Assembly (NCBI GenBank): GCA_947172415.1
Contig: OX359194.1
Coordinates: 3,348,001-3,412,000 of the forward strand
Reading direction: 5' to 3'
DNA from: Chondrosia reniformis
Lineage: Eukaryota; Porifera; Demospongiae; Chondrillida; Chondrillidae
DNA: 64,000 nucleotides
The notes under the pieces were generated by a model. It was not told where the DNA came from and did no database searches. It worked only from the letters and a program-made list of their open reading frames with translations. Each line of letters opens with the position of its first letter. The first letter of the stretch is position 1. A program made the translations under genes and the position numbers. Shown one piece after another: positions 1-64,000 of this stretch.

Positions 1-351
1 TATTTAATACAGGTTCATATATACGCAACTATTATAATACTTTATAATACTTAATTTATACATCAATACATCGTTTTGCAAATGGCGGCGTTTTGGAAGC
101 TTTAGTTAACGAAGCTTTTCTGTCGCTATTTATAATGTTCAGGACACTTAAGCGTCCTCAATCGTTAGTATTACGAATATATATATTAAATGCCAACGAT
201 ACGGCCAAGTAGTTCGAGTTAATTCGGGGGGCGGCAGCCCCACGAGTTTTTAAACTCGAAATACTTGTTTTTCAGTTACACTTTATTGGTACAAGGCTAC
301 CAACTGTACTGACATTGATGTCCCTTACATTCTGTTTACTCCATTATCCAG
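1..351. other. Intergenic/possible intron, no gene seen
   Basis: AT-rich sequence upstream of the first HNH exon. No exon is supported. A strong acceptor-like site (ATTATCCAG) sits at its right edge, so it may be intronic to a gene that begins outside the window. Confidence 0.4.
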
Positions 352-656
352 GTGAAGGAAAAGATTTCACAGACAAGCAAAAGGAGATTATCAAACAACA
401 AGGTGGAAATAAATGTTTCTACTGTGGTACCGGTGGAGATCAAGAGATAGATCACCTCACTCCACTAAGCAGGGGTGGGAATAACTCTCTAGAGAATGGG
501 GTGCCATCATGCACTACTTGCAATAGAGAGAAGGGCGACAAAACCTATGGAGAATACAAGCCAGGGTGCAACAAGCAAGACTTGAAATACTCACCAGAGA
601 CATTTTCCTTCACAGACAAGGGCGGGAAGACGGGAGAGTATCATTACAGAATGTAG
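352..656 (+). CDS. HNH endonuclease-like protein, copy 1 (terminal exon)
   Basis: About 100 residues of a zinc-binding HNH (beta-beta-alpha metal) nuclease-type domain. It starts FTDKQKEII, then the first zinc knuckle CFYCG, the catalytic-type DH in EIDHLTPLSRGG, a conserved Asn in the NGV segment, and the second knuckle CTTC followed by NREKGDKT. The family hydrolyses DNA with a single metal ion; activity here is inferred only. The open frame extends upstream to 315, but a good acceptor (ATTATCCAG) at 343-351 suggests that this is a last exon whose first exon lies elsewhere. The stop is at 654-656. Copy 2 lies about 1.7 kb downstream on the same strand with the same layout. HNH proteins of this compact type are commonest in bacteria and phages, so transfer is possible but not shown. 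Confidence 0.7.
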
Positions 657-2387
657 ATCAAAGACAGGACTGTACTGCACATTAATACCAAACTACAAAA
701 ATAGTCTAGTGTGTGTGTATACGTACATACATAGGTAGTTGTTAATATAATGAGAGTGAAATATTTGCTACTCTAAAATTTAAAATGAATGTATTCAGAG
801 ACAACACACTGAAAGTCTATAAGACGTATATACCCAACACAAACAATTACACATTTCCACATATAATCTCAGAAATACGGCCCAAACAATGTCGCTACCA
901 CAATCATAATACATATGTATGCTCACAACATACCATAAGTACGTATACATAGTGAAATAAATTTCACTTCCACTTGCCTCAAACATGCATAAAATGAGAA
1001 TAAATGTACATACGTACATACGTATGTACATATTACCAGTTATAGGCTTCAAATATTGTAATCCTAAAATACGTATATAGAAAGTAGGTAGATACTAATC
1101 TACAATTACTTAACCTCAATTCATTATAATTATATGTTTCAAATATAACAATGACTTACGTATAAGTGGAAAAGATCCAATGTCCTACCTAAAGCTAAGG
1201 ATAAACCTATTTAGAATATCACAACCAAAAATGTGGCAATGAAGTCACACATATACATGTGTACATAATAACAACCTTATACGTACTAGTAGATTCATTT
1301 GTTAACCTTTGTGGAATGCCTGTTTCTTAGAATATGTTATTCCCAGAAGCATGAGAAAGGGAAAACTCAACATTCCTTGGAAAGACGTGATTTATTTCTG
1401 TTACTATGGTGATGCGTGATAAAAAGCTGTGATTCACGTGAAAGATGACCTCTGGCTATAAAAGTCATTTAATGCAAGGGATACTTACCTTCTCATAAAA
1501 GTGAACCTCTTTAATTTGACAAATACAGTCAGTTAAAAAGGCTATGGCTGATAAGTACATATATGAAATGATATTAAAAGAATAACATGATGCATGCCAT
1601 ACTTGTTCATTTTAACAGGACTGTAGATCTAGACCCAAGTTTAACTTGCCTTGAAATTAAATTTTACAAAATGTTTAATCAACTGTACGTATGTACTGTA
1701 AAACCATTAATACATATTAGCGTGCCATTAATGTTAGCAAAATTAGCGATGCGATATCATTCGCTAACATTTATGGTCACTAAAATGTTTATTATTACGC
1801 ATGTGCAGTAGCGTGGAGAAAGTATTTAACACAGAATGCTAAATTTAATGGACGCTAATAAATGTATTGATGGTTTTACAGTATACACCCGTATTCGCTC
1901 TAAAAATTCGTCACCCTTTGTGCAGTGAAATTTCGTCATTTGAGGCTATTAGAGCTGGAAGGAAGAGAACTAGCGAAGGTGGCGAATATTTAGATTTTTC
2001 GGACGAAATATTAGAGCGAAGACGAATCAATAGAGCGTCTCCGTCTCCGTAAAGGCCACGTTTGGTGCAATATGGCTGCTTCACACAGGAAATTCGTCAT
2101 GTTTGGAGTACACTAGAATGGATTTTTTGTCCCTGACGAAAGTTAGAACTACATATTTTTAGAGCGAATACGGTATATATAAACCCTAAGACTAGCCATT
2201 GGGAGTCATAAGAACCTCAAATGACCAAGAAGAGACCTTAGGGTCACTGATTATGGGCGGTGGCATGGTGGAGAAGGTTGAAAAAGAGATTATTGTATCC
2301 TAAAGTAAGGTTCCATAGTGGGGGAGTATATGTATTCAAGTTACATATATACTGTAGGTGTACAAAATAGATTTCCATTAAAACACT
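657..2387. other. Intergenic, repeats only
   Basis: AT-rich sequence between the two HNH copies. It contains several TACGTA-type simple repeats (around 720-740 and 1010-1035) and one inverted-repeat element (1890-2172). Short open frames here have no recognisable domain and no coding bias. Confidence 0.45.
1890..2172. mobile_element. Short inverted-repeat element (MITE-like)
   Basis: An 18-bp perfect terminal inverted repeat, CGTATTCGCTCTAAAAAT at 1890-1907 and its complement at 2155-2172, encloses about 247 bp with no transposase. The flanks are TATA-rich, so a target duplication cannot be fixed. The size and structure fit a non-autonomous DNA transposon. Confidence 0.65.
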
Positions 2388-2753
2388 TTGTATGAAGGTT
2401 TAGGAAGAGGTTTTACCAATAAACAAAAGGCTATCATTAAAGAACAATGCAGACAAAAGTGTTTCTACTGTGGAAGCAAGAAAAATTTGGAGGTGGATCA
2501 CCTCATTCCTGAGAGCAGAGGTGGTGACAACAAACTGAAGAATGGAGTAGCAGCTTGCACCACTTGCAACAGGGAAAAGGGCGATAAGACACATGCTGAA
2601 TACAAGCCCGGTAGGAGACGCTGCGAAGGTTTTGTGAAAGCCACTTTCATCTATGAGGATGATGGTGGACAGAAGGGGGAGTATCATTACAGGTGTGAAA
2701 AATACTATGACCCACAGAGGGATAATCAAAAGTACTGCGCTGACCACAAATAG
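2388..2753 (+). CDS. HNH endonuclease-like protein, copy 2 (terminal exon)
   Basis: A 121-codon frame ending at TAG 2751-2753. It has the same order of motifs as copy 1: FTNKQKAIIKEQ, knuckle CFYCG, VDHLIPESRGG, the NGV segment and knuckle CTTC with NREKGDKT. The C-terminal tail KGEYHYRC is shared with copy 1 (GEYHYRM) but continues further. The frame is intact. The copies are clearly diverged, so this is an older tandem duplication with both domains kept. No in-frame ATG precedes the domain closely; the 5' limit is therefore uncertain and an upstream exon is likely. DNA hydrolysis is the family activity; the role in an animal genome is unknown. Confidence 0.7.
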   Translation: MYEGLGRGFTNKQKAIIKEQCRQKCFYCGSKKNLEVDHLIPESRGGDNKLKNGVAACTTCNREKGDKTHAEYKPGRRRCEGFVKATFIYEDDGGQKGEYHYRCEKYYDPQRDNQKYCADHK

Positions 2754-3437
2754 CTACATATGTGGGGGAACAGAACAGAAGTAGATAGCTTAGCTAGGAT
2801 ACTTATATTATAACTACATGAGTATTGTGTAGAATACTAATTGCTTGAAATCATTATAAGCACTCGAATTACTTGGTCACTTGGCTGGGTTTACATATGT
2901 ACATACAGTCTTAATAAACGATTCCGGATGCTAAAGTGTCCTCAAAATTATAAGAACAATAGGGTAGCAGCAGTGCATTTAAGATCTAACCTATCTACTG
3001 CAGATGGGAAACTTGTCGTTACATTAAGCGGCTAAAGTTATTGTTAACAACATCAACAAATATAGTAGACAATGAGCAACAAAGAATAACAATAAAATCA
3101 CTTCCAAAGGACATCATTGACTACCAATATAACTAGCAGCTACATTTAATGACTATAAACAAGAATTATAAAAAAAAATTACTGTAAATGTAACCTACTA
3201 TGTTTCCACCAACATTATTGTGTCACTATACTATACACTCATACATGCACCTACTCCAATCATATGCCAGAATATGTACGTACGTACGTACGCACATACG
3301 CATATAGTAGACACAGGACACAGCAAACTGCGAGCAAACTTAAACCTGAAGTATTTCCAAGACCTCAAGACTTGTAGAAATTTCAATATGATTCTAACCT
3401 TTAACATAAAATTCCAACAGTATAATTCTAAACTCAC
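2754..3437. other. No gene recognised; intronic to PLRG1 if that gene is intact
   Basis: No WD40-coding exon is visible on the minus strand, although the PLRG1 exon ending at 3438 has a strong donor pointing this way. A TACGTACGTACGTACG run lies near 3275-3300. Open frames here are short and lack domain signals. Confidence 0.4.
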
Positions 3438-6147
3438 ACTGGAGGTGTCTGCATTTCGCTGATGACCTTTCGCACTGCATCCTCTGAGGGTACTTGGGAG
3501 CGTGCTTTGGTGCTGGGGGACAAGGTGACCCCTGGGGCCAGGGGATAGTCATGCGGACCAGCCACTTTGATGTTTGAGGTTGGCATTCCTCCATCTGTGG
3601 TGGGCAACAAACAGTCAGTCCTATTAACTGAGGTACACTCAGATAATGTACAGCAGCTGTACATGTAGAAGTTAGACAATGAATAAATAATTACAAACTG
3701 AATACAAAACAAGGATTCAGGAGAGATCAAGATCAAAAAGAGGATAAAGACTCCCAGGGTCACTGATGAAGGGTGGAATTCCCAGAAACAGCTGTCTAGC
3801 CCATCCAAAGCTCTCTCCAGGTTTAGGTCCCTATCAACCCTTTTTGAAAGAGTAGATATAGCATGTAGGAAAATGGTGTATTAGATTTTTCGTAATATTT
3901 AATCTTTCAAAAGGGCAGCTTTCCATCATGCCATGAAGGATGCACCACAAAGAATTTAGAAGCACAACTACGTATATTTACATTACATTTGAGGGCACAC
4001 TTACAAACGTATGTACACTCAAATGTAAGAGAGTAAGCGTCTTAACGACTGATAGGCGAAAAGGAACTAAATACTACCAAGATTTCAGAGAGGGGTACTT
4101 TCCACATCTCCGATATAATAAGTCCATTTGGTGCTGCCCACTTTCATCTTTAACCACTACCTTTATCATTATTGCTGCTAACTACACAATCATTACATAT
4201 GTACATACTGTAGGTACATACCTGTGGTTTTGGCTAGAGGCTGTCCTGTCATTCTAGCCACTCTTTCATTAGGGGCAGCCATGTTCTTCACTGGCTCATA
4301 TTCATCACGAACCTTACAAGCAATCTTCTGCTTCAGACTACAAAATCCCAGACAAAATATGTTTCATACTGTGGAGCTTATGAACTTTTAAAATTCACAT
4401 AGCAAGCATCTCATACAAGACAGAATGGAAGCTTATGTAGTGGTACCTCAATCAACTAAATGTGATAACAGTTTCATTGCTAACTTTGTAGAGTGCATAT
4501 ATACTATACTGTGGTACATGAAACATTTAAAATACCTTCTATCAGGAATTGAATGCATGTGCCTAAAGAAAGATTGTGAGTTTCGCCTACATCCACATCT
4601 TTTGACATGTATTCATTTGATTACTCGGTACTAGTCTATACACCTTAACCTTCATCTCACATTTTTAACCACAATGTTTTACCTGACATTTGGATAAATC
4701 GCAATCTGTTACCTTCACATTTGACTTTGGATACACAGTATGCATCTTAAATTATTATTGGGAGTTTTGGAGATAAAAATCCTTTTTCTTTTGCACTGAG
4801 TCCATATCAGTGTAAGGATTGAATACCAGTTTCAATTTAAAATGCACTATATTCCTACGTACATGCAATGTAATTTTACAATTGTTGTCTTTAGAAATAT
4901 TTTCATAAATGACACATTGGTATATATATATATATATATCATTGACTGAGTGAAGAAAAGATCAGACTGTATTCTCATTCAAAGCTCTATAGGGTTACCT
5001 GAACAGGAAGTCTAAGAAATTGTGTTTTTATGTAATTCATTCAAGTGTGCTTCCTCATCCTAATATTCATATTAATCACAAGTCTAGGAAAGAGGTGTTC
5101 TACATTAATCAACTATTGTCTCTTTTTGAATTCTTTACAATTGCTTAACCGGTCATTGATAAAATGTAATGTGAATAATATATACCATATACAAACAATA
5201 TTGGTAGCAATAATGCCAATTTTTTATATAAGAAGCATGTTGTAGAAAAGACATTATTGGTTGAGACAATTTGTGTATTAGACTTAACAATCTTGGGAAC
5301 AATGACATAGCAGGAATTAATGAACAATAACAACAATGGTTTTCATGTAGCTTTACACCAAAAGTCTGTACTTGAGGATTGAAGATTAAGCTCCTAGAAA
5401 AGTAGTAATCGGGCTAGTTATGTGGGGGGACACTCTGGTTCCCATCGAGCAAACTTTGGGTCCTCCCATTAGCTCATTGTGCTCCTCAGGAGACATGAGT
5501 GGGAAGGGGTAATATCCAGAGTTTAATGATGACAATATAGTTATGTATGTATGTATATACCAGTAAAATGAGGTTACATGAAAATGGAGACCAAGAATAT
5601 ATTACTCATATCAGCCAAGTCCATACCAGTATTAGAGATCTACCCACAGTCCTAACATACAAGGTAATCAAAAATGGATGCTACCCATAAGATCTCATTC
5701 ACAACATGACAATCACATAAGACAAGGACCTCTCTTCGTCCTCTGGTACTGGTTGGCCCTCCTCTGATATAAATATGTCGTGTGTCCTCTTCAGTGACCG
5801 AAACACAAGCGTGTGTACAGAATGCTTTACCACATCCTATTGGAGGGAAAACTGAGTAGATCAATCGAGTGATAGGTAGCAATAACACATGATTATGCAC
5901 GTGACAAATAACAAGCTGGGTCATTTCGCGTGCCTTTCTATTGTCTTATTTGAATTGTAAATACTACACCAATTAATAGTAATAACAAATAGAAATAAAA
6001 TAAACTGCCTCATGATGTACTGAATGAGAAAATGTCAAAATAACAGCTTTTCACTAGAGAAATTGACCAGTATATAAATCATCACCCTCTCTGAGGCAAT
6101 AAATCTGTACAATTCGTTGAATTAGCTTTTAATCCACTCACCGCCAT
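3438..6147 (-). CDS. PLRG1: Pleiotropic regulator 1 (PRP19-complex splicing factor), N-terminal exons only
   Basis: Four minus-strand exons join in phase: 6142-6147 (ATGGCG), 5730-5836, 4222-4337 and 3438-3594. They encode about 128 residues. The opening [20 protein letters not shown] is the PLRG1/PRL1 N-terminal signature. It is followed by [20 protein letters not shown] and [13 protein letters not shown], all in family order. PLRG1 is a WD40 protein of the PRP19/CDC5L complex in the nuclear spliceosome. The seven WD40 repeats should follow, and the last exon ends at a good donor (GTGAGT), yet none is found between 3437 and 1. Either a large intron holds the HNH copies and the gene continues beyond the window, or this is a truncated copy. 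The donor of exon 2 is non-consensus (GTCCTT). Identification is strong; completeness is not. Confidence 0.85.
5428..5535 (+). repeat. Dispersed fragment of the hammerhead-bearing 352-bp repeat
   Basis: About 108 bp in the PLRG1 first large intron match part of the repeat unit at 24.3 kb: GACACTCTGGTTCCCATC, ATTAGCTCATTG, GCTCCTCAGGAGACATGAG and the CCAGAGTTTAATGATGA end. The ribozyme segment is missing. It is diverged at several positions, so it is an older, partial copy. Confidence 0.75.
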
Positions 6148-6257
6148 TTTATTTTCGAATGGTTGGTCTTTCCATATTTGGGATCTTAACAACCGGATAG
6201 GGCGTATGTATTTATCATCCCATTTTACAGGAGATCTGCAAATCAGCACGAATCGAT
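6148..6257. promoter_or_regulatory. Probable bidirectional promoter (PLRG1 / rolling-stone-like gene)
   Basis: Only about 110 bp separate the PLRG1 ATG (6147, minus) from the ATG of the membrane-protein gene (6258, plus). Both 5' regulatory regions must lie in, or overlap, this interval. No clear TATA box stands out. The call rests on head-to-head spacing, not on a recognised element. Confidence 0.5.
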
Positions 6258-9200
6258 ATGGCAAATAACGATGAGTGGAAGAGCTTCAATCCTCCTACTA
6301 ATACGGCCATCCCACTCCGAGAGCAGTGCCGCGTGAGGCGCTTCTATTTCTTCTATCACGACATCCGTGCCTTTACTACCTCGGTAAGTGAAATGAGTAA
6401 TGGTCACTGTTAATTTTATTTTTGGGCAGCTACAATTTTTAATATATGTTAAAATTTTTAGTCAGTGTATACCCTATCGAGTTAGTGCATTGTAATAACT
6501 CATTCAGTTTCACCTTGTAATACGACTGCTACTTGTATGCACATGCTGTTAGTCTCTCTACAAGTATTCATTGTAACGTAAAAGTGTTTAAATGTTATTA
6601 ATGCCTACTCCCTCCTCTCCATGCAATATCCTCTCCTCCCCATTCCTCGGTAATAGGTGATACGTATGTTTGTGGTTTATTCACTTACCTCCAAATAATT
6701 TAGCTTTCCAATTAGTCTAAGTCGTGCGTACGTACAAAAACAGTCACTTTCTTTACTCCCTCCTTCTCCGTTTCCACCCCCTCTGCATTACTCTGCCAAC
6801 AGAAGTAGTATATTATTGGTCAGCCTTTGTTATGTATACTTTAGACTCGTGTCATTTAATTGGTGATGCATTCCTCATTTCCATGAATCCAAATGTTACT
6901 TCCCTATTTGTTACTCCTGAACTGTACCATCAGTAGGACGACTGTAATGTACATGGGTTGACAAGAAAATGGTGTACTATTATGTTGCTGTGGCAACTGC
7001 CTTCATTTGGTGCTGGTGAATTTATGATACATCTCCCTCAGTTGCATGTTACAGATGTGAACTGTAACGCACTCTCTGATAGATATTATTGACTCCTATG
7101 AAGTATAAATATTGTCATATTTATGATTGCATTTCTCTACTGTTGTATGTCTATGAAGTGTTAGATGTTACTTTGATATGGTATTTCATTTATTAAATGT
7201 AAGCCTGAAATAGTTTTGCTGGAATTAAGGAAATTGAGTGTTTTCTCCTCTACTTTAAACACTCCCTATATAGCACATCAATATATCATGTAGATACGTT
7301 ACAATTGTTATATTCTAAGAAAGTATAGTTGATTCTTACTTCAGTTTTATGTGTGCTTTGTCACTCTTTCTTTTGATGTGACTTCACACTGATAATACGG
7401 AGATAAAAGCATTCCTGTTGTGGTGTCTCATACCCTGCTTCCTTCAACGCTAAGGCTGTGCCTACCAAATGTATGTATCTATAGTTCCCATCCCAAGATA
7501 GCTATGGCTTGAACATGCTAGTCATAGTAGCTATCCAGAATTTTCAAACTGAGTGTAATAGTGTTTCATGTCCATAGTGTGCTGACTTGAAGCTACTGTT
7601 TGACTTCACTGGAGGAGGTGAAATAGGGGGCAGTATTGAGTTACTGCCATGTAACATAACTTTAGGTCTATACAGGAATACCACATTAAAACTATTAATT
7701 AGTTATGATTTCACAGCTAAGCCACATAAAGTTGTGTGGGAAATAGGACAACACATACATTATAGTTGGTTGTGACTGAGATGGCACGTTCCACACTTGT
7801 TGCATGTAGGAATTTTACTACACTTTGTCACCACTGTATGTGTATCTCATTTATGTGTATACACATAAATGTACTGTACATATGTATATACTTAGCTTCC
7901 TCTCAGGGTGTACGCCAAACCTGCTGTATTACATGCTGCATTTTGCAGTCTATACTCTCTCTCTAGAGTTCACTGACTAACCGTAATGCATGAGCTTGGG
8001 TGTGGTGGTATTAACCTAGGAGTCACTACACTTTGTAGGGTACCATAAACATTAACATGGTTACTTTTCTTCTAATTTCAATGAATCTGTAAATTACATG
8101 AAAATTCAAAACCCTGATGAATTTGTGATTATACAGCATTTAGTGAACAGACTGTACGTATGTAAACAGTGGTGTGAAATGGAGCTATTCTGAAACCACT
8201 TTTCATAGAACAGTGTAGCTTTACATGCCAGAGATATCTTTTGGGCTTGTTTTCATGTCTTTAGATAAACAAGAGATTTATCAAACTAGAAACTTCTGAT
8301 GATTGGATTGTTGAAATAGGATAACAGCAACTGTTGATGTATGTTTGTTACAATTTCATTTTTAAATGTCCATAGAATATATTTTAATAATGCATTCCAT
8401 AGTGTGTGCTTTCAAGTTGCCAGGTAGTAATGACATATTCTCTAAATTTAGCAAATAGATGTACGTATGTGTACGTACGTATGTATTCATAAGATATGTG
8501 TAAATAATGGACATACGATAATTACATTGACTATTAATGTTGAATAGGAATTATGCTGACTGCACATGTGCTCTAACTTAAATTTCAATCATTGCAGTAT
8601 GATAGAAATATTAGCATTATACCTTTACCAAATTAATTAGCCCTAGAATTTAACCTGTGTATGTTATTCTTCTGAAACAGTATAATTACAGTGTAGCTAT
8701 CACTTGACGTATATCTACACCCACTTATTTCAATATGTATGCAAATTACCTGAAATCTTTATTCCAATAATTCTAACCTTGCCAGAGTTTGTTAATTTTT
8801 AACAAATATGGATCTTTCCTAAAGTCAGCTTTTAAAAATGTTATAGATAAATTAGTTGACATGAAGCCTCATTGAGGAAGTGTTATATATACACTATAAG
8901 GATACTAGGAAGTTAGGTCATAAAGAATAAAGAAGTCCTATTAAAATGCAGATATAGATATTTTTTGAAAGCAAAACATTTTAAATTGTTAACTGGCTAT
9001 TTACCATAGGTACATGCTACCACTTCATACAGTCATATGTCTGTACCAGCTAGGTTACTCAGCTACTATACCTTTAATAAATGAAATGTTAATACTATGA
9101 GATATACGTATATTATCCATACAGATTCTTTATCAATGTTACCCAATGCTCAGTATGAACTTCAGCAGTATGTGTAAACCATAACAGTACAATAATATAT

Positions 9201-11094
9201 GTGTATTATGCATTATATGTACTGTAATTACATGGTAACTAAGTTATCTGGCTTCCTTTTTTAGTGTCAATTCCTTCAGATAGTTCAGCTTATAATAGGG
9301 TTCAGGTAATAATCTTTTATGGATTAGTTTTGAGTTAGTGTCATTAATGGAGAATTCACAGGCTTTGTTGTCAATACTAATCTTTGTGTAACTAACACCT
9401 ACTACAGTGTCACCTCGATAATCCGCCAACCTCACCAATCCACCTATAATTCTACTGAACAAATGCATTTGTACAGAAAAAATATATACATATTCCACCA
9501 CCTCACAATTCCGCCTCCGCCAGGCTGTTTAACTGACAAATTGTCTACTTAATATGTAATTTACACCAAATAATCCACCAATCATACTGACGTTTTAATT
9601 GAAAATAAACGTATAGTGAACAAAATGGCATATTTCTGGTAGCTTCTATTTATGAAGATGGTATTTATTGCACAAAGAGGATTGAAATAACAATGGCAAC
9701 ATTGGGAAAGGTTAGAGTAAAGAATACTTAATGATATTAAATGAAAACTGCAGTTTGATTATTTTGCCACAAAGTTTTTAAAACCCCGTACTGAAACATA
9801 TCACCTATAGTGTGAAAATGCACTTTTTCGCACAGACAGTCACAATTAATATCTTTGAACAAAGTAGTATGCTAACCTCACTAATCCACCAACCCCACTA
9901 ATCTGCCATATTTTCCTTGAACCAATTGTGGTAGATTATCAAGGTGACACTGTATTAAGATCATGCACCTCTAAAACTAGTATACTAATAAATATGAACT
10001 TAGTTTTTGATGTGGTCCAATTTTTGAAATAGATAGTTGAATTTCAGTTGTAGTTGAACAATTTTGTGTCTGCTCACTGAATGTGTAGTCTTTCTTCTGA
10101 ATTGGTCTTTGAGTGAGGTTCCATTTTATATGTAGCTTTGGTAGTCATGTATAGTATAGTAAAAGACCTGTAACCTTATAGGGGAAGTAACTTGCCTACA
10201 GTGGCCACAAATTTGATTAAATATGGATGTTGAATGTTTGCTGATTCTCCTCTCTGTATTCTATTTGTACATCTATGCAAACTGTATGTATACATCTCTG
10301 TACTCTTTATCATATGTTTCTTATTCTTTATATAGTGGTTGCCCCAGCCATTGTATGCTATCTACAGACTGTCATTCTCTTTGTACATCCTTGCTTGGCT
10401 GATTGTCGATGCTGTTCAGAACACCTATGGTTCTCGTTATCCCATCTACATCAGCATCTGGTCCTACATTGTATTAACCCTGGATTCGCTACTTTGGTCC
10501 ATATTGACTCTGATATATACAGTTATTGCAATGTTCTTCAAGGACAAGCTGAAGCATGCTCTTCCATCAGTCAATAGCAATATGACTCAAGTGGAATACT
10601 ACAGACAGGATAAGATACCTTGGTTCATCAAGATAGTCTGGGGTATCCATACAGTTGCAATAACAGCCCCTGTTTTGATGGTTATTGTGTACTGGGGTTT
10701 TGAATATGATAGTAGCCGGACAATTGATGCCGCTACGGTTCATCTTCATGGGGTTAATCTGCTTTTGGTATTTATTGATCTGTGGATCAATAGAATTCCA
10801 TTACTCTTCTTTCACTTTTTGTATCCAATGTTGTATGGAGTAGCTTATGTCATTTTTATGGCAATATTTTGGGGGGCTGGCGGCCAAAATCCTATCAATG
10901 AAATGAGGTACATATACAGCATTGTCGACTTCAGTACCAATCCGGGCCAATCTGCAGGAGTCTGTATTGTCTTGATTATTGTAGCTGGAGTAGTATATAT
11001 GCTCTGGTTTGTACTAGGAGAGATCAGGGATCAGATATTCAAGAGAATAAGATGCTGCTTTTGGAATGCTAAGGACACTGGTTTTAACTTTTGA
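6258..11094 (+). CDS. Rolling-stone-like multi-pass membrane protein
   Basis: Two exons join in phase 0: 6258-6383 (42 codons, donor GTAAGTG) and 10336-11094 (acceptor TTTATATAG), giving 294 residues. The soluble start MANNDEWKSFNPPTNT leads to about six hydrophobic segments (LYAIYRLSFSLYILAWLIV, a YIVLTLDSLLWSILTLIY segment, TVAITAPVLMVIVYWGF, a segment with HLHGVNLLLVFIDLWINRIP, FLYPMLYGVAYVIFMAIFW and AGVCIVLIIVAGVVYMLWF). The pattern of His before a VNxxLxFxD stretch, a following IP, and H-x3-YP matches the insect rolling stone family, linked there to myoblast fusion. The biochemical role is unknown. The single intron is about 4 kb and holds a pogo-type MITE (9405-9952). Family assignment is from pattern memory. 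Confidence 0.7.
9405..9952. mobile_element. Pogo/Tigger-type MITE, copy 1
   Basis: A 548-bp element inside the 4-kb intron of the rolling-stone-like gene. Terminal inverted repeats begin CAGTGTCACCTCGATAATCC and end with the near-complement GATTATCAAGGTGACACTG, flanked by TA on both sides (9403-9404 and 9953-9954). TA duplication plus CAGT...TCGATAATCCG ends are typical of pogo/Tigger Tc1-mariner elements. No transposase frame is present. A second copy lies at 50595-51162. Confidence 0.8.
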
Positions 11095-12835
11095 TAGTAT
11101 ACCACTATACCACTAACTTGTGTAATTATAGAATTAACCCTTACCTTTATATCAACACAGATTTTATAGATTTTATACTTCCACTGACATATATATTATA
11201 CAACCATTCTTGTATACATATTTTGTATTTCTTATTAAAAAAATTTGACCTTCACTTTTTCATCCTTTGGTATAAGTATAGAACATCTATGTATACATAT
11301 ACTAAGATAACTATAGTATGTATGTATGTATATCTGTGCAACACTAGTTGCACCATACCTCAACTAATAATATTATACAGCAAAACCTGTCTAATGCAAT
11401 CAGTTTGGAATTGGCCAGCTGAATTTGGCCTGACCACAATTGGAGATGATCACTCTATTCATGTATATATAGGTAATCACTGACAGATTTTACATTGTAT
11501 ATAAGCTGAATATACATAGGATTGAAGTCGAAATAGTTACATGAACACCAGCAAACAAGTATAAAGAGAAATTGAATGCTTCAACCGGAGGTCTTCATCA
11601 TGCAGCAATGAATGATCCTAATAATAAATTTATTTAATATATAAGCTTGAGGCTACATGCATGCAGTGTGATTTAAATATATAATTAGGAATTCCTATAT
11701 ACAATCCTTATCAAATCCTAGCTGACAGAATTGAACCTCATAAAATATATATACGTACAGTAATTGGACTTTATAAAACTGAAATCAGTAAAGACAATGT
11801 TAACTCAACCACAGGGGGTTATACATAAGCCGCATTAAAAGGGTTGCATGACTATCAGAAGGAGCTTGGCTATAGCTAGAGCCTGAGTTGAGTAAGGAGC
11901 TCAAGGAACGTGAACTGCTTTTATATAAAACTGAGTAAACTGGATACATAAACTAAGTGACAGCAGTGCACACGTGGTGTATTGTATAAATACATGAGGT
12001 AATAGATTCAGAATCTATTTTAAACCTATAGACCTAATATATGTGGTACACTTGGGACGAATTGAAATTTTTTAAATGTGCTATAATATGTGGCATTATA
12101 CACAACACTTCGTGCTGACCAGTCTAGCTATTTTATACATTGATGAAGTATATTGCATATCTATACATCTATTATATTTCTGCTTAATATGCAATTATGG
12201 ACTAAGTCTTGATGGGGGTATATACGTGTGTATAATATTTGCCTATAAACGTACCTTGTATGCATATGGGTATAGCAATGTAAACAGTCCTATATATACA
12301 TGTACAACATATATATAATACTTAAATGTATAACCCTATATTTTTATAGTAACTATGGTTTCTTCAAAATGACTGAAAAAATGGTTGCTGTTCAGTCAAC
12401 TCAATTTCTGATCCATTTTCTATCACATTTAACTATGATGTTGTAGTAATATATGGCCAGAATTTTAGTTGGTTTTCATTCTTTATAATTATATAATGGC
12501 CTCTTGTGTCAGTGGCAGGGGCATTTTGATGGCAACCATCATCAGTATATATATACTTGATGGTTAATGAAGAAGGCTTTTTCTTACATATATAGGCATG
12601 CTTGTACGGTTCAAGTTATATGCCTACACATGCATACACATACATAATACATGCGCAATAAATTGATCATTCATAGCCTTGCATGCAATACGTATATATC
12701 CTCTATAGGTGTATAAGTAACTCCAGTATAGTGTGTAAATAATAAATATATACATTCAGATAATTTTGGTTGTCATAATGTTTACGTATACCTATAATTA
12801 TTTTTAATGTGACAGTATAAGGATATAATAATAGG
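11095..12835. other. Intergenic, AT-rich, no gene seen
   Basis: 3' flank of the rolling-stone-like gene followed by very AT-rich sequence with TATATA and TGTATGTATGTA runs. A short match to the foldback motif GGAGGTCTTCATCA occurs near 11586-11600. Open frames consist of low-complexity Tyr/Ile/Cys-rich translations and are not credible genes. Confidence 0.45.
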
Positions 12836-12982
12836 AATAGCCAAACCCATGTTGGGGTTACAAGTCACTGGCAGGGTATTAAACAGAGTTCAGTTCAAGG
12901 ACCCAGGCCAGGGAGGGTGCGTGCATTATAAAACCTTTTATTATTTAATTAATTGGGCCAAAAATTAACGAGAATGAATGAG
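12836..12982 (+). repeat. Dispersed repeat, copy 1 (inverted copy at 30364-30507)
   Basis: Shares CACTGGCAGGGTATTAAACA, the AAGGACCCAGG... and AGGGAGGGTG segments, GCATTATAAAACCTTT and a GAGAATGAATGA end with the reverse complement of 30364-30507. No coding capacity. Probably a fragment of a non-autonomous element. Confidence 0.7.
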
Positions 12983-13064
12983 TGATTTATGATGAATGTC
13001 TACATACTGTAAATATAATATATAGAATTGTTAAAAATTTCTACTAAAATAGTGAAGATGTAGG

Positions 13065-13215
13065 GATGGCACAAAACGTACAGAAACAAGAAAGGGATGT
13101 TACACAGTGAAGCATTAGCTTATGCATGAATCATACAACACCCTTGCTTGTAGGATTCATGAATAGCTAATGCTTCAGAATCACTGTGTAACATCCCTTT
13201 CTTGTTTCTGTACCT
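13065..13215. mobile_element. Hairpin (foldback) element, family B, copy 1
   Basis: Two arms of about 65 bp, AGAAACAAGAAAGGGATGTT...GAAGCATTAGCT and its complement GCTAATGCTTC...AACATCCCTTTCTTGTTTCT, surround a short asymmetric loop (CATACAACACCCTTGCTTG). The same hairpin occurs at 48745-48900 and, as one arm, at 53607-53690. Transcribed RNA would form a long stem. Confidence 0.8.
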
Positions 13216-13730
13216 TTTGTGCTTTTTCATCATTTAATGTCTCCTCACCCAATTTAACATGGTAATGTAAATGTAAAATGATTTTGTCTGTGAAGCCATA
13301 TCAATTCAGATGATGCATGAGAGGGAATTGGCCTGCTATAAGCAAACTTCTGACCCCTTGATTAATCAGTTGCATCATTTCTTATTTTTGCATGCAATTA
13401 ATATCACATATTTCTAAACCACAACTGTTTAAACAGAGAAGCCATGTAAGTGTATATGACAAAAACCATTTAATCATCAATGCTATACCCATTAACTATA
13501 GTTAGCTATATAGTTTAGATTACTGTTCTATTTTTGAAGCCCTTCATGTGCACACATGAATAGGAAAACTATCAAACTTAACATCTAGGATTTAAAATCT
13601 GCATGTACTTTAAACTGTGTTCATTTGAAGATGGGGCGCCCATTAATTGGTAACAGGCCAGGTGGCAGTGCCACTTTACTAACATGTAAATGTATGTGGA
13701 TTTGCCCTTGAATGTAATTATTTCTTTTCA

Positions 13731-13811
13731 GCACAAAACCAGTCCATTATTTTGGATTGTTAGATTCAGTATTGGAAAGAAACATTCACATTCTAAAGAC
13801 TGAAATGACAC
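13731..13811 (+). repeat. Short dispersed repeat (second copy 55901-55982)
   Basis: About 80 bp shared with 55901-55982 in the same orientation: TTTCAGCAC, GAACCAGTCCATTA-type core, ATTCAGT, AAGAAACATT and CATTCTAAAGACTGAAA. No coding meaning seen. Confidence 0.6.
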
Positions 13812-13989
13812 ATACGTACATACGTTAAGACGAATAGTTGTAATAGTCACTGTGTACTAATCACAAGTAATACATTGCACATACATTGAACATCTTGGCT
13901 AGCCACCCAATTCTGTTAGTGACTTGTTTCGCCCAATACCAGTGAGTTCATCACTTAGGATGGGTGAATAAGATGAAAGGGTGTGATCC

Positions 13990-14120
13990 TCACACTAAAT
14001 TGACAGCTTGACCATGATATTACAGTGTGACCCTCACACCAAATGGATGGTGTGAATATTCACACCATAGGTGTGAGTGTCATTTGGTGTGAGCCTCACC
14101 CCAAATTTTTAACAGTGAAA
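13990..14120. repeat. Cluster of imperfect palindromes built on GGTGTGA/TCACACC
   Basis: GTGTGAnCCTCACAC and GGTGTGAATATTCACACC palindromes alternate with ATTTGGTGTGAG / CTCACACCAAAT. They suggest a small foldback element or a recombined terminal repeat. No protein-coding signal is present. Confidence 0.55.
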
Positions 14121-16625
14121 ATATTAAGTGGGGCCTATACTGTGTACATATATATGCATCCCAATCCATACACCAAACACATCAACTGCATGCGCGCATA
14201 CTATATGCATGCCATCCTATATTCATAAGCAGCAACTTCATACCTATATAGCCAGGAAATTAATGGATCATAGATATGAGAATATTAAGTTTTTGTTTGA
14301 TTATCTGGTCCCTGTTTTTAATATATAACATGCAGTTACATTTAAATTGTACTGTGACTATATACATTAAAATTGTCAAACATATATGCTATACTGCGTG
14401 TGTGTCATCCAATATATCACACATCATTCCCATTTAGAGGGAAAACTGAAATAGAAACAAAATTAACTTATACACTGTCAGTTATAATTAGTTTATTCCA
14501 TGACACTCACCAAACCACATTTCAATAACAACATTTATATATATAAAAGGCTTTATATTTCAGCTTCAATATATAAGACCTGTTATGACACTAGTACTGT
14601 TATTGAATATGATCCTAATGAATAATATTTTCACGATGTTCAATTTTTCTCCCTTACAAGTATCATATGCATACATATACAGTTAAAATATTTAATCAGC
14701 TGTCAGGTCAATTACAACTGTAAAATCAGAGATTTACCAAGTTCTCCTGTACTTGATTGTGGTCAGTAGCCAATTGGTTAAGATGGCCCTCCCACAGGAA
14801 ATGGGATGTCCACGGGTCTTTAATCATCAGTCATCAGTTTGTACTGATAGATTTGTAGAAGCACCACTAATCAGTATTTTCGAATAGAGAAACAAATTTG
14901 GTATTGGAGGGAAGCATGATGGAGCAATATATATAGCTATACTGTGGAAATTTTAGCTTTTTGACAGAGCACTGATGGTGTCATGCATATGCAAACTGGT
15001 GTTGCTGGCGACCTGGATCGATTTGCGACTCTTTCACGATGGAAATCGATGTGATTGTGGATGCGTTCCTGTTTTGTTTTCGTAGTAGGCAGGGTAAAAG
15101 CATTCCTTGCATTTCTACGCGATATCGAGAAGCTTAAGAGGACAATAGGAAGTAACAGCTTGGTATCTGTGTATACACGTCTGCACTTAATACATGCATG
15201 ACTTTAAGTTCATCTACACTTTCACGCCTGCATGTTGGGCGGGGTTTGTGCTCTATGAGCACTCTATGTAGACTCTAACCAGCTAGATTGCAATTGTGTA
15301 ATAATATAATAGCGTTAATAGTTTCTTTCATGCCAGCGATCGCGACACACCTACATATGCATATTAGCATATTGAAAATAATAATACAATTTAGAGAACT
15401 ACCTTTCATTAACAGGAGGGGCGGTCTCATGAACATTCGTGTGTATATAAGAATCGATAATAAGGGGTATACGGTACGTATTCGCGAAACTACTTTAGGG
15501 TCCTTGAAAGACCGTCATCTTCTAAGGACATATCAGAGCTATACTCAGAAGAGTTGAAACACTTGAGGAAAATTTTCGAAATCCCTGAAATTTGACAAAT
15601 CTTTTTAATAAGTTAGTCTTGATAAATAAATAAAAAGTATTTTTGGAACTATATCTATCAATACGTTATATATGATGCATGTGTGGACATTTCATGCAGT
15701 AATCCGACAATAGGGTAAATATATATATAGTTTGTCAGAAGAATATATAGGTATATATATACATGTCAAATTATCTATATAACTTCGTGTAAGCTATAGA
15801 TATACATAATACTTTATAGCGAAATTTTTCTTGAAATTTGTTATAAATTTTGCACCCCTATATAACTTACTTGCCTTGCTCGGATTTAATGCTCAACCCA
15901 TGATAAACTGTGTCCTAGGCCCAAATAACACTTCAATAATTGATATTCCGTGTATATGGCCTGATTCCCTCACAGGTATAAAACTTTAGTTCTATAAACG
16001 AACAGGGAAACGACATTTAGCCTATACATATATACGCGATTGGCATTTATATAGTTAGCCGGCTATATAGTGTTAAATTACTGTACGTATATATCACCGA
16101 CGCGATTATTTTTGTTCGGTGATAATGTTTTATGTAGCTGTTGATTGAGGATACTGATATAAGCTTTATTTACAGAATTCGAAGATTATGCCACATATAT
16201 TGAAGTTATAGAGGTTTTTGTTTTGTTCATTAGGCCAGGCAAATTTGATTCCCAGTTTACTGTCCCCACCTGTATGCATGCTTTTGAGTCTGCACTAGCT
16301 GTCGAAATTTCATTTTTCATTATATGGTCATGCCTTAATATCAAATAGTGTGTTAAACTTTGTATGTTTGTACAACTTGTTATTTATTGTGTTCCAATAT
16401 TCAAACTCCGGGATCCATTGCAGTTTTTCATGACTGATTGCTGTACAACTTGCTATATACATGTTCCTTTAATATTATTGAATATCAAAATTCCAATACT
16501 AGTGCATTTTGTACAAATGATAGTTGCTTGAATTTTATGAATAATGAAAAATGACCTACCTCCCGCATGCTATTTTCAAAATCACTGGACGTAAAACTGT
16601 AAATCAAATTTATATGGCCTTATGG
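14121..16625. other. Intergenic, no gene seen
   Basis: AT-rich sequence with TATATA runs and no domain-bearing frame on either strand. The 89-codon frame at 15288-15557 has no recognisable motif and no splice or start context that would support it. Confidence 0.4.
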
Positions 16626-17068
16626 GATAACCTGACTTATTGCATGAGCATCATGATCATTTATTGAATCAATCAATTATAGACATTTTAACCCAAAGGT
16701 CTTCATTAGCGGAAAACTATGAACAGGGAGGAAAATTAGTTATATAAAGGGAGGTGCTGACATGGATATAGATTAGTAATGTATACAATTTCTGCCAATA
16801 TCTAATGGAAGAAGGAAAGATCAAGGAAGCCATGCTCATCCGATCAACACCCTACATGAACATGGACCATGCAGGGAATGATTTTACATTCCTGAAATAT
16901 ACGTATAAGCAGTGCAAATACATCACTCATCTATCTATGTCAAAAAGTTTCCCTATGTTAACTAGTGGTCTTCCTACCTGCTCATTTTGTCAACTGACCT
17001 CAGGTCAAAACATCCAGCTAATTGATTCAATAAATGTTGCTATATAGCGCTCAATAAGTCAGGTTATC
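16626..17068. mobile_element. 443-bp inverted-repeat transposon with ATGG target duplication
   Basis: Perfect 17-bp terminal inverted repeats, GATAACCTGACTTATTG at 16626-16642 and the complement CAATAAGTCAGGTTATC at 17052-17068, are flanked by ATGG on both sides (16622-16625 and 17069-17072). An 80-codon frame (16805-17047) lies inside but has no transposase motif and may be chance. It ends about 165 bp before the kinase start codon, so it may contribute to that gene's upstream region. Confidence 0.75.
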
Positions 17069-17234
17069 ATGGCCAGTTATTATATGTACTAAAAAAGAAG
17101 TAGTGTGTTTGTATTCATTTCATGCATGCATGCATGACTTCGAATTTGTATATATATGTACACAGTACATAATAACCTAATTGTTATGTATGTATTGTTT
17201 ATATATGTAGCCTTAATTAGTACTTCCCACAAGT

Positions 17235-18389
17235 ATGTCAACATCCCAAACCAGTTTTCAGTATGAGACTATATTGGATGACGATCTTTCTGAAAACAAG
17301 TGGCCAAAAGCATTAATGAAGCAAAAGGAAAATGCAGCTGCTGGCGAACATATCTCCCTGATGGCACAAACGATGACACCTGACCTCTTTGAAAAATTAC
17401 GCAACAGAACAACCCTTAGTGGGTGGACAATAGCACGAGCCATTAACACTGGCACACGCTATGCATCATCTTCCACTGGCTGTCATGCTGGAGATTTGGA
17501 ATCTTATCATACATTCAAAGAGCTGTTCTATCCAATTATCGAGTCCTACCATAAAGAATTTAAAATTAATAGGGATAGACATCCTAATCCAGACCTGGAT
17601 GCCTCAAATATCTCAATGAATTTTACTCCCACAGCTAAGCAAAAGATTGTGTCCACACGAGTACGTATTGCCAGAAATCTTGCTATGTTCCCTTTCAATC
17701 CGGCAGGAACAAAAGAAAGTAGGCTGGGCATAGAGAGTGTTATGAAGGCAGTGTTTGATACTCTTGAGGGAGACCTTGCTGGTGATTACTTCAGCATTTC
17801 AGCTATGACTAAAGAGGAAACTCAGAAGTTAATTGATGATCATTACCTTTTTAAAGGTAAAGACAAGTTCCAGGCAGCATCTGGATATCATGAGCACTGG
17901 CCACATGGTAGAGGTATTTTCATGGCAAAGTCCAAGGAGTTATTGGTATGGGTGAATGAGGGTGATCATCTCAGGATCATATCTATGGATAAAAGCTCTG
18001 ATATAAAGAAATGTTTTGGTCGCCTTGGTCAAGGTGTCTTAGCTATTGAGGAGGCAGTTCAAAAACTAAAGGCTGATCATGAAGTATTCGCGCATGATGA
18101 AGTGTTAGGAATGATTACCTGCTGTCCAACTAACCTTGGAAGTGGGATGAGATGTTCCGCCCATGTGCTTCTCCCGAAGCTATGTGCCAAAATTGGTCTA
18201 GAAGGGATAAATGAAATTGCTTTTGGTCTTTATTGTCAAGCCCGGGGTAGCAAAGGAGAACATTCAGATGCTGCCGATTGCAAAATAGATATTTCCAACT
18301 TAAGAAGACTGGGATTTAAGGAGACCCATCTAATTGAGGACACAATAGCTTGCATAAATCATCTTGCAAAGCTTGAAGATGATCTCTAG
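17235..18389 (+). CDS. Phosphagen (guanidino) kinase, arginine-kinase-like, intronless
   Basis: 384 residues, about the usual length of the family. It transfers phosphate between ATP and a guanidino compound as a cytosolic energy buffer. The N-terminal domain carries MTPDLFEKLRNRTTLSGWT and CHAGDLESYHTF. The catalytic domain carries VSTRVRIARN (nucleotide-binding Arg), WPHGRGIF, HLRIISMDK, the reactive-Cys motif CPTNLGSGMRCSAH, and ARGSKGEHSDA. The GEH glutamate in the last loop is the arginine-kinase residue, whereas creatine kinases have Val there; a guanidino substrate of the arginine type is therefore inferred. One oddity: the nearly invariant NEEDH is NEGDH (codons AAT GAG GGT GAT CAT), replacing the second, substrate-contacting Glu. 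The gene has no intron and the frame is intact. Start: first ATG, with stops upstream. Confidence 0.93.
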   Translation: MSTSQTSFQYETILDDDLSENKWPKALMKQKENAAAGEHISLMAQTMTPDLFEKLRNRTTLSGWTIARAINTGTRYASSSTGCHAGDLESYHTFKELFYPIIESYHKEFKINRDRHPNPDLDASNISMNFTPTAKQKIVSTRVRIARNLAMFPFNPAGTKESRLGIESVMKAVFDTLEGDLAGDYFSISAMTKEETQKLIDDHYLFKGKDKFQAASGYHEHWPHGRGIFMAKSKELLVWVNEGDHLRIISMDKSSDIKKCFGRLGQGVLAIEEAVQKLKADHEVFAHDEVLGMITCCPTNLGSGMRCSAHVLLPKLCAKIGLEGINEIAFGLYCQARGSKGEHSDAADCKIDISNLRRLGFKETHLIEDTIACINHLAKLEDDL

Positions 18390-18450
18390 CTTTACAAAGC
18401 TAAATTTGAATTTGTAGTATAGTTTTCTACTGTAGTGTGTGTTTAGAACA

Positions 18451-18456
18451 ATTAAA
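18451..18456 (+). terminator. Possible polyadenylation signal ATTAAA
   Basis: ATTAAA lies about 60 bp after the kinase stop codon, a normal position for a metazoan poly(A) hexamer variant. No transcript evidence is available. Confidence 0.4.
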
Positions 18457-18595
18457 CATATATCAACTCTATTTTTGTAAAGTGGTTTGCTTAATCTAAT
18501 TAATTTTGAGGGTTTAGTTCATGCATGCACATTGATAAAAATCAATACAAAATCAAACCCCAAAATATATGGGGTGCCAAACGTGTCAAAATGTA

Positions 18596-19201
18596 GCATT
18601 CTCTCTGTTAGGGATATCAGGCTCTGATATGAAACATATCATAAGCTGATATGAAATTAAAATATATATTATGAAAACATATCAGGACCTGATATTAAAA
18701 CATATCATAAGCTGATATGAACTTCTTGGATGAACCCCTAATTAATTATTAATGCAATATCACTTGCTGCAATCACTCTGAGCATGCTCTGTACCACCTG
18801 CTTTGCTTTGCACATGTTGTGATAAAATGGCAGGCCGTCCTACTAAAGAGTTGCACTTAGAAGAAGTGAAGTACCTTTTGGCTTTTGATTACAATTTGGA
18901 AGACATTGCTAATTTATTAAATAGAGTGTTGATCTGCTAACATTTAATAAATTAGCAATGTCTTCCAAATTGTAATCAAAAGCCAAAAGGTACTTCACTT
19001 CTTCTAAGTTCTATGTTTTCATATCAGCTTATGATATGTTTTAATATCAGGTCCTGATATGTTTTCATATCAGCTTATGATATATTTTAATTTCATATCA
19101 GCTTATGATATGTTTTAATATCAGCTTATGATATATATGCATATATATCAGGTCATGATATGTTTCATATCAGAGCCTGATATCCCTAACAGAGAGAATG
19201 C
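18596..19201. mobile_element. 606-bp TA-flanked hairpin MITE carrying a coding fragment
   Basis: Terminal inverted repeats start GCATTCTCTCTGTTAGGGAT and end with its exact complement, flanked by TA (18594-18595, 19202-19203), the mark of Tc1/mariner-type insertion. Subterminal regions consist of many CATATCA..TGATATG palindromic units. The centre holds a perfect 68-bp inverted repeat (18855-18922 and 18942-19009, 19-base loop). The left arm lies inside a short open frame at 18827-18940. The outer and inner repeats together would make almost the whole element fold into one hairpin. Confidence 0.85.
18827..18940 (+). CDS. 37-codon open frame inside the hairpin MITE, captured fragment?
   Basis: Starts ATG with MAGRPTKELHLEEVKYLLAF, continues to an amphipathic segment DIANLLN, and stops at TAA in the loop. 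The residue pattern (basic start, then acidic/Leu helix, then DIANLL) looks like the beginning of a helix-turn-helix protein, but I do not recognise the source gene. From codon 10 onward the same sequence is present as an exact inverted copy, so the frame is likely a captured gene piece, not a functional gene. Confidence 0.35.
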   Translation: MAGRPTKELHLEEVKYLLAFDYNLEDIANLLNRVLIC

Positions 19202-19203
19202 TA

Positions 19204-19914
19204 AAACTTCAAATACACACATATTCATACGTGATTTCGGTATCCATTGCTTACGTACATGTTAATTTTATTTAAGCTAACTTTAAAATGAAGTAATGGC
19301 CTATATTCAGATTAAATATCAGTCCAGTTAATCCGCAATCCTATATTGTTGTAGCAAATGGAATCTAATAAAGCATGCAGTCTAATCCAATCCCTTCTAA
19401 TATATATATATAAAAATCTATATATGTACTTCCCTACAAATGTTATGTATATATACATTATTGTAAAAAGAGAAGTCTAGATGTTTGTATTCCTAGCTTC
19501 TTAAATACTCAATATGATAGGGGGCGGGCCTTAATTCTACCCCCCAAAAAGAGCATGGCAGTACTATCCTTTCTTTATCAAAGACAGTCAATCTATTTAT
19601 ACATGTAGAAGTTTCTTCAACCAAGAATTGCATTAATAATATGAATAGGTGATACTCAAGCAACTAATGTACACATAAAATGCATTTTATTATTGTTATG
19701 CATTTAATTTAAATCAAAATTGCAAGTCTTTGAATTCATTTTCACAATTTTAGTCATGTATAATGAAACGTTGAACAGTAAATAATGTGCTTATAATAAT
19801 ATTATATTACAACATGTACAAAAATTTCACTTTTAGAATATAATACATGTATACGTAGTAAAAACATATACATGCATCTGTATAGGAATGCAGTTTCTTA
19901 TATAAATGAAACTA
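19204..19914. other. Intergenic, no gene seen
   Basis: AT-rich sequence with TATATA runs. Nothing is supported on either strand. Confidence 0.4.
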
Positions 19915-19920
19915 AATATC

Positions 19921-20076
19921 TTTGGAAAGGCTCATCTTTCAACTTTGGGAGCGTCTAGAAATGCAGTTTTTTGATTCTTCTTTCTGCCAAACGTTTCGAC
20001 CCTGGGGGTCTTCTTCGAAAGATGATCCTTTCCAAAGATAAGTTCGACGCAGTTAGAAGAAATCCTTATTCTATTA
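19921..20076. mobile_element. Foldback element, family C, copy 1
   Basis: Contains ATCTTTGGAAAGG...TCATCTTTC and its complement GAAAGATGATCCTTTCC...AAAGAT around a core CCAAACGTTTCGACC...GGGTCTTCTTCG. It is flanked by GTTCGACGCAGTTAGAAGAA. The same unit occurs in opposite orientation at 51947-52125. Confidence 0.7.
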
Positions 20077-20249
20077 TTGAAGCTAAATATGTTTAGGTGA
20101 TCTGGGATGAAATTTTTGGCCTTTCAAAGAGATTGTACATGACTGATCTTGTGGCATCATGTTTCAATAATCATACTCATATATATGTTCAGGCATGTTG
20201 TTGACAAGAAGTAATGAAAGGAGTAAGTATATATTCATTACAATTTTGG

Positions 20250-22360
20250 TATAATAATAATAATAATAATAATGATTATTAGAGTGACAATCAGAAAACT
20301 GACCAGCCAAAATAGTCACAGAAGTTAGTGGAGGGTGATTAAATGGTGAATAACAGGGATTGTCTGAGTTCATACATCTTAAATAAAAAGTGGGTGATTC
20401 TTTATTGTTTGTATTTAAAAGAAAATGTAGTTTATTGAATGGTGACATGGAGATAAATTTAGAGTTAATTTGATTACAATAAACAAATAAATTGGATCTG
20501 ATAATGTTCAGACAGGGGCAGTACAATAGAAAATGAGCTTGATCCTCAACCAGACCCCTCTGCATACTTGGCAGAGCCTTTGCCCTAATGGTGTGGAGGT
20601 GTAACGACCAACTTCCACAGCCAGGGGAAGACAACCAGTACGCAGACCAGCCATAATTCTTCTTCTACCACTATCACAAGTAATTACATATGGTTAATTC
20701 TACAATGGGTCTAAATTTAATGGTACGGTAAATACTTAATCTGCCTCCGGAGTTAGAATTTCTGGGGATATTATTTATATTATGAAGCCATCTCTCTTCA
20801 TATAACATACTAGTATATTCACTGAATAGATTAATGATTGAGTTAAGATCATGGGTTATGGGTGGAAGGTCATTAGGTTAGTAGTTAGAAGTTTCCTTAT
20901 TGAATGTACCCAGTTTTATAGACCATCATCTGCTAGTCTGCAGCTTTCATTAAAAATTAGCCTAGTAATCCTAAAATCAGGTAATTGACAAAGGTGTTTC
21001 CAAAACTTAATACAGGAAATTTCTGTTGTGAAAGAAATAGGTTTCCATCCCATTTCTCCAATCAGTGCCTCCAAGCTTAAGGCTGTATTCTTATTTAGTG
21101 CAAGAAAGTTTCTTATTAGTTTATATTGGATTTCATTTATTTCAGGGTAAGATTTAAAACCCCATAAAAATGAACTATAGTTAATTATCGGTAAAATTAG
21201 ACATTCGTATATAATCTTGAATAAATCTTATAGTTAAATCCTCCACAAGATCTATACTTACAAATTATAAGACTAGCCGCTCTACTGATGGATGTAGATA
21301 TGGCTTCAATAGCACTTTTCCAGCTAAGGTGTTCATTGAATATTATTCCCAGATATTTATAATTGGTTGCATATGAGATTACAGAGTTACAGCAAGTGAA
21401 TCTAGTTGGGTCTAACCGTTTCCTGTTATTTCTAAAATGTACAATTTTAGTTTTTTGAGGGTTAATCGAGAGAGACCAATCGTCACAGAATTGGGTGAGA
21501 CAGTGTAACTTCTCCTGTAAGGTATTTGGGCAATCCGCTATGATAACTAAATCATCAGCATATAATAGACAGTCTAGATTTACCTTACCAGCATTAAGGG
21601 AACCAGCAGTGGATGATTTAAGATAGTCTACTAAGTCATTGATAGAAATATTAAACAAAGTAGGTGACAGAATGCATCCTTGTTTAACTCCAGAGTTGAC
21701 TGTAAACCAATCAGTGCTGGCACTCTCTAGGTATACTGAGTATTGGGTCTTTGAGTATAACCTCTGTATGATGTTTAGGAAGTGTCCATTAACCCCAATT
21801 CTTTTTAGTTTATGCCATAGTTTATCTCTGGGGATGGAATCAAAGGCTTTTTTAAAATCAACAAAACAGGTATAAGTATCTTTTTTGTATAATTTACGAT
21901 TTTCGAGGATATTGAATAGAGTAAAAATCTGGTCTTGACAACTTCTGTTTTTCCTAAATCCACATTGTTCTTCACATAGTATATTATTATAATCAAGGTA
22001 TGTTGTAAGGCGATTATTTAGAATTTTGCAGAATCCTTTTACAATACAAGGTTGAATTGCAATTCCTCTATAATTGTTTGAATCGTGTTTGCTTCCATTA
22101 CCTTTATAGATGGGAATGAGTGAACTAAGATACCAGTCAGATGGGATCTCATTATTTTTAAAGCAGAAATTATATAATTTATGTAGATATTCAATAGCTA
22201 TAGGATTTTTTATGGTGCTTGTGCCTAATCCATCTGGACCGGCAGGTGACTTATTGTCATCTAATGAATAGATAACCACTGAGACCTCTTCTATATTAAT
22301 TTCCATATTAAGATATGGTTCTGATTGGGTGGTTACAAGATTGTATTCTAAATTACTTAT
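20250..22360 (-). pseudogene. Decayed LINE retrotransposon, copy 1 (reverse transcriptase)
   Basis: Minus-strand non-LTR reverse transcriptase. The intact part (21197-22306) has SPAGPDGLGTS, GIAIQPCIVKGFCKI, GFRKNRSCQDQI, FVDFKKAFDSIPRDKLW, GVKQGCILSPTLFNI and the active-site box LYADDLVIIAD. Frames break near 21200 and again before the C-terminal part (20164-20634 frame), which keeps VEDQAHFLLYC. The 3' end is a (TAA)n-type microsatellite near 20255-20275. The 5' end is lost where a foldback element begins at 22361. No endonuclease domain is present. It is paralogous to the better preserved copy at 26.7-29.0 kb and is not functional. Confidence 0.88.
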
Positions 22361-23865
22361 CAGAGAGTACGGTAGTACTCTCTAAGTAGGGATGGCCGGA
22401 AAAAAAAACATGGCCGCCCTATTCAATGTATTATCAATTAACACCTAATAAATCAACAGCGATAGGTTTTTTGCTTGTATTCGAGTGTTTGCAGTCGTTT
22501 TTGCATGCTTTTCTAAACGCCACAACATGTTTCGATGCTCTACAACCTTCGCAAAGTGGTCAAACCGAAATAGGCCAAATTCTGAAATTCCTCATTTTTC
22601 TTCTTCTTTTTTCAAATGAGCTAGCGCTAACATGCGAACTTACGCAGGTACATACAAGTACTAAATCGTCATGAATGTTTCCGAACTAGGGAATAGGCTA
22701 CCCTAGATTTCAACGCGCTCTATCCGAAGCGTGTTACTTTTTAAAGTGCCAAATTTAGGGCCTCTTCGAACGCCATTTTTAATTAAGTTTCAAATTCTCT
22801 GTATATAAATAAGTAACTCGAGTTAGAAATATTTGTGGTACTGCCGCCCCCCGTGATCGAATTACTTAGTCGCTTTGCAGGGCCTATATATAGTCGTATT
22901 CTTAACGATTACGGACCCTTTAATATCCTAAACTGGATGTTAAAGAACGGTAGAAGATTTATTTGACAAATTTGGGATCTTTTCGGACGCCATTTTTTTA
23001 ATTTAGAGCTCTCGATTATATTGTCTATTCTGCTACTTTATTTCAAATTTTCGCCAAGAAAACTTTCAAAACAAATGTTAATAAGAAAAAAGGAGCAATA
23101 CAAGTTAAATAAAAACATTCAAAAATGAAGTTAAAAGTAGGGATGGCAATGACTGTACAGGCCCGGAGCAAGCAAAATTAGAGTGGAACGGCCTGAATTC
23201 ATGAATATATATAAACGGAAACGGCCATTTTAACGTCCACACGTGTCCATACCAAAATGGCTGTCTTCAATCGCGACGTGTGTCGATTCGTGGATCAACT
23301 CGATTTCCTAAGGGAATAGGCACCTATATATTGGCTGCGTACGTAAGTGCACTACTAATGACTTATGGTAGAATAGTTACTACACTTTTCAATTAAAATA
23401 TAGTCTAGTAATTCTATTCTGCCTTGTGGCAACAGTGGCTAGCTATTTTAAAATTTTAAGTTGAAGTGTAAAAAGTGGTGCGGCCATGGCCGTAGCAGCC
23501 GCACCGGAGGCGCCGGCCCTCACCGTCACCGTCACTCCGAGTCAGTTACAGTGATTGGCACATCTAGAAAAAGTAACGAAACAAGAAAGTGATCATATGG
23601 TAAGGCTAACATTGCAGAAGTGGCATACTGAAACTTAACTATACACATCACTTCTATGTTTGGGCGCATCGATCCCTACTTCTAGTATATCCATGATGCA
23701 CCCAAACATAGAAGTGATGTGTATAGTTAAGTTTCAGTATGCCACTTCTGCAATGTTAGCCTTACCATATGATCACTTTCTTGTTTCGTTACTTTTTCTA
23801 GATGTGCCAATCACTGTTATAGTGCCATCCCTACTTTTAACTTCATTTTTGAATGTTTTTATTTA
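22361..23865 (+). mobile_element. Composite foldback element, family A, copy 1
   Basis: Left end CAGAGAGTACGGTAGTACTC, followed by AGTAGGGATGGCC and CATGGCCGCCCTATTCAATG. Then come about 700 bp of non-coding sequence with CGAACGCCATTTTT units, and a long terminal hairpin. Related copies are at 26634-30049, 48184-48932 (mixed hairpin), 61321-62190 (reverse) and an end fragment at 49858-49957. No transposase frame is present. This copy has an extra ~390-bp GC-richer insert at about 23152-23540. Confidence 0.75.
23540..23840. repeat. Perfect-type long hairpin in family A copy 1
   Basis: The arm AGTGATTGGCACATCTAG...CACTTCTATGTTTGGGCGCA is repeated as its complement through TGGCACTAT-like ends, with arms of about 130 bp and a short loop around ATCGATCCCTACTTCTAG. 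An almost identical hairpin occurs at 29718-30015, and a diverged one at 61370-61660. Confidence 0.8.
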
Positions 23866-24190
23866 GAGAATTGCTATGAGAAAGTTGAGGATTAAGCATC
23901 ATCATTTAACTCTGGGTATTACCCCTGCCCACTAGGGGGAGACTCTGGTTCCCATCAAGCGAACTTCGGTTCCGTCCATTAGCTCATTGCGCTCCTCAGG
24001 GGACATGAGTGGGCAGGGGTAATACCCAGAGTTAAATGATGATGATATCGATGCTTTACGATTGGCTTTAGATCTTAAAGTTCCCCTATTTTTTTCCATA
24101 TTAGTGGTCAGCCACACTTTTGGCTGTATCCCTTATCTGTTGATAAGGAAATCACAAGCTTTTTTGCTTCTGGGAGTACTTATTAGCAGA

Positions 24191-24284
24191 CTAGCCACTC
24201 TAACTTCCATCGTATGCCATACTGATGAGTCCTAATAAGGACGAAACAGCTGTCAATGGCTCGACCATATGGCTTGAGTGGCTA
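24191..24284 (+). ncRNA. Type I hammerhead ribozyme 1
   Basis: The core CTGATGA (24222-24228) is followed by stem II GTCC / GGAC with loop TAATAA, then GAAAC (24243-24247). A very short stem III forms within ACAGCTGTC, and cleavage is predicted after GTC at 24254. Stem I pairs GCCAT upstream with ATGGC downstream, leaving an A-A mismatch next to the site. It is extended by GTATG/CATAT and by a distal 10-bp helix CTAGCCACTC / GAGTGGCTAG. All invariant core bases are present. A 3-bp stem III is weak alone, so cleavage may need a dimer or tertiary contacts. Confidence 0.88.
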
Positions 24285-24542
24285 GGGGGAGACTCTGGTT
24301 CCCATCAAGCGAACTTCGGTTCCGCCCATTAGCTCATTGCGCTCCTCAGGGGACATGAGTGGGCAGGGGTAATACCCAGAGTTAAATGATGATGATGATA
24401 TCGATGCTTTACGATTGGCTTTAGATCTTAAAGTTCCCCTATTTTTTCCATATTAGTGGTCAGCCACACTTTTGGCTGTATCCCTTATCTACTGATAAGG
24501 AAACCACAAGCTTTTTTGCTTCTGGGAGTACTTATTAGCAGA

Positions 24543-24636
24543 CTAGCCACTCTAACTTCCATCGTATGCCATACTGATGAGTCCTAATAAGGACGAAACA
24601 GCTGTCAATGGCTCGACCATATGGCTTGAGTGGCTA
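24543..24636 (+). ncRNA. Type I hammerhead ribozyme 2
   Basis: Same sequence and fold as ribozyme 1, exactly 352 nt downstream. The core CTGATGA is at 24574-24580, with stem II GTCC/GGAC, then GAAAC and predicted cleavage after GTC at 24606. The pair of ribozymes would release one 352-nt RNA monomer from a longer transcript. Confidence 0.88.
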
Positions 24637-24745
24637 GGGGGAGACTCTGGTTCCCATCAAGCGAACTTCAGTTCCACCCATTAGCTCATTGCGCTCCTCA
24701 GGGGACATGAGTGGGCAGGGGTAATACCCTGAGTTAAATGATGAT

Positions 24746-25083
24746 GACACCATTTTCCTACATGCTATGCCTATTCTGTAAAAAGGGGGAACTAAAGCCT
24801 GAAGTGAGCTTTGGATGAAGATACTTTCTTTCATCTATGCAATTTCTTAATTCTATGCAATTTCTGACCAGAGGTATTTGAAAATGACATGCACATTGCA
24901 TATCCATATTTTGGTTCATCAGAAAATTTCCATTGATGATTTATAGGGAAAAGAAAATTCATGCTGGCACGCACTATAGCCTATAATTAACAAAACCTTG
25001 CACATATGCATGTATACATGTATATGGTTTAGCACAACATCATGCAGATCAGATCTGCATGTGCTTATATAAATAATATGTAG
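24746..25083. other. Intergenic, no gene seen
   Basis: Short AT-rich stretch between the retrozyme-like array and the 3' end of the glycosyltransferase-like gene. No feature is supported. Confidence 0.4.
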
Positions 25084-26481
25084 CTAGAATCTCATATGGG
25101 GATATGAATAGCATTTAGTGTTCGTACAACACGACTGTTTTTGATAGGGTATCAATCCAATATTTGTAGCTAAGGTGGAAAATGTACTTCTAGCCAACAG
25201 GCAAACTTCAGAATGAATCATCATCCAAATTTCCACGAGTGTATTAATAATGTCATCTTCACATTTTTTAAATTGCTTATCTTTTTTCACTACCACATCC
25301 TTTTGTGTATGGTATGTCTCTGTGTTGAAGGTCACAAATTTTGCACTACCAAACTGCTCATTTGCTAATGCCTTCAGCTCTTTAGACTCAGTTAGTAATA
25401 CTACAGGTAGAGCAATAGCATTTTTCTCCACATAACTTAAGGCACAGTGTAGTTGCTTATTCCAAGATTCTCTAGTTGGAGTAAACCGTGGATCATTTTC
25501 TTTTCTCCCACTAGTAAATAGACCTGTACGAACATGCATAGTAGCATATTTGCTGGTAATGTGATGCTTTGTTTTAAATGTGCTTGCTTTCAAAGACAGA
25601 GTGTCAGCCTGAGTGAAATCAACTAGTAAATGAGTAAGTAAGGCTGTTATAAAGACGTGAGTGCGATCGTCCTCTTCGGGAATCTGCCTGAAGAGCCACA
25701 TCTCTTCTACTATGCTGATGCATGGCGAACCTGGATAACCGTCGAGTTTGTCAAAACCAATTTGGTGGTTTATGTTAACTAATATTATAGTTTCTTCAGT
25801 AAAGGCATCTTTGCATTCTAATGTTTTATGTTTCTGAGTTTTTATTTGTAGTTGACGATCTAATTCCTCTGTGACTTGCCAAGGTATAACGTTTGGCTTC
25901 CAAATAAACAAGGTATCGTTGCATTGAGGCCAAAAGTCAACAAGGAAGAATCTTCCAGAAAAAATTGATAATAAAAATGCAAATCTAACGTTCGCCACCA
26001 TGTCGCCAATACCGATGTCTCTTTCTACTCCAAAAGCAGGTCGCTGAACATGCATCCATTTTACTTGACTGTAATTGAATGGCGTATTTCTGTTCTTCAA
26101 TGACTTATCAATATCTTGCACCCATTGAATATAATCGTATATTTTCCCCAAAACTTGTCGAAAAGAACTGTTTACACTGGAGGAACACACAAGCTGGTAG
26201 CATTCCTCGACAAAATCTTGACGTACAAGTATCGATCCGGTGGAGCCGTTTAGGATTCCATGACACAATTCCTTACACCCCAGGCTACTTAATTTGCTTG
26301 AAGGACCATATGATTCAGATGTGTTTGCAGGCCGACGAGCTTTTTCGTATTCTACCAGACCTTTTTCGAAAGCAATTGACATCTTCGGCATCTCCTTTCG
26401 CAGGAACAATCGACACATTAGGATAAGTATAACTATAGCAATGAAAAACAAAAACTGCCTTATTTTAATTGGGCGAGTCAT
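25084..26481 (-). CDS. Putative Golgi type II glycosyltransferase (fucosyltransferase-like), intronless
   Basis: 465 residues in one exon. A short basic N-terminus (MTRPIKIRQ) and one hydrophobic helix FLFFIAIVILILMCRLFL, then a luminal domain with N-glycosylation sequons, give the classic Golgi type II topology. The C-terminal half has YATMHVRTG, a TESKELKALA strand-helix unit, and EVCLLARSTFSTLA. The HVRTG and SxFS-type elements resemble GDP-fucose-using transferases of the GT11/GT23/GT37 sort, so fucose transfer to a glycan is inferred, not shown. ATG 26481 was chosen; the frame extends seven codons upstream only to GTG. The intact frame without introns contrasts with its spliced neighbours. 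It could instead be another Rossmann-fold glycosyltransferase. Confidence 0.6.
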   Translation of the reverse strand: MTRPIKIRQFLFFIAIVILILMCRLFLRKEMPKMSIAFEKGLVEYEKARRPANTSESYGPSSKLSSLGCKELCHGILNGSTGSILVRQDFVEECYQLVCSSSVNSSFRQVLGKIYDYIQWVQDIDKSLKNRNTPFNYSQVKWMHVQRPAFGVERDIGIGDMVANVRFAFLLSIFSGRFFLVDFWPQCNDTLFIWKPNVIPWQVTEELDRQLQIKTQKHKTLECKDAFTEETIILVNINHQIGFDKLDGYPGSPCISIVEEMWLFRQIPEEDDRTHVFITALLTHLLVDFTQADTLSLKASTFKTKHHITSKYATMHVRTGLFTSGRKENDPRFTPTRESWNKQLHCALSYVEKNAIALPVVLLTESKELKALANEQFGSAKFVTFNTETYHTQKDVVVKKDKQFKKCEDDIINTLVEIWMMIHSEVCLLARSTFSTLATNIGLIPYQKQSCCTNTKCYSYPHMRF

Positions 26482-26537
26482 GGCTATAAGTGACCTGGTC
26501 ACTCAATTTGAAATTCACCGAAGAATGCCCCTAAAAA

Positions 26538-26632
26538 TTTATGGGCTTGACTATGTTCATCACGTGGTTAGGTAAAAAATGCGTACAATATATTAAGATA
26601 ATCTAATATAAATAATATAAATAATTAATATA
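26538..26632 (+). repeat. Upstream segment duplicate 1 with E-box
   Basis: GGGCTTGACTATGTTCATCA, then CACGTG, then GGTTAGGTAAAAAATGCGTA and an AATATATTAAGATAATC tail. It begins about 60 bp upstream of the glycosyltransferase start. The same segment recurs at 30056-30171 and 30172-30235. The 3.4-kb nested transposon now separates copy 1 from copies 2 and 3. Confidence 0.8.
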
Positions 26633-26703
26633 TCATAGAGTACGGTAGTACTCTATAAGTAGGGATGGCCGAAAAAAAACATGGCCGCCCTATTCAATGT
26701 ATT

Positions 26704-28985
26704 TATATTATTATTATTATATTATTATTATTAAAGTGACTATCAGTATACAAGCTGACCAGCCAGGTTTGGCTTATTAGTCACAAAAAAGATTGGTGAG
26801 GGTGTTTACAATAAATTATGATGGGAATAAAAGGGATTGTCTAAGATTATACATTCTATAAATAAAATTAATGACTTTTGTATTGTCTGAGGTTAAAAGA
26901 TATTGTAATTTAGTGGAGGGAGGCATACATGTAAAATTGGGATTAAGATTGGTACAGTAGGTAAATAAATCTTTTCTTATAATATTAAGTTTACAACAAT
27001 CAAGCAAAAAATGTGCTTGGTCCTCCACCTCACCCCCAGCACAGACCTGACATGTCCTCTGATCAAATGGGATGGAGGTGTAACGACCAACTTCGACTGC
27101 AAGGGGGAGGCAACCAGTACGTAGACCAGCGATGACTCGTCTCCTGCCTTTGTCATATCTCATTATATAACTATCTACCTTGGGAGCAAATTTTATCTTA
27201 CGGTAAAGATTTAATCTACCACCAGAACTGGAGTTATAAGGGATTCTATTAATATTTTGATACCAGAGTAAATCATAATTAACACAGATACTTTGGGTGG
27301 TAAGATGTACAATAGAGTTAAGATCAAGTGTTGCAGGGGGGGAGTATTGGGGCCAGTAGCTAGAAAACAAATTATTTACAGAGCTAACCCAATTATGGGT
27401 GCCTTGCTCGGCCAATCTACATGCTTCAATAAAAACTGCTTTTGTGATACGATTATTATGTAGGGTGTGTAGTCTTTTCCAAAATTTAATACATGTGATT
27501 TTTGTCAGACATGATATAGGTTTCCAACCCATCTCCCCTATTAAAGCGTCAAGAGGTACATTCCGATTAAGTCCTAAGAAGTTTCTAATTAGTTTAAACT
27601 GTATTTTGTTAACCTGATCATAGGACTTAAATCCCCATAAAAAGGAGCTATAATTAATGACTGGTAAGATTAGACTTTCATATATTTTACTGTATACATT
27701 GTAGTTAAAATTACCTGAGGTCCTAGATTTACAGATTAAAAGGCTGGCAGCTCTACTGGCTGAGATGGAGGTTGCTTCAATTGTAGCCTTCAGACTAAGG
27801 TGTTCAGTAAATATGACACCTAGGTACTTGTATTTATCAGTGTAAGTAATATAAGCATTACAGCATTTAAATATTTTTGAGTCTAGTGGTTTTCTATTGT
27901 TTCTGAAATGCACTGTTTTAGTTTTATCAGGGTTTATAGACAAATTCCATAAGTTACAATAAGAGGTAAGAGAATTTAACTTATTCTGTAGGATTCTAGG
28001 AGAGTCTGCTATGATAACTAAATCATCTGCATATAGTAGAGCATCGATCTTTATATTACCAAAGCTAATTGGGGCATTTACTTCCCTGAGGGAAACCGGT
28101 AGATCATTGATATAAATGTTAAATAGAGTGGGGGACAAAACACATCCTTGCTTAACACCTGTATTAACTTGGAACCAATCAGTGGTACCATTTTCAGTAC
28201 ATACTGCATATTGTGTGTTAGAATAAAGTCTACGGATAGAACTGAGAAAAAGGCCATTGATACCTATATTGTTTAATTTTGACCATAATTTCTCTCTTGG
28301 TATAGAGTCAAAGGCTTTTTTAAAGTCAACAAAACAAGCAAATGTATCTTTTTTCCTTGACTTTCGATTTTCAATAATGCTAAAAAGAGAAAATATTTGG
28401 TCTTGACAGCTTCTATTTTTCCTAAATCCACCTTGCTCTTCACATAGTAGATCATTAGAATCCAAGTATGCTGTAAGACGATTATTCAGGATTTTACAAT
28501 AGCACTTAGTAATACAAGATTGTACTGCTATTCCTCTGTAATTATTTGTGTCATATTTATTTCCAATACCCTTGTATATGGGTGTCAGTGAGCTATAGTA
28601 CCATTCATCTGGTATCAATGATTTCTTAAAACAGAGATTAAATAGTTTATGTAGATATTTAAGAGTATTAATGTTTTTAAGTGTACTAGGGCCTAGACCA
28701 TCTGGACCTGCCGCTTTTTTATCTTTTAGAGAGTAAACTGCATCAGTGACTTCTTCTAAGGAGATTTCCCTATTCAAGTACGGTTCCCATTGGGTCTGAT
28801 TATTGTTAGTTTGTAGTGTCTGTACCAAATCATCAGCCATTGTAACTAACTCTTGATTAGGCTGCTGTTGGTAAGGGGGGTTTAGTAAGTTCTTAAAGTA
28901 GTTATGCCAGATATCTTTTATTTCTTGAGGATCAGATGTTAATGTACCATTAGCATTTAAAAGTGATCTTGGCAGGGTATTTTTT
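26704..28985 (-). mobile_element. LINE retrotransposon, copy 2, 5'-truncated
   Basis: Non-LTR element with a (TAA)n-type 3' tail (26704-26740) and no endonuclease domain at its 5' limit. It contains one long reverse-transcriptase frame. It lies inside family A copy 2, so it is younger than that insertion. Confidence 0.85.
26816..28975 (-). CDS. LINE reverse transcriptase with C-terminal zinc knuckle
   Basis: An uninterrupted frame of about 720 codons. It is open at its 5' side from about 28975; the first ATG-initiated product is 674 residues from 28840. Reverse-transcriptase motifs in order are KAAGPDGLGPSTL, GIAVQSCITKCYCKI, GGFRKNRSCQDQI, VDFKKAFDSIPREKLW, GVKQGCVLSPTLFNIYINDL, the catalytic LYADDLVIIAD, and YKYLGVIF. 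The C-terminus has CQVCAGGEVEDQAHFLLDC, a Cys-Cys-His-Cys knuckle. It copies LINE RNA at the target site in related elements. The upstream endonuclease region is missing, so this copy is probably not autonomous. The lack of frame breaks points to recent insertion. Confidence 0.9.
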   Translation of the reverse strand: MPRSLLNANGTLTSDPQEIKDIWHNYFKNLLNPPYQQQPNQELVTMADDLVQTLQTNNNQTQWEPYLNREISLEEVTDAVYSLKDKKAAGPDGLGPSTLKNINTLKYLHKLFNLCFKKSLIPDEWYYSSLTPIYKGIGNKYDTNNYRGIAVQSCITKCYCKILNNRLTAYLDSNDLLCEEQGGFRKNRSCQDQIFSLFSIIENRKSRKKDTFACFVDFKKAFDSIPREKLWSKLNNIGINGLFLSSIRRLYSNTQYAVCTENGTTDWFQVNTGVKQGCVLSPTLFNIYINDLPVSLREVNAPISFGNIKIDALLYADDLVIIADSPRILQNKLNSLTSYCNLWNLSINPDKTKTVHFRNNRKPLDSKIFKCCNAYITYTDKYKYLGVIFTEHLSLKATIEATSISASRAASLLICKSRTSGNFNYNVYSKIYESLILPVINYSSFLWGFKSYDQVNKIQFKLIRNFLGLNRNVPLDALIGEMGWKPISCLTKITCIKFWKRLHTLHNNRITKAVFIEACRLAEQGTHNWVSSVNNLFSSYWPQYSPPATLDLNSIVHLTTQSICVNYDLLWYQNINRIPYNSSSGGRLNLYRKIKFAPKVDSYIMRYDKGRRRVIAGLRTGCLPLAVEVGRYTSIPFDQRTCQVCAGGEVEDQAHFLLDCCKLNIIRKDLFTYCTNLNPNFTCMPPSTKLQYLLTSDNTKVINFIYRMYNLRQSLLFPS

Positions 28986-29717
28986 TATTATCAATTAACA
29001 CCTCATAAATCAACAACGTTCAGATTTTCGGTTGCATTCGTGTGTTTGCAGTCGTTTTTACATGCTTTTCTAAACGCCAAAACATGTTACGATGCTCTAC
29101 AACCTTCGCAAAGTGGTTAAACCGAAATAGGCCAAATTCTGCAATTCCTCATTTTTTCTTCTTCTTCTTCTTCTTCTTCTTTTTTCAAATGAGCTAGCGC
29201 TAACATGCGAACTTACGCAGGTACATACAAATACTAAATCGTCATGAATGTTTCCGAACTAGGGAATAGGCTACCCTAGATTTCAACGCGCTCCAACCGA
29301 AGCGTGTTACTTTTGAAAGTGCCAAATTTAGGGCCTCTTGGAACGCCATTTTTTAATTAAGTTTCAAATTCTCTGTATATAAAATATGTAACCCGAATGA
29401 GTAATATTTGTGGTACTGCCGTTACCCGCGATCGAATTTCTTAGTCGCTTTGCAGGGCTTATATACAGTCGTATTCTTAACGATTATGGACCCTTTAATA
29501 TCCTAAACTGAATGTTATAGAACGGTAGAAAACATCTTATCAAATTTGAGATCTTTTCGGACGCCATTTTTTAATTTAGAGCTCTCTATTATATCGTCTA
29601 TTCTGCTACTTTATTTCGAGTTTTCGCCAATAAAACTTTCAAAACAAATATTAACAAGAAAAAAGGAGCAATACAAGTTAAATAAAAACATTCAAAAATG
29701 AAGTTAAAAAAGTAGGG

Positions 29718-30015
29718 ATGGCACTATAACAGTGATTGGCACATCTAGAAAAAGTAACGAAACAAGAAAGTGATCATATGGTAAGGCTAACATTGCAGAA
29801 GTGGCATACTGAAACTTAACTATACACATCACTTCTATGTTTGGGCGCATCGATCCCTACTTCTAGTATATCCATGATGCGCCCAAACATAGAAGTGATG
29901 TGTATAGTTAAGTTTCAGTATGCCACTTCTGCAATGTTAGCCTTACCATATGATCACTTTCTTGTTTCGTTACTTTTTCTAGATGTGCCAATCACTGTTA
30001 TAGTGCCATCCCTAC
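29718..30015. repeat. Long hairpin in family A copy 2
   Basis: GTAGGGATGGCACTATAACA starts the left arm and TGTTATAGTGCCATCCCTAC closes the right arm, with arms of about 145 bp and a short central loop. Nearly identical to the hairpin at 23540-23840 but without the GC-richer insert. Confidence 0.85.
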
Positions 30016-30055
30016 TTTTTTAACTTCATTTTTGAATGTTTTTATTTAACTTTAT

Positions 30056-30235
30056 GTTTATGGGCTTGACTATGTTCATCACGTGGTTAGGTAAAAAATG
30101 CGTACATATACAGTATAAGTTACAATATATTAAGATAATCTAATATAAATAATATAAATAATTAATATATATATGTTTATGGGCTTGACTATGTTCATCA
30201 CGTGGTTAGGTAAAAAAATGCGTACATACAATGTA
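30056..30235 (+). repeat. Upstream segment duplicates 2 and 3 with E-boxes
   Basis: Two direct copies (30056-30171 and 30172-30235) of the segment at 26538, each containing TTCATCACGTGGTTAGG. Copy 2 carries an extra CATATACAGTATAAGTTA. Copy 3 stops after ATGCGTACATAC. Confidence 0.75.
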
Positions 30236-30363
30236 TCTTTCCGTAACATGAAGCCGTACAGCGTAATCGAAATGAAAACAATATCAGGCCACTTTGTCCT
30301 CACATACCCAAATCACAAGATCTCAAATTTTATTTATAGTATGTACATTCATCGTAAAGCATT

Positions 30364-30507
30364 CATTCATTCTCATTAATCTTTGACCCATAAAGGTTTT
30401 ATAATGCATACACCCTCCCTGCATTGCTCTGGTCCTTGAAATGAACCCTGTTTAATACCCTGCCAGTGACTTGTTAACCCACCATGGGTTGGGCTATTCT
30501 TTATTGA
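30364..30507 (-). repeat. Dispersed repeat, copy 2 (inverted copy of 12836-12982)
   Basis: Reverse complement of the repeat at 12.8 kb, with matching ATAAAACCTTTATGGGT-type, GGGAGGGTG and CACTGGCAGGGTATTAAACA blocks. It lies 320 bp upstream of the Shank start codon. Confidence 0.7.
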
Positions 30508-30826
30508 TCTTTCAGCATTGTAATAGCATGTATCTCTACATGTATACACAATGACACTTGTTGCATGATTCCCATTATTGGTGACACAATAAATCGATTA
30601 TCTTTTCGAATTCATTCCCCGCTTCGGATACGGTATATTTAGCGTTTCCGTATACCCACATACTCCGTAAATTAGGGAGAAACGGTTTCTAGGCAGATCC
30701 GTAACTTGCTAAGAGTGTTTACACTCTTTCTCAGTTAAACGTGTTAACGTGATATCTCCACGTTTAAAAGGCTTTGTTGCGTAGTGAGAGAACTGAGCTA
30801 CCAGAGTAGGTTGAAAATTTCGAACG

Positions 30827-33800
30827 ATGGATGCAAATGCTACCGCAGAAGGCGAGCCGGAGATTGTCATTCGGGTCTATATTCCAGATCTCAATGCAAA
30901 TGTGAGTTAAGTTAGGAGGAAATTAAATTACCTTGCATTGTAAGAACAGTCGAATGCAATTTTAGATATGTGGAAGTCAAGTAGCGATGTGTCATTGATA
31001 TGAATCGCATAGATATTCTTTCAACCCACCTATTTTTCTCAACTACCCTTACCGCAACACACCTTCCTTCTTTTCAATTTCTTGTAAGGCTTAAAGCTAT
31101 TTCTGAAATATTTTCCACTAAGGCGGGAGCATCACTGAATCCTTTCAAAGGAATACTAGTACTAGTCGTAAGTGTACGCCTTTGGCAGTTGCCCGTTGAA
31201 TTCCCTCGCATTCTCTTCCTTAGTGGAACCAGCAAGGACTATCGCCATAGATATAAACGTTTAGCCTTTATGCGTGCGCCTTTCCATTAAAATGTTAGTC
31301 TGTGGTACATTGTATTGCTCTTCTCGCTTCTTTTCACTCTGTATAGAAATGCATAGTTGTGTATGCCCTACAGAAGATAGTAGTGGCGCAGAGTGTCATT
31401 TTGAGCAAGATTGCAAAGGTGAGACTAATTGAGTTATGTAACCACTTTGGTGATGACTGTGCTAGTCTGTCATTGCCCTGGGTTTTCAAACAATCCTTAA
31501 TGATGGGCAATTATTCACATGGCCCCTACCAGTCCATATGTAACCTAATAATGTATAAGGAATGATTCTGATCAACTCTGACTGTCAGTTGTGAATGTGA
31601 ATCAGATAATGCTACCTGACTGACATGAGGTATTTGGGTTAAATATACTAACAGTTGGTTAACAAATATGTGTACATAATAGACTCTGAGTCACCAATAG
31701 GCAGTTACTTGTTTTGGAACATTAGAAATGTCATATGTATAGAACATTTCATATGTATTGATAGGAATTTCTTCTAACTGCAAATGTAGTATCTGTAATG
31801 AAATAACCCCAAAGTCGTTACTAACTATAATAGGCTATACCTACTGTATATCCATATGTATGTTCATACTAGTTATGTACTTGCAATTTTAATATGAAGT
31901 GTGTATACACTAAAGTTGTTAATAAACACAATTTAGATTCAAATTTGTACTTGTTAGTAACAAGGCTGGTATGTTCAGTTTTATTATAAAGTAAAGGTGC
32001 TTGTTAATTTGTATGGGAATTAAACTCTGTGGACTGTTATTGTATTATGTTACTGCTTCTGGTCCTTGTGTCCACTCTCTAATGTATTTGACAGGTGCTA
32101 TATTGTACATATGCAAACTTAATTTCATTTCAATTATTGGCCATAATTGAAATATTAAATTTTGAAGACCGTATTATGTAGGATTGTCTTTATAGTTTAG
32201 AAGGTGTGTACACATAATCATTAGTACTGGATGCTACGTGCTGGTTTTCTGTGTGTAGCCTTTGGAAGACATGCAAAACTATGCATTCTATCTGCCAGCC
32301 ACCAAGGCTGGACTCAAGGGAGAGTTTCTTGATGAGGAAAGAACACTAGAAGACTTCAGCTTGAGAGGCCATGTTCCGAATTTAGAGGTATTAATTTTGT
32401 TCTTATTAATCACTGCATCTCTTGAATAGTATAGTAATGTGTTCTTGTGTCTCTCTTTACAAATTTTATTGTCTTTATTTCATTCACTCTATCTCTTATA
32501 GAGCATAGTTTGTATACGTAGTATAGTTTAATAATGTATTGCTCTTATAAACATTCTATTTTTAGTTAAACTGGTTTCACATAGTCTTGGTCCTAATATT
32601 TAAGACAAAGAACTAATTGTAGTATGTCAACATCTGACACTGTTAGTTGTGTCATCAAGGCATCCATATGCAATGCAGTGGGCTACCCTTATTAGTGTCA
32701 TGGTATGGAAAGGCATTATGTATGCCTGGTTTCAGGTTCTTGTTGATAGGTATGCTTTAGATTGTTAATGTGAAACCACAAAAGTAAAAGTGAATTTGCA
32801 GCCTATTTTAATATTTATGCTAACTGGAATTTTAAATTTTCTATATATGTGCATAACTTTAGTATTAACCAACACATTTCATAATTCATAAGAATCCACA
32901 GCCATTAGTATATTTATGATGTTAAATCATGCCCCACGTATTCACTGCTCAGTGTCTCCAGTCCTGTAATGTGTAGTTACCCAATTGATTTCTTTTTAGT
33001 TTCGTCACATTGTACGTGATTATGGTGGGATGACCCACTTGACAGAGAAACAGGTTATAAAAGCAAATACTTCTTCAATGAAGAAGAAATTTATTGAAAT
33101 GGTCAAGTCTAACCAGGTGAAGAAGGTGGAAAAGATGTTAGATCAAGGACTGGATCCCAACTACAATAATGAAAATGGAAGTAAGTAAAGTTTAATTTGA
33201 AAATTGACATAAATTTAGATAGAGCTGGTCTGTTTAAATACATCCTGTTTGTCCTGTTGTGTGCAGATAGTCCACTAGGGATTGCCAGTGGGAGAGGAGG
33301 TACTAAAGAGTTGATCCTGCAATTAGTGAAGGGTGGAGCCCACCTTTCTTTCCGAGGCAAAGATGGCCTGACCCCAGTACACAGGGCTGCAATAGGCTGC
33401 AATCAGGAGGCCATCTCTACACTGCTTAGCTTGGGTGCCTCACCCAACTACAGAGATGCAAAGGTGGGCTACATTTTAATATGCTAAATCCCTGATACAA
33501 TGATTGTTGTACTTATGTATGTTAGAATACACAAAGTCTCGTGCTTTGATATGTATGTATAGTAATTCTAATGCATATTCATTCAATCAAAACAAATGTC
33601 AGGTTTTAGCACAAATCCTGTGCAAAGGCTATGGATAAAATGTGAGCACTGGAAATTATTATGACTGCCAGTTAATAGTTGTCATAGTAGTTTCCAGTAA
33701 TTATTCACATTTTATTTATGTACATACATACATTCATATGGTAAATGTATACTAAAATTATATGGCAATGCAAATTACTGTATACGTAGATGCTTTGTAT

Positions 33801-36800
33801 TTTTTGAATTTGTCTTCCCTTGGGTAGCTTGCTGGGATCCTAATTTACACTCTTTCCTTATCAGCACCCACTAGGTATTTATATGTACATGTATGTACCT
33901 TCTTGAAGTGATAGGGGGTTTTTGTTGCGTTCATGATTAGTATACTAATTTATTGAGACTCAGCAACAATTGTATTTAAAAACAAAATTGAACCTTTCAA
34001 TCCAGAGGTCTTCATCAGCTGCTGATTCTAAATAAATTAGGATATCTATGTACCTTCTTATAGTGACCACACCTCATATTGTATATATGTACACATTACT
34101 TCATTTTAGTACTGTTTAGTGCATAGTTAATAGTGCAGTAGTGCACATATGATATTACCACATTTTCCTGTTAACATTGCCTCCCCCCTATCTCACCTCT
34201 ATGTATGTTATATTAAGTACATTGCTTTCATTTTATAGTGTTAAATGCTATTGAATATAGAAATACATTCTTTAGAATGTTGTAAGGACATATAACACTA
34301 CAAAATGAAATATGTACATTCTTGCTATAAAACTTTGTTCCTTTTAAAACATGTTTATTGAAAGACAATGAATTTGTCAACTAATGGCCAGTCACTCTGG
34401 GAACAGCTTGTTAGCTAACCCAATAAAGTGTATCCTCTCATTAACACATCTATTATCAAGCATTTAACAGTTAACACTACATATTGACACCTGTTAACTT
34501 CAGCCACTGGAATTAATATTTTTGGGGAGTTAGACTTTTGATTATTTGTAGAGTCTAAGGCTTTAAAAGCTTTAAACCAAGTTTGTTTTTAGACCTTCCA
34601 AATTATCAACAGGTGAATTTGCAAAGATATTAGCTACACATATTTAAAAAATCCATATCTTTTTTGGAGTTTTTTAGTCAATGATGTCATTGGCCAGAGC
34701 CTACTGTAATATGATACACATGTACTACATAACCCTATGTATATACATATGTGGGTCGGCTTGTCCTACATCACATGAAAGCATGGCGCTACTCCTTTAG
34801 TCAGTCTGACTATTTCTCACTCAGGTCGTTATCTTTTATGGAACCTACATAGTTTACTTTCATCCTTTTATTCCAGACCTTAGTGTATTCTCTTCATTAT
34901 GAATAGGGTCTTACTCCTCTGTACCACTCTGTTGTCATGGGCGATGACTTGAGGCCCAGCCTATTGCTCTTGATGAACTACGGTGATGTTAATATTCGTG
35001 ATGTCCACGATCACACTGAGCTACATCAGGCTGCCAAATATGGTCATGCTGCCCATGTGGAGATTCTACTGAGATACAGGTGTGATATACATGCAGTAAA
35101 TAACAATGGAAACACAGCACTTCATATTGCTGCCAATAATGGACACGCAGAAGTGGCAAAGGTATTATTCTTACAGTGCATCGGTCACTGTGTGATTTAT
35201 AGCATTTATAAATTTATGTACGTATGTTTGCACATGTTTTGATTTGGACCTACTAACTATACAGGGTAGAAGCCAAAATGACACATTTTAATAGCATAAT
35301 TCAGACCATGTCGATTTTTAAGGGACACTCTAAATATGTAGTTTTACCTTTTAGCCTAATTAGCCCACTAATTTAGCTCTAGGAGGACTACACTATAGGA
35401 ATAGACCATTTTTTATAATTTAAGCTTTGGTAGCTCTGGTTGGTAAGTTTTAATATTGTGTTACCTGAGAATTAGACTAGTTCAGTACCTTTAATTATTA
35501 CACCTGCTTCTTGGAACTGTGTATTATTGTAGATTTTGTTAAGACGAGGTGGGAGAAAGGATATTACAAACACTGCTGGTAATACAGTCAGTGAAGTAGC
35601 CATGATATGTGGTCATCGCAGTCTGGCTGCAACAATTGTTGAATATCCAGAGAATGAAGTTGGTTAGTTAGAGATGCCTGTCAATATGCTCAAACTTGCA
35701 TCAGCAAGCACTTATTGTTATTACATGTCTAACATATGTTAATTAGCGTATACAGTGGTTTTATCCTGAAATCTTGAAACTGTTCAAAGTACCTTTAATC
35801 ATTTACTATTTGGAATGGTGATATATGATTTATTTGTGCACAAAAAGCATTGGTATCGCAATCTTGTTAATTGAGCTGTGTGCTGTGAACTGTTTGTAGA
35901 ACCACTATACTAGGTTACTCATTTTGGCCTTGTACAGGTTTCACTGTACCTATCCTAAAAACTCCTTTCACCATTCAACAGCATAACATGTACATACTTA
36001 CGTACATACGTACGTACGTATGTGTACATACATATTACAAGTATATACATAGGTATGTACGTAACTAATGTCAATCTTATTTAAAGTAGGGCCTATGTAT
36101 TAGTCAATTCTATGCTACTTTCCAAGGACCCATCAATTGTCATCAATGTAGCACTTGTACTTATGTACATCATGTTCTTCTACAATATAGAACTCATCAA
36201 AGAAACCCCGGAATATAATATTACTTCAAAATTTGCGCCTAAGCATACCAATAGAATGACCATTGGGGACCTCACTCCTCATTCACCTGTGCAGTCCCAA
36301 ATGAAGATACCAGGTAGTCCTAATGCTAGGAATATTGCTTCAGCAATGCGACAGCAGGTTTGTGTAGTGTAATCAGTCCAGTTCCTACTTGTCAATATGC
36401 TATTATTATAATGCTAATAGTGTACGTACGTATGTATATACGTACATACATACGTATGTGGTCCATGATGTCTGTATGTTTACTGTAATTTGGGAAATGC
36501 TTGTGTTCAGAAACTTTCATGTGATAAAATTTTGTGTTGAAATATTTTTGTGGTTTGAGCCAACCCCACTTCTTGAATGACACGAACTAATGAACAAACG
36601 AACACAAAATGTTCTTGGTTTGGGACAATCACAAATATACGTATTTTAACAACGAAAATTATGATAATTATGTAATATTATAAGTACATGCATATTTGAA
36701 TATGTGCACATTTGTACATCTATGAACACTTACCACTCTTGTAAATGTAGTACATCAAGGACCATCCCTCCCAGAGTGACTTGTTTGAACGTACTCGTGT

Positions 36801-39800
36801 CAGCAGTTTCCCTGAAAGTTCGGTTAGTCCTTCCCATTCCAGGCTTCAAGAGAGAAGAGGAACTGATGGTCCGGCAATGCAAAGCAAGCATCTACAAACA
36901 CCACTAAGGTGTCTAGTTAAACAGGACTACACTCCTCACAGGGCTGGAGAACTGCTGGCTCAGAAGGGAATGATGGTCGAAGGTATGTGAGCAGAGACTA
37001 TTCAGCTTACCTCTAGAGTTGTGTAAGCAAGTAGAATGTATCGTCTATTGTGAGTTAACAGAGTGATCCTGATTATTTGAATCTGTTTACAAGTACATAC
37101 GTACGTATGTATGAGTATACTACACTCAGCAACAATTGTATTTAAAAACAAATTGAACGTTTTGACCCGGAGGTCTTCATCAGCATAATGGTTTTTGTTG
37201 CTGAGTCTCAATAAATTAGTATACTCATTATGAACGCAACAAAAACCCCTTATCATTTCAAGCGTATGTATGTACATGTACAGAGGATCACAGAGGAGAT
37301 AAATAAATTATAGAAAATCTTTGTTTCTCTAGTGTATAGTATGAGACCAGATGGAATGTGTATGGTACAGTCAGGTGAAAGGAAGGGATGGATTCATTCC
37401 AGATATCTAAAGAAGGTGCCTTCAATCAACAGACCACCTCCAAGTTCAAGACAACCACAGCCAGTTGGATCTTCATCATCTGCTCTGGGAAAAGGTAAGT
37501 TAGGCACTTGCACATAAGTTTAAGTGAACTGTGGATACAGTCATGATTCACCAATCCAATCTTAGCTAATTGGAGCCCCTTGACACCTTTGTCTTGTCTT
37601 TTTTATTAAAAACACTTAGCAGTAGAAGATCTACATTTGCTACACTAGACAGGTTTTCTGCATACGTATGTATGTATTGAGTATATATACATATGTGCGT
37701 ACATACGTAGTTGTGGTCTCAATTGAGGACGAAGCATACACCTTACAATACAAAATGAAACTCTAAATGGCAATTGATGCAAAATCATTTTATTGTTTTA
37801 TTATTCAGTGTCTCGGTTATTTCTTTTTTATGTACGTGACATAGACAGAGCTGCATTCATTCCCTCAGAAGCTGTATTGGCTTCATTAATTACCCTGATG
37901 TACGTACGTATGTATGTACGAACGTAAATACGTATTTATGATTCTGAAATTATCTCAAATGCCTACATAGATAGGTTATAATGTCTACCTCCAAAATGAA
38001 ACACTATTTTGTAACACTTTAGAAAATATAAATTATAGGTACTCATCACAGTTACTTGAACAAAAACAAACCAGGCAGACCAGTTAACATACATACATAA
38101 TATTTAAACACTTTATTAACTATTTAGTTCTGTAGTCTATTTGTCTATACATGTTATTTTGTTTGCACATCAGTGTCTAGTGACCACTCCTCTCTTGCTG
38201 GACATTTAAGTGACCCTGGAAGGACTGCTAGCCTGAACGAAGCCGATCTTGTCCCAAGAACTGTTAGAGTGCCAATGCAAAATAGGGGATATGGGTTTGC
38301 ACTGAGAGGGGTCAAAGGTCAGTAGCATGCTATAGCAATATGTTAATAGATGGCCTATATGATTGATATGCCATCCTCCTTGTCATAGCTGTACACTGCA
38401 TGACCTGATCTGCCTATCCTTTATAGAAGAGTGTAAGTAGTGTACGTACATAGACATTACTAGCTTTTTACAGCTTGTAAGTACGTACGTATGGTACCCC
38501 CATATGAATTATCTGAATCACCAGTTTCCTACATAATTATCATGCATTAAAGGCTAAGGAAACATTGCTAATATACTACGGTACGGTTCATAAAAAAGGT
38601 AACACAGCTAGCGCTTACCAGTTACCAGATTTCGGTTAACTTTTAACCGAAAATTGGTGAAAGTTAACAGTTAATGGTTAACATAAATGAATAGGAGGTG
38701 ACACTTTAGATAAAGCGTATATGTATGGTATGTGAATCCAAAATCCTCTGTAAAATATAGCCTGTATGCAATTGGAATAAGATTTTACACCTTTAATTGT
38801 CTATCATAACCATTAACTCTTAGTGAATTTTGGATAAAAGTTAACAGTTAATCATTACCTGTTTTACGTTAACTAGTAGTGGATTAACATTACCTTTTTT
38901 ACGAATCGTACAGTAGATTAATCATAAAAGATTTACAAAATTTAGGGTAATAATCCAGTTAGACCTACTTTAGTGAGTATGTTTTTATCAATTAAGGATG
39001 CACTGTATATCTTAAATGGCTGAAGTTTACATTTAATTTCTTGTGTGTAACTGAGGCACCAGTCTGTTAGTGTGCAGTGTACTCTTTGCTACAGCTACAG
39101 CTTATGCAATGAAGACGTTTAGACCCACTTTACAAGTGCCCGCCCTCCAGTACATAGCCAAGATAGACTCTGGTTCTAGTGCAGAGAAGTCTGGACTCAA
39201 AGAAGGAGACTTCCTATTAGCAGTAAGGATGTAGCATCTTTGTACATGTGTTACACATTTGTGATATACGTATATATTAAAGTTAATATTTGTATGTACC
39301 TATGTACGTACGTATGTACATACGTATGTCTCTGTTGCTGTGTACATATAAGAGGTGATTTCATTGTGTGTATTTTGTTATAACAAGTGTGTTTTATCCT
39401 TTAGGATTGTTAGTAATGTTTTAGTACATCAGTGCTTAGGCAATCCAAATTGTCCAATTAAAAATGTGTTAGGTACAGTCAAATAGTTATACAATTGGCC
39501 ATAGGGTCCAGACACTTCTTGTATTAATTGAAGTAACAATAATATACTTTTCCAAACCATGATTTTAGTATAACCTTGAAATACCACAAGTCTGCATGTT
39601 AATACGTACGTAGATAAAAAGGAAGTTTCTCATTTTTACATACGTACAAGTGCATATGAGTGCAGCTTGTATATACGTACGTACATATGCGTACATATAC
39701 GTATATACTGTAGTAGTACTTTTTGCATTATGTGTGATATACTGTCTGACTGTAGCTCAATGGCAAAGATGTGGTGTTTGCAACTCACAATGATGTGGTG

Positions 39801-42800
39801 GCCATCATCAAGGCTACCAAAGGGTCAGTGTTGGAATTGAAAGTTGTCAACCCAGTGCACACAGAGGCAATTGAAACAAGACTCAAAGAACGGCTGACAG
39901 TAGACAGAGGTTAGCTTTTTCACAAGTAAAATGCAAATAGCACATAAATCCTTAATTGTAGGTGAGAGTGCACTCACACCAAATGCTACGCATTGAAACA
40001 ATTGTCCTTGTAAACATTTCAAGCCCAATCCATTAAAGGGTAGACTGTTGCTACATTCTAATTGCCTTAAAGATTAAGGTGATAAGAGGGAGATATGAAT
40101 GGAGCATTTCCATTACAATTGTGGGTAAATTCCCAGTAATTGTATGTTTCTCTTGATTATGTTTGATGGCCATGACTGCTGCCATGGTTTTAGTATCACT
40201 TTGGGTCTGTATACTTATGTACATATATGTACATACATACAGTACAAATCAGCAAAAACTGAACATCTGACAGGCGTACCAGTGCATGTACGTAGGCCTT
40301 GCCATATTTAATTGACTGAAGTCCATTCTGGAAAAACTGTTTTAATGCATTGGAATGGCCGTTCACTGTCCTTCCTTACATTCTTGCCTAAGGCGTTAAT
40401 GTACGGACTGAAATACTACGATTGGTGTGAAAACTTATATTATATAGGAAAGAATTTGACGATAGTTGTGAAGTCGATTTAAGTGCTTAAAATGGTTTAT
40501 TCAGTTTACTTAAGCAACGGATTCTCTATTACGTATCTGTAATTTTTTATTGCCTGACATCAACTCATCTTCTCTACTTCACTTTACACCACGAATTGAT
40601 AAAGTTATTTTACTTTTCTCAAAAAGTGTTGAATATTGTGTTTATCACAGTGTATTACCACAAAGGCTTCCGTTAATATAGAACCTAAAAAAAAGGTACT
40701 TAGCCGTTCTCAAACACATTCTAAAACCCAACTGCTCTCTACTGTCCGTGCACCCATTCAACGTTCAGTTTTTGCTGATTTGTACCATATACATATCTTT
40801 TCATGAGTACCAATGTAAAAGTGATAATTGGTTCACATCTAAACATGTACAGACTTTATAAACTATCTATATATACAGGTGCATACACATATACTGTATG
40901 TACGTATGTGTATACGTATGTACACATTACTGCTCTGGGTAATTTGTAAACACTTACCTACGTATCTACCAAGCAGCTAAACCCACAATTCTTGCTAGCA
41001 AAAAGTCATTACTGCATGGCCAATTAATATATGTATAGCAGTATTCTTTTTTATCTACGTATGTAAACACATGTACACATGCTACATGAATATTATCACT
41101 TTATACCCTTTTCCAATTTAGAGTCTGAAAGTATCAGTATGCCCATCTCAGTAACCACACCCACATCACCAACTGTTAAACCGTCTTCAGCAGTCACTGC
41201 ACCCTCATTTTCAGGCGCCAAGAAGTCACCTCCTATTGCTACAGCCTCAACCTCGGATCTACATGATCCATCTCGACCTGCTATTGTAAATCACTTAAGG
41301 TCTACAAAGAGTGTTGTGATTAGTCCAACTTTCAGCACAAGCTCAAGTTCTAATTCCCTAAATCAACCATTTACAGCTGGCAATGGTTTTGATCAGAAGG
41401 AATTATCCCAGGATTTGACAATGGACAGTTCTCAAGAATTGCCTTCATCTCCTTTTGCTGCTGAGATTAAAAAGAAAAAGGAAGAAATTTTGAAGCGTCA
41501 AGCTGCTCGTAAGATCTCCATGGATGCAGCAACCCATGCAATGTCTGTATCACCTCCACCGTCCAATGATCTGTCATCTGATCCTACCCCTAGACAGACT
41601 AGAAGTCAGAGTTTGCCTGGTGGAGAGCTTTACCAGAACTATTCAGAGGAAGAAATAGTAGCTACTTCAGCATTTGCAGCTGAAATTTTAAAGCTGAAAG
41701 CTGAAAGGGATACTCGTTTAAAACAGAACTCTCCTAAACTGACTAAGGTTCAGTCCAAGCTCTCACTCCCTGCTGTTAAGGAAACAGATCTTCCACAGTC
41801 AACAGGCGGTGATATATGGACAAAATTAATGGAGGTAGTGGCAAATGTTCCAATTAATAACTCAGAGGAAAGCTGGGAACAGAATTGGACAGACAGTGAT
41901 GTACAACCTGAAATAGGTTACAATGGAACAAAGGAAAAGCTTCCATCCTCCCAATCCTCTCACAATAGAAGTATTCCTAGCTATACATCCGAGCCTGTTC
42001 TCTCATCGCAACTGTTAACTTCATCAAGTAGTTCTTCACAGAGCATTAATGATGAAGAAATACTACCAATGGCTCATACATCTCCTCCCCCAACAGTCCA
42101 GTCTCCTGAAAACCTAACGAGTCCCTCTCACACAGAAACACCCACTAGTACTTCTTCTTCAAGGACGGCCACACCCACCAAAGGCCGACCAATAAAGGCA
42201 CCAAAACCAAAACGTATATCTGCTCCACTAGCACCAGCCAGCTTTACTACATCCAAGGAAGACAAATCACCAGTCATAAAGATGTCAGAGGATGATTCAA
42301 ATGATGAAGGCAGGGTGCCCAAGTACAAGTCTATTCGAAGTCAGTCAAAAGACAATGCTTCTTTGTCATCTAATTCTTTACTGCAGCAAAGGGGAATATC
42401 GTCTTCTAATATGGGCATAGACCTGGCAGCCATTACAAGTAATGAAAGTTTCAATGAAGCTCCTAAGAATTCCAAAGCAACTGAAGAGGTTCAGAATGAA
42501 CATGAAGACAAAATGAAGAATACCAAAGTTGGAGTTTTACCAGTGAACAGCAAGGGGCACTTTGATGTCAAAAGCATCTTAAAAGGATCAGGAGTAGAAC
42601 CCTCCATCAGGATAGCTGGTCATGAAAGAGAAGAACCCTCATCTAAGGGAAGACAAGCATCAGACATAAATCAACCCACTTTAAAGAAATCAGAAGTATT
42701 CCATTTGGATCAGCAAGTTCCAGCTGATTTGAATTCAGAATCCCACTCATTGAATAGCAATGCATCCAAACGAATGATGACTATACAGCCTAACAAAACA

Positions 42801-45334
42801 ATCAATGTAGCTGCCAATTTTGATGATGACAATGATGAAAGTGATGCTAAAGAAACCAACCCCACAAATAGCACAGCTGTCCAACTTGTTGATAGCGAGG
42901 AGATTGTTTCCATGACATCAAATGGCTGGGGAAATTTGGACATAGGAGGGTTTGGTGACATGACGTTAGAAGAGCCAATGCATAATGTTGGTGAGACAGG
43001 ATTCACCAGAAAGGGCAACTTGATCTTCTCTACCAATGCTGTTTGCTTTCATGATGACCCAGAAATGGAGGCTTGGGATGATGAAAATATGAAGAGATTC
43101 TCCTCCATTTTGATGAGCCCAAATACCACTCTGGCCGATTTTGGTAGTCCCCAAAGTGAGGGTGAAAGTATAGCTCCTTTTCAAAAGAAGGAAAGCATTG
43201 AATGTGATGTGTACACTGACTTAGATATGATGGATAAGAACAATCGACCAGATTCCATAGATCTTAGTGAAGACAACGACCAGGAGAAAAGTCAGACTTC
43301 ATCAGAACCACCAACAGATTCACCTCAAGAAGGAGAAGCTATTTTCTCTGCTCTTAATCTCCCTCCACCATTGTGTGGTGATTTGGATCGCCCTGGGAGT
43401 TCTTTGTATGGAAATGGTTCTCCAAATCTGCCACATCCAGATATCAGTTATGACAATTTTCTGGCCAAGGACGTTCCATTTGACCCTACAGAACTTCCTC
43501 CACCACAAATACATGAGGATGAAACTCTTCATGAAAGAGAGACCAATGGTGGGGTCACATTTTCAACTAAGCCCAGTCTGAGTATAACAGGAGTTACTGT
43601 TACAGACTCTACGACAGATGTGGATATAATACTGCCTCCTCCTTTATTTGATGGAGAAGAAACACATCACTTATTAGTATCCATTCCACCGCCAGACTTT
43701 CTAAGCTTTCAACCTGGATCAGTACCACACAGTGAGGAAATTATCAAAGCACCTGAAATCCCACCTCCTGAAATCCCATCTCCTGAAATCCCTCCTCCTG
43801 AAATCCCTCCTCCTGAAATCCCTCCTCCTGAAATCCCTCCTCCTGAAATCCCTCCTCCTGAAATCCCACCACCTGAATTCCCACCTCCTGAATTTCAACC
43901 TCCTGAAATCCCACCTCCTGAAATCCCTCCTCCTAAAGTAATTCTGGATTCTAAAAAGGATACGGAGGCTGTTGTGAATGAAGCTTTGCCACCACCTATA
44001 CCAGACATTGGATCAACCTCAAGTCAACTCTCTGTGATTATAGATGCCCCAGAGTACTTCCTCGTACCAGATTCATCCTCAACACTTTCAGAACCAACAG
44101 GATACTGTCAAGTTGAGGAGCCACAAACTTATATTCTGCCGGTAGATGGAGATAATATAAATTCCTTTAGTACAACTATCACCACTGGTGATAGTGATGA
44201 TGATGGACCTCCACCTCCCCCACCCATGTCCCCACCACCTGACGAGACATCCACTACTGATGCCCTTCAGTTTATACCCCAACCCATCGAATCACCAGAC
44301 GGGTGCAGTCCTGTAGTATCAGAAGTCAAAATCATGATTGTTCCCTCGAAATTTGAAACAGACTCTTCTGCAGAAGATGATGTGTTTGGATCATCAGGAT
44401 CCTCACTATCACTTCCAAAAGCAATAAATTCTGATCTTCCTTCCACTCCACCTCAGTTGAGGAAGCCTTTTAGTAGGTACTCTTTGGCAATGGAAGAAGG
44501 AAAACTTGGTGAAAATGTAAGTCTCAGTTTGTATGTCTTCTTGCTAAATATTCAGAATAAGTATTCTGAAAAATTACATCTGTAAATATACAACAAACCC
44601 TCCATAATTGTGTAACCACCTTCCAAACGTCAACTGCTTTGAGTAAAATCTCCTCAATAATCACTGTTTCTTTTGATCTACATACGTACCTATTTTCATC
44701 TATGCAATAAGCCAGAAACTAATTTTAAACTCCATATTTCATTTAGCATGATACTTGAGATATATATTTTGCTGTTATTGAGTTTACTAGATTATCATAA
44801 AGCATCTATCTTTGTTTGACTTTCTAAAGTAGTTTTGTGTTAAACACCCATATTGCTTGTTTTATTTATGGTGAAAGATTATAAGACTAAATCAATACTA
44901 AAAGAGTGTAATTCTTTCAAATGCTTAGTAAAATCCATCATGGCTGATAGTTTACAAGATTCTTCCTAACATCAACCATGTACAACTTGGAAATATACAT
45001 ACGTACATAAAAAATATAGAGGTTAATGTATTTACAAGATATGTTTTTATTTATTATATTTACTCGTATATTTCTCTATTTTTATCTGTAGTTGTCATCC
45101 CCTGGCTACAAGAGTAAACCAGTATCACATTGGTCGGTGGAGGAGGTGTGCGAATGGTTGTGTGAAATTGGGCTGGAGGAGCACAAGAAGACATTTCAGG
45201 ATAATGACATAGTAGGCGAACACTTGATTGAGCTGACCAAGGATGATCTGAGAGAGCTAGGCATTAACAGATTGGGCCACAGACTTACTATAACCAAGAA
45301 ACTGCAACACCTCATGAGAATACAGAAGTCATAG
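30827..45334 (+). CDS. SHANK: SH3 and multiple ankyrin repeat domains protein (Shank scaffold)
   Basis: Fifteen exons keep phase throughout: 30827-30901, 31347-31418, 32259-32387, 33000-33180, 33267-33463, 34907-35161, 35533-35662, 36191-36357, 36751-36982, 37333-37494, 38174-38317, 39095-39222, 39756-39909, 41122-44516 and 45092-45334. The product is about 1887 residues. Order: Shank N-terminal domain (EIVIRVYIPDL, KGEFLDEERTL), ankyrin repeats (LDQGLDPN, DGLTPVHRAAIG, NGNTALHIAANNGHAEVAK), SH3 (CLVKQDYTPHRAGELLAQKG to GWIHSRYLKK), PDZ (RTVRVPMQNRGYGFALRG to GDFLLALNGKDVV), a proline/serine-rich region, and SAM (HWSVEEVCEWLCEIGL). Shanks are membrane-junction scaffolds linking receptors, Homer and actin regulators, postsynaptic in vertebrates. 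Domain order and completeness match the family. The 3.4-kb exon 14 holds a 15-bp coding minisatellite and PPxxF motifs. The exon 9 start could be 9 nt later. Confidence 0.95.
33893..34052. repeat. Foldback repeat in Shank intron 5, family D copy 1
   Basis: Contains CTCAGCAACAATTGTATTTA, AAATTGAACC and GAGGTCTTCATCAGC, plus a GGGGGTTTTTGTTGCGTTCA end. The same blocks occur at 37128-37262 in another intron of the same gene. There is no coding content. The motif GGAGGTCTTCATCA also appears alone near 11590. Confidence 0.65.
37128..37262. repeat. Foldback repeat in Shank intron 9, family D copy 2
   Basis: Starts CTCAGCAACAATTGTATTTA and continues through GGAGGTCTTCATCAGC to GTTTTTGTTGCTGAG, which is complementary to its own start. 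The distal part ends ACGCAACAAAAACCCC, the complement of the end of copy 1. Confidence 0.65.
38576..38916. mobile_element. MITE in Shank intron 11
   Basis: Imperfect terminal inverted repeats: TACGGTTCATAAAAAAGGTA at the left and TACCTTTTTTACGAATCGTA at the right. The interior is built from GGTTAACnTTAACC-like units (CAGTTACCAGATTTCGGTTA, AAAGTTAACAGTTAA). A partial relative lies at 51665-51765. Confidence 0.7.
43747..43936 (+). repeat. 15-bp coding minisatellite in Shank exon 14
   Basis: About a dozen copies of CCTCCTGAAATCCCA-like units encode PPPEI repeats, with variants SPEI, PPPEF and QPPEI. The run is in frame within the proline-rich region. Length polymorphism would add or remove five residues at a time. 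Two variant units create PPPEF. Confidence 0.9.
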
Positions 45335-46662
45335 TACATCTCAAGTTATATTTATCTTTTTAAACATTCACAAGTTTTATTTCCATTATATTGCACATAC
45401 ATAAAACTACACTAGATTAAGGCCTATAGCTTATAACTATACCCTGCGTGTATGTAATATAATTTTTATATTAAATTAATTGCTGTTGTCCTCTTTAATT
45501 GGCAGTGATTACATTTGTAATACAAGGTAATATAATATAATAGCACGTTGTTTTTTGAGCTACATCTGAAGTAAATACAAACATTTGAAAAGTGCGTAAG
45601 AGTTATAATTATTCAACCACATGTGGTATATGTATACAATGATTTTAAGAAGTATTGTTTTCCAGTTGGTTAAACTCAAGCTCTCCCATTCATGCTTAGA
45701 ACTTCTAGTGCTACCTATCTGACCCTCTACCAGAATTCTATGCACCTCTTTTTGCATGGCTTTCCATTCTAATGGGAGTATCCCCATTTCAAACTGCAAA
45801 GAAACCTTTGCGTGCATGTAGCCTACTCACTCCCAGAAACATTATTGCCGTTATTATTGCCATTATTGCTACTCCTAACTTTCTGCCACAGACCCATACA
45901 TTGGCTCCATACAGAAGGACAGACTTGCACTAGTGCTTCCACTAATTTAATGAAAGTCTCTTCTTTGACCTCCCCTACACTCATTCTGCATCTACTCAGC
46001 CAAGCTGTGTATACATCTCCACTGTGAAGGGACCATCCCATTTCTACAACACCATCCCAACATGCAGTTCTCCTATTATAGCGACCTTTCTTGTTCTTCA
46101 AAGGTAAAAGGTAAATTCTTATTTGTATACATTAATAATCTAGATATCTGGGTCGGACTATTCAAATTGTTAACTGATTAAATCTCTATCACTATGAGTA
46201 CAATAAACTATCGATCCTATCATTTTTCACAACTTTAAGTATTCATATTAATATCAAATTGGTATATGTTATATTTACATCTTCAAACGAATTAAATATA
46301 CAGAGAAAATTGTTTGTTTCCTCCGCTCACTTTGTACATACATTTTTGAACTATTACATTGTACAAGCAATTCAGCTGAATTGCTTGTACTGGCATATTT
46401 CTTATGCTTAGCCTGATATTATAAGCACAATTTTGAGTAATGGACATGTGAATGCACTGCACATATACAAGTAAAATAGGACTAGAGTGGCTTGGGGATT
46501 AGGATATATATATAGAGGCTTCAAAATCTATTATACTGATCATATAAAGTATAGACAAAGCTAGAGTGTCATTTTGTAATATCAGTACTAGTACTTGTAG
46601 TTCAAGAAGACAAAGTTTGTGTTTTGATTCCCTTCCTCCCTAAAACGTTTCTAAGACTTAGA
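45335..46662. other. Intergenic, no confident gene
   Basis: 3' flank of Shank, then AT-rich sequence. On the minus strand, 45823-46101 is open for 92 codons and 45560-45817 for 85, with mixed residue composition but no domain I recognise. A 38-bp block GTTTTCCAGTTGGTTAAACT... near 45658 recurs at 52181, suggesting shared repeat debris. Confidence 0.4.
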
Positions 46663-49619
46663 ATGCCATATTTGGGAATATCAAAAGTACCTGTGACACT
46701 GGTCTTGTCCAGTATAATGTTATCATTGAGTATCACAGCAATTCCAAAATTATCTAACCATACCTGTAATGAGTCAATGTGTACTAATGCAGACCATTGG
46801 TATTGTTTCTGTGATCAACAATGCGCCAGGTTTGGGGATTGCTGTGTTGATGTCAACTCCACCATTGCCCTCAATGAGCGAGTCTCTGCTCCACCAATAA
46901 GACAATGTGTCTCTACTGTGATTCATTATAATGCAACAGAACTCTATCCAATGGTAATATCCTGTATAACAACTTTCCACAGCTTAGAGTATGTTGGGTC
47001 AATCAGTGAAAAATCTCTCTGTGAAATGGATAAGATGTCCCTTCCTCCAGTGACAGATATTACTACAGGAATCACATATAAGAAGAAGTATTGTGCACTT
47101 TGTAACAATATATCTTTACCTACACTCATCTTGTGGAATTCAAACATGTTCTGTCAGTATAAAGAACTTTCTAATAAAACAGGAAATATTTCCAACACAC
47201 TTTCATCAAAAGAAACCTGCTATCCCTGGAAGTTTATTCCGCCAGAGAATGTAATAATACTACGGAAATGTATACCTCATTCACTAATGCCTACAGTAAC
47301 TAGAACCTGTCCTTTTAAGCCTAGCTGGCTAGAAACAAGAAGTAACAAGGAGCAGAATGACTACAACACATTACACATGCAATGTCTTTATGAGCCTTTT
47401 AATCTCACTAGAGTTGAAAATAAAGTGTATAAAAATGTTTATTGTCTCCTCTGTAATAGGGAGCCATCTACATGGCCTAAGCTGGTTCCAGTTTGTTACA
47501 AAAACAAACTAAATGAAATTTGGGATTTGATCAATTTAACAATTATATTTGATAATGATATCAATAACACAAAAGATAAAAATATTTCTAATGAAATCGT
47601 TTTAGGATCAATGCCAATTTTTCCAGATATAACTATATTTGTAGAATTTATGCCTGTTCCAGCTGCAGTTAACAACACCTGTCCAGAGGGTTACATATGT
47701 GACATCTACAGGGACACATGCATTAAGGACCTGTGTCAAATGGACCACAAGTATGATAAGGAATGTAAAGCTAACTGTATACCATTAGCTTTGCCAGAAA
47801 CAGAGTACAGAAATGTCAGTAATAATGTAATATACTGGATTGCAGCTGGTAGACATACAACAGTTACTTCCTTTCAAAAAGATGGTTTGCCAGTTATTTG
47901 TACAAACTTCACTAGACACTGTTCCAGCATGGGACTTGGAGCAAGAAAAGAGGTGGAATCAATACTCTCAATATTAGGTCTCTCAGTGGATATTCTGTCT
48001 TGTCTATTTGTACTCTTGACCTACTCCATATTTGATAAACTGAGAACATTCTACAGCAAATTACTAATGAATTACATTACAGCTGTACTTCTTGGAGATT
48101 TACTCTTCCTTTTTGGAAATTTGGCACATAACTTCACTCACTCAACTATGCTGTGTCGTATCATTGCCATTGTTTTGCATTATCAGAGAGTACGGTAGTA
48201 CTCTCTATGTAGGGATGGTACGGGTTGTTTCGTTTTCCCCATACATTGGTATAGGAGCGAAATTCCGAATTAGGCTGAAAATCGCCAAAACGAGACTATG
48301 TAGAGTTGAATATAGAACAAACATGCTATAAATTGGCCTTGAAGGCAAGCGACCGTGTATCGTTGGCAAACGAACGAACTTTGAAATCTCCTATTTTCGT
48401 TTTCTTCTTCTTCATCTTCTTCTTCTTCTTCTTCATCTTCTTCGCCCGCTGTAACTAAAAAACTATACAAGGTTTTGGACTAATTGTTAAACGAAATTAT
48501 TGCAAATTTTCCGAGCTGTATTCTTTTGTAGAAGCGAGAGCGATAACGCTATTATTGAGTATGACGGTTTTCATGGCCCCAGAGTCAAGGCCTCGATAAT
48601 TTCGCCATTTTAATGACGTCATATTCAGTCGAAGATTGCGAAACCAAAATGGTATACAATTATAATTCCTAGCGCATACTCCATAAAAAGTACAGAAACT
48701 AGAAATATTAAAAATTTTCTACAAAAATAGTGAAGATGTAGGGATGGCACAAAAAGTAGAGAAACAAGAAAGGGATGTTACACAGTGAAGTATTAGCTAT
48801 GCATGAATCGTACAACACCCTTGCTTGTAGGATTCATGTATAGCTAATACTTCACTGTGTAACATCCCTTTCTTGTTTCTCTACTTTTTGTGCCATCCCT
48901 ACATCTTCACTATTTTTGTAGAAAATTTTTAATATTTCTATCTCTTTCTGACTCGCTTTATTTGGACAAACTTGCTCTCTTTCAACATTTGCAAAGGTAT
49001 ATACAAAGTTTCAAAGATGACCATTGCAGATCCAAATGACAGGCTCTGGAGATCCCTGGCAGCTTATATGGTCATAGGATGGACCTCTTCACTCTTAGTG
49101 CTGCTTATAACTGTAGCTGTTAACTTTGCCTTACCTGGTGCTGTTGAATATGGAATGAATGGACGCTGTTGGATTACACAACCTCTTGCCCTCGGAATAG
49201 CCTTTATACTTCCATTGGCTCTATGTTTATTCTCTAATGTCATCTTTTTCATCATTTCCATATCACTTCTTCTTCAAGCTATGCATAACAAAACTGTAAA
49301 CAAGAAGGAGAGAGGTCATGTCTTCAAAAACTTTCGTGTAGTTGTAGCCATTTTTATGATAACAGGATTGACTTGGCTTTTTGGTTTCCTTCCTTTGATG
49401 GATGACAGCCTCAGCTGGTCATGGTATCCATTCATCATCTTCAACACCACTCAGGGGCTCTCCATTGCTATTGCTTACCTCTGTACCAAAAAAGTAGCCC
49501 GACTCTACAAGAAGAGGCTGACCAAATGGGCAACTTTTCACATGTTTTCAATACATATAAGAACTAAAGGAAATAGGTTTGCTGTATCAGAAACCACAAA
49601 GAGGCACACCAGCATATGA
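46663..49619 (+). pseudogene. Class-B-like seven-helix receptor with somatomedin-B-like ectodomain, split by a transposon
   Basis: Part A (46663-48183, 507 codons) has a signal peptide (VTLVLSSIMLSLSITA) and a Cys-rich somatomedin-B-like module (CTNADHWYCFCDQQCARFGD, then CC). A long Cys- and sequon-rich ectodomain follows, then helices 1 and 2 (DILSCLFVLLTYSIF, AVLLGDLLFLFGNLA) up to CRIIAIVLHY. Part B (48936-49619, 227 codons) resumes exactly in sequence with FYLFLTRFIWTN and gives helices 3-7, including VAIFMITGLTWLFGFLP and FNTTQGLSIAIAYLC, typical of class B/adhesion receptors. Between them a 749-bp hairpin element plus a TAT duplication adds stops. Unless the insert is removed or polymorphic, the receptor is truncated after helix 2. 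The ligand is unknown. Both halves are otherwise open and look recently disrupted. Confidence 0.85.
48184..48932 (+). mobile_element. Foldback element inserted in the receptor gene
   Basis: Starts CAGAGAGTACGGTAGTACTC, like family A, and ends with the family B hairpin (48702-48932; arms of GTAGGGATGGCACAAAAAGT and its complement). The codons at both edges match a single target, with TAT repeated (48181-48183 and 48933-48935). It includes a (TTC)n run near 48405-48440. No transposase frame is present. Confidence 0.85.
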
Positions 49620-49857
49620 AAGATTTAAACTTCAGACATTATAATTACATTACAAAACTGTAGTCCTATACAATATACAATAAGTAACAATGTTTTTATA
49701 TTAAAGTGCAATTATTATGGCATACATATATATACAAAGAAGAAAAAAATGATTTTTACCTATTGCTGGTTAAGCACATTCCTAGTGTTGTAGTACATTA
49801 AAACACGTTTTGGTATTCAGGGCAGCATACATAAACAACTACAAATAGTCGAATATA

Positions 49858-49957
49858 ACTAAAAATTGAATCGCTGCTGATTTATTGGGTGTTAATACAT
49901 TGAATAGGACAGCCATGTTTTTTCAGCCCATCCCTATAGAGAGTACTCTGATATTAC
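49858..49957 (-). repeat. Family A left-end fragment
   Basis: Reverse-oriented end: AATACATTGAATAGGACAGC, CATGTTTTTTCAGCCCATCC and ATAGAGAGTACTCTGATA match the starts of the elements at 22361 and 26634. No hairpin part is attached. It lies about 240 bp after the receptor stop. Confidence 0.7.
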
Positions 49958-50229
49958 ACCTTAAGCCTGCCCACTGCACTGTATAGAAATTGTGATGATA
50001 TGTAACAGTATGGCCCTCTGTAAACATTTCTTGCATAAAAATAGGAAACTCCACATTTCAAAAAAGCAAAAGCATGAATATATATGTATACACATCAGTA
50101 CCTGCCTTCCTCTAATAAACTTCCCAGCTGAATTAAGAGTGCAATAAGGTCCAGCATCACCAAGTTGTTTCTCCTCTGGCCATACTGCAAATGCAGGGGG
50201 TACTTTTAGGTCTACACATATGCATGAAT

Positions 50230-50400
50230 ATAATCAAAGTGATAATCAAACCACAAGTACTTAAAATCAGTCAAACATCATAAAGAGGGAAAACACGAAA
50301 GACGCAATTGCTGGGAATCAAACCCACATGCAGGACAGCTGGTTTTGACAACCAGTTGCTCTGCCACTGAGCTACAATAGCCACAGCAATGCCTCTCCCA
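50230..50400 (-). mobile_element. tRNA-derived SINE, copy 1
   Basis: On the minus strand, TGTAGCTCAGTGGCAGAGC matches an A box and GGGTTTGATTCCCAGC a B box, with CTGGT/ACCAG as an anticodon-like stem. Position 33 of the loop is not U, so a functional tRNA is unlikely. A shared non-tRNA tail (TTTATGATG..., CTTGTGGTTTGA) is also found after the copy at 60695, which defines a SINE family. Confidence 0.75.
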
Positions 50401-50594
50401 TGATTTCCCTATTAAACAACTGCAAGGTAGTAATTCGTCTACATTCACTAATTAGTGGTGATTCTCTTTTTCAGGACAAGCTGATAATCAAGACAGTGCA
50501 CTGATTCATTGAAACCTTTATAACTAATATTAACATCATAGCAATAGGTAGCGCAGGCCTGTAACCATGCACTATATATATAGTCAAGTTAATA

Positions 50595-51162
50595 CAGTGT
50601 CACCTCGATAATCCGCCACAATTGGTTCAAGGAAAAATATGGCGGATTAGTGGGGTTGGTGGATTAGTGAGATTGCCATATTACTTGGTTCAAAGATATT
50701 AATTGTAACCGTCCGTGCAAAAAGTACATTTTCGTACTGTAGTGGATGTTTCGGTATGGGGGTTTTAAAAACGTCGCGGCAAAATAATTAAAACTGCAGT
50801 TTTCTTTTAATATCATTAAATATTCTTTACTCTAACCTTCCCATTGTTGCCGTTGTTATTTCAATCCTCTTTGTGCAATTAATACAATCTTCATAAATAG
50901 AAGCTACCAGAAATATGCCATTTTGTTTTGTTGTGTGATTGGTAGAATATTTGGTGTAAACTACGTATTAAGTAGACAATTCGTCATCGAACAGCCTGGC
51001 GGAGGCGGAATTGTGAAGTGGTAGAATATGTATATACTTTTTCTATACAAATGAATCTGTTCAGTAGAATTATAGGCAGATTGGTGAGGTTGGCGGATTA
51101 AGGAGGGGGCGGATTTGGTGAGGTTGGCAGATTAAGGAGGGTGGATTATCAAGGTGACACTG
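50595..51162. mobile_element. Pogo/Tigger-type MITE, copy 2
   Basis: 568 bp with the same ends as the copy at 9405 (CAGTGTCACCTCGATAATCC ... AAGGTGACACTG) and TA flanks (50593-50594, 51163-51164). Its right part carries extra tandem GGTGAGGTTGGC(A/G)GATTAAGG units not seen in copy 1. The interior is inverted relative to copy 1. Confidence 0.8.
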
Positions 51163-51664
51163 TATATTAAGTAAGATATATACAAATTTGTAGATCGGTA
51201 TGGCTAAAATAAGGCCACATTTACTGTAAGGCCATGAACACTATATGTAAAGAAAAGTACACAAATCTTCACAATACAAGCATGCCTACATGCAAGTGAA
51301 TGAGTGCACATATGTAGAATTTATGAAGATGGAGGATGATCAAAGACACATGCATGAAAAGGAAAGTGAAGGTGGATGCTACAGTATAGGCAAGACTGAG
51401 CACTCACAATGAAAAGGATCATTTTGGATGACAGGGGTATATACGTATATACTACCACAATTGCCCTTCTACAATTAAGGATTTTGGAAGATAAGACCTT
51501 TACTCAGCTGTATAGCTGGCATAATTCCATTGGTTATTAGCCTGTACACATTTTCTTAAATTATATAGTGGCTACTACACTTGTCCAAATTAAGTTTGTC
51601 GTTTCAAGGCTACAGCATATCATTCTTATCAAAATTTGAACTCTAATAGGATGAATGTCCATGC

Positions 51665-51765
51665 ATAAACAGGTAGTGCTTACCAGTTACCAGATTTTGG
51701 TTAACTTGTAACCAAAAACTGGTAAAAGTCAGTTAATGGTTAACTTTTTCTGTTAACAATAAAAT
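51665..51765 (+). repeat. Partial copy of the MITE seen in Shank intron 11
   Basis: GTGCTTACCAGTTACCAGAT, TTGGTTAACTTGTAACC, AACTGGTAAAAG and AGTTAATGGTTAAC match the left part of 38576-38916. The ends are missing. Confidence 0.65.
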
Positions 51766-51946
51766 CACACTTCATGGTATACGAATTTTTTGAAAGACCA
51801 CACTTCAATGTAATACAATCACTTCACAGTAGGGTAAAAAAGAAAAATGAGGGAGGGGTGAAATCTCGGACACAGACAACAAAGTTTGTCCATCAACATA
51901 TATATATACAAGGTTACAAACAGGAAGCCATATAATAGATCTAGAA

Positions 51947-52125
51947 TAAGGATTTCTTCTAACTGTGTCGAACTTATCATTGGAAAGGGTCATCATTTGA
52001 CTTTGGGAGCGTCTAGAGACGCAGTTTTTTGGCTCTTCTTTCTGCCAAACGTTTTGATCCTGGGGTCTTCTTCAGTGACGTCTCTAGACACTCCCAAAGT
52101 CAAAAGATGACCCTTTCCAAAGATA
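51947..52125. mobile_element. Foldback element, family C, copy 2
   Basis: GGAAAGGGTCATCATTTGAC, TTGGGAGCGTCTAGAGACG and their complements in CGTCTCTAGACACTCCCAAA...GATGACCCTTTCC enclose TGCCAAACGTTTTGATCC. The flank AAGGATTTCTTCTAACTGTG is the complement of the flank of copy 1 at 20050-20080. Confidence 0.75.
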
Positions 52126-53599
52126 GGAAGCCATATGTTAAATTAATTTCTGAAAACAATAATAGGGATGCTGAAGAGTATGTTTTCCAGTTAGTTAAAC
52201 TCAAGCTGTCCAATTCATGATCACATACAGAGTATGTATATATAAATTTACCTACTACAACATATTGCATAACAGTTTTCTCTCCTATATATCTTCACAT
52301 CAGGTTGGGAAGTGTTGTGGGATATAAGGTGCATGTGGAACATGTATATACCACTACCTTTGGAGCCCATGCACAGTGATATCAGTGGGTTTCTGCTACG
52401 TATTCATATATTATTTTGGAGAAAGTGATTTAAAAAGAGACAAAAAGACTTTAATAAGTATGTTTACATAAATAAATCCTTTGTCAATTAATATTTCAGA
52501 GGCCTACTGACTAAAAATTGACCTTGGATGCAAAAAATAAGAATTGGTTGAAGGTAGATTTAAGCAACCTGGAAGAGGGTTACAAAACCTAGGCCCAGGG
52601 AGATAAAAAAATTCTGAGCTACATTCTTGCATGTCAACTAAAACACCCGATCAGTGAGAGTGTAAAAAGATTAAATTCTTGGTGGACAAGGAAGACCAAG
52701 AAAAAGGCTTCCAAAGACCTGGAGGTCGATGTGATGGATGTGGGGAAATGTTGTGTATGAAGTAGAGGAAATTGTTTGACAATATACTGAATTGCTGAAC
52801 AAAATTGCATCCTACAGATTTCATTTCAATGCTCTTCTGCCAAATAGAAAGGACAATTTTCAGTCAAATTGTCAAAAGGGAATTTCTTAATTTAGAAAGA
52901 ACCACACTACCATGTCCAGGGCCTATTTCTTTGGTGGTGGAATGTAAAAAGAATCAAACTTGCAGACTTATTTCCAAGTACAATACAAGGGTGGGAATAT
53001 GTAAAGCAGGTATCTCCTTTTGGAATTAGCTAGCAATATCTTGATTTACAATTTTGGCACTTCTTCAGAGTGTGTACTGACAGCTACCCTAAGGATGACG
53101 AAATAAAAGCAAAGTCTTTATATAGCAGTATAATAATTAATATGGCTATTATAGCCTAACAAAAATGTTCTATCACGTACAGGCGAAAGGCGATGCTATG
53201 TCCCCGATAACCCATCCACCTTATTGCGCAATCTTTTGGAGAGTTGCAATTGCATTACAGAGAAATCGAAAGTTGTTACAAATAAAAAGTAGGCTACAAG
53301 TTAAGTCTTTGTAGAACACTTACAGACGTAGGTAAGTTCCTAATTCCACATTTGAGGCTTTAAATCTGGTATTACCTATGTGTTGTATTGTATAATACAG
53401 ATTCGTACACAAGTTGCAGGATCAGCGCTTGCTTTTCTCAAGTGTGTTGACAAAAGGAATAAGTAACAAAATAGTAACATCTTTTAGTTTTTATATAGTA
53501 GTTGGAGGACTTGTTGTAAGTTTTAAGGTTAAATGACTACGCGTAACCCTATAAGTTGACCGTCTTAACTAATTGTGCGTAGCCCAGACCGCTATGAAT
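52126..53599. other. Intergenic repeat debris, no gene
   Basis: Contains a 38-bp block shared with 45658. Near 52685-52750 is a short stretch that reads like the tail of a decayed retrotransposon (GKPRKK-type basic run followed by stops). No intact frame or exon is supported. Confidence 0.35.
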
Positions 53600-53700
53600 C
53601 TACAAGCAAGAGTGTTGTATAGCTAATGCTTCACTGTGTAACATCCCTTTCTTGTTACTGTACTTTTTGTGCCATCCCTACATCTTTATTATTTTTGTAT
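53600..53700 (+). repeat. Single arm of the family B hairpin
   Basis: Matches the right arm of the hairpins at 13065 and 48745: GCTAATGCTTCACTGTGTAA, CATCCCTTTCTTGTT and GTGCCATCCCTACATCTT. The left arm is missing, so it is a decayed or recombined copy. Confidence 0.75.
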
Positions 53701-54004
53701 ATATATTAATTATATTATTTATTTAATTATTTATTTATTTAGATTACCTTTGTATATTGTAACTTGCACTGTATATAGAAAATAATTTTCTATAACTATA
53801 CAAATAAACTACTTATCAATTCAGTATGAATGCAGTAAACAGCTTTAGAATGCTTTACAAAATCAAAATTACATAAAAATGGTACTCAGGGTGGACTTTG
53901 CAACTGAAAATTCGTCACAAATACCCTTCTCCTTCCTCCCTTTATCTACTTTGTCCAGTAACTTCGGTTCAGATTGATAAATAAAGCTCATACGTATATA
54001 ATAA

Positions 54005-54153
54005 TTTTATAAGTTAACACGTTCGTTATAATAGAAGTTTGTTTGTTATAAACAGAAGGAATTGAATGGACAGGAAATTGTTTGTTGACAATCATTCGTT
54101 ATAACCCAAAATTCGTTATGAGCGAGTTCGTTTTAAATGGATTCGACTCTGTA
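54005..54153. repeat. Probable DNA-transposon end fragment
   Basis: The series TTCGTTATAA, ATTCGTTATAACCC, ATTCGTTATGAGCGAGTTCG, then GAATTCGACTCTG-like end is typical of Tc1/pogo-type termini (read on the minus strand: CAGAGTCGAATCC...). Only one end is visible. Confidence 0.4.
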
Positions 54154-54855
54154 TTCATAGTAGAAACGTACTATTTACAAAAAGTTATACGACGCTTTCC
54201 CTCGGGATTGCGACAACAACTTCTAGAAAACCTATGCGAGTGCTTGTAGATGTTGCTGGATTACTAGGAATCGGGTGTTTCAAAGATAAGCAGATCCGCT
54301 TTAATTACATTGAATACGATACGACAATGTTTTTTACCATTTCCGTTGCATCCGGTTTTAAGGGTTCATAACTGTTATAGGCTGTTGACCAGACCATCCC
54401 TATATCTACCTACTATATAGTACTGCCATACTCAATGATATGCACCGACCACGTGGTGTCATTAAGTAAATATAGAATCGATATAGTGGTCTCGGTTACG
54501 TGAGACTAATTGTGCCATATGTAGTTACTGTACGTGGCCTTTGTCATTCCGTTGAAACATAAACTAAACCATTATTGCCCTTACATTTAAGCGAAGGTGT
54601 CATAACTGTGGCATGTCTACATGTTCATAAGCTGCCTTTCCAATCTACATGCCTATTTCTTTCTTGCACCTGAACTGTTAGTCCTTTAAAGGATTGCTAA
54701 AATTTGTTCACAGAAGGAATATGATACGCATCAAGATATACCAATATCTTTTGGTTCTTATAATTATCCGTCCAATTATGCATGTTAGTGACTAGCTCTT
54801 TTTGCTATATGTTGTGCCTATATTGTTTCACCTTTCCATATTGCCCAAGAAGTGA

Positions 54856-55607
54856 ATGGCGGAAGCATTTGCTCATAAAGACAATGCACCTGTTAGTAAC
54901 CCTGCTGAGGATGTTGCCATGTACGTAAGGTTAGACTTTGAAAATTATTAAGTTGTTTTGTGCCTTTAATTATTAATTCCACTATAGTGACTCTATATGT
55001 CTCATTACCTTGTAGAGTAGAGGTATCTAAAGTGGTTCCAGTTAAGAGGTGGTTGACTCATACATTCAGGTATGTACAATCTATCAATCCCAACTACATG
55101 TAACTCATTTTAATGAATCCAATTGACACCCTATGCAGACATAAAGAGTGTGTTGAAATAATTTCAGGAACAATACCTGGCACATTCATTGTAAGGGTTA
55201 AAGATCCTCCTGAACAGTTTGACAAGGAAACACTGCACACACACACTATTGAAGTGAAGTGAGTTAAGTGTACATGCAGCTTTGTATGTAGTAAATCCTA
55301 TACATAGCCCAATGAACTCTATTTCCCTATTCCTTGCAGGACAGTAATTGGTATTGAAAGAATTGCTGTCGTCAAATGTCAGGATACATATTACTCTGTT
55401 TCCAATGTGTTTGATTCTCCTTCCACAGAACTAAAATTTTACAGCGTAGAGCAGTTGATTTCTTATTTTAGTGAAAATCCCTTAGACATGGTTTTGTTCA
55501 CTGCAATTTTGTCCCATCCAGCATTTGATTCAAATGGTGAGTTGAACGTGCACAAGATTGCTACAGATTGCAGCCCCTATAAAGGGAAAGTCAAGCTTAA
55601 ACAATAA
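54856..55607 (+). CDS. Small SH2-domain-only protein
   Basis: Four exons join in phase 2 throughout: 54856-54920, 55016-55069, 55139-55258 and 55340-55607. They give 168 residues. The core WLTHTFRHKECVEIISGTIP followed by GTFIVRVKD matches the SH2 alpha-A/beta-B region (family GTFLVRES), with the phosphotyrosine-binding Arg kept in FIVR. Later segments TIEVKTVIGIERIAVVKCQD and FYSVEQLISYFSENPL fit beta-C/D and alpha-B (SVxxLIxxY). It has no kinase, SH3 or other domain, so it resembles a single-domain adaptor. Phosphotyrosine binding is inferred. The Ser usually after the FLVR Arg is Val, and the domain is rather diverged. An AATAAA hexamer overlaps the stop codon (55603-55608). Confidence 0.75.
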
Positions 55608-56789
55608 ACCTGCTGGCATTCATGTGCTTTACCTTTAAATTTGTTTGTAATTATTGTCTCATTTCTATCCTGATTTCAATTTTAATGTATCTATGTATAA
55701 TTGTTAGCAATTTATGGTGGGTGTGTATTATTAGGTATTGTTGATTTGTGGTGGCCATTTTGTTTTTGGCTGAGCTGTGTACATTTTCTACCTATCTACA
55801 GATATATTGCCATTATATATATGTACATACCCCTTTCCTCTTATGAATATCAACGTTCTAAATATTGATCGCGTTGTCTCTTGAATGTATCTGTTTATTT
55901 CAGCACATGCAGAACCAGTCCATTAACTCAACTTTTAAATTCAGTGTTATAAAGAAACATTTACATTCTAAAGACTGAAAACATACATTGAAGCAAATAG
56001 CTCTAGTTGTTAAAATTGATTCCAGAAACAATTAATAGCAATAGAAGGCAAAGTGAATAAAATAAAGAAGCTGTATATATATCATATATAGATTACTACA
56101 AGCTTGTTGGAGTGTGTTCACACACAAATGTACAGCACCAATCCTTTGAGGAGTTGAAAGGGAAGTGTGATTACACACATTCCTACATGCATGTTTATGT
56201 TAGAATATATTATATAAAAGCCTGCCATGGCCAGTACCTTAATTTTTATACGTAGTTAAATATACAAGCATGGCAAAGTAACAACTGCTTTTCTTTTATC
56301 TCCATGAAAGCTGTAAATAGGATGATGCATGGTGGTGAAAAGAATTCAAACTTATCCACTCCTCTTCCTTTGTGCAAGGAATGCCTTGCATTTAATGACG
56401 AAATTACTTCAACTGTACCTATTCACATTTCCACTGTCATTTACTTGAAGACATGCAATTGACCTTCACAAATGCTGTATCCATTCCTTTAACAGTAGCC
56501 AGCTGCAGTATGTCTCACATACTCTCCATTAGGTCTTCTCTGTTATCTTTGAATATGCCTCTATTTCCTGATGATCCATTGTCTTGATCTCCTCAGTTGA
56601 TTAATAATGAATGTTAGAAATTAGTATCCTAATTCTAAATTATGTTTAATATACCTTGAGAATCACACTCATATATAGACTGCCTGTGACTTGTGTATAC
56701 ATGATTTCTGTACGTGTAATATTTAACCAATGCAGTGACAGAATCTTAAATTTACTATGCATACAATGCAAATTGGGAAAGCTATATAC
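55608..56789. other. Intergenic, no confident gene
   Basis: AT-rich; contains the short dispersed repeat at 55901-55982. No exon is supported. Confidence 0.4.
55901..55982 (+). repeat. Short dispersed repeat, copy 2
   Basis: Matches 13731-13811 in the same orientation (TTTCAGCACA, AACCAGTCCATTA, ATTCAGTGTT, CATTCTAAAGACTGAAA). Confidence 0.6.
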
Positions 56790-56930
56790 CTTCCCCAGCT
56801 TGCCAGCTGAGTTCTGAAAGGCAGACGCTCCTCCACATCTTCAATAACTGCAGTACTCTGAGGAACAGGAGGTACAATGAAAGGCATGATGATGTAGCTG
56901 TCATCCATCCATTCCTTTGTGTGTGGCAAC
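56790..56930 (-). CDS. Possible isolated minus-strand exon, unknown product
   Basis: Open on the minus strand with a coding-like residue mix: EWMDDSYIIMPFIVPPVPQ, then VIEDVEERLPFRTQL and ASWGR, ending at a GTATAT donor. A second coding-like piece (KRKGDEFQITIS, before a GTATGC donor near 56990) lies just upstream on the same strand. I do not recognise the protein. It could be part of a decayed gene or transposon. Confidence 0.3.
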
Positions 56931-57545
56931 ATTCACAGTTCCCTAGGATGTTACCCTGACAAACAGCATGCATACCTGATATGGTGATTTGGAACTCATC
57001 ACCCTTACGCTTAATAGAGCTCACAGTACATTTTGAGGCAGCATCTCAAAGGAAATAGGCCAATACATGCAACGACCTCTTGACCCAATGTTCTAAAATA
57101 GGAAAGCTAAGAATTGAATTTAAGTTGGGTGAAGAGGCTTCGATCATAAATGTTTCTAGTTTTGACAAACTCTATAGCCACCTTCAGCACTCCACCAGAA
57201 GAGATCAAGAAAGACCTGGAAAAGAGGTAATAAGGAAGTGCATTCTGCCAAATTTGGTGCAAGAATTAGAGCAATTGGAATAAAACAACACTAATCACAA
57301 TGAAAAGGTTCACTCATATGCCCTATCTATATACGTATGTCATATGATGTCCCTTGTGTACAAGTTACAAAATGGTTTCTAACCCTGTTGATTATGCGAA
57401 TGCATGCAACCAACCGTCGGTATTCTTAGCTCCCTCACAAGGTAGCTGTGGTTATTAGCTGAGACCCCTTTAAGACTGGAACCTTTGTTGATATATGGCA
57501 TGCAGTTGCATCATCTTCAGTCTATACTAAGGTGTGAAAAGGTAA

Positions 57546-58030
57546 TTGGTAGGCCAAAGTGGTCAACGTGGATATAAGGGTCATGTGTTAAACTTATTGC
57601 AAGATGTACAATCACTACTCAATAAACTACCTCCAAATGTTAAAGATTTACCCATTCTTGTACTCAGACGCTCTGGTAGCAATGATACATATACTGACTT
57701 CACCATACACAGCGAAAAAGTTCTTAAAGATTTACTTTGGTTACAACAACATAATCCCTTTTAGAAGTCAATCATTATTGATCATGCTATAGTTCAACAG
57801 CTACCAGAGAATGGTGTACCTGAAGAAATATTCAATAACCTCAATATTATGACACCTACAAACACAACAGATGAATTGCATCCAAATACTACCACTTCAA
57901 ATGATGGTACAAACAAACAGAAGGTTTGGCAACAATTTTATTTCCAACACTATTTCCTTATGGAACAGATGATCCAATTACAAAGAACCATCACCATGAT
58001 GTCAGAGTTTTTCAAACATTTAATATGATT
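57546..58030 (+). pseudogene. Helitron-like element remnant
   Basis: The frame reads GQRGYKGHVLNLLQDVQSLL, NKLPPNVKDLPILVLRRSGS, then VLKDLLWLQQHNPF before a stop. The following sequence, in another frame, continues IIIDHAIVQQLPENGVPEEI. The order GYKGxVLNLPQD / LPP / HNPFY / LPENG is the one I associate with the region ahead of the helicase in Helitron-type proteins with PIF1-like helicases. Stops and frame changes show that it is dead. Neither a Rep nor a helicase core is present. Confidence 0.55.
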
Positions 58031-58139
58031 TGCTGAGAAAATTAACAACAAAACTATATGGCAGTTTGCATCACACCCTATATAGGTGTTCATACTGGGC
58101 TCTAAATATGAAACAGAGGCATCATTTATTAACAACTGC

Positions 58140-58260
58140 AAAAAGTATCGAAACAAGACACTGATTATTATAAGGTTAATCCTACAGAAGTTGCATATAT
58201 ACTGAAATTGTAGTAACTTAACCATACACTTCTGTGTTTTGGCGCACCATTCCTACTTCA
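58140..58260 (-). repeat. Half of a family A terminal hairpin
   Basis: Matches one arm of the hairpin at 61370-61660: GCAAAAAGTATCGAAACAAG, ACAGAAGTTGCATATATACT and CATACACTTCTGTGTTT...GCGCACCATTCCTACTTC. The other arm is absent. Confidence 0.7.
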
Positions 58261-58269
58261 GCTTGGTCA

Positions 58270-58556
58270 TAAAGTCATAAAAGTATCCAAATTTGAGGCT
58301 ATGTATTGGTCCAAAACATTTCAGTGCATGTGAATTGGAACTGGTACTGAAACAAAATTAGCATCAACAGTTATATATACAGTTGTATGAGGAGTGGTAA
58401 GTGTCAAAACTCACACGCTGTTTATGCATGTAAGTACAAACTTCATTTCAAAAGTATCCAATTTTGTGGCTATTTAGTGGTCCAAAACATTGTGCAGTGA
58501 ATAATAACTGTTGATGCTAATTAGTTTCAGTACAAATTCCAATTCACATGCACAGC
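58270..58556. repeat. Inverted and direct repeat pair
   Basis: GTATCCAA..TTG(A/T)GGCTAT..GGTCCAAAACATT occurs twice in direct orientation (about 58282 and 58452). GTGCATGTGAATTGG...TTAGCATCAACAGTTAT (58322-58373) is inverted at 58506-58556. Probably a small foldback element. Confidence 0.6.
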
Positions 58557-58887
58557 GTGCCTGCGGCAGCCCCTAAACAAGCCTACATTATAATTTCTGG
58601 GAAAAAGTTTACAAAAGTAGGCCTATCCGTAATATTTCGGAGGAATCCGCTGGAGTCTGTTTCGTAGAAGGGTGTTATTGGGAAATACCCTCAACTACTC
58701 AGAACGACTGTTCTCCTGACCCATGAGTCATTTCAGACTAGTCTTATAAAAACAGAAGGTTACAAGTGAGCACAAAGCGAAAGGATAAACTGAAGAATCA
58801 GAAGAGAAATTTCAGTGTAAGCGAAATAGTGATACGCATCTCACGTACACATATTTACAATTAAATCTAGGCAGTTTCCTAGTTGCC

Positions 58888-59240
58888 TAGTTGAGGAGAA
58901 GCCATTGTGACATTCAAAGACCCCAACAGTATGCTATACATAACTTATACATTTTTACAATATTTATATAGTATTTAGTATTTAACATATAGAAATGTTC
59001 TCGAGACAAATATTAAAAAATTGTCGGCTGAACATTTATATGCGACAGTACACATTAAACTCTAGTTTTAAATATTGGCTCACATTGAAATATGTACATT
59101 ATGTTTAATGTACAAGTTCTCTTGAATAGACATTAATGTGTACTGTCGCATATGTCGAAGATGTGCACTCACTGTAGGGTGAAATAGAGGGCATAATTCA
59201 TGAGAATCTGGACACAGTAAAGTCCATAATGCTTCCTCGT
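58888..59240 (+). pseudogene. Broken duplicate of downstream PARP14-like exon ends and flanks
   Basis: Copies AGAAGCCATTGTGACATTCA...CCCCAACAGTATGCTATAC from the exon and intron at 61172-61330, then the intron sequence found after 62191. It then copies the start of the exon at 62825 (GAAGATGTGCACTCACTG, GGTGAAATAGAGGGCATAAT), where a CTG-TAG change gives a premature stop. The middle exons are missing. A 15-bp inverted repeat (TATGCGACAGTACAC at 59038 and its complement near 59133) lies inside the copied intron. Confidence 0.75.
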
Positions 59241-62200
59241 CCTTTGTCAAAGCCACACCCCCAGGGTGCTCCCCTGCAGTACCAGGGTACCCCACCCCAC
59301 CTGAAAGGTACCCCACCCCACCTAAAAGCTACCCCACCACATCTACAAGGTACTGCGATACAGCCCCAGGGTACCCCACCACACCTACAAGGTACTGCAA
59401 TACAGCCCCGGGGTACCACACATCTACAAGGTACTGCGATACAGCCCCGGGGTACCACACCACATCTACAAGGTACTGCGATACAGCCCCGGGGTACCAC
59501 ACCACATCTACAAGGTACTGCAATACAGCCCCGGGGTACCACACATCTACAAGGTACTGCGATACAGCCCCGGGGTACCACACCACATCTACAAGGTACT
59601 GCAATACAGCCCCGGGGTACCACACATCTACAAGGTACTGCGATACAGCCCCGGGGTACCACACCACATCTACAAGGTACTGCGATACAGCCCCGGGGTA
59701 CCACACCACATCTACAAGGTACTGCAATACAGCCCCGGGGTACCACACCACATCTACAAGGTACTGCAATACAGCCCCGGGGTACCACACCACATCTACA
59801 AGGTACTGCAATACAGCCCCGGGGTACTCCACTACAGGCCCAGGGTGTTACTACCGATGAGAACCCTCCAGTTCGAGTTGAAGGTATACCTGGTCCAATA
59901 AAATGGACTAATGCAAAGAGTTACTTAGAGCTGGCATTTGATGATGAATTTAAAGGAGGAGGAGAAATTGAAGATGGAGGCATAGTTATTAAAGGATCAA
60001 CAGCACTGATTACCTTTAAAGATCCACAAGGTATGCACTCACATATACATGTGAACATTCATTCAGCCAGGATGAGAACTTTGGTCACTTGGCTGGTTTA
60101 GTTTAATATTTTTCCAGTGATTATATCATAACCTTTGTATAAGCATTGTGCAATCAATGTGCATATTACATGCATGGACATACGTATGTACTGTACGTAT
60201 ATTATGTACATGTTCTATATGTTTACAGTTGCCCAGAGGGTTGTTGCCAGGAATGTGTGGGACATTATGGGTGTGCCTTTGAGAGTGTCTTTTCCTCAAA
60301 GGAAACGAGATCCACTGGAACAAGTCATGCGGGAGTGTAACCCATCTAATACAATTGTTCTTGGGAATATTCCAAATGGTATTGGTGATGAACATCTTTT
60401 ACTCTACATTGAGAATATTACAGGACTGGAAGAGAATGAGTACAAATTACACTTTCAAGGCAGAGAGGAAGCATTGCTCATTCTGAGTTCTAAGAGTAAG
60501 TATCTCACTGTATACTCATTACTGGCTAGTAATGTAATACCATTCTCTACATGATGCCTCTTGTCCTATGTACAACCTACGTACATGGCTTTATGTGTAC
60601 ATACAGTAGGACAGGAGATATATATAGAATTAGCACAATTGTGTTAATTGGGTTCTTGTAGTTGGTACAGGAGGGGAAACATGAGGAAAGCATTGCTAGG
60701 GCAATTGTAGCTCAGTTGTAGCTCAGTTGCAGAGCACAGGTGGTCATAACCAGCTGTCCTGGGCTGAATCCCAGCAATTGCTTTTTTCGTATTTTTCCCT
60801 TTTCATGATGTTTTGATTATACATTTACTTGTGGTTTGACTTTCACATCAATTATTCATAGATATTCTAGAAGTATATACTATATAGACATATATTCATA
60901 CAAGGACATTATGGTTATTATAACTCCAATCGATCCCTCCATTCCAACAGCTGAGCAGCTAGGATTGTGATCTCATTTCACAAAAGTTGCAGAACCCAAA
61001 GAAGCTTCTGAAGAAACAAAATCTGAGAGTTACTCAGCTAGAAGAAGTTAAATCTGTCCTTTTATCTGGCATCAAAGATGAGTCTTTGAAAGAGGACTTT
61101 CTCAAATTGTATTTCAGTAATCGTAAGCAGTCGGGCGGCAGTGATTTCACCAAAGTTTCATTGACTGGGAGAGGAGAAGCCATTGTGACATTCAAAGACC
61201 CCAACAGTATGCTATACATAACTTATGAATCTTTACAATATTTATATAGTATTTAGTATTTAACATATAGAAATGTTCTTGAGACAAGTATTAAAAAATT
61301 GTTGGCTGAACATTTATATACAAAAGTAAATAGAAAACATTTACAAAAATGATGTTAGAAATAGGAATGGCAGTGTTCACTAATACATCTGCAAAAAGTA
61401 TCGAAACAAGACAGTGATTATATGATAAGGCTAATCATACAGAAGTTGCATATATACTGAAATTTAACTTAACCATACACTTCTGTGTTTGGACGCACCA
61501 AGCACTGAAGTAGGAATGGTGCGCCCAAACACAGAGGTGTATGGTTAAGTTACTTAAATTTCAGTATATATGCAACTTCTGTATGATTAGCCTTATCATA
61601 TAATTACTGTCTTGTTTCGATACTTTTTGCAGATGTGTTAGTGAGCACTGCCATTCCTACTTCTAACATCATTTTTGTAAATGTTTTCTATTTACTTTTG
61701 TATTCCCCCTTTTTTCTTCTTAATATTACTTATTTGAAATTGATTTGAAAGTTTTCTTGGCGAAAATCTCGAAATAAACGTCTTAGACAAGAGAAATATG
61801 CCGAAAACTATGATCTCTTAATTAAAAAATGGCGTCCGAGAAGACCACAATTTTCGTTTTTCACAATTAACGTACTTCTTGTAGAGCGCATTCAGATTTA
61901 GGGCGTCTATTCCCTAGTTCGGAAATATTTATGACGATTTATACTTGTACGTGCCCGCACAAGTTCGCATATTAGCGCTAGTCTATTTTGGAAATGAGTC
62001 TATTCCTAGTTAGCCGCTTTTTTGAACGCTGTAGAGCGTCGAAAGACGTTTTGGCATTTAGGAAAGCGTGCATTAATGGCTGCAAATAACCGAATATAAC
62101 CGAAAATCGCTTCGTTGGCGATTTATGAGGTGTTGCTTGCTAATACATTGGATAGGGCGGCCATTTTTTCCTACTTAGAGAGTACTCTGATAGTACACGT

Positions 62201-64000
62201 TAAACTCTAATTTTAAATATTGGCTCACATTGAAATGTGTACAGTACGTTTAGTCTTCTCTTGAATAGACATTATACCTATGTCTATTGTAATACACTTA
62301 ATTGAATATTATACCCAATTTTGCTTACTCGCAGCTGTAAGGTGTGTGTTAGACAAGATGCATACTATTCTTGGAGAAGATGTCACTACATTGATGTACC
62401 ATCCAGTGCTGTCTAAGTGGTTCACTGGTACAACTCCCAAGGGTACACCAGGCCGGTCTCAATCAAAGCACTCCCACTATCAACCTCACCAAGACACTTG
62501 CTCAACATTTTGAGAAGTGTGACCTCATCAAACTACTGACGGACCAGTTGAGTAAGGAGTGTGCAGAGATCAAGTTAGACAAAGCTGCGCCCAGCCTCAC
62601 AGTCACTCCAAAGAGCGGGAGTGAGTGGAATGCAAAATGGGGACAGACCTGTAGAGCCATGGTGATGCAGTATGTGATTGGGTTCCATGAGGAGATGATT
62701 AAAATTCCAAAAGAGGTACGTAGCTGGCACCGTATTTCCAGTGATTTTGGCCAATGTGCTGAATCCCTATGTCTCTGTGTCTCTTGCCAACTCTCATGAC
62801 AAGGTTGCGCTAGTAGGTTTAGCTGAAGATGTGCACTCACTGAAGGGTGAAATAGAGGGCATAATTCATGAGAATTCGAACACATTGAAGTCCATAATGC
62901 TTCCTCCTCAAGTTCTTATTCTGATTGATAAATGCATACGAAATCAGCTGAAACAGGATCATAAATCAGTCCTTTTCAAAGTTAACCTGGAAGAGAGCTC
63001 TGTACAGCTGTCAGGCAAGGTAGCTGGTTGTGAGCTGTTTGAGAAAGCCATCACAAAGCTGAACCCACAAGTAATAGATGTACGCCTTCCTCCCGAAGCT
63101 GTTCTCCTTTTATCACTACCTCATGGAAAGCAGCTGCTCCATAGCAAGATTAGAAACAAGCCTATCTCCTTCCACTTCACTGTTGAGCATGGAGAGGTGC
63201 CAAAGAGTGACATCTCTTCCATTCACCGTCTTCACCTGGTCTCTGAGAAGAAGCATGCAGCCGTGATAATTGGCATCGCAAAGGACCTTCAAGATAGCAT
63301 CATTGTTAAGGACTTTAATGTTCCTGTCGAATTCAAATACACAGTTCAGTTAGAAAGCTGGGGTTCCTTGAAGAGAAATCTGGAAAACTATTTTATTGCA
63401 CGTCTTCTATCCAAGCCAGGTGAGAAGAAAGTGACCATTATTTGTGAGCGAGGAGAACTAATTCAACAGATGAAAGATTTTGTGCATAATGAGTGCTTTA
63501 AGAAGGACATTATCAAGCTGCAGCAAGGACAGTGGCAGTACATGGAAAGGCACTCTGAGGAATGGAGAAAACTGGCCGTGAAGATGGAGGACGCACACAT
63601 GGAAGCAGTTTTGCCTCAAAACGGAGCTCAATTGCCACAGATTATTTTAAAGGGAGAGACTACACCTGTCAACAACTTTGCAGCAGAAATCAGGCACATC
63701 AGAGATGGAATAGTGAACGAGAGAAAGGAGGTAGTTCGAGCTGGAATAGTTAAGCGCTTCCTCTCAAAAGCTGGCAGTCTTCAGGTGAAGGGCATTGAGG
63801 CTGAGCAGAAGGCGGTGGTGGAGATATCTACTAAGGATGAAATGGACAAACAGGACCAAGTTGCTCACTCGGATGGTCCCATACATAGGGTTGTCTGCAG
63901 TGGTACAACAGCTGAGGGTGCTAGGGTCAAGATTATGAAGGGGGACCTACTTGAATATAAGGTGGATGTCTTGGTGAATGCTGCAAATGAAGAGCTTAAC
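59229..64000 (+). CDS. PARP14-like protein (RRM-like repeats plus macro domain), partial
   Basis: Visible coding blocks: 59229-60030 (minisatellite, then RRM-like VEGIPGPIKW, KSYLELAFDDEFKGGGEIED, ALITFKD), 60229-60495 (VAQRVVARN to TIVLGNIPNGIG), 60987-61207 (SVLLSGIKDESLKEDFLKLY, EAIVTFKDPN), 62334-62715 and 62742-64000. The last block runs past the window into MKGDLLEYKVDVLVNAANEE, the ADP-ribose-binding start of a macro domain. Repeated RRM-like units before macro domains is the PARP14 layout; such proteins bind or transfer ADP-ribose, and vertebrate members act in interferon signalling. The catalytic domain is not in the window. Exon phase does not fit between 60495 and 60987, and the frame shifts near 62445 and 62715-62742; these may be short introns, missed exons or lesions. 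The start at 59229 is uncertain. Confidence 0.7.
59336..59826 (+). repeat. 39/42-bp coding minisatellite
   Basis: Twelve copies of a unit encoding HLQGTAIQPRGTT, with or without one extra Pro (units of 39 or 42 bp), e.g. CATCTACAAGGTACTGC followed by ATACAGCCCCGGGGTACC. The array is GC-rich against an AT-rich background and lies in frame in the PARP14-like exon. Two minus-strand frames are also free of stops across it. Confidence 0.92.
60695..60850 (+). mobile_element. tRNA-derived SINE, copy 2
   Basis: TTGTAGCTCAG is duplicated in tandem, followed by TTGCAGAGC (A box), the GGTGGTCATAACC arm, and GGGCTGAATCCCAGC (B box). The tail TTTTCATGATGTTTTGATT and ACTTGTGGTTTGAC matches copy 1 at 50230. 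It sits between two PARP14-like coding blocks. Confidence 0.8.
61321..62190 (-). mobile_element. Family A composite element, copy 4, in the PARP14-like locus
   Basis: Reverse orientation: a diverged hairpin at 61370-61660 (CACTAATACATCTGCAAAAA and complement), then non-coding sequence with GGCGTCCGAGAAG-like units, ending GGCGGCCATTTTTTCCTACT and AGAGAGTACTCTG. The flanks are continuous in the duplicate at 58980-59100, which lacks the element. Confidence 0.8.

Follow-up and report, generated by a model that had tools for sequence, protein, structure and literature searches.

How a repeat that encodes no protein is multiplied and inserted in a sponge genome, and what its ribozymes contribute, is the question raised by a locus in the window (the whole 64,000-nucleotide stretch of Chondrosia reniformis DNA analyzed here). 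The insertion spans 23897..24747 on the forward strand (851 bp, GC 0.46) and consists of a short inverted left arm followed by 2.3 direct units. The direct part was delimited by TRF at 23932-24747 (period 352, 2.3 copies, 97% matches) and comprises unit 1 (23932..24281, +; 350 nt), unit 2 (24282..24633, +; 352 nt), which serves as the reference unit with positions 1-352, and a partial third unit (24634..24747, +) that stops at unit position 114 as a tail-less outer end. The original prediction had placed an array of direct repeats at 23897..24745; the direct repeats were borne out, but the left 37 nt are not part of the array. These nucleotides (23897..23933, -) copy unit positions 113-77 in inverted orientation, are 100% complementary to 24008-24044, overlap the right arm by 2 nt, and likewise end without a tail, i.e., they are the stub of a second, head-to-head arm outside the direct array. 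With both ends tail-less and a flank match score of 6, the window copy is without a target-site duplication. The 352-bp unit has a GC content of 0.45, and the longest stop-free frame of the insertion is 70 aa, in agreement with the proposal that no protein is encoded.

Two copies of the proposed motif CTGATGA - GTCC/GGAC - GAAAC - ACAGCTGTC were located at 24222-24254 and 24574-24606, spaced by exactly 352 nt. The distal stem I helix CTAGCCACTC/GAGTGGCTAG was also present, with 24191-24200 pairing with 24276-24285 and again at +352, so that the extended stem I of the first ribozyme covers 24191..24285 (+), a pairing seen in computed folds. The covariance search that had been recommended matched both copies full-length to Rfam Hammerhead_1 (RF00163), at 24216..24260 and 24568..24612 (both +, type I), each with 32.2 bits (E 7.3e-6; 1,051 bases searched); both are absent from a default Rfam scan because this score lies just under the curated 34 bits. 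The predicted cuts, after 24254 and after 24606, agree with those originally named, and their positions imply a predicted 352-nt RNA (24255..24606, +). The first base after the cut (unit 326) is A in both window ribozymes, opening the pair that closes stem I; across 74 covered copies, duplicates included, this position is T in 69, A in 3 (two of them the window's), C in 1, and G in 1. The minimum-energy fold of the window copy lacks the hammerhead, whereas that of another copy, L040, retains stems I and II, and enforcing the hammerhead fold costs 5.1 kcal/mol in the window copy versus 5.2 in the family majority. Self-cleavage of a window transcript, as first claimed, is thus plausible but had been put too strongly, given the stem I mutation common to both ribozymes and the minimum-energy fold without the hammerhead, and the window copy may be expected to cut more slowly than the family norm. 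Because two complete ribozymes lie in one arm, it could release a monomer.

The element belongs to a large family. A blastn search of the genome (117.4 Mb, 15 contigs) returned at least 145 matching stretches, and the Rfam type I hammerhead model gave 73 matches at E up to 10, of which 51 were at or above the curated cut-off and 33 scored 37.1 bits. The lowest-scoring among the 73 probably arose by chance; among 14 control genomes, 11 gave matches at E up to 10 and none above the cut-off. With at least 145 related stretches and 51 matches at or above the cut-off, the window element is not a chance pattern. Fifty-two loci were mapped: 44 from L001-L060, after removal of 14 repeated places and two loci of a second hammerhead family (L032, L035), together with L081-L088. 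They represent mainly the best-scoring part of the family, with roughly 35-40 additional places, retrozyme or weak hammerhead (hand count), lying outside the set. Ten of the 52 look like later duplicates of other insertions, with inner junctions in common, and the loci were merged into 42 independent insertions, duplicates being named by hand from those junctions. Other tandem copies, on which the original prediction had made its case partly depend, occur in the genome: two complete ribozymes lie within one arm in 5 of the 42 insertions, window copy included.

The label "retrozyme-like" was apt. Metazoan non-LTR retrozymes are described, in the accessible text of Cervera and de la Pena (2020, PMC7229834), as non-coding tandem units of 150-450 bp with low GC and a type I hammerhead, and the present element has the type I hammerhead, a non-coding unit of 352 bp within that range, a GC content under 50%, direct tandem copies, and many dispersed relatives. 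Duplications longer than 4 bp, many copies, and the presence of Penelope-like elements (PLEs) in the same genome are further likenesses to the elements covered there, such duplications being found in 10/17 insertions of the family and not in the window copy. The same portions of that paper describe direct tandem arrays, whereas the two-ended copies here are mostly head-to-head with two end sites, and circular RNA is only predicted.

The second hammerhead family, found at L032/L076 and L035/L077, has little beyond the hammerhead in common with the retrozyme, and its stem II reads GCCC/GGGC as compared to GTCC/GGAC. Its type I hammerheads lie in single truncated copies (L076 near 4006, L077 near 3973) ending in ...AACTCCCC(C)TTTTCATA, which recalls the retrozyme tail end AGTTCCCCTATTTTTTCC. 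In the window itself, a fragment at 3711-3895 is 78-89% like repeats in L061, L063, L076, L077, and L080 and contains a hammerhead-like core, CTGATGA...GAAACAGCTGTC, at 3763; no Rfam family matched it at E values up to 1. An exact-pattern scan of viral contigs for the hammerhead returned 0 matches.

The arm ends of the family fall into two main classes. Among 88 arm segments, 41 end at unit 109-124 (19 exactly at 114) and 34 at 160-182, while 13 end outside both classes, some of these being split segments. Most insertions with two readable ends consist of two arms placed head-to-head, and the inner junction varies between independent insertions. In 22 of the 23 clearly read two-ended independent insertions, one end lies near unit 114 and the second some 55 nt beyond it (L002, 3, 4, 6, 7, 8, 9, 20, 23, 24, 25, 26, 30, 37, 39, 41, 42, 43, 55, 57, 58, and 82; in L007, L024, and L042 the second end belongs to a short arm), i.e., one end is tail-less and one carries a tail of about 50-60 nt. 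The exception is the window copy, with its two tail-less ends. Independent choice of ends would give at least 22 of 23 with P 2.9e-6, for ends sorted by hand into classes defined after the data had been seen. Of the remaining insertions, six are ambiguous (L016, 29, 31, 33, 49, and 86) and 13 show one end only, including L036 with a weak, uncounted tail match. Common hairpins before the end sites, seemingly visible by eye, were rejected as a feature, as folding of the retrozyme end region was unremarkable (z 0.37).

Target-site duplications accompany the two-armed copies. Flank match scores of 10 or more were obtained for 10 of 17 two-armed non-minisatellite insertions as compared to 0.8% of flank-swapped pairs, which were drawn from the 32 non-minisatellite insertions (the 10 in minisatellite being left out), and two-armed scores exceeded the swapped ones (Mann-Whitney P 2e-11). 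Simple AT or ATT runs account for two of the ten high matches (L006, L043). Good examples are CAAAAGAAGAGATG in L003, AAGAATTAAATGTG in L008, and AATAACTTATAAG in L057, and duplication length differs between insertions. Among one-armed non-minisatellite insertions, 1 of 15 scored 10 or more (P 0.09).

The same insertion anatomy was observed in PLEs resident in this genome. Two frames of 772 and 750 aa match RVT_1 (41.2 and 39.7 bits; cut-off 29.6) and GIY-YIG (23.5 and 22.7 bits; cut-off 22.6), and a minimal hammerhead-like motif lies upstream of the PLE ends. All six two-ended copies that were read (L069, L070, L078 twice, L079, and L080) have one tailed and one tail-less end; L078 represents two insertions paired by matching flanks, an internal duplication giving 2 tailed and 5 tail-less ends. 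Flank matches were 11, 12, 13, and 13 bp in L070, L078 (two), and L079, while L080 lies in minisatellite with a longer flank match, and 8 bp were seen in L069, where the flank is cut by the locus end. A second family, retrieved with the 3' region of L067 as query and called PLE-like on the above-cut-off GIY-YIG match of L067, follows the rule in 12 of 12 readable head-to-head pairs, with ends at query 140-149 for one arm and 165-178 for its partner (pairs made by hand; 40 of 73 candidates scored; two further possible pairs unreadable). The tails measure about 35 nt in one PLE family and about 25-30 nt in the other. The retrozyme thus obeys the same insertion rule as the resident PLEs. No sequence kinship between retrozyme and PLE ends was found by blastn of the unit against the 20 loci L061-L080, which returned only the second-family hammerhead core (L076, L077) and chance-level matches. 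An alignment of the retrozyme with L067 (shuffle p 0.008 among about 20 comparisons) was rejected, as it lies 3' of the L067-family ends. A 539-aa frame of L080 (5679-7295, -) shows RT-like motifs and matched no Pfam family at E 0.001; we take it to be a second PLE type, Naiad-like.

We read the locus as a retrozyme of the animal type: its RNA, probably circular, would be inserted in trans by the machinery of PLEs. We assign this reading a probability of roughly three in four. A transcript with two ribozymes would cut itself to release a 352-nt RNA, which would probably be circularized. The PLE protein, a reverse transcriptase with GIY-YIG endonuclease encoded in this genome, would take the retrozyme RNA in trans, cut the DNA with a stagger of about 11-13 bp, and prime cDNA on both target strands. 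For each strand, copying would begin at its own internal site in the RNA, the two sites being about 55 nt apart, and the cDNA would run past the ribozyme cut site until the arms joined head-to-head at a variable point. Published work (PMC11167929, in the available portions) supplies the cause of the one-of-each tail rule: both strands are cut and extended by a PLE protein, whose cDNA synthesis begins at two neighboring positions within the RNA, and these positions delimit the tail seen in genomic copies. PLE inserts in rotifers are likewise reported, in the sections of PMC3846280 consulted, to have inverted pLTRs with a tail on one and 8-10 bp duplications. As in the PLEs of these two partially covered sources, the elements here have head-to-head terminal arms, an optional tail at one end, duplications of 8-13 bp, and a hammerhead upstream of the ends. 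PLEs as described there encode RT and GIY-YIG and carry minimal hammerheads, whereas the retrozyme is non-coding with a full type I hammerhead and a longer tail, and the absence of an ORF with RT and GIY-YIG means that the element is not itself a PLE. Counting against insertion by PLE machinery in trans are the two tail-less ends of the window copy and its lack of a duplication, the six ambiguous and 13 one-ended insertions, the longer retrozyme tails, the sequence kinship with PLE ends looked for in L061-L080 and not found, the two high flank matches that are simple runs, and the low rate of high flank matches (1 of 15) among one-armed insertions.

The arms also bear on the form of the template. 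At the cut site (unit 326), 68 of 88 arm segments run past and 19 stop short, and one (L055, with two overlapping arm alignments) stops within 4 nt of it, about 2 being expected if stops were uniform. A linear monomer released by cutting would stop at unit 326, so that this read-through shows the template to have been circular or uncut. Divergence was 3.7% between turns within an arm and 4.8% between arms of one insertion (pooled), as compared to a mean of 8.0% between insertions (untrimmed arms; age uncontrolled), consistent with each insertion arising from one RNA or from very similar RNAs. Two RNA templates per insertion, suggested by L004, whose arms seemed 7-8% apart, were rejected when trimming of the overlap left 3-4 differences in 250; in the duplicated group L009-L017, 3 fixed arm differences were counted in 290 comparable cells.

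Under the principal rival, PLE machinery inserts a multimeric transcript that has not been cut, a template also proposed for PLEs themselves, and the ribozyme serves something else. Arms would cross the cut site in this case also, as nothing would have been cut, and an Anolis PLE inserts unprocessed RNA in vitro, ribozyme mutants being without effect (PMC11167929, in the portions available). However, in loci that had been found independently of the ribozyme, the 45-nt ribozyme diverges less than the rest of the unit, at 1.6% (25/1,525) versus 3.5% (357/10,174) in unit positions 1-259 (Fisher P 5e-5), although other blocks of the unit are as conserved (u243-264, 0.7%; u1-22, 1.8%). The core is intact in 28 of 34 complete ribozymes. 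We read the lower ribozyme divergence as selection on cutting, and hence as favoring a circle. With a double ribozyme per arm in only 5/42 insertions, there are also few visible sources of long multimers, and we regard the uncut multimer as unlikely, though a serious contender. A bolder proposal, which we put forward tentatively, is that Penelope-type reverse transcription naturally takes the RNA circle made by the ribozyme as its template, both arms of one insertion being rolled off the same circle from two fixed internal starts, one per target strand. If so, the retrozyme would be to PLEs as SINEs are to LINEs, and circle-making would be the job of the hammerhead.

The original prediction had looked to host or LINE machinery for mobilization, which was not supported, as the insertion anatomy matches the PLEs of the same genome. 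LINE-type reverse transcriptases are encoded in this genome, with two such frames in the window, target-site duplications of this length occur with LINEs too, and inverted arms could arise from twin priming. Twin priming, however, yields one outer 3' end and an internal position, whereas in this family each outer end is a fixed 3' end belonging to one of two kinds. The LINE pattern of one 3' end with variable 5' truncation does not fit the family either, two outward 3' ends being present in 23/42 insertions and one end only in 13/42; the end positions largely refute LINE-type insertion, which we consider improbable. A cut-and-paste TIR transposon or MITE carrying ribozymes by accident would account for the terminal inverted repeats visible in copies such as that of the window, but the ends differ by the ~55-nt tail, duplication length varies, and almost all independent insertions have inner junctions of their own where a TIR element would inherit a constant interior, making this origin very improbable. 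Satellite-like DNA spread by recombination with the ribozyme as a relic, to which the 10/52 duplicate-like loci lend some color, is the least credible of all, being refuted for the family by the target-site duplications and opposed by dispersal over many contigs, by the fixed ends, and by the lower divergence of the ribozyme.

Retrozymes and the proposal of their mobilization by PLEs are already known; the insertion signature is new. The mobilizer of animal retrozymes was left open as 'LINEs or PLEs among others', with PLEs a 'strong candidate', in the accessible text of PMC7229834, and was still open in the parts available of a 2024 review; the insertion anatomy described here points to PLEs as the carrier. 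No report of the tail rule or of head-to-head anatomy in animal retrozymes, and no previous use of insertion anatomy as evidence on their mobilizer, was found in the literature searched, which included few subscription papers and the accessible parts of PMC7229834, PMC3846280, PMC7761336, PMC8490949, PMC11722881, and PMC11167929. Plant LTR retrozymes are likewise ribozyme-bearing non-autonomous retroelements with circular RNA proposed as an intermediate, but they have a type III hammerhead, LTR, PBS, PPT, and 4-bp duplications (PMC7229834, PMC7761336, both partially covered). The ~330-bp satellite hammerheads of newts (PMC7229834) and the W elements of Schistosoma (PMC8490949) are also repeats with type I hammerheads; a presumptive duplication is given for one W element (PMC8490949), and a two-armed, two-end-site anatomy is not described for either in the portions of these papers available. 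Taken together, the two-site, one-of-each tail rule and the short duplications form a signature by which PLE insertion can be told from LINE insertion in genomic sequence and which can be sought in the retrozymes of coral, mussel, and axolotl, and the role of the hammerhead in PLE-type transposition becomes testable.

A common insertion target was also considered. The TACTAGTTGTATG-type minisatellite hosts 10 of 42 insertions versus a rough 7% of the genome (binomial P 5e-4), and 15 of 19 listed PLE ends have minisatellite nearby; this reading was given little weight because the 7% figure is an extrapolation from biased loci and the listed PLE ends lack independence. The minisatellite ACTAGTTGTATGT itself gave 7,227 exact genome matches to a 25-mer of two units and 0 to the reversed control, and amounts to roughly 8 Mb by extrapolation.

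Several other features of the window were recorded. Adjoining the retrozyme, a hairpin element at 23548-23817 has 123-nt arms that are 99% complementary with 24 nt between them, and is probably a young MITE or hairpin. Nearby, a 472-aa frame (25087-26502, -) matched no Pfam family and has 5 homologues at E 1e-10 or better, one of them 93% identical. At the left edge of the window, two frames that resemble each other (213-653 and 2382-2750) contain HNH endonuclease domains (PF01844; 40.9 and 47.3 bits). A tRNA-like match (38.7 bits) lies at 50303-50381 (-), and a 42-bp tandem repeat of about 12 copies at 59330-59827 is open in several frames on both strands.
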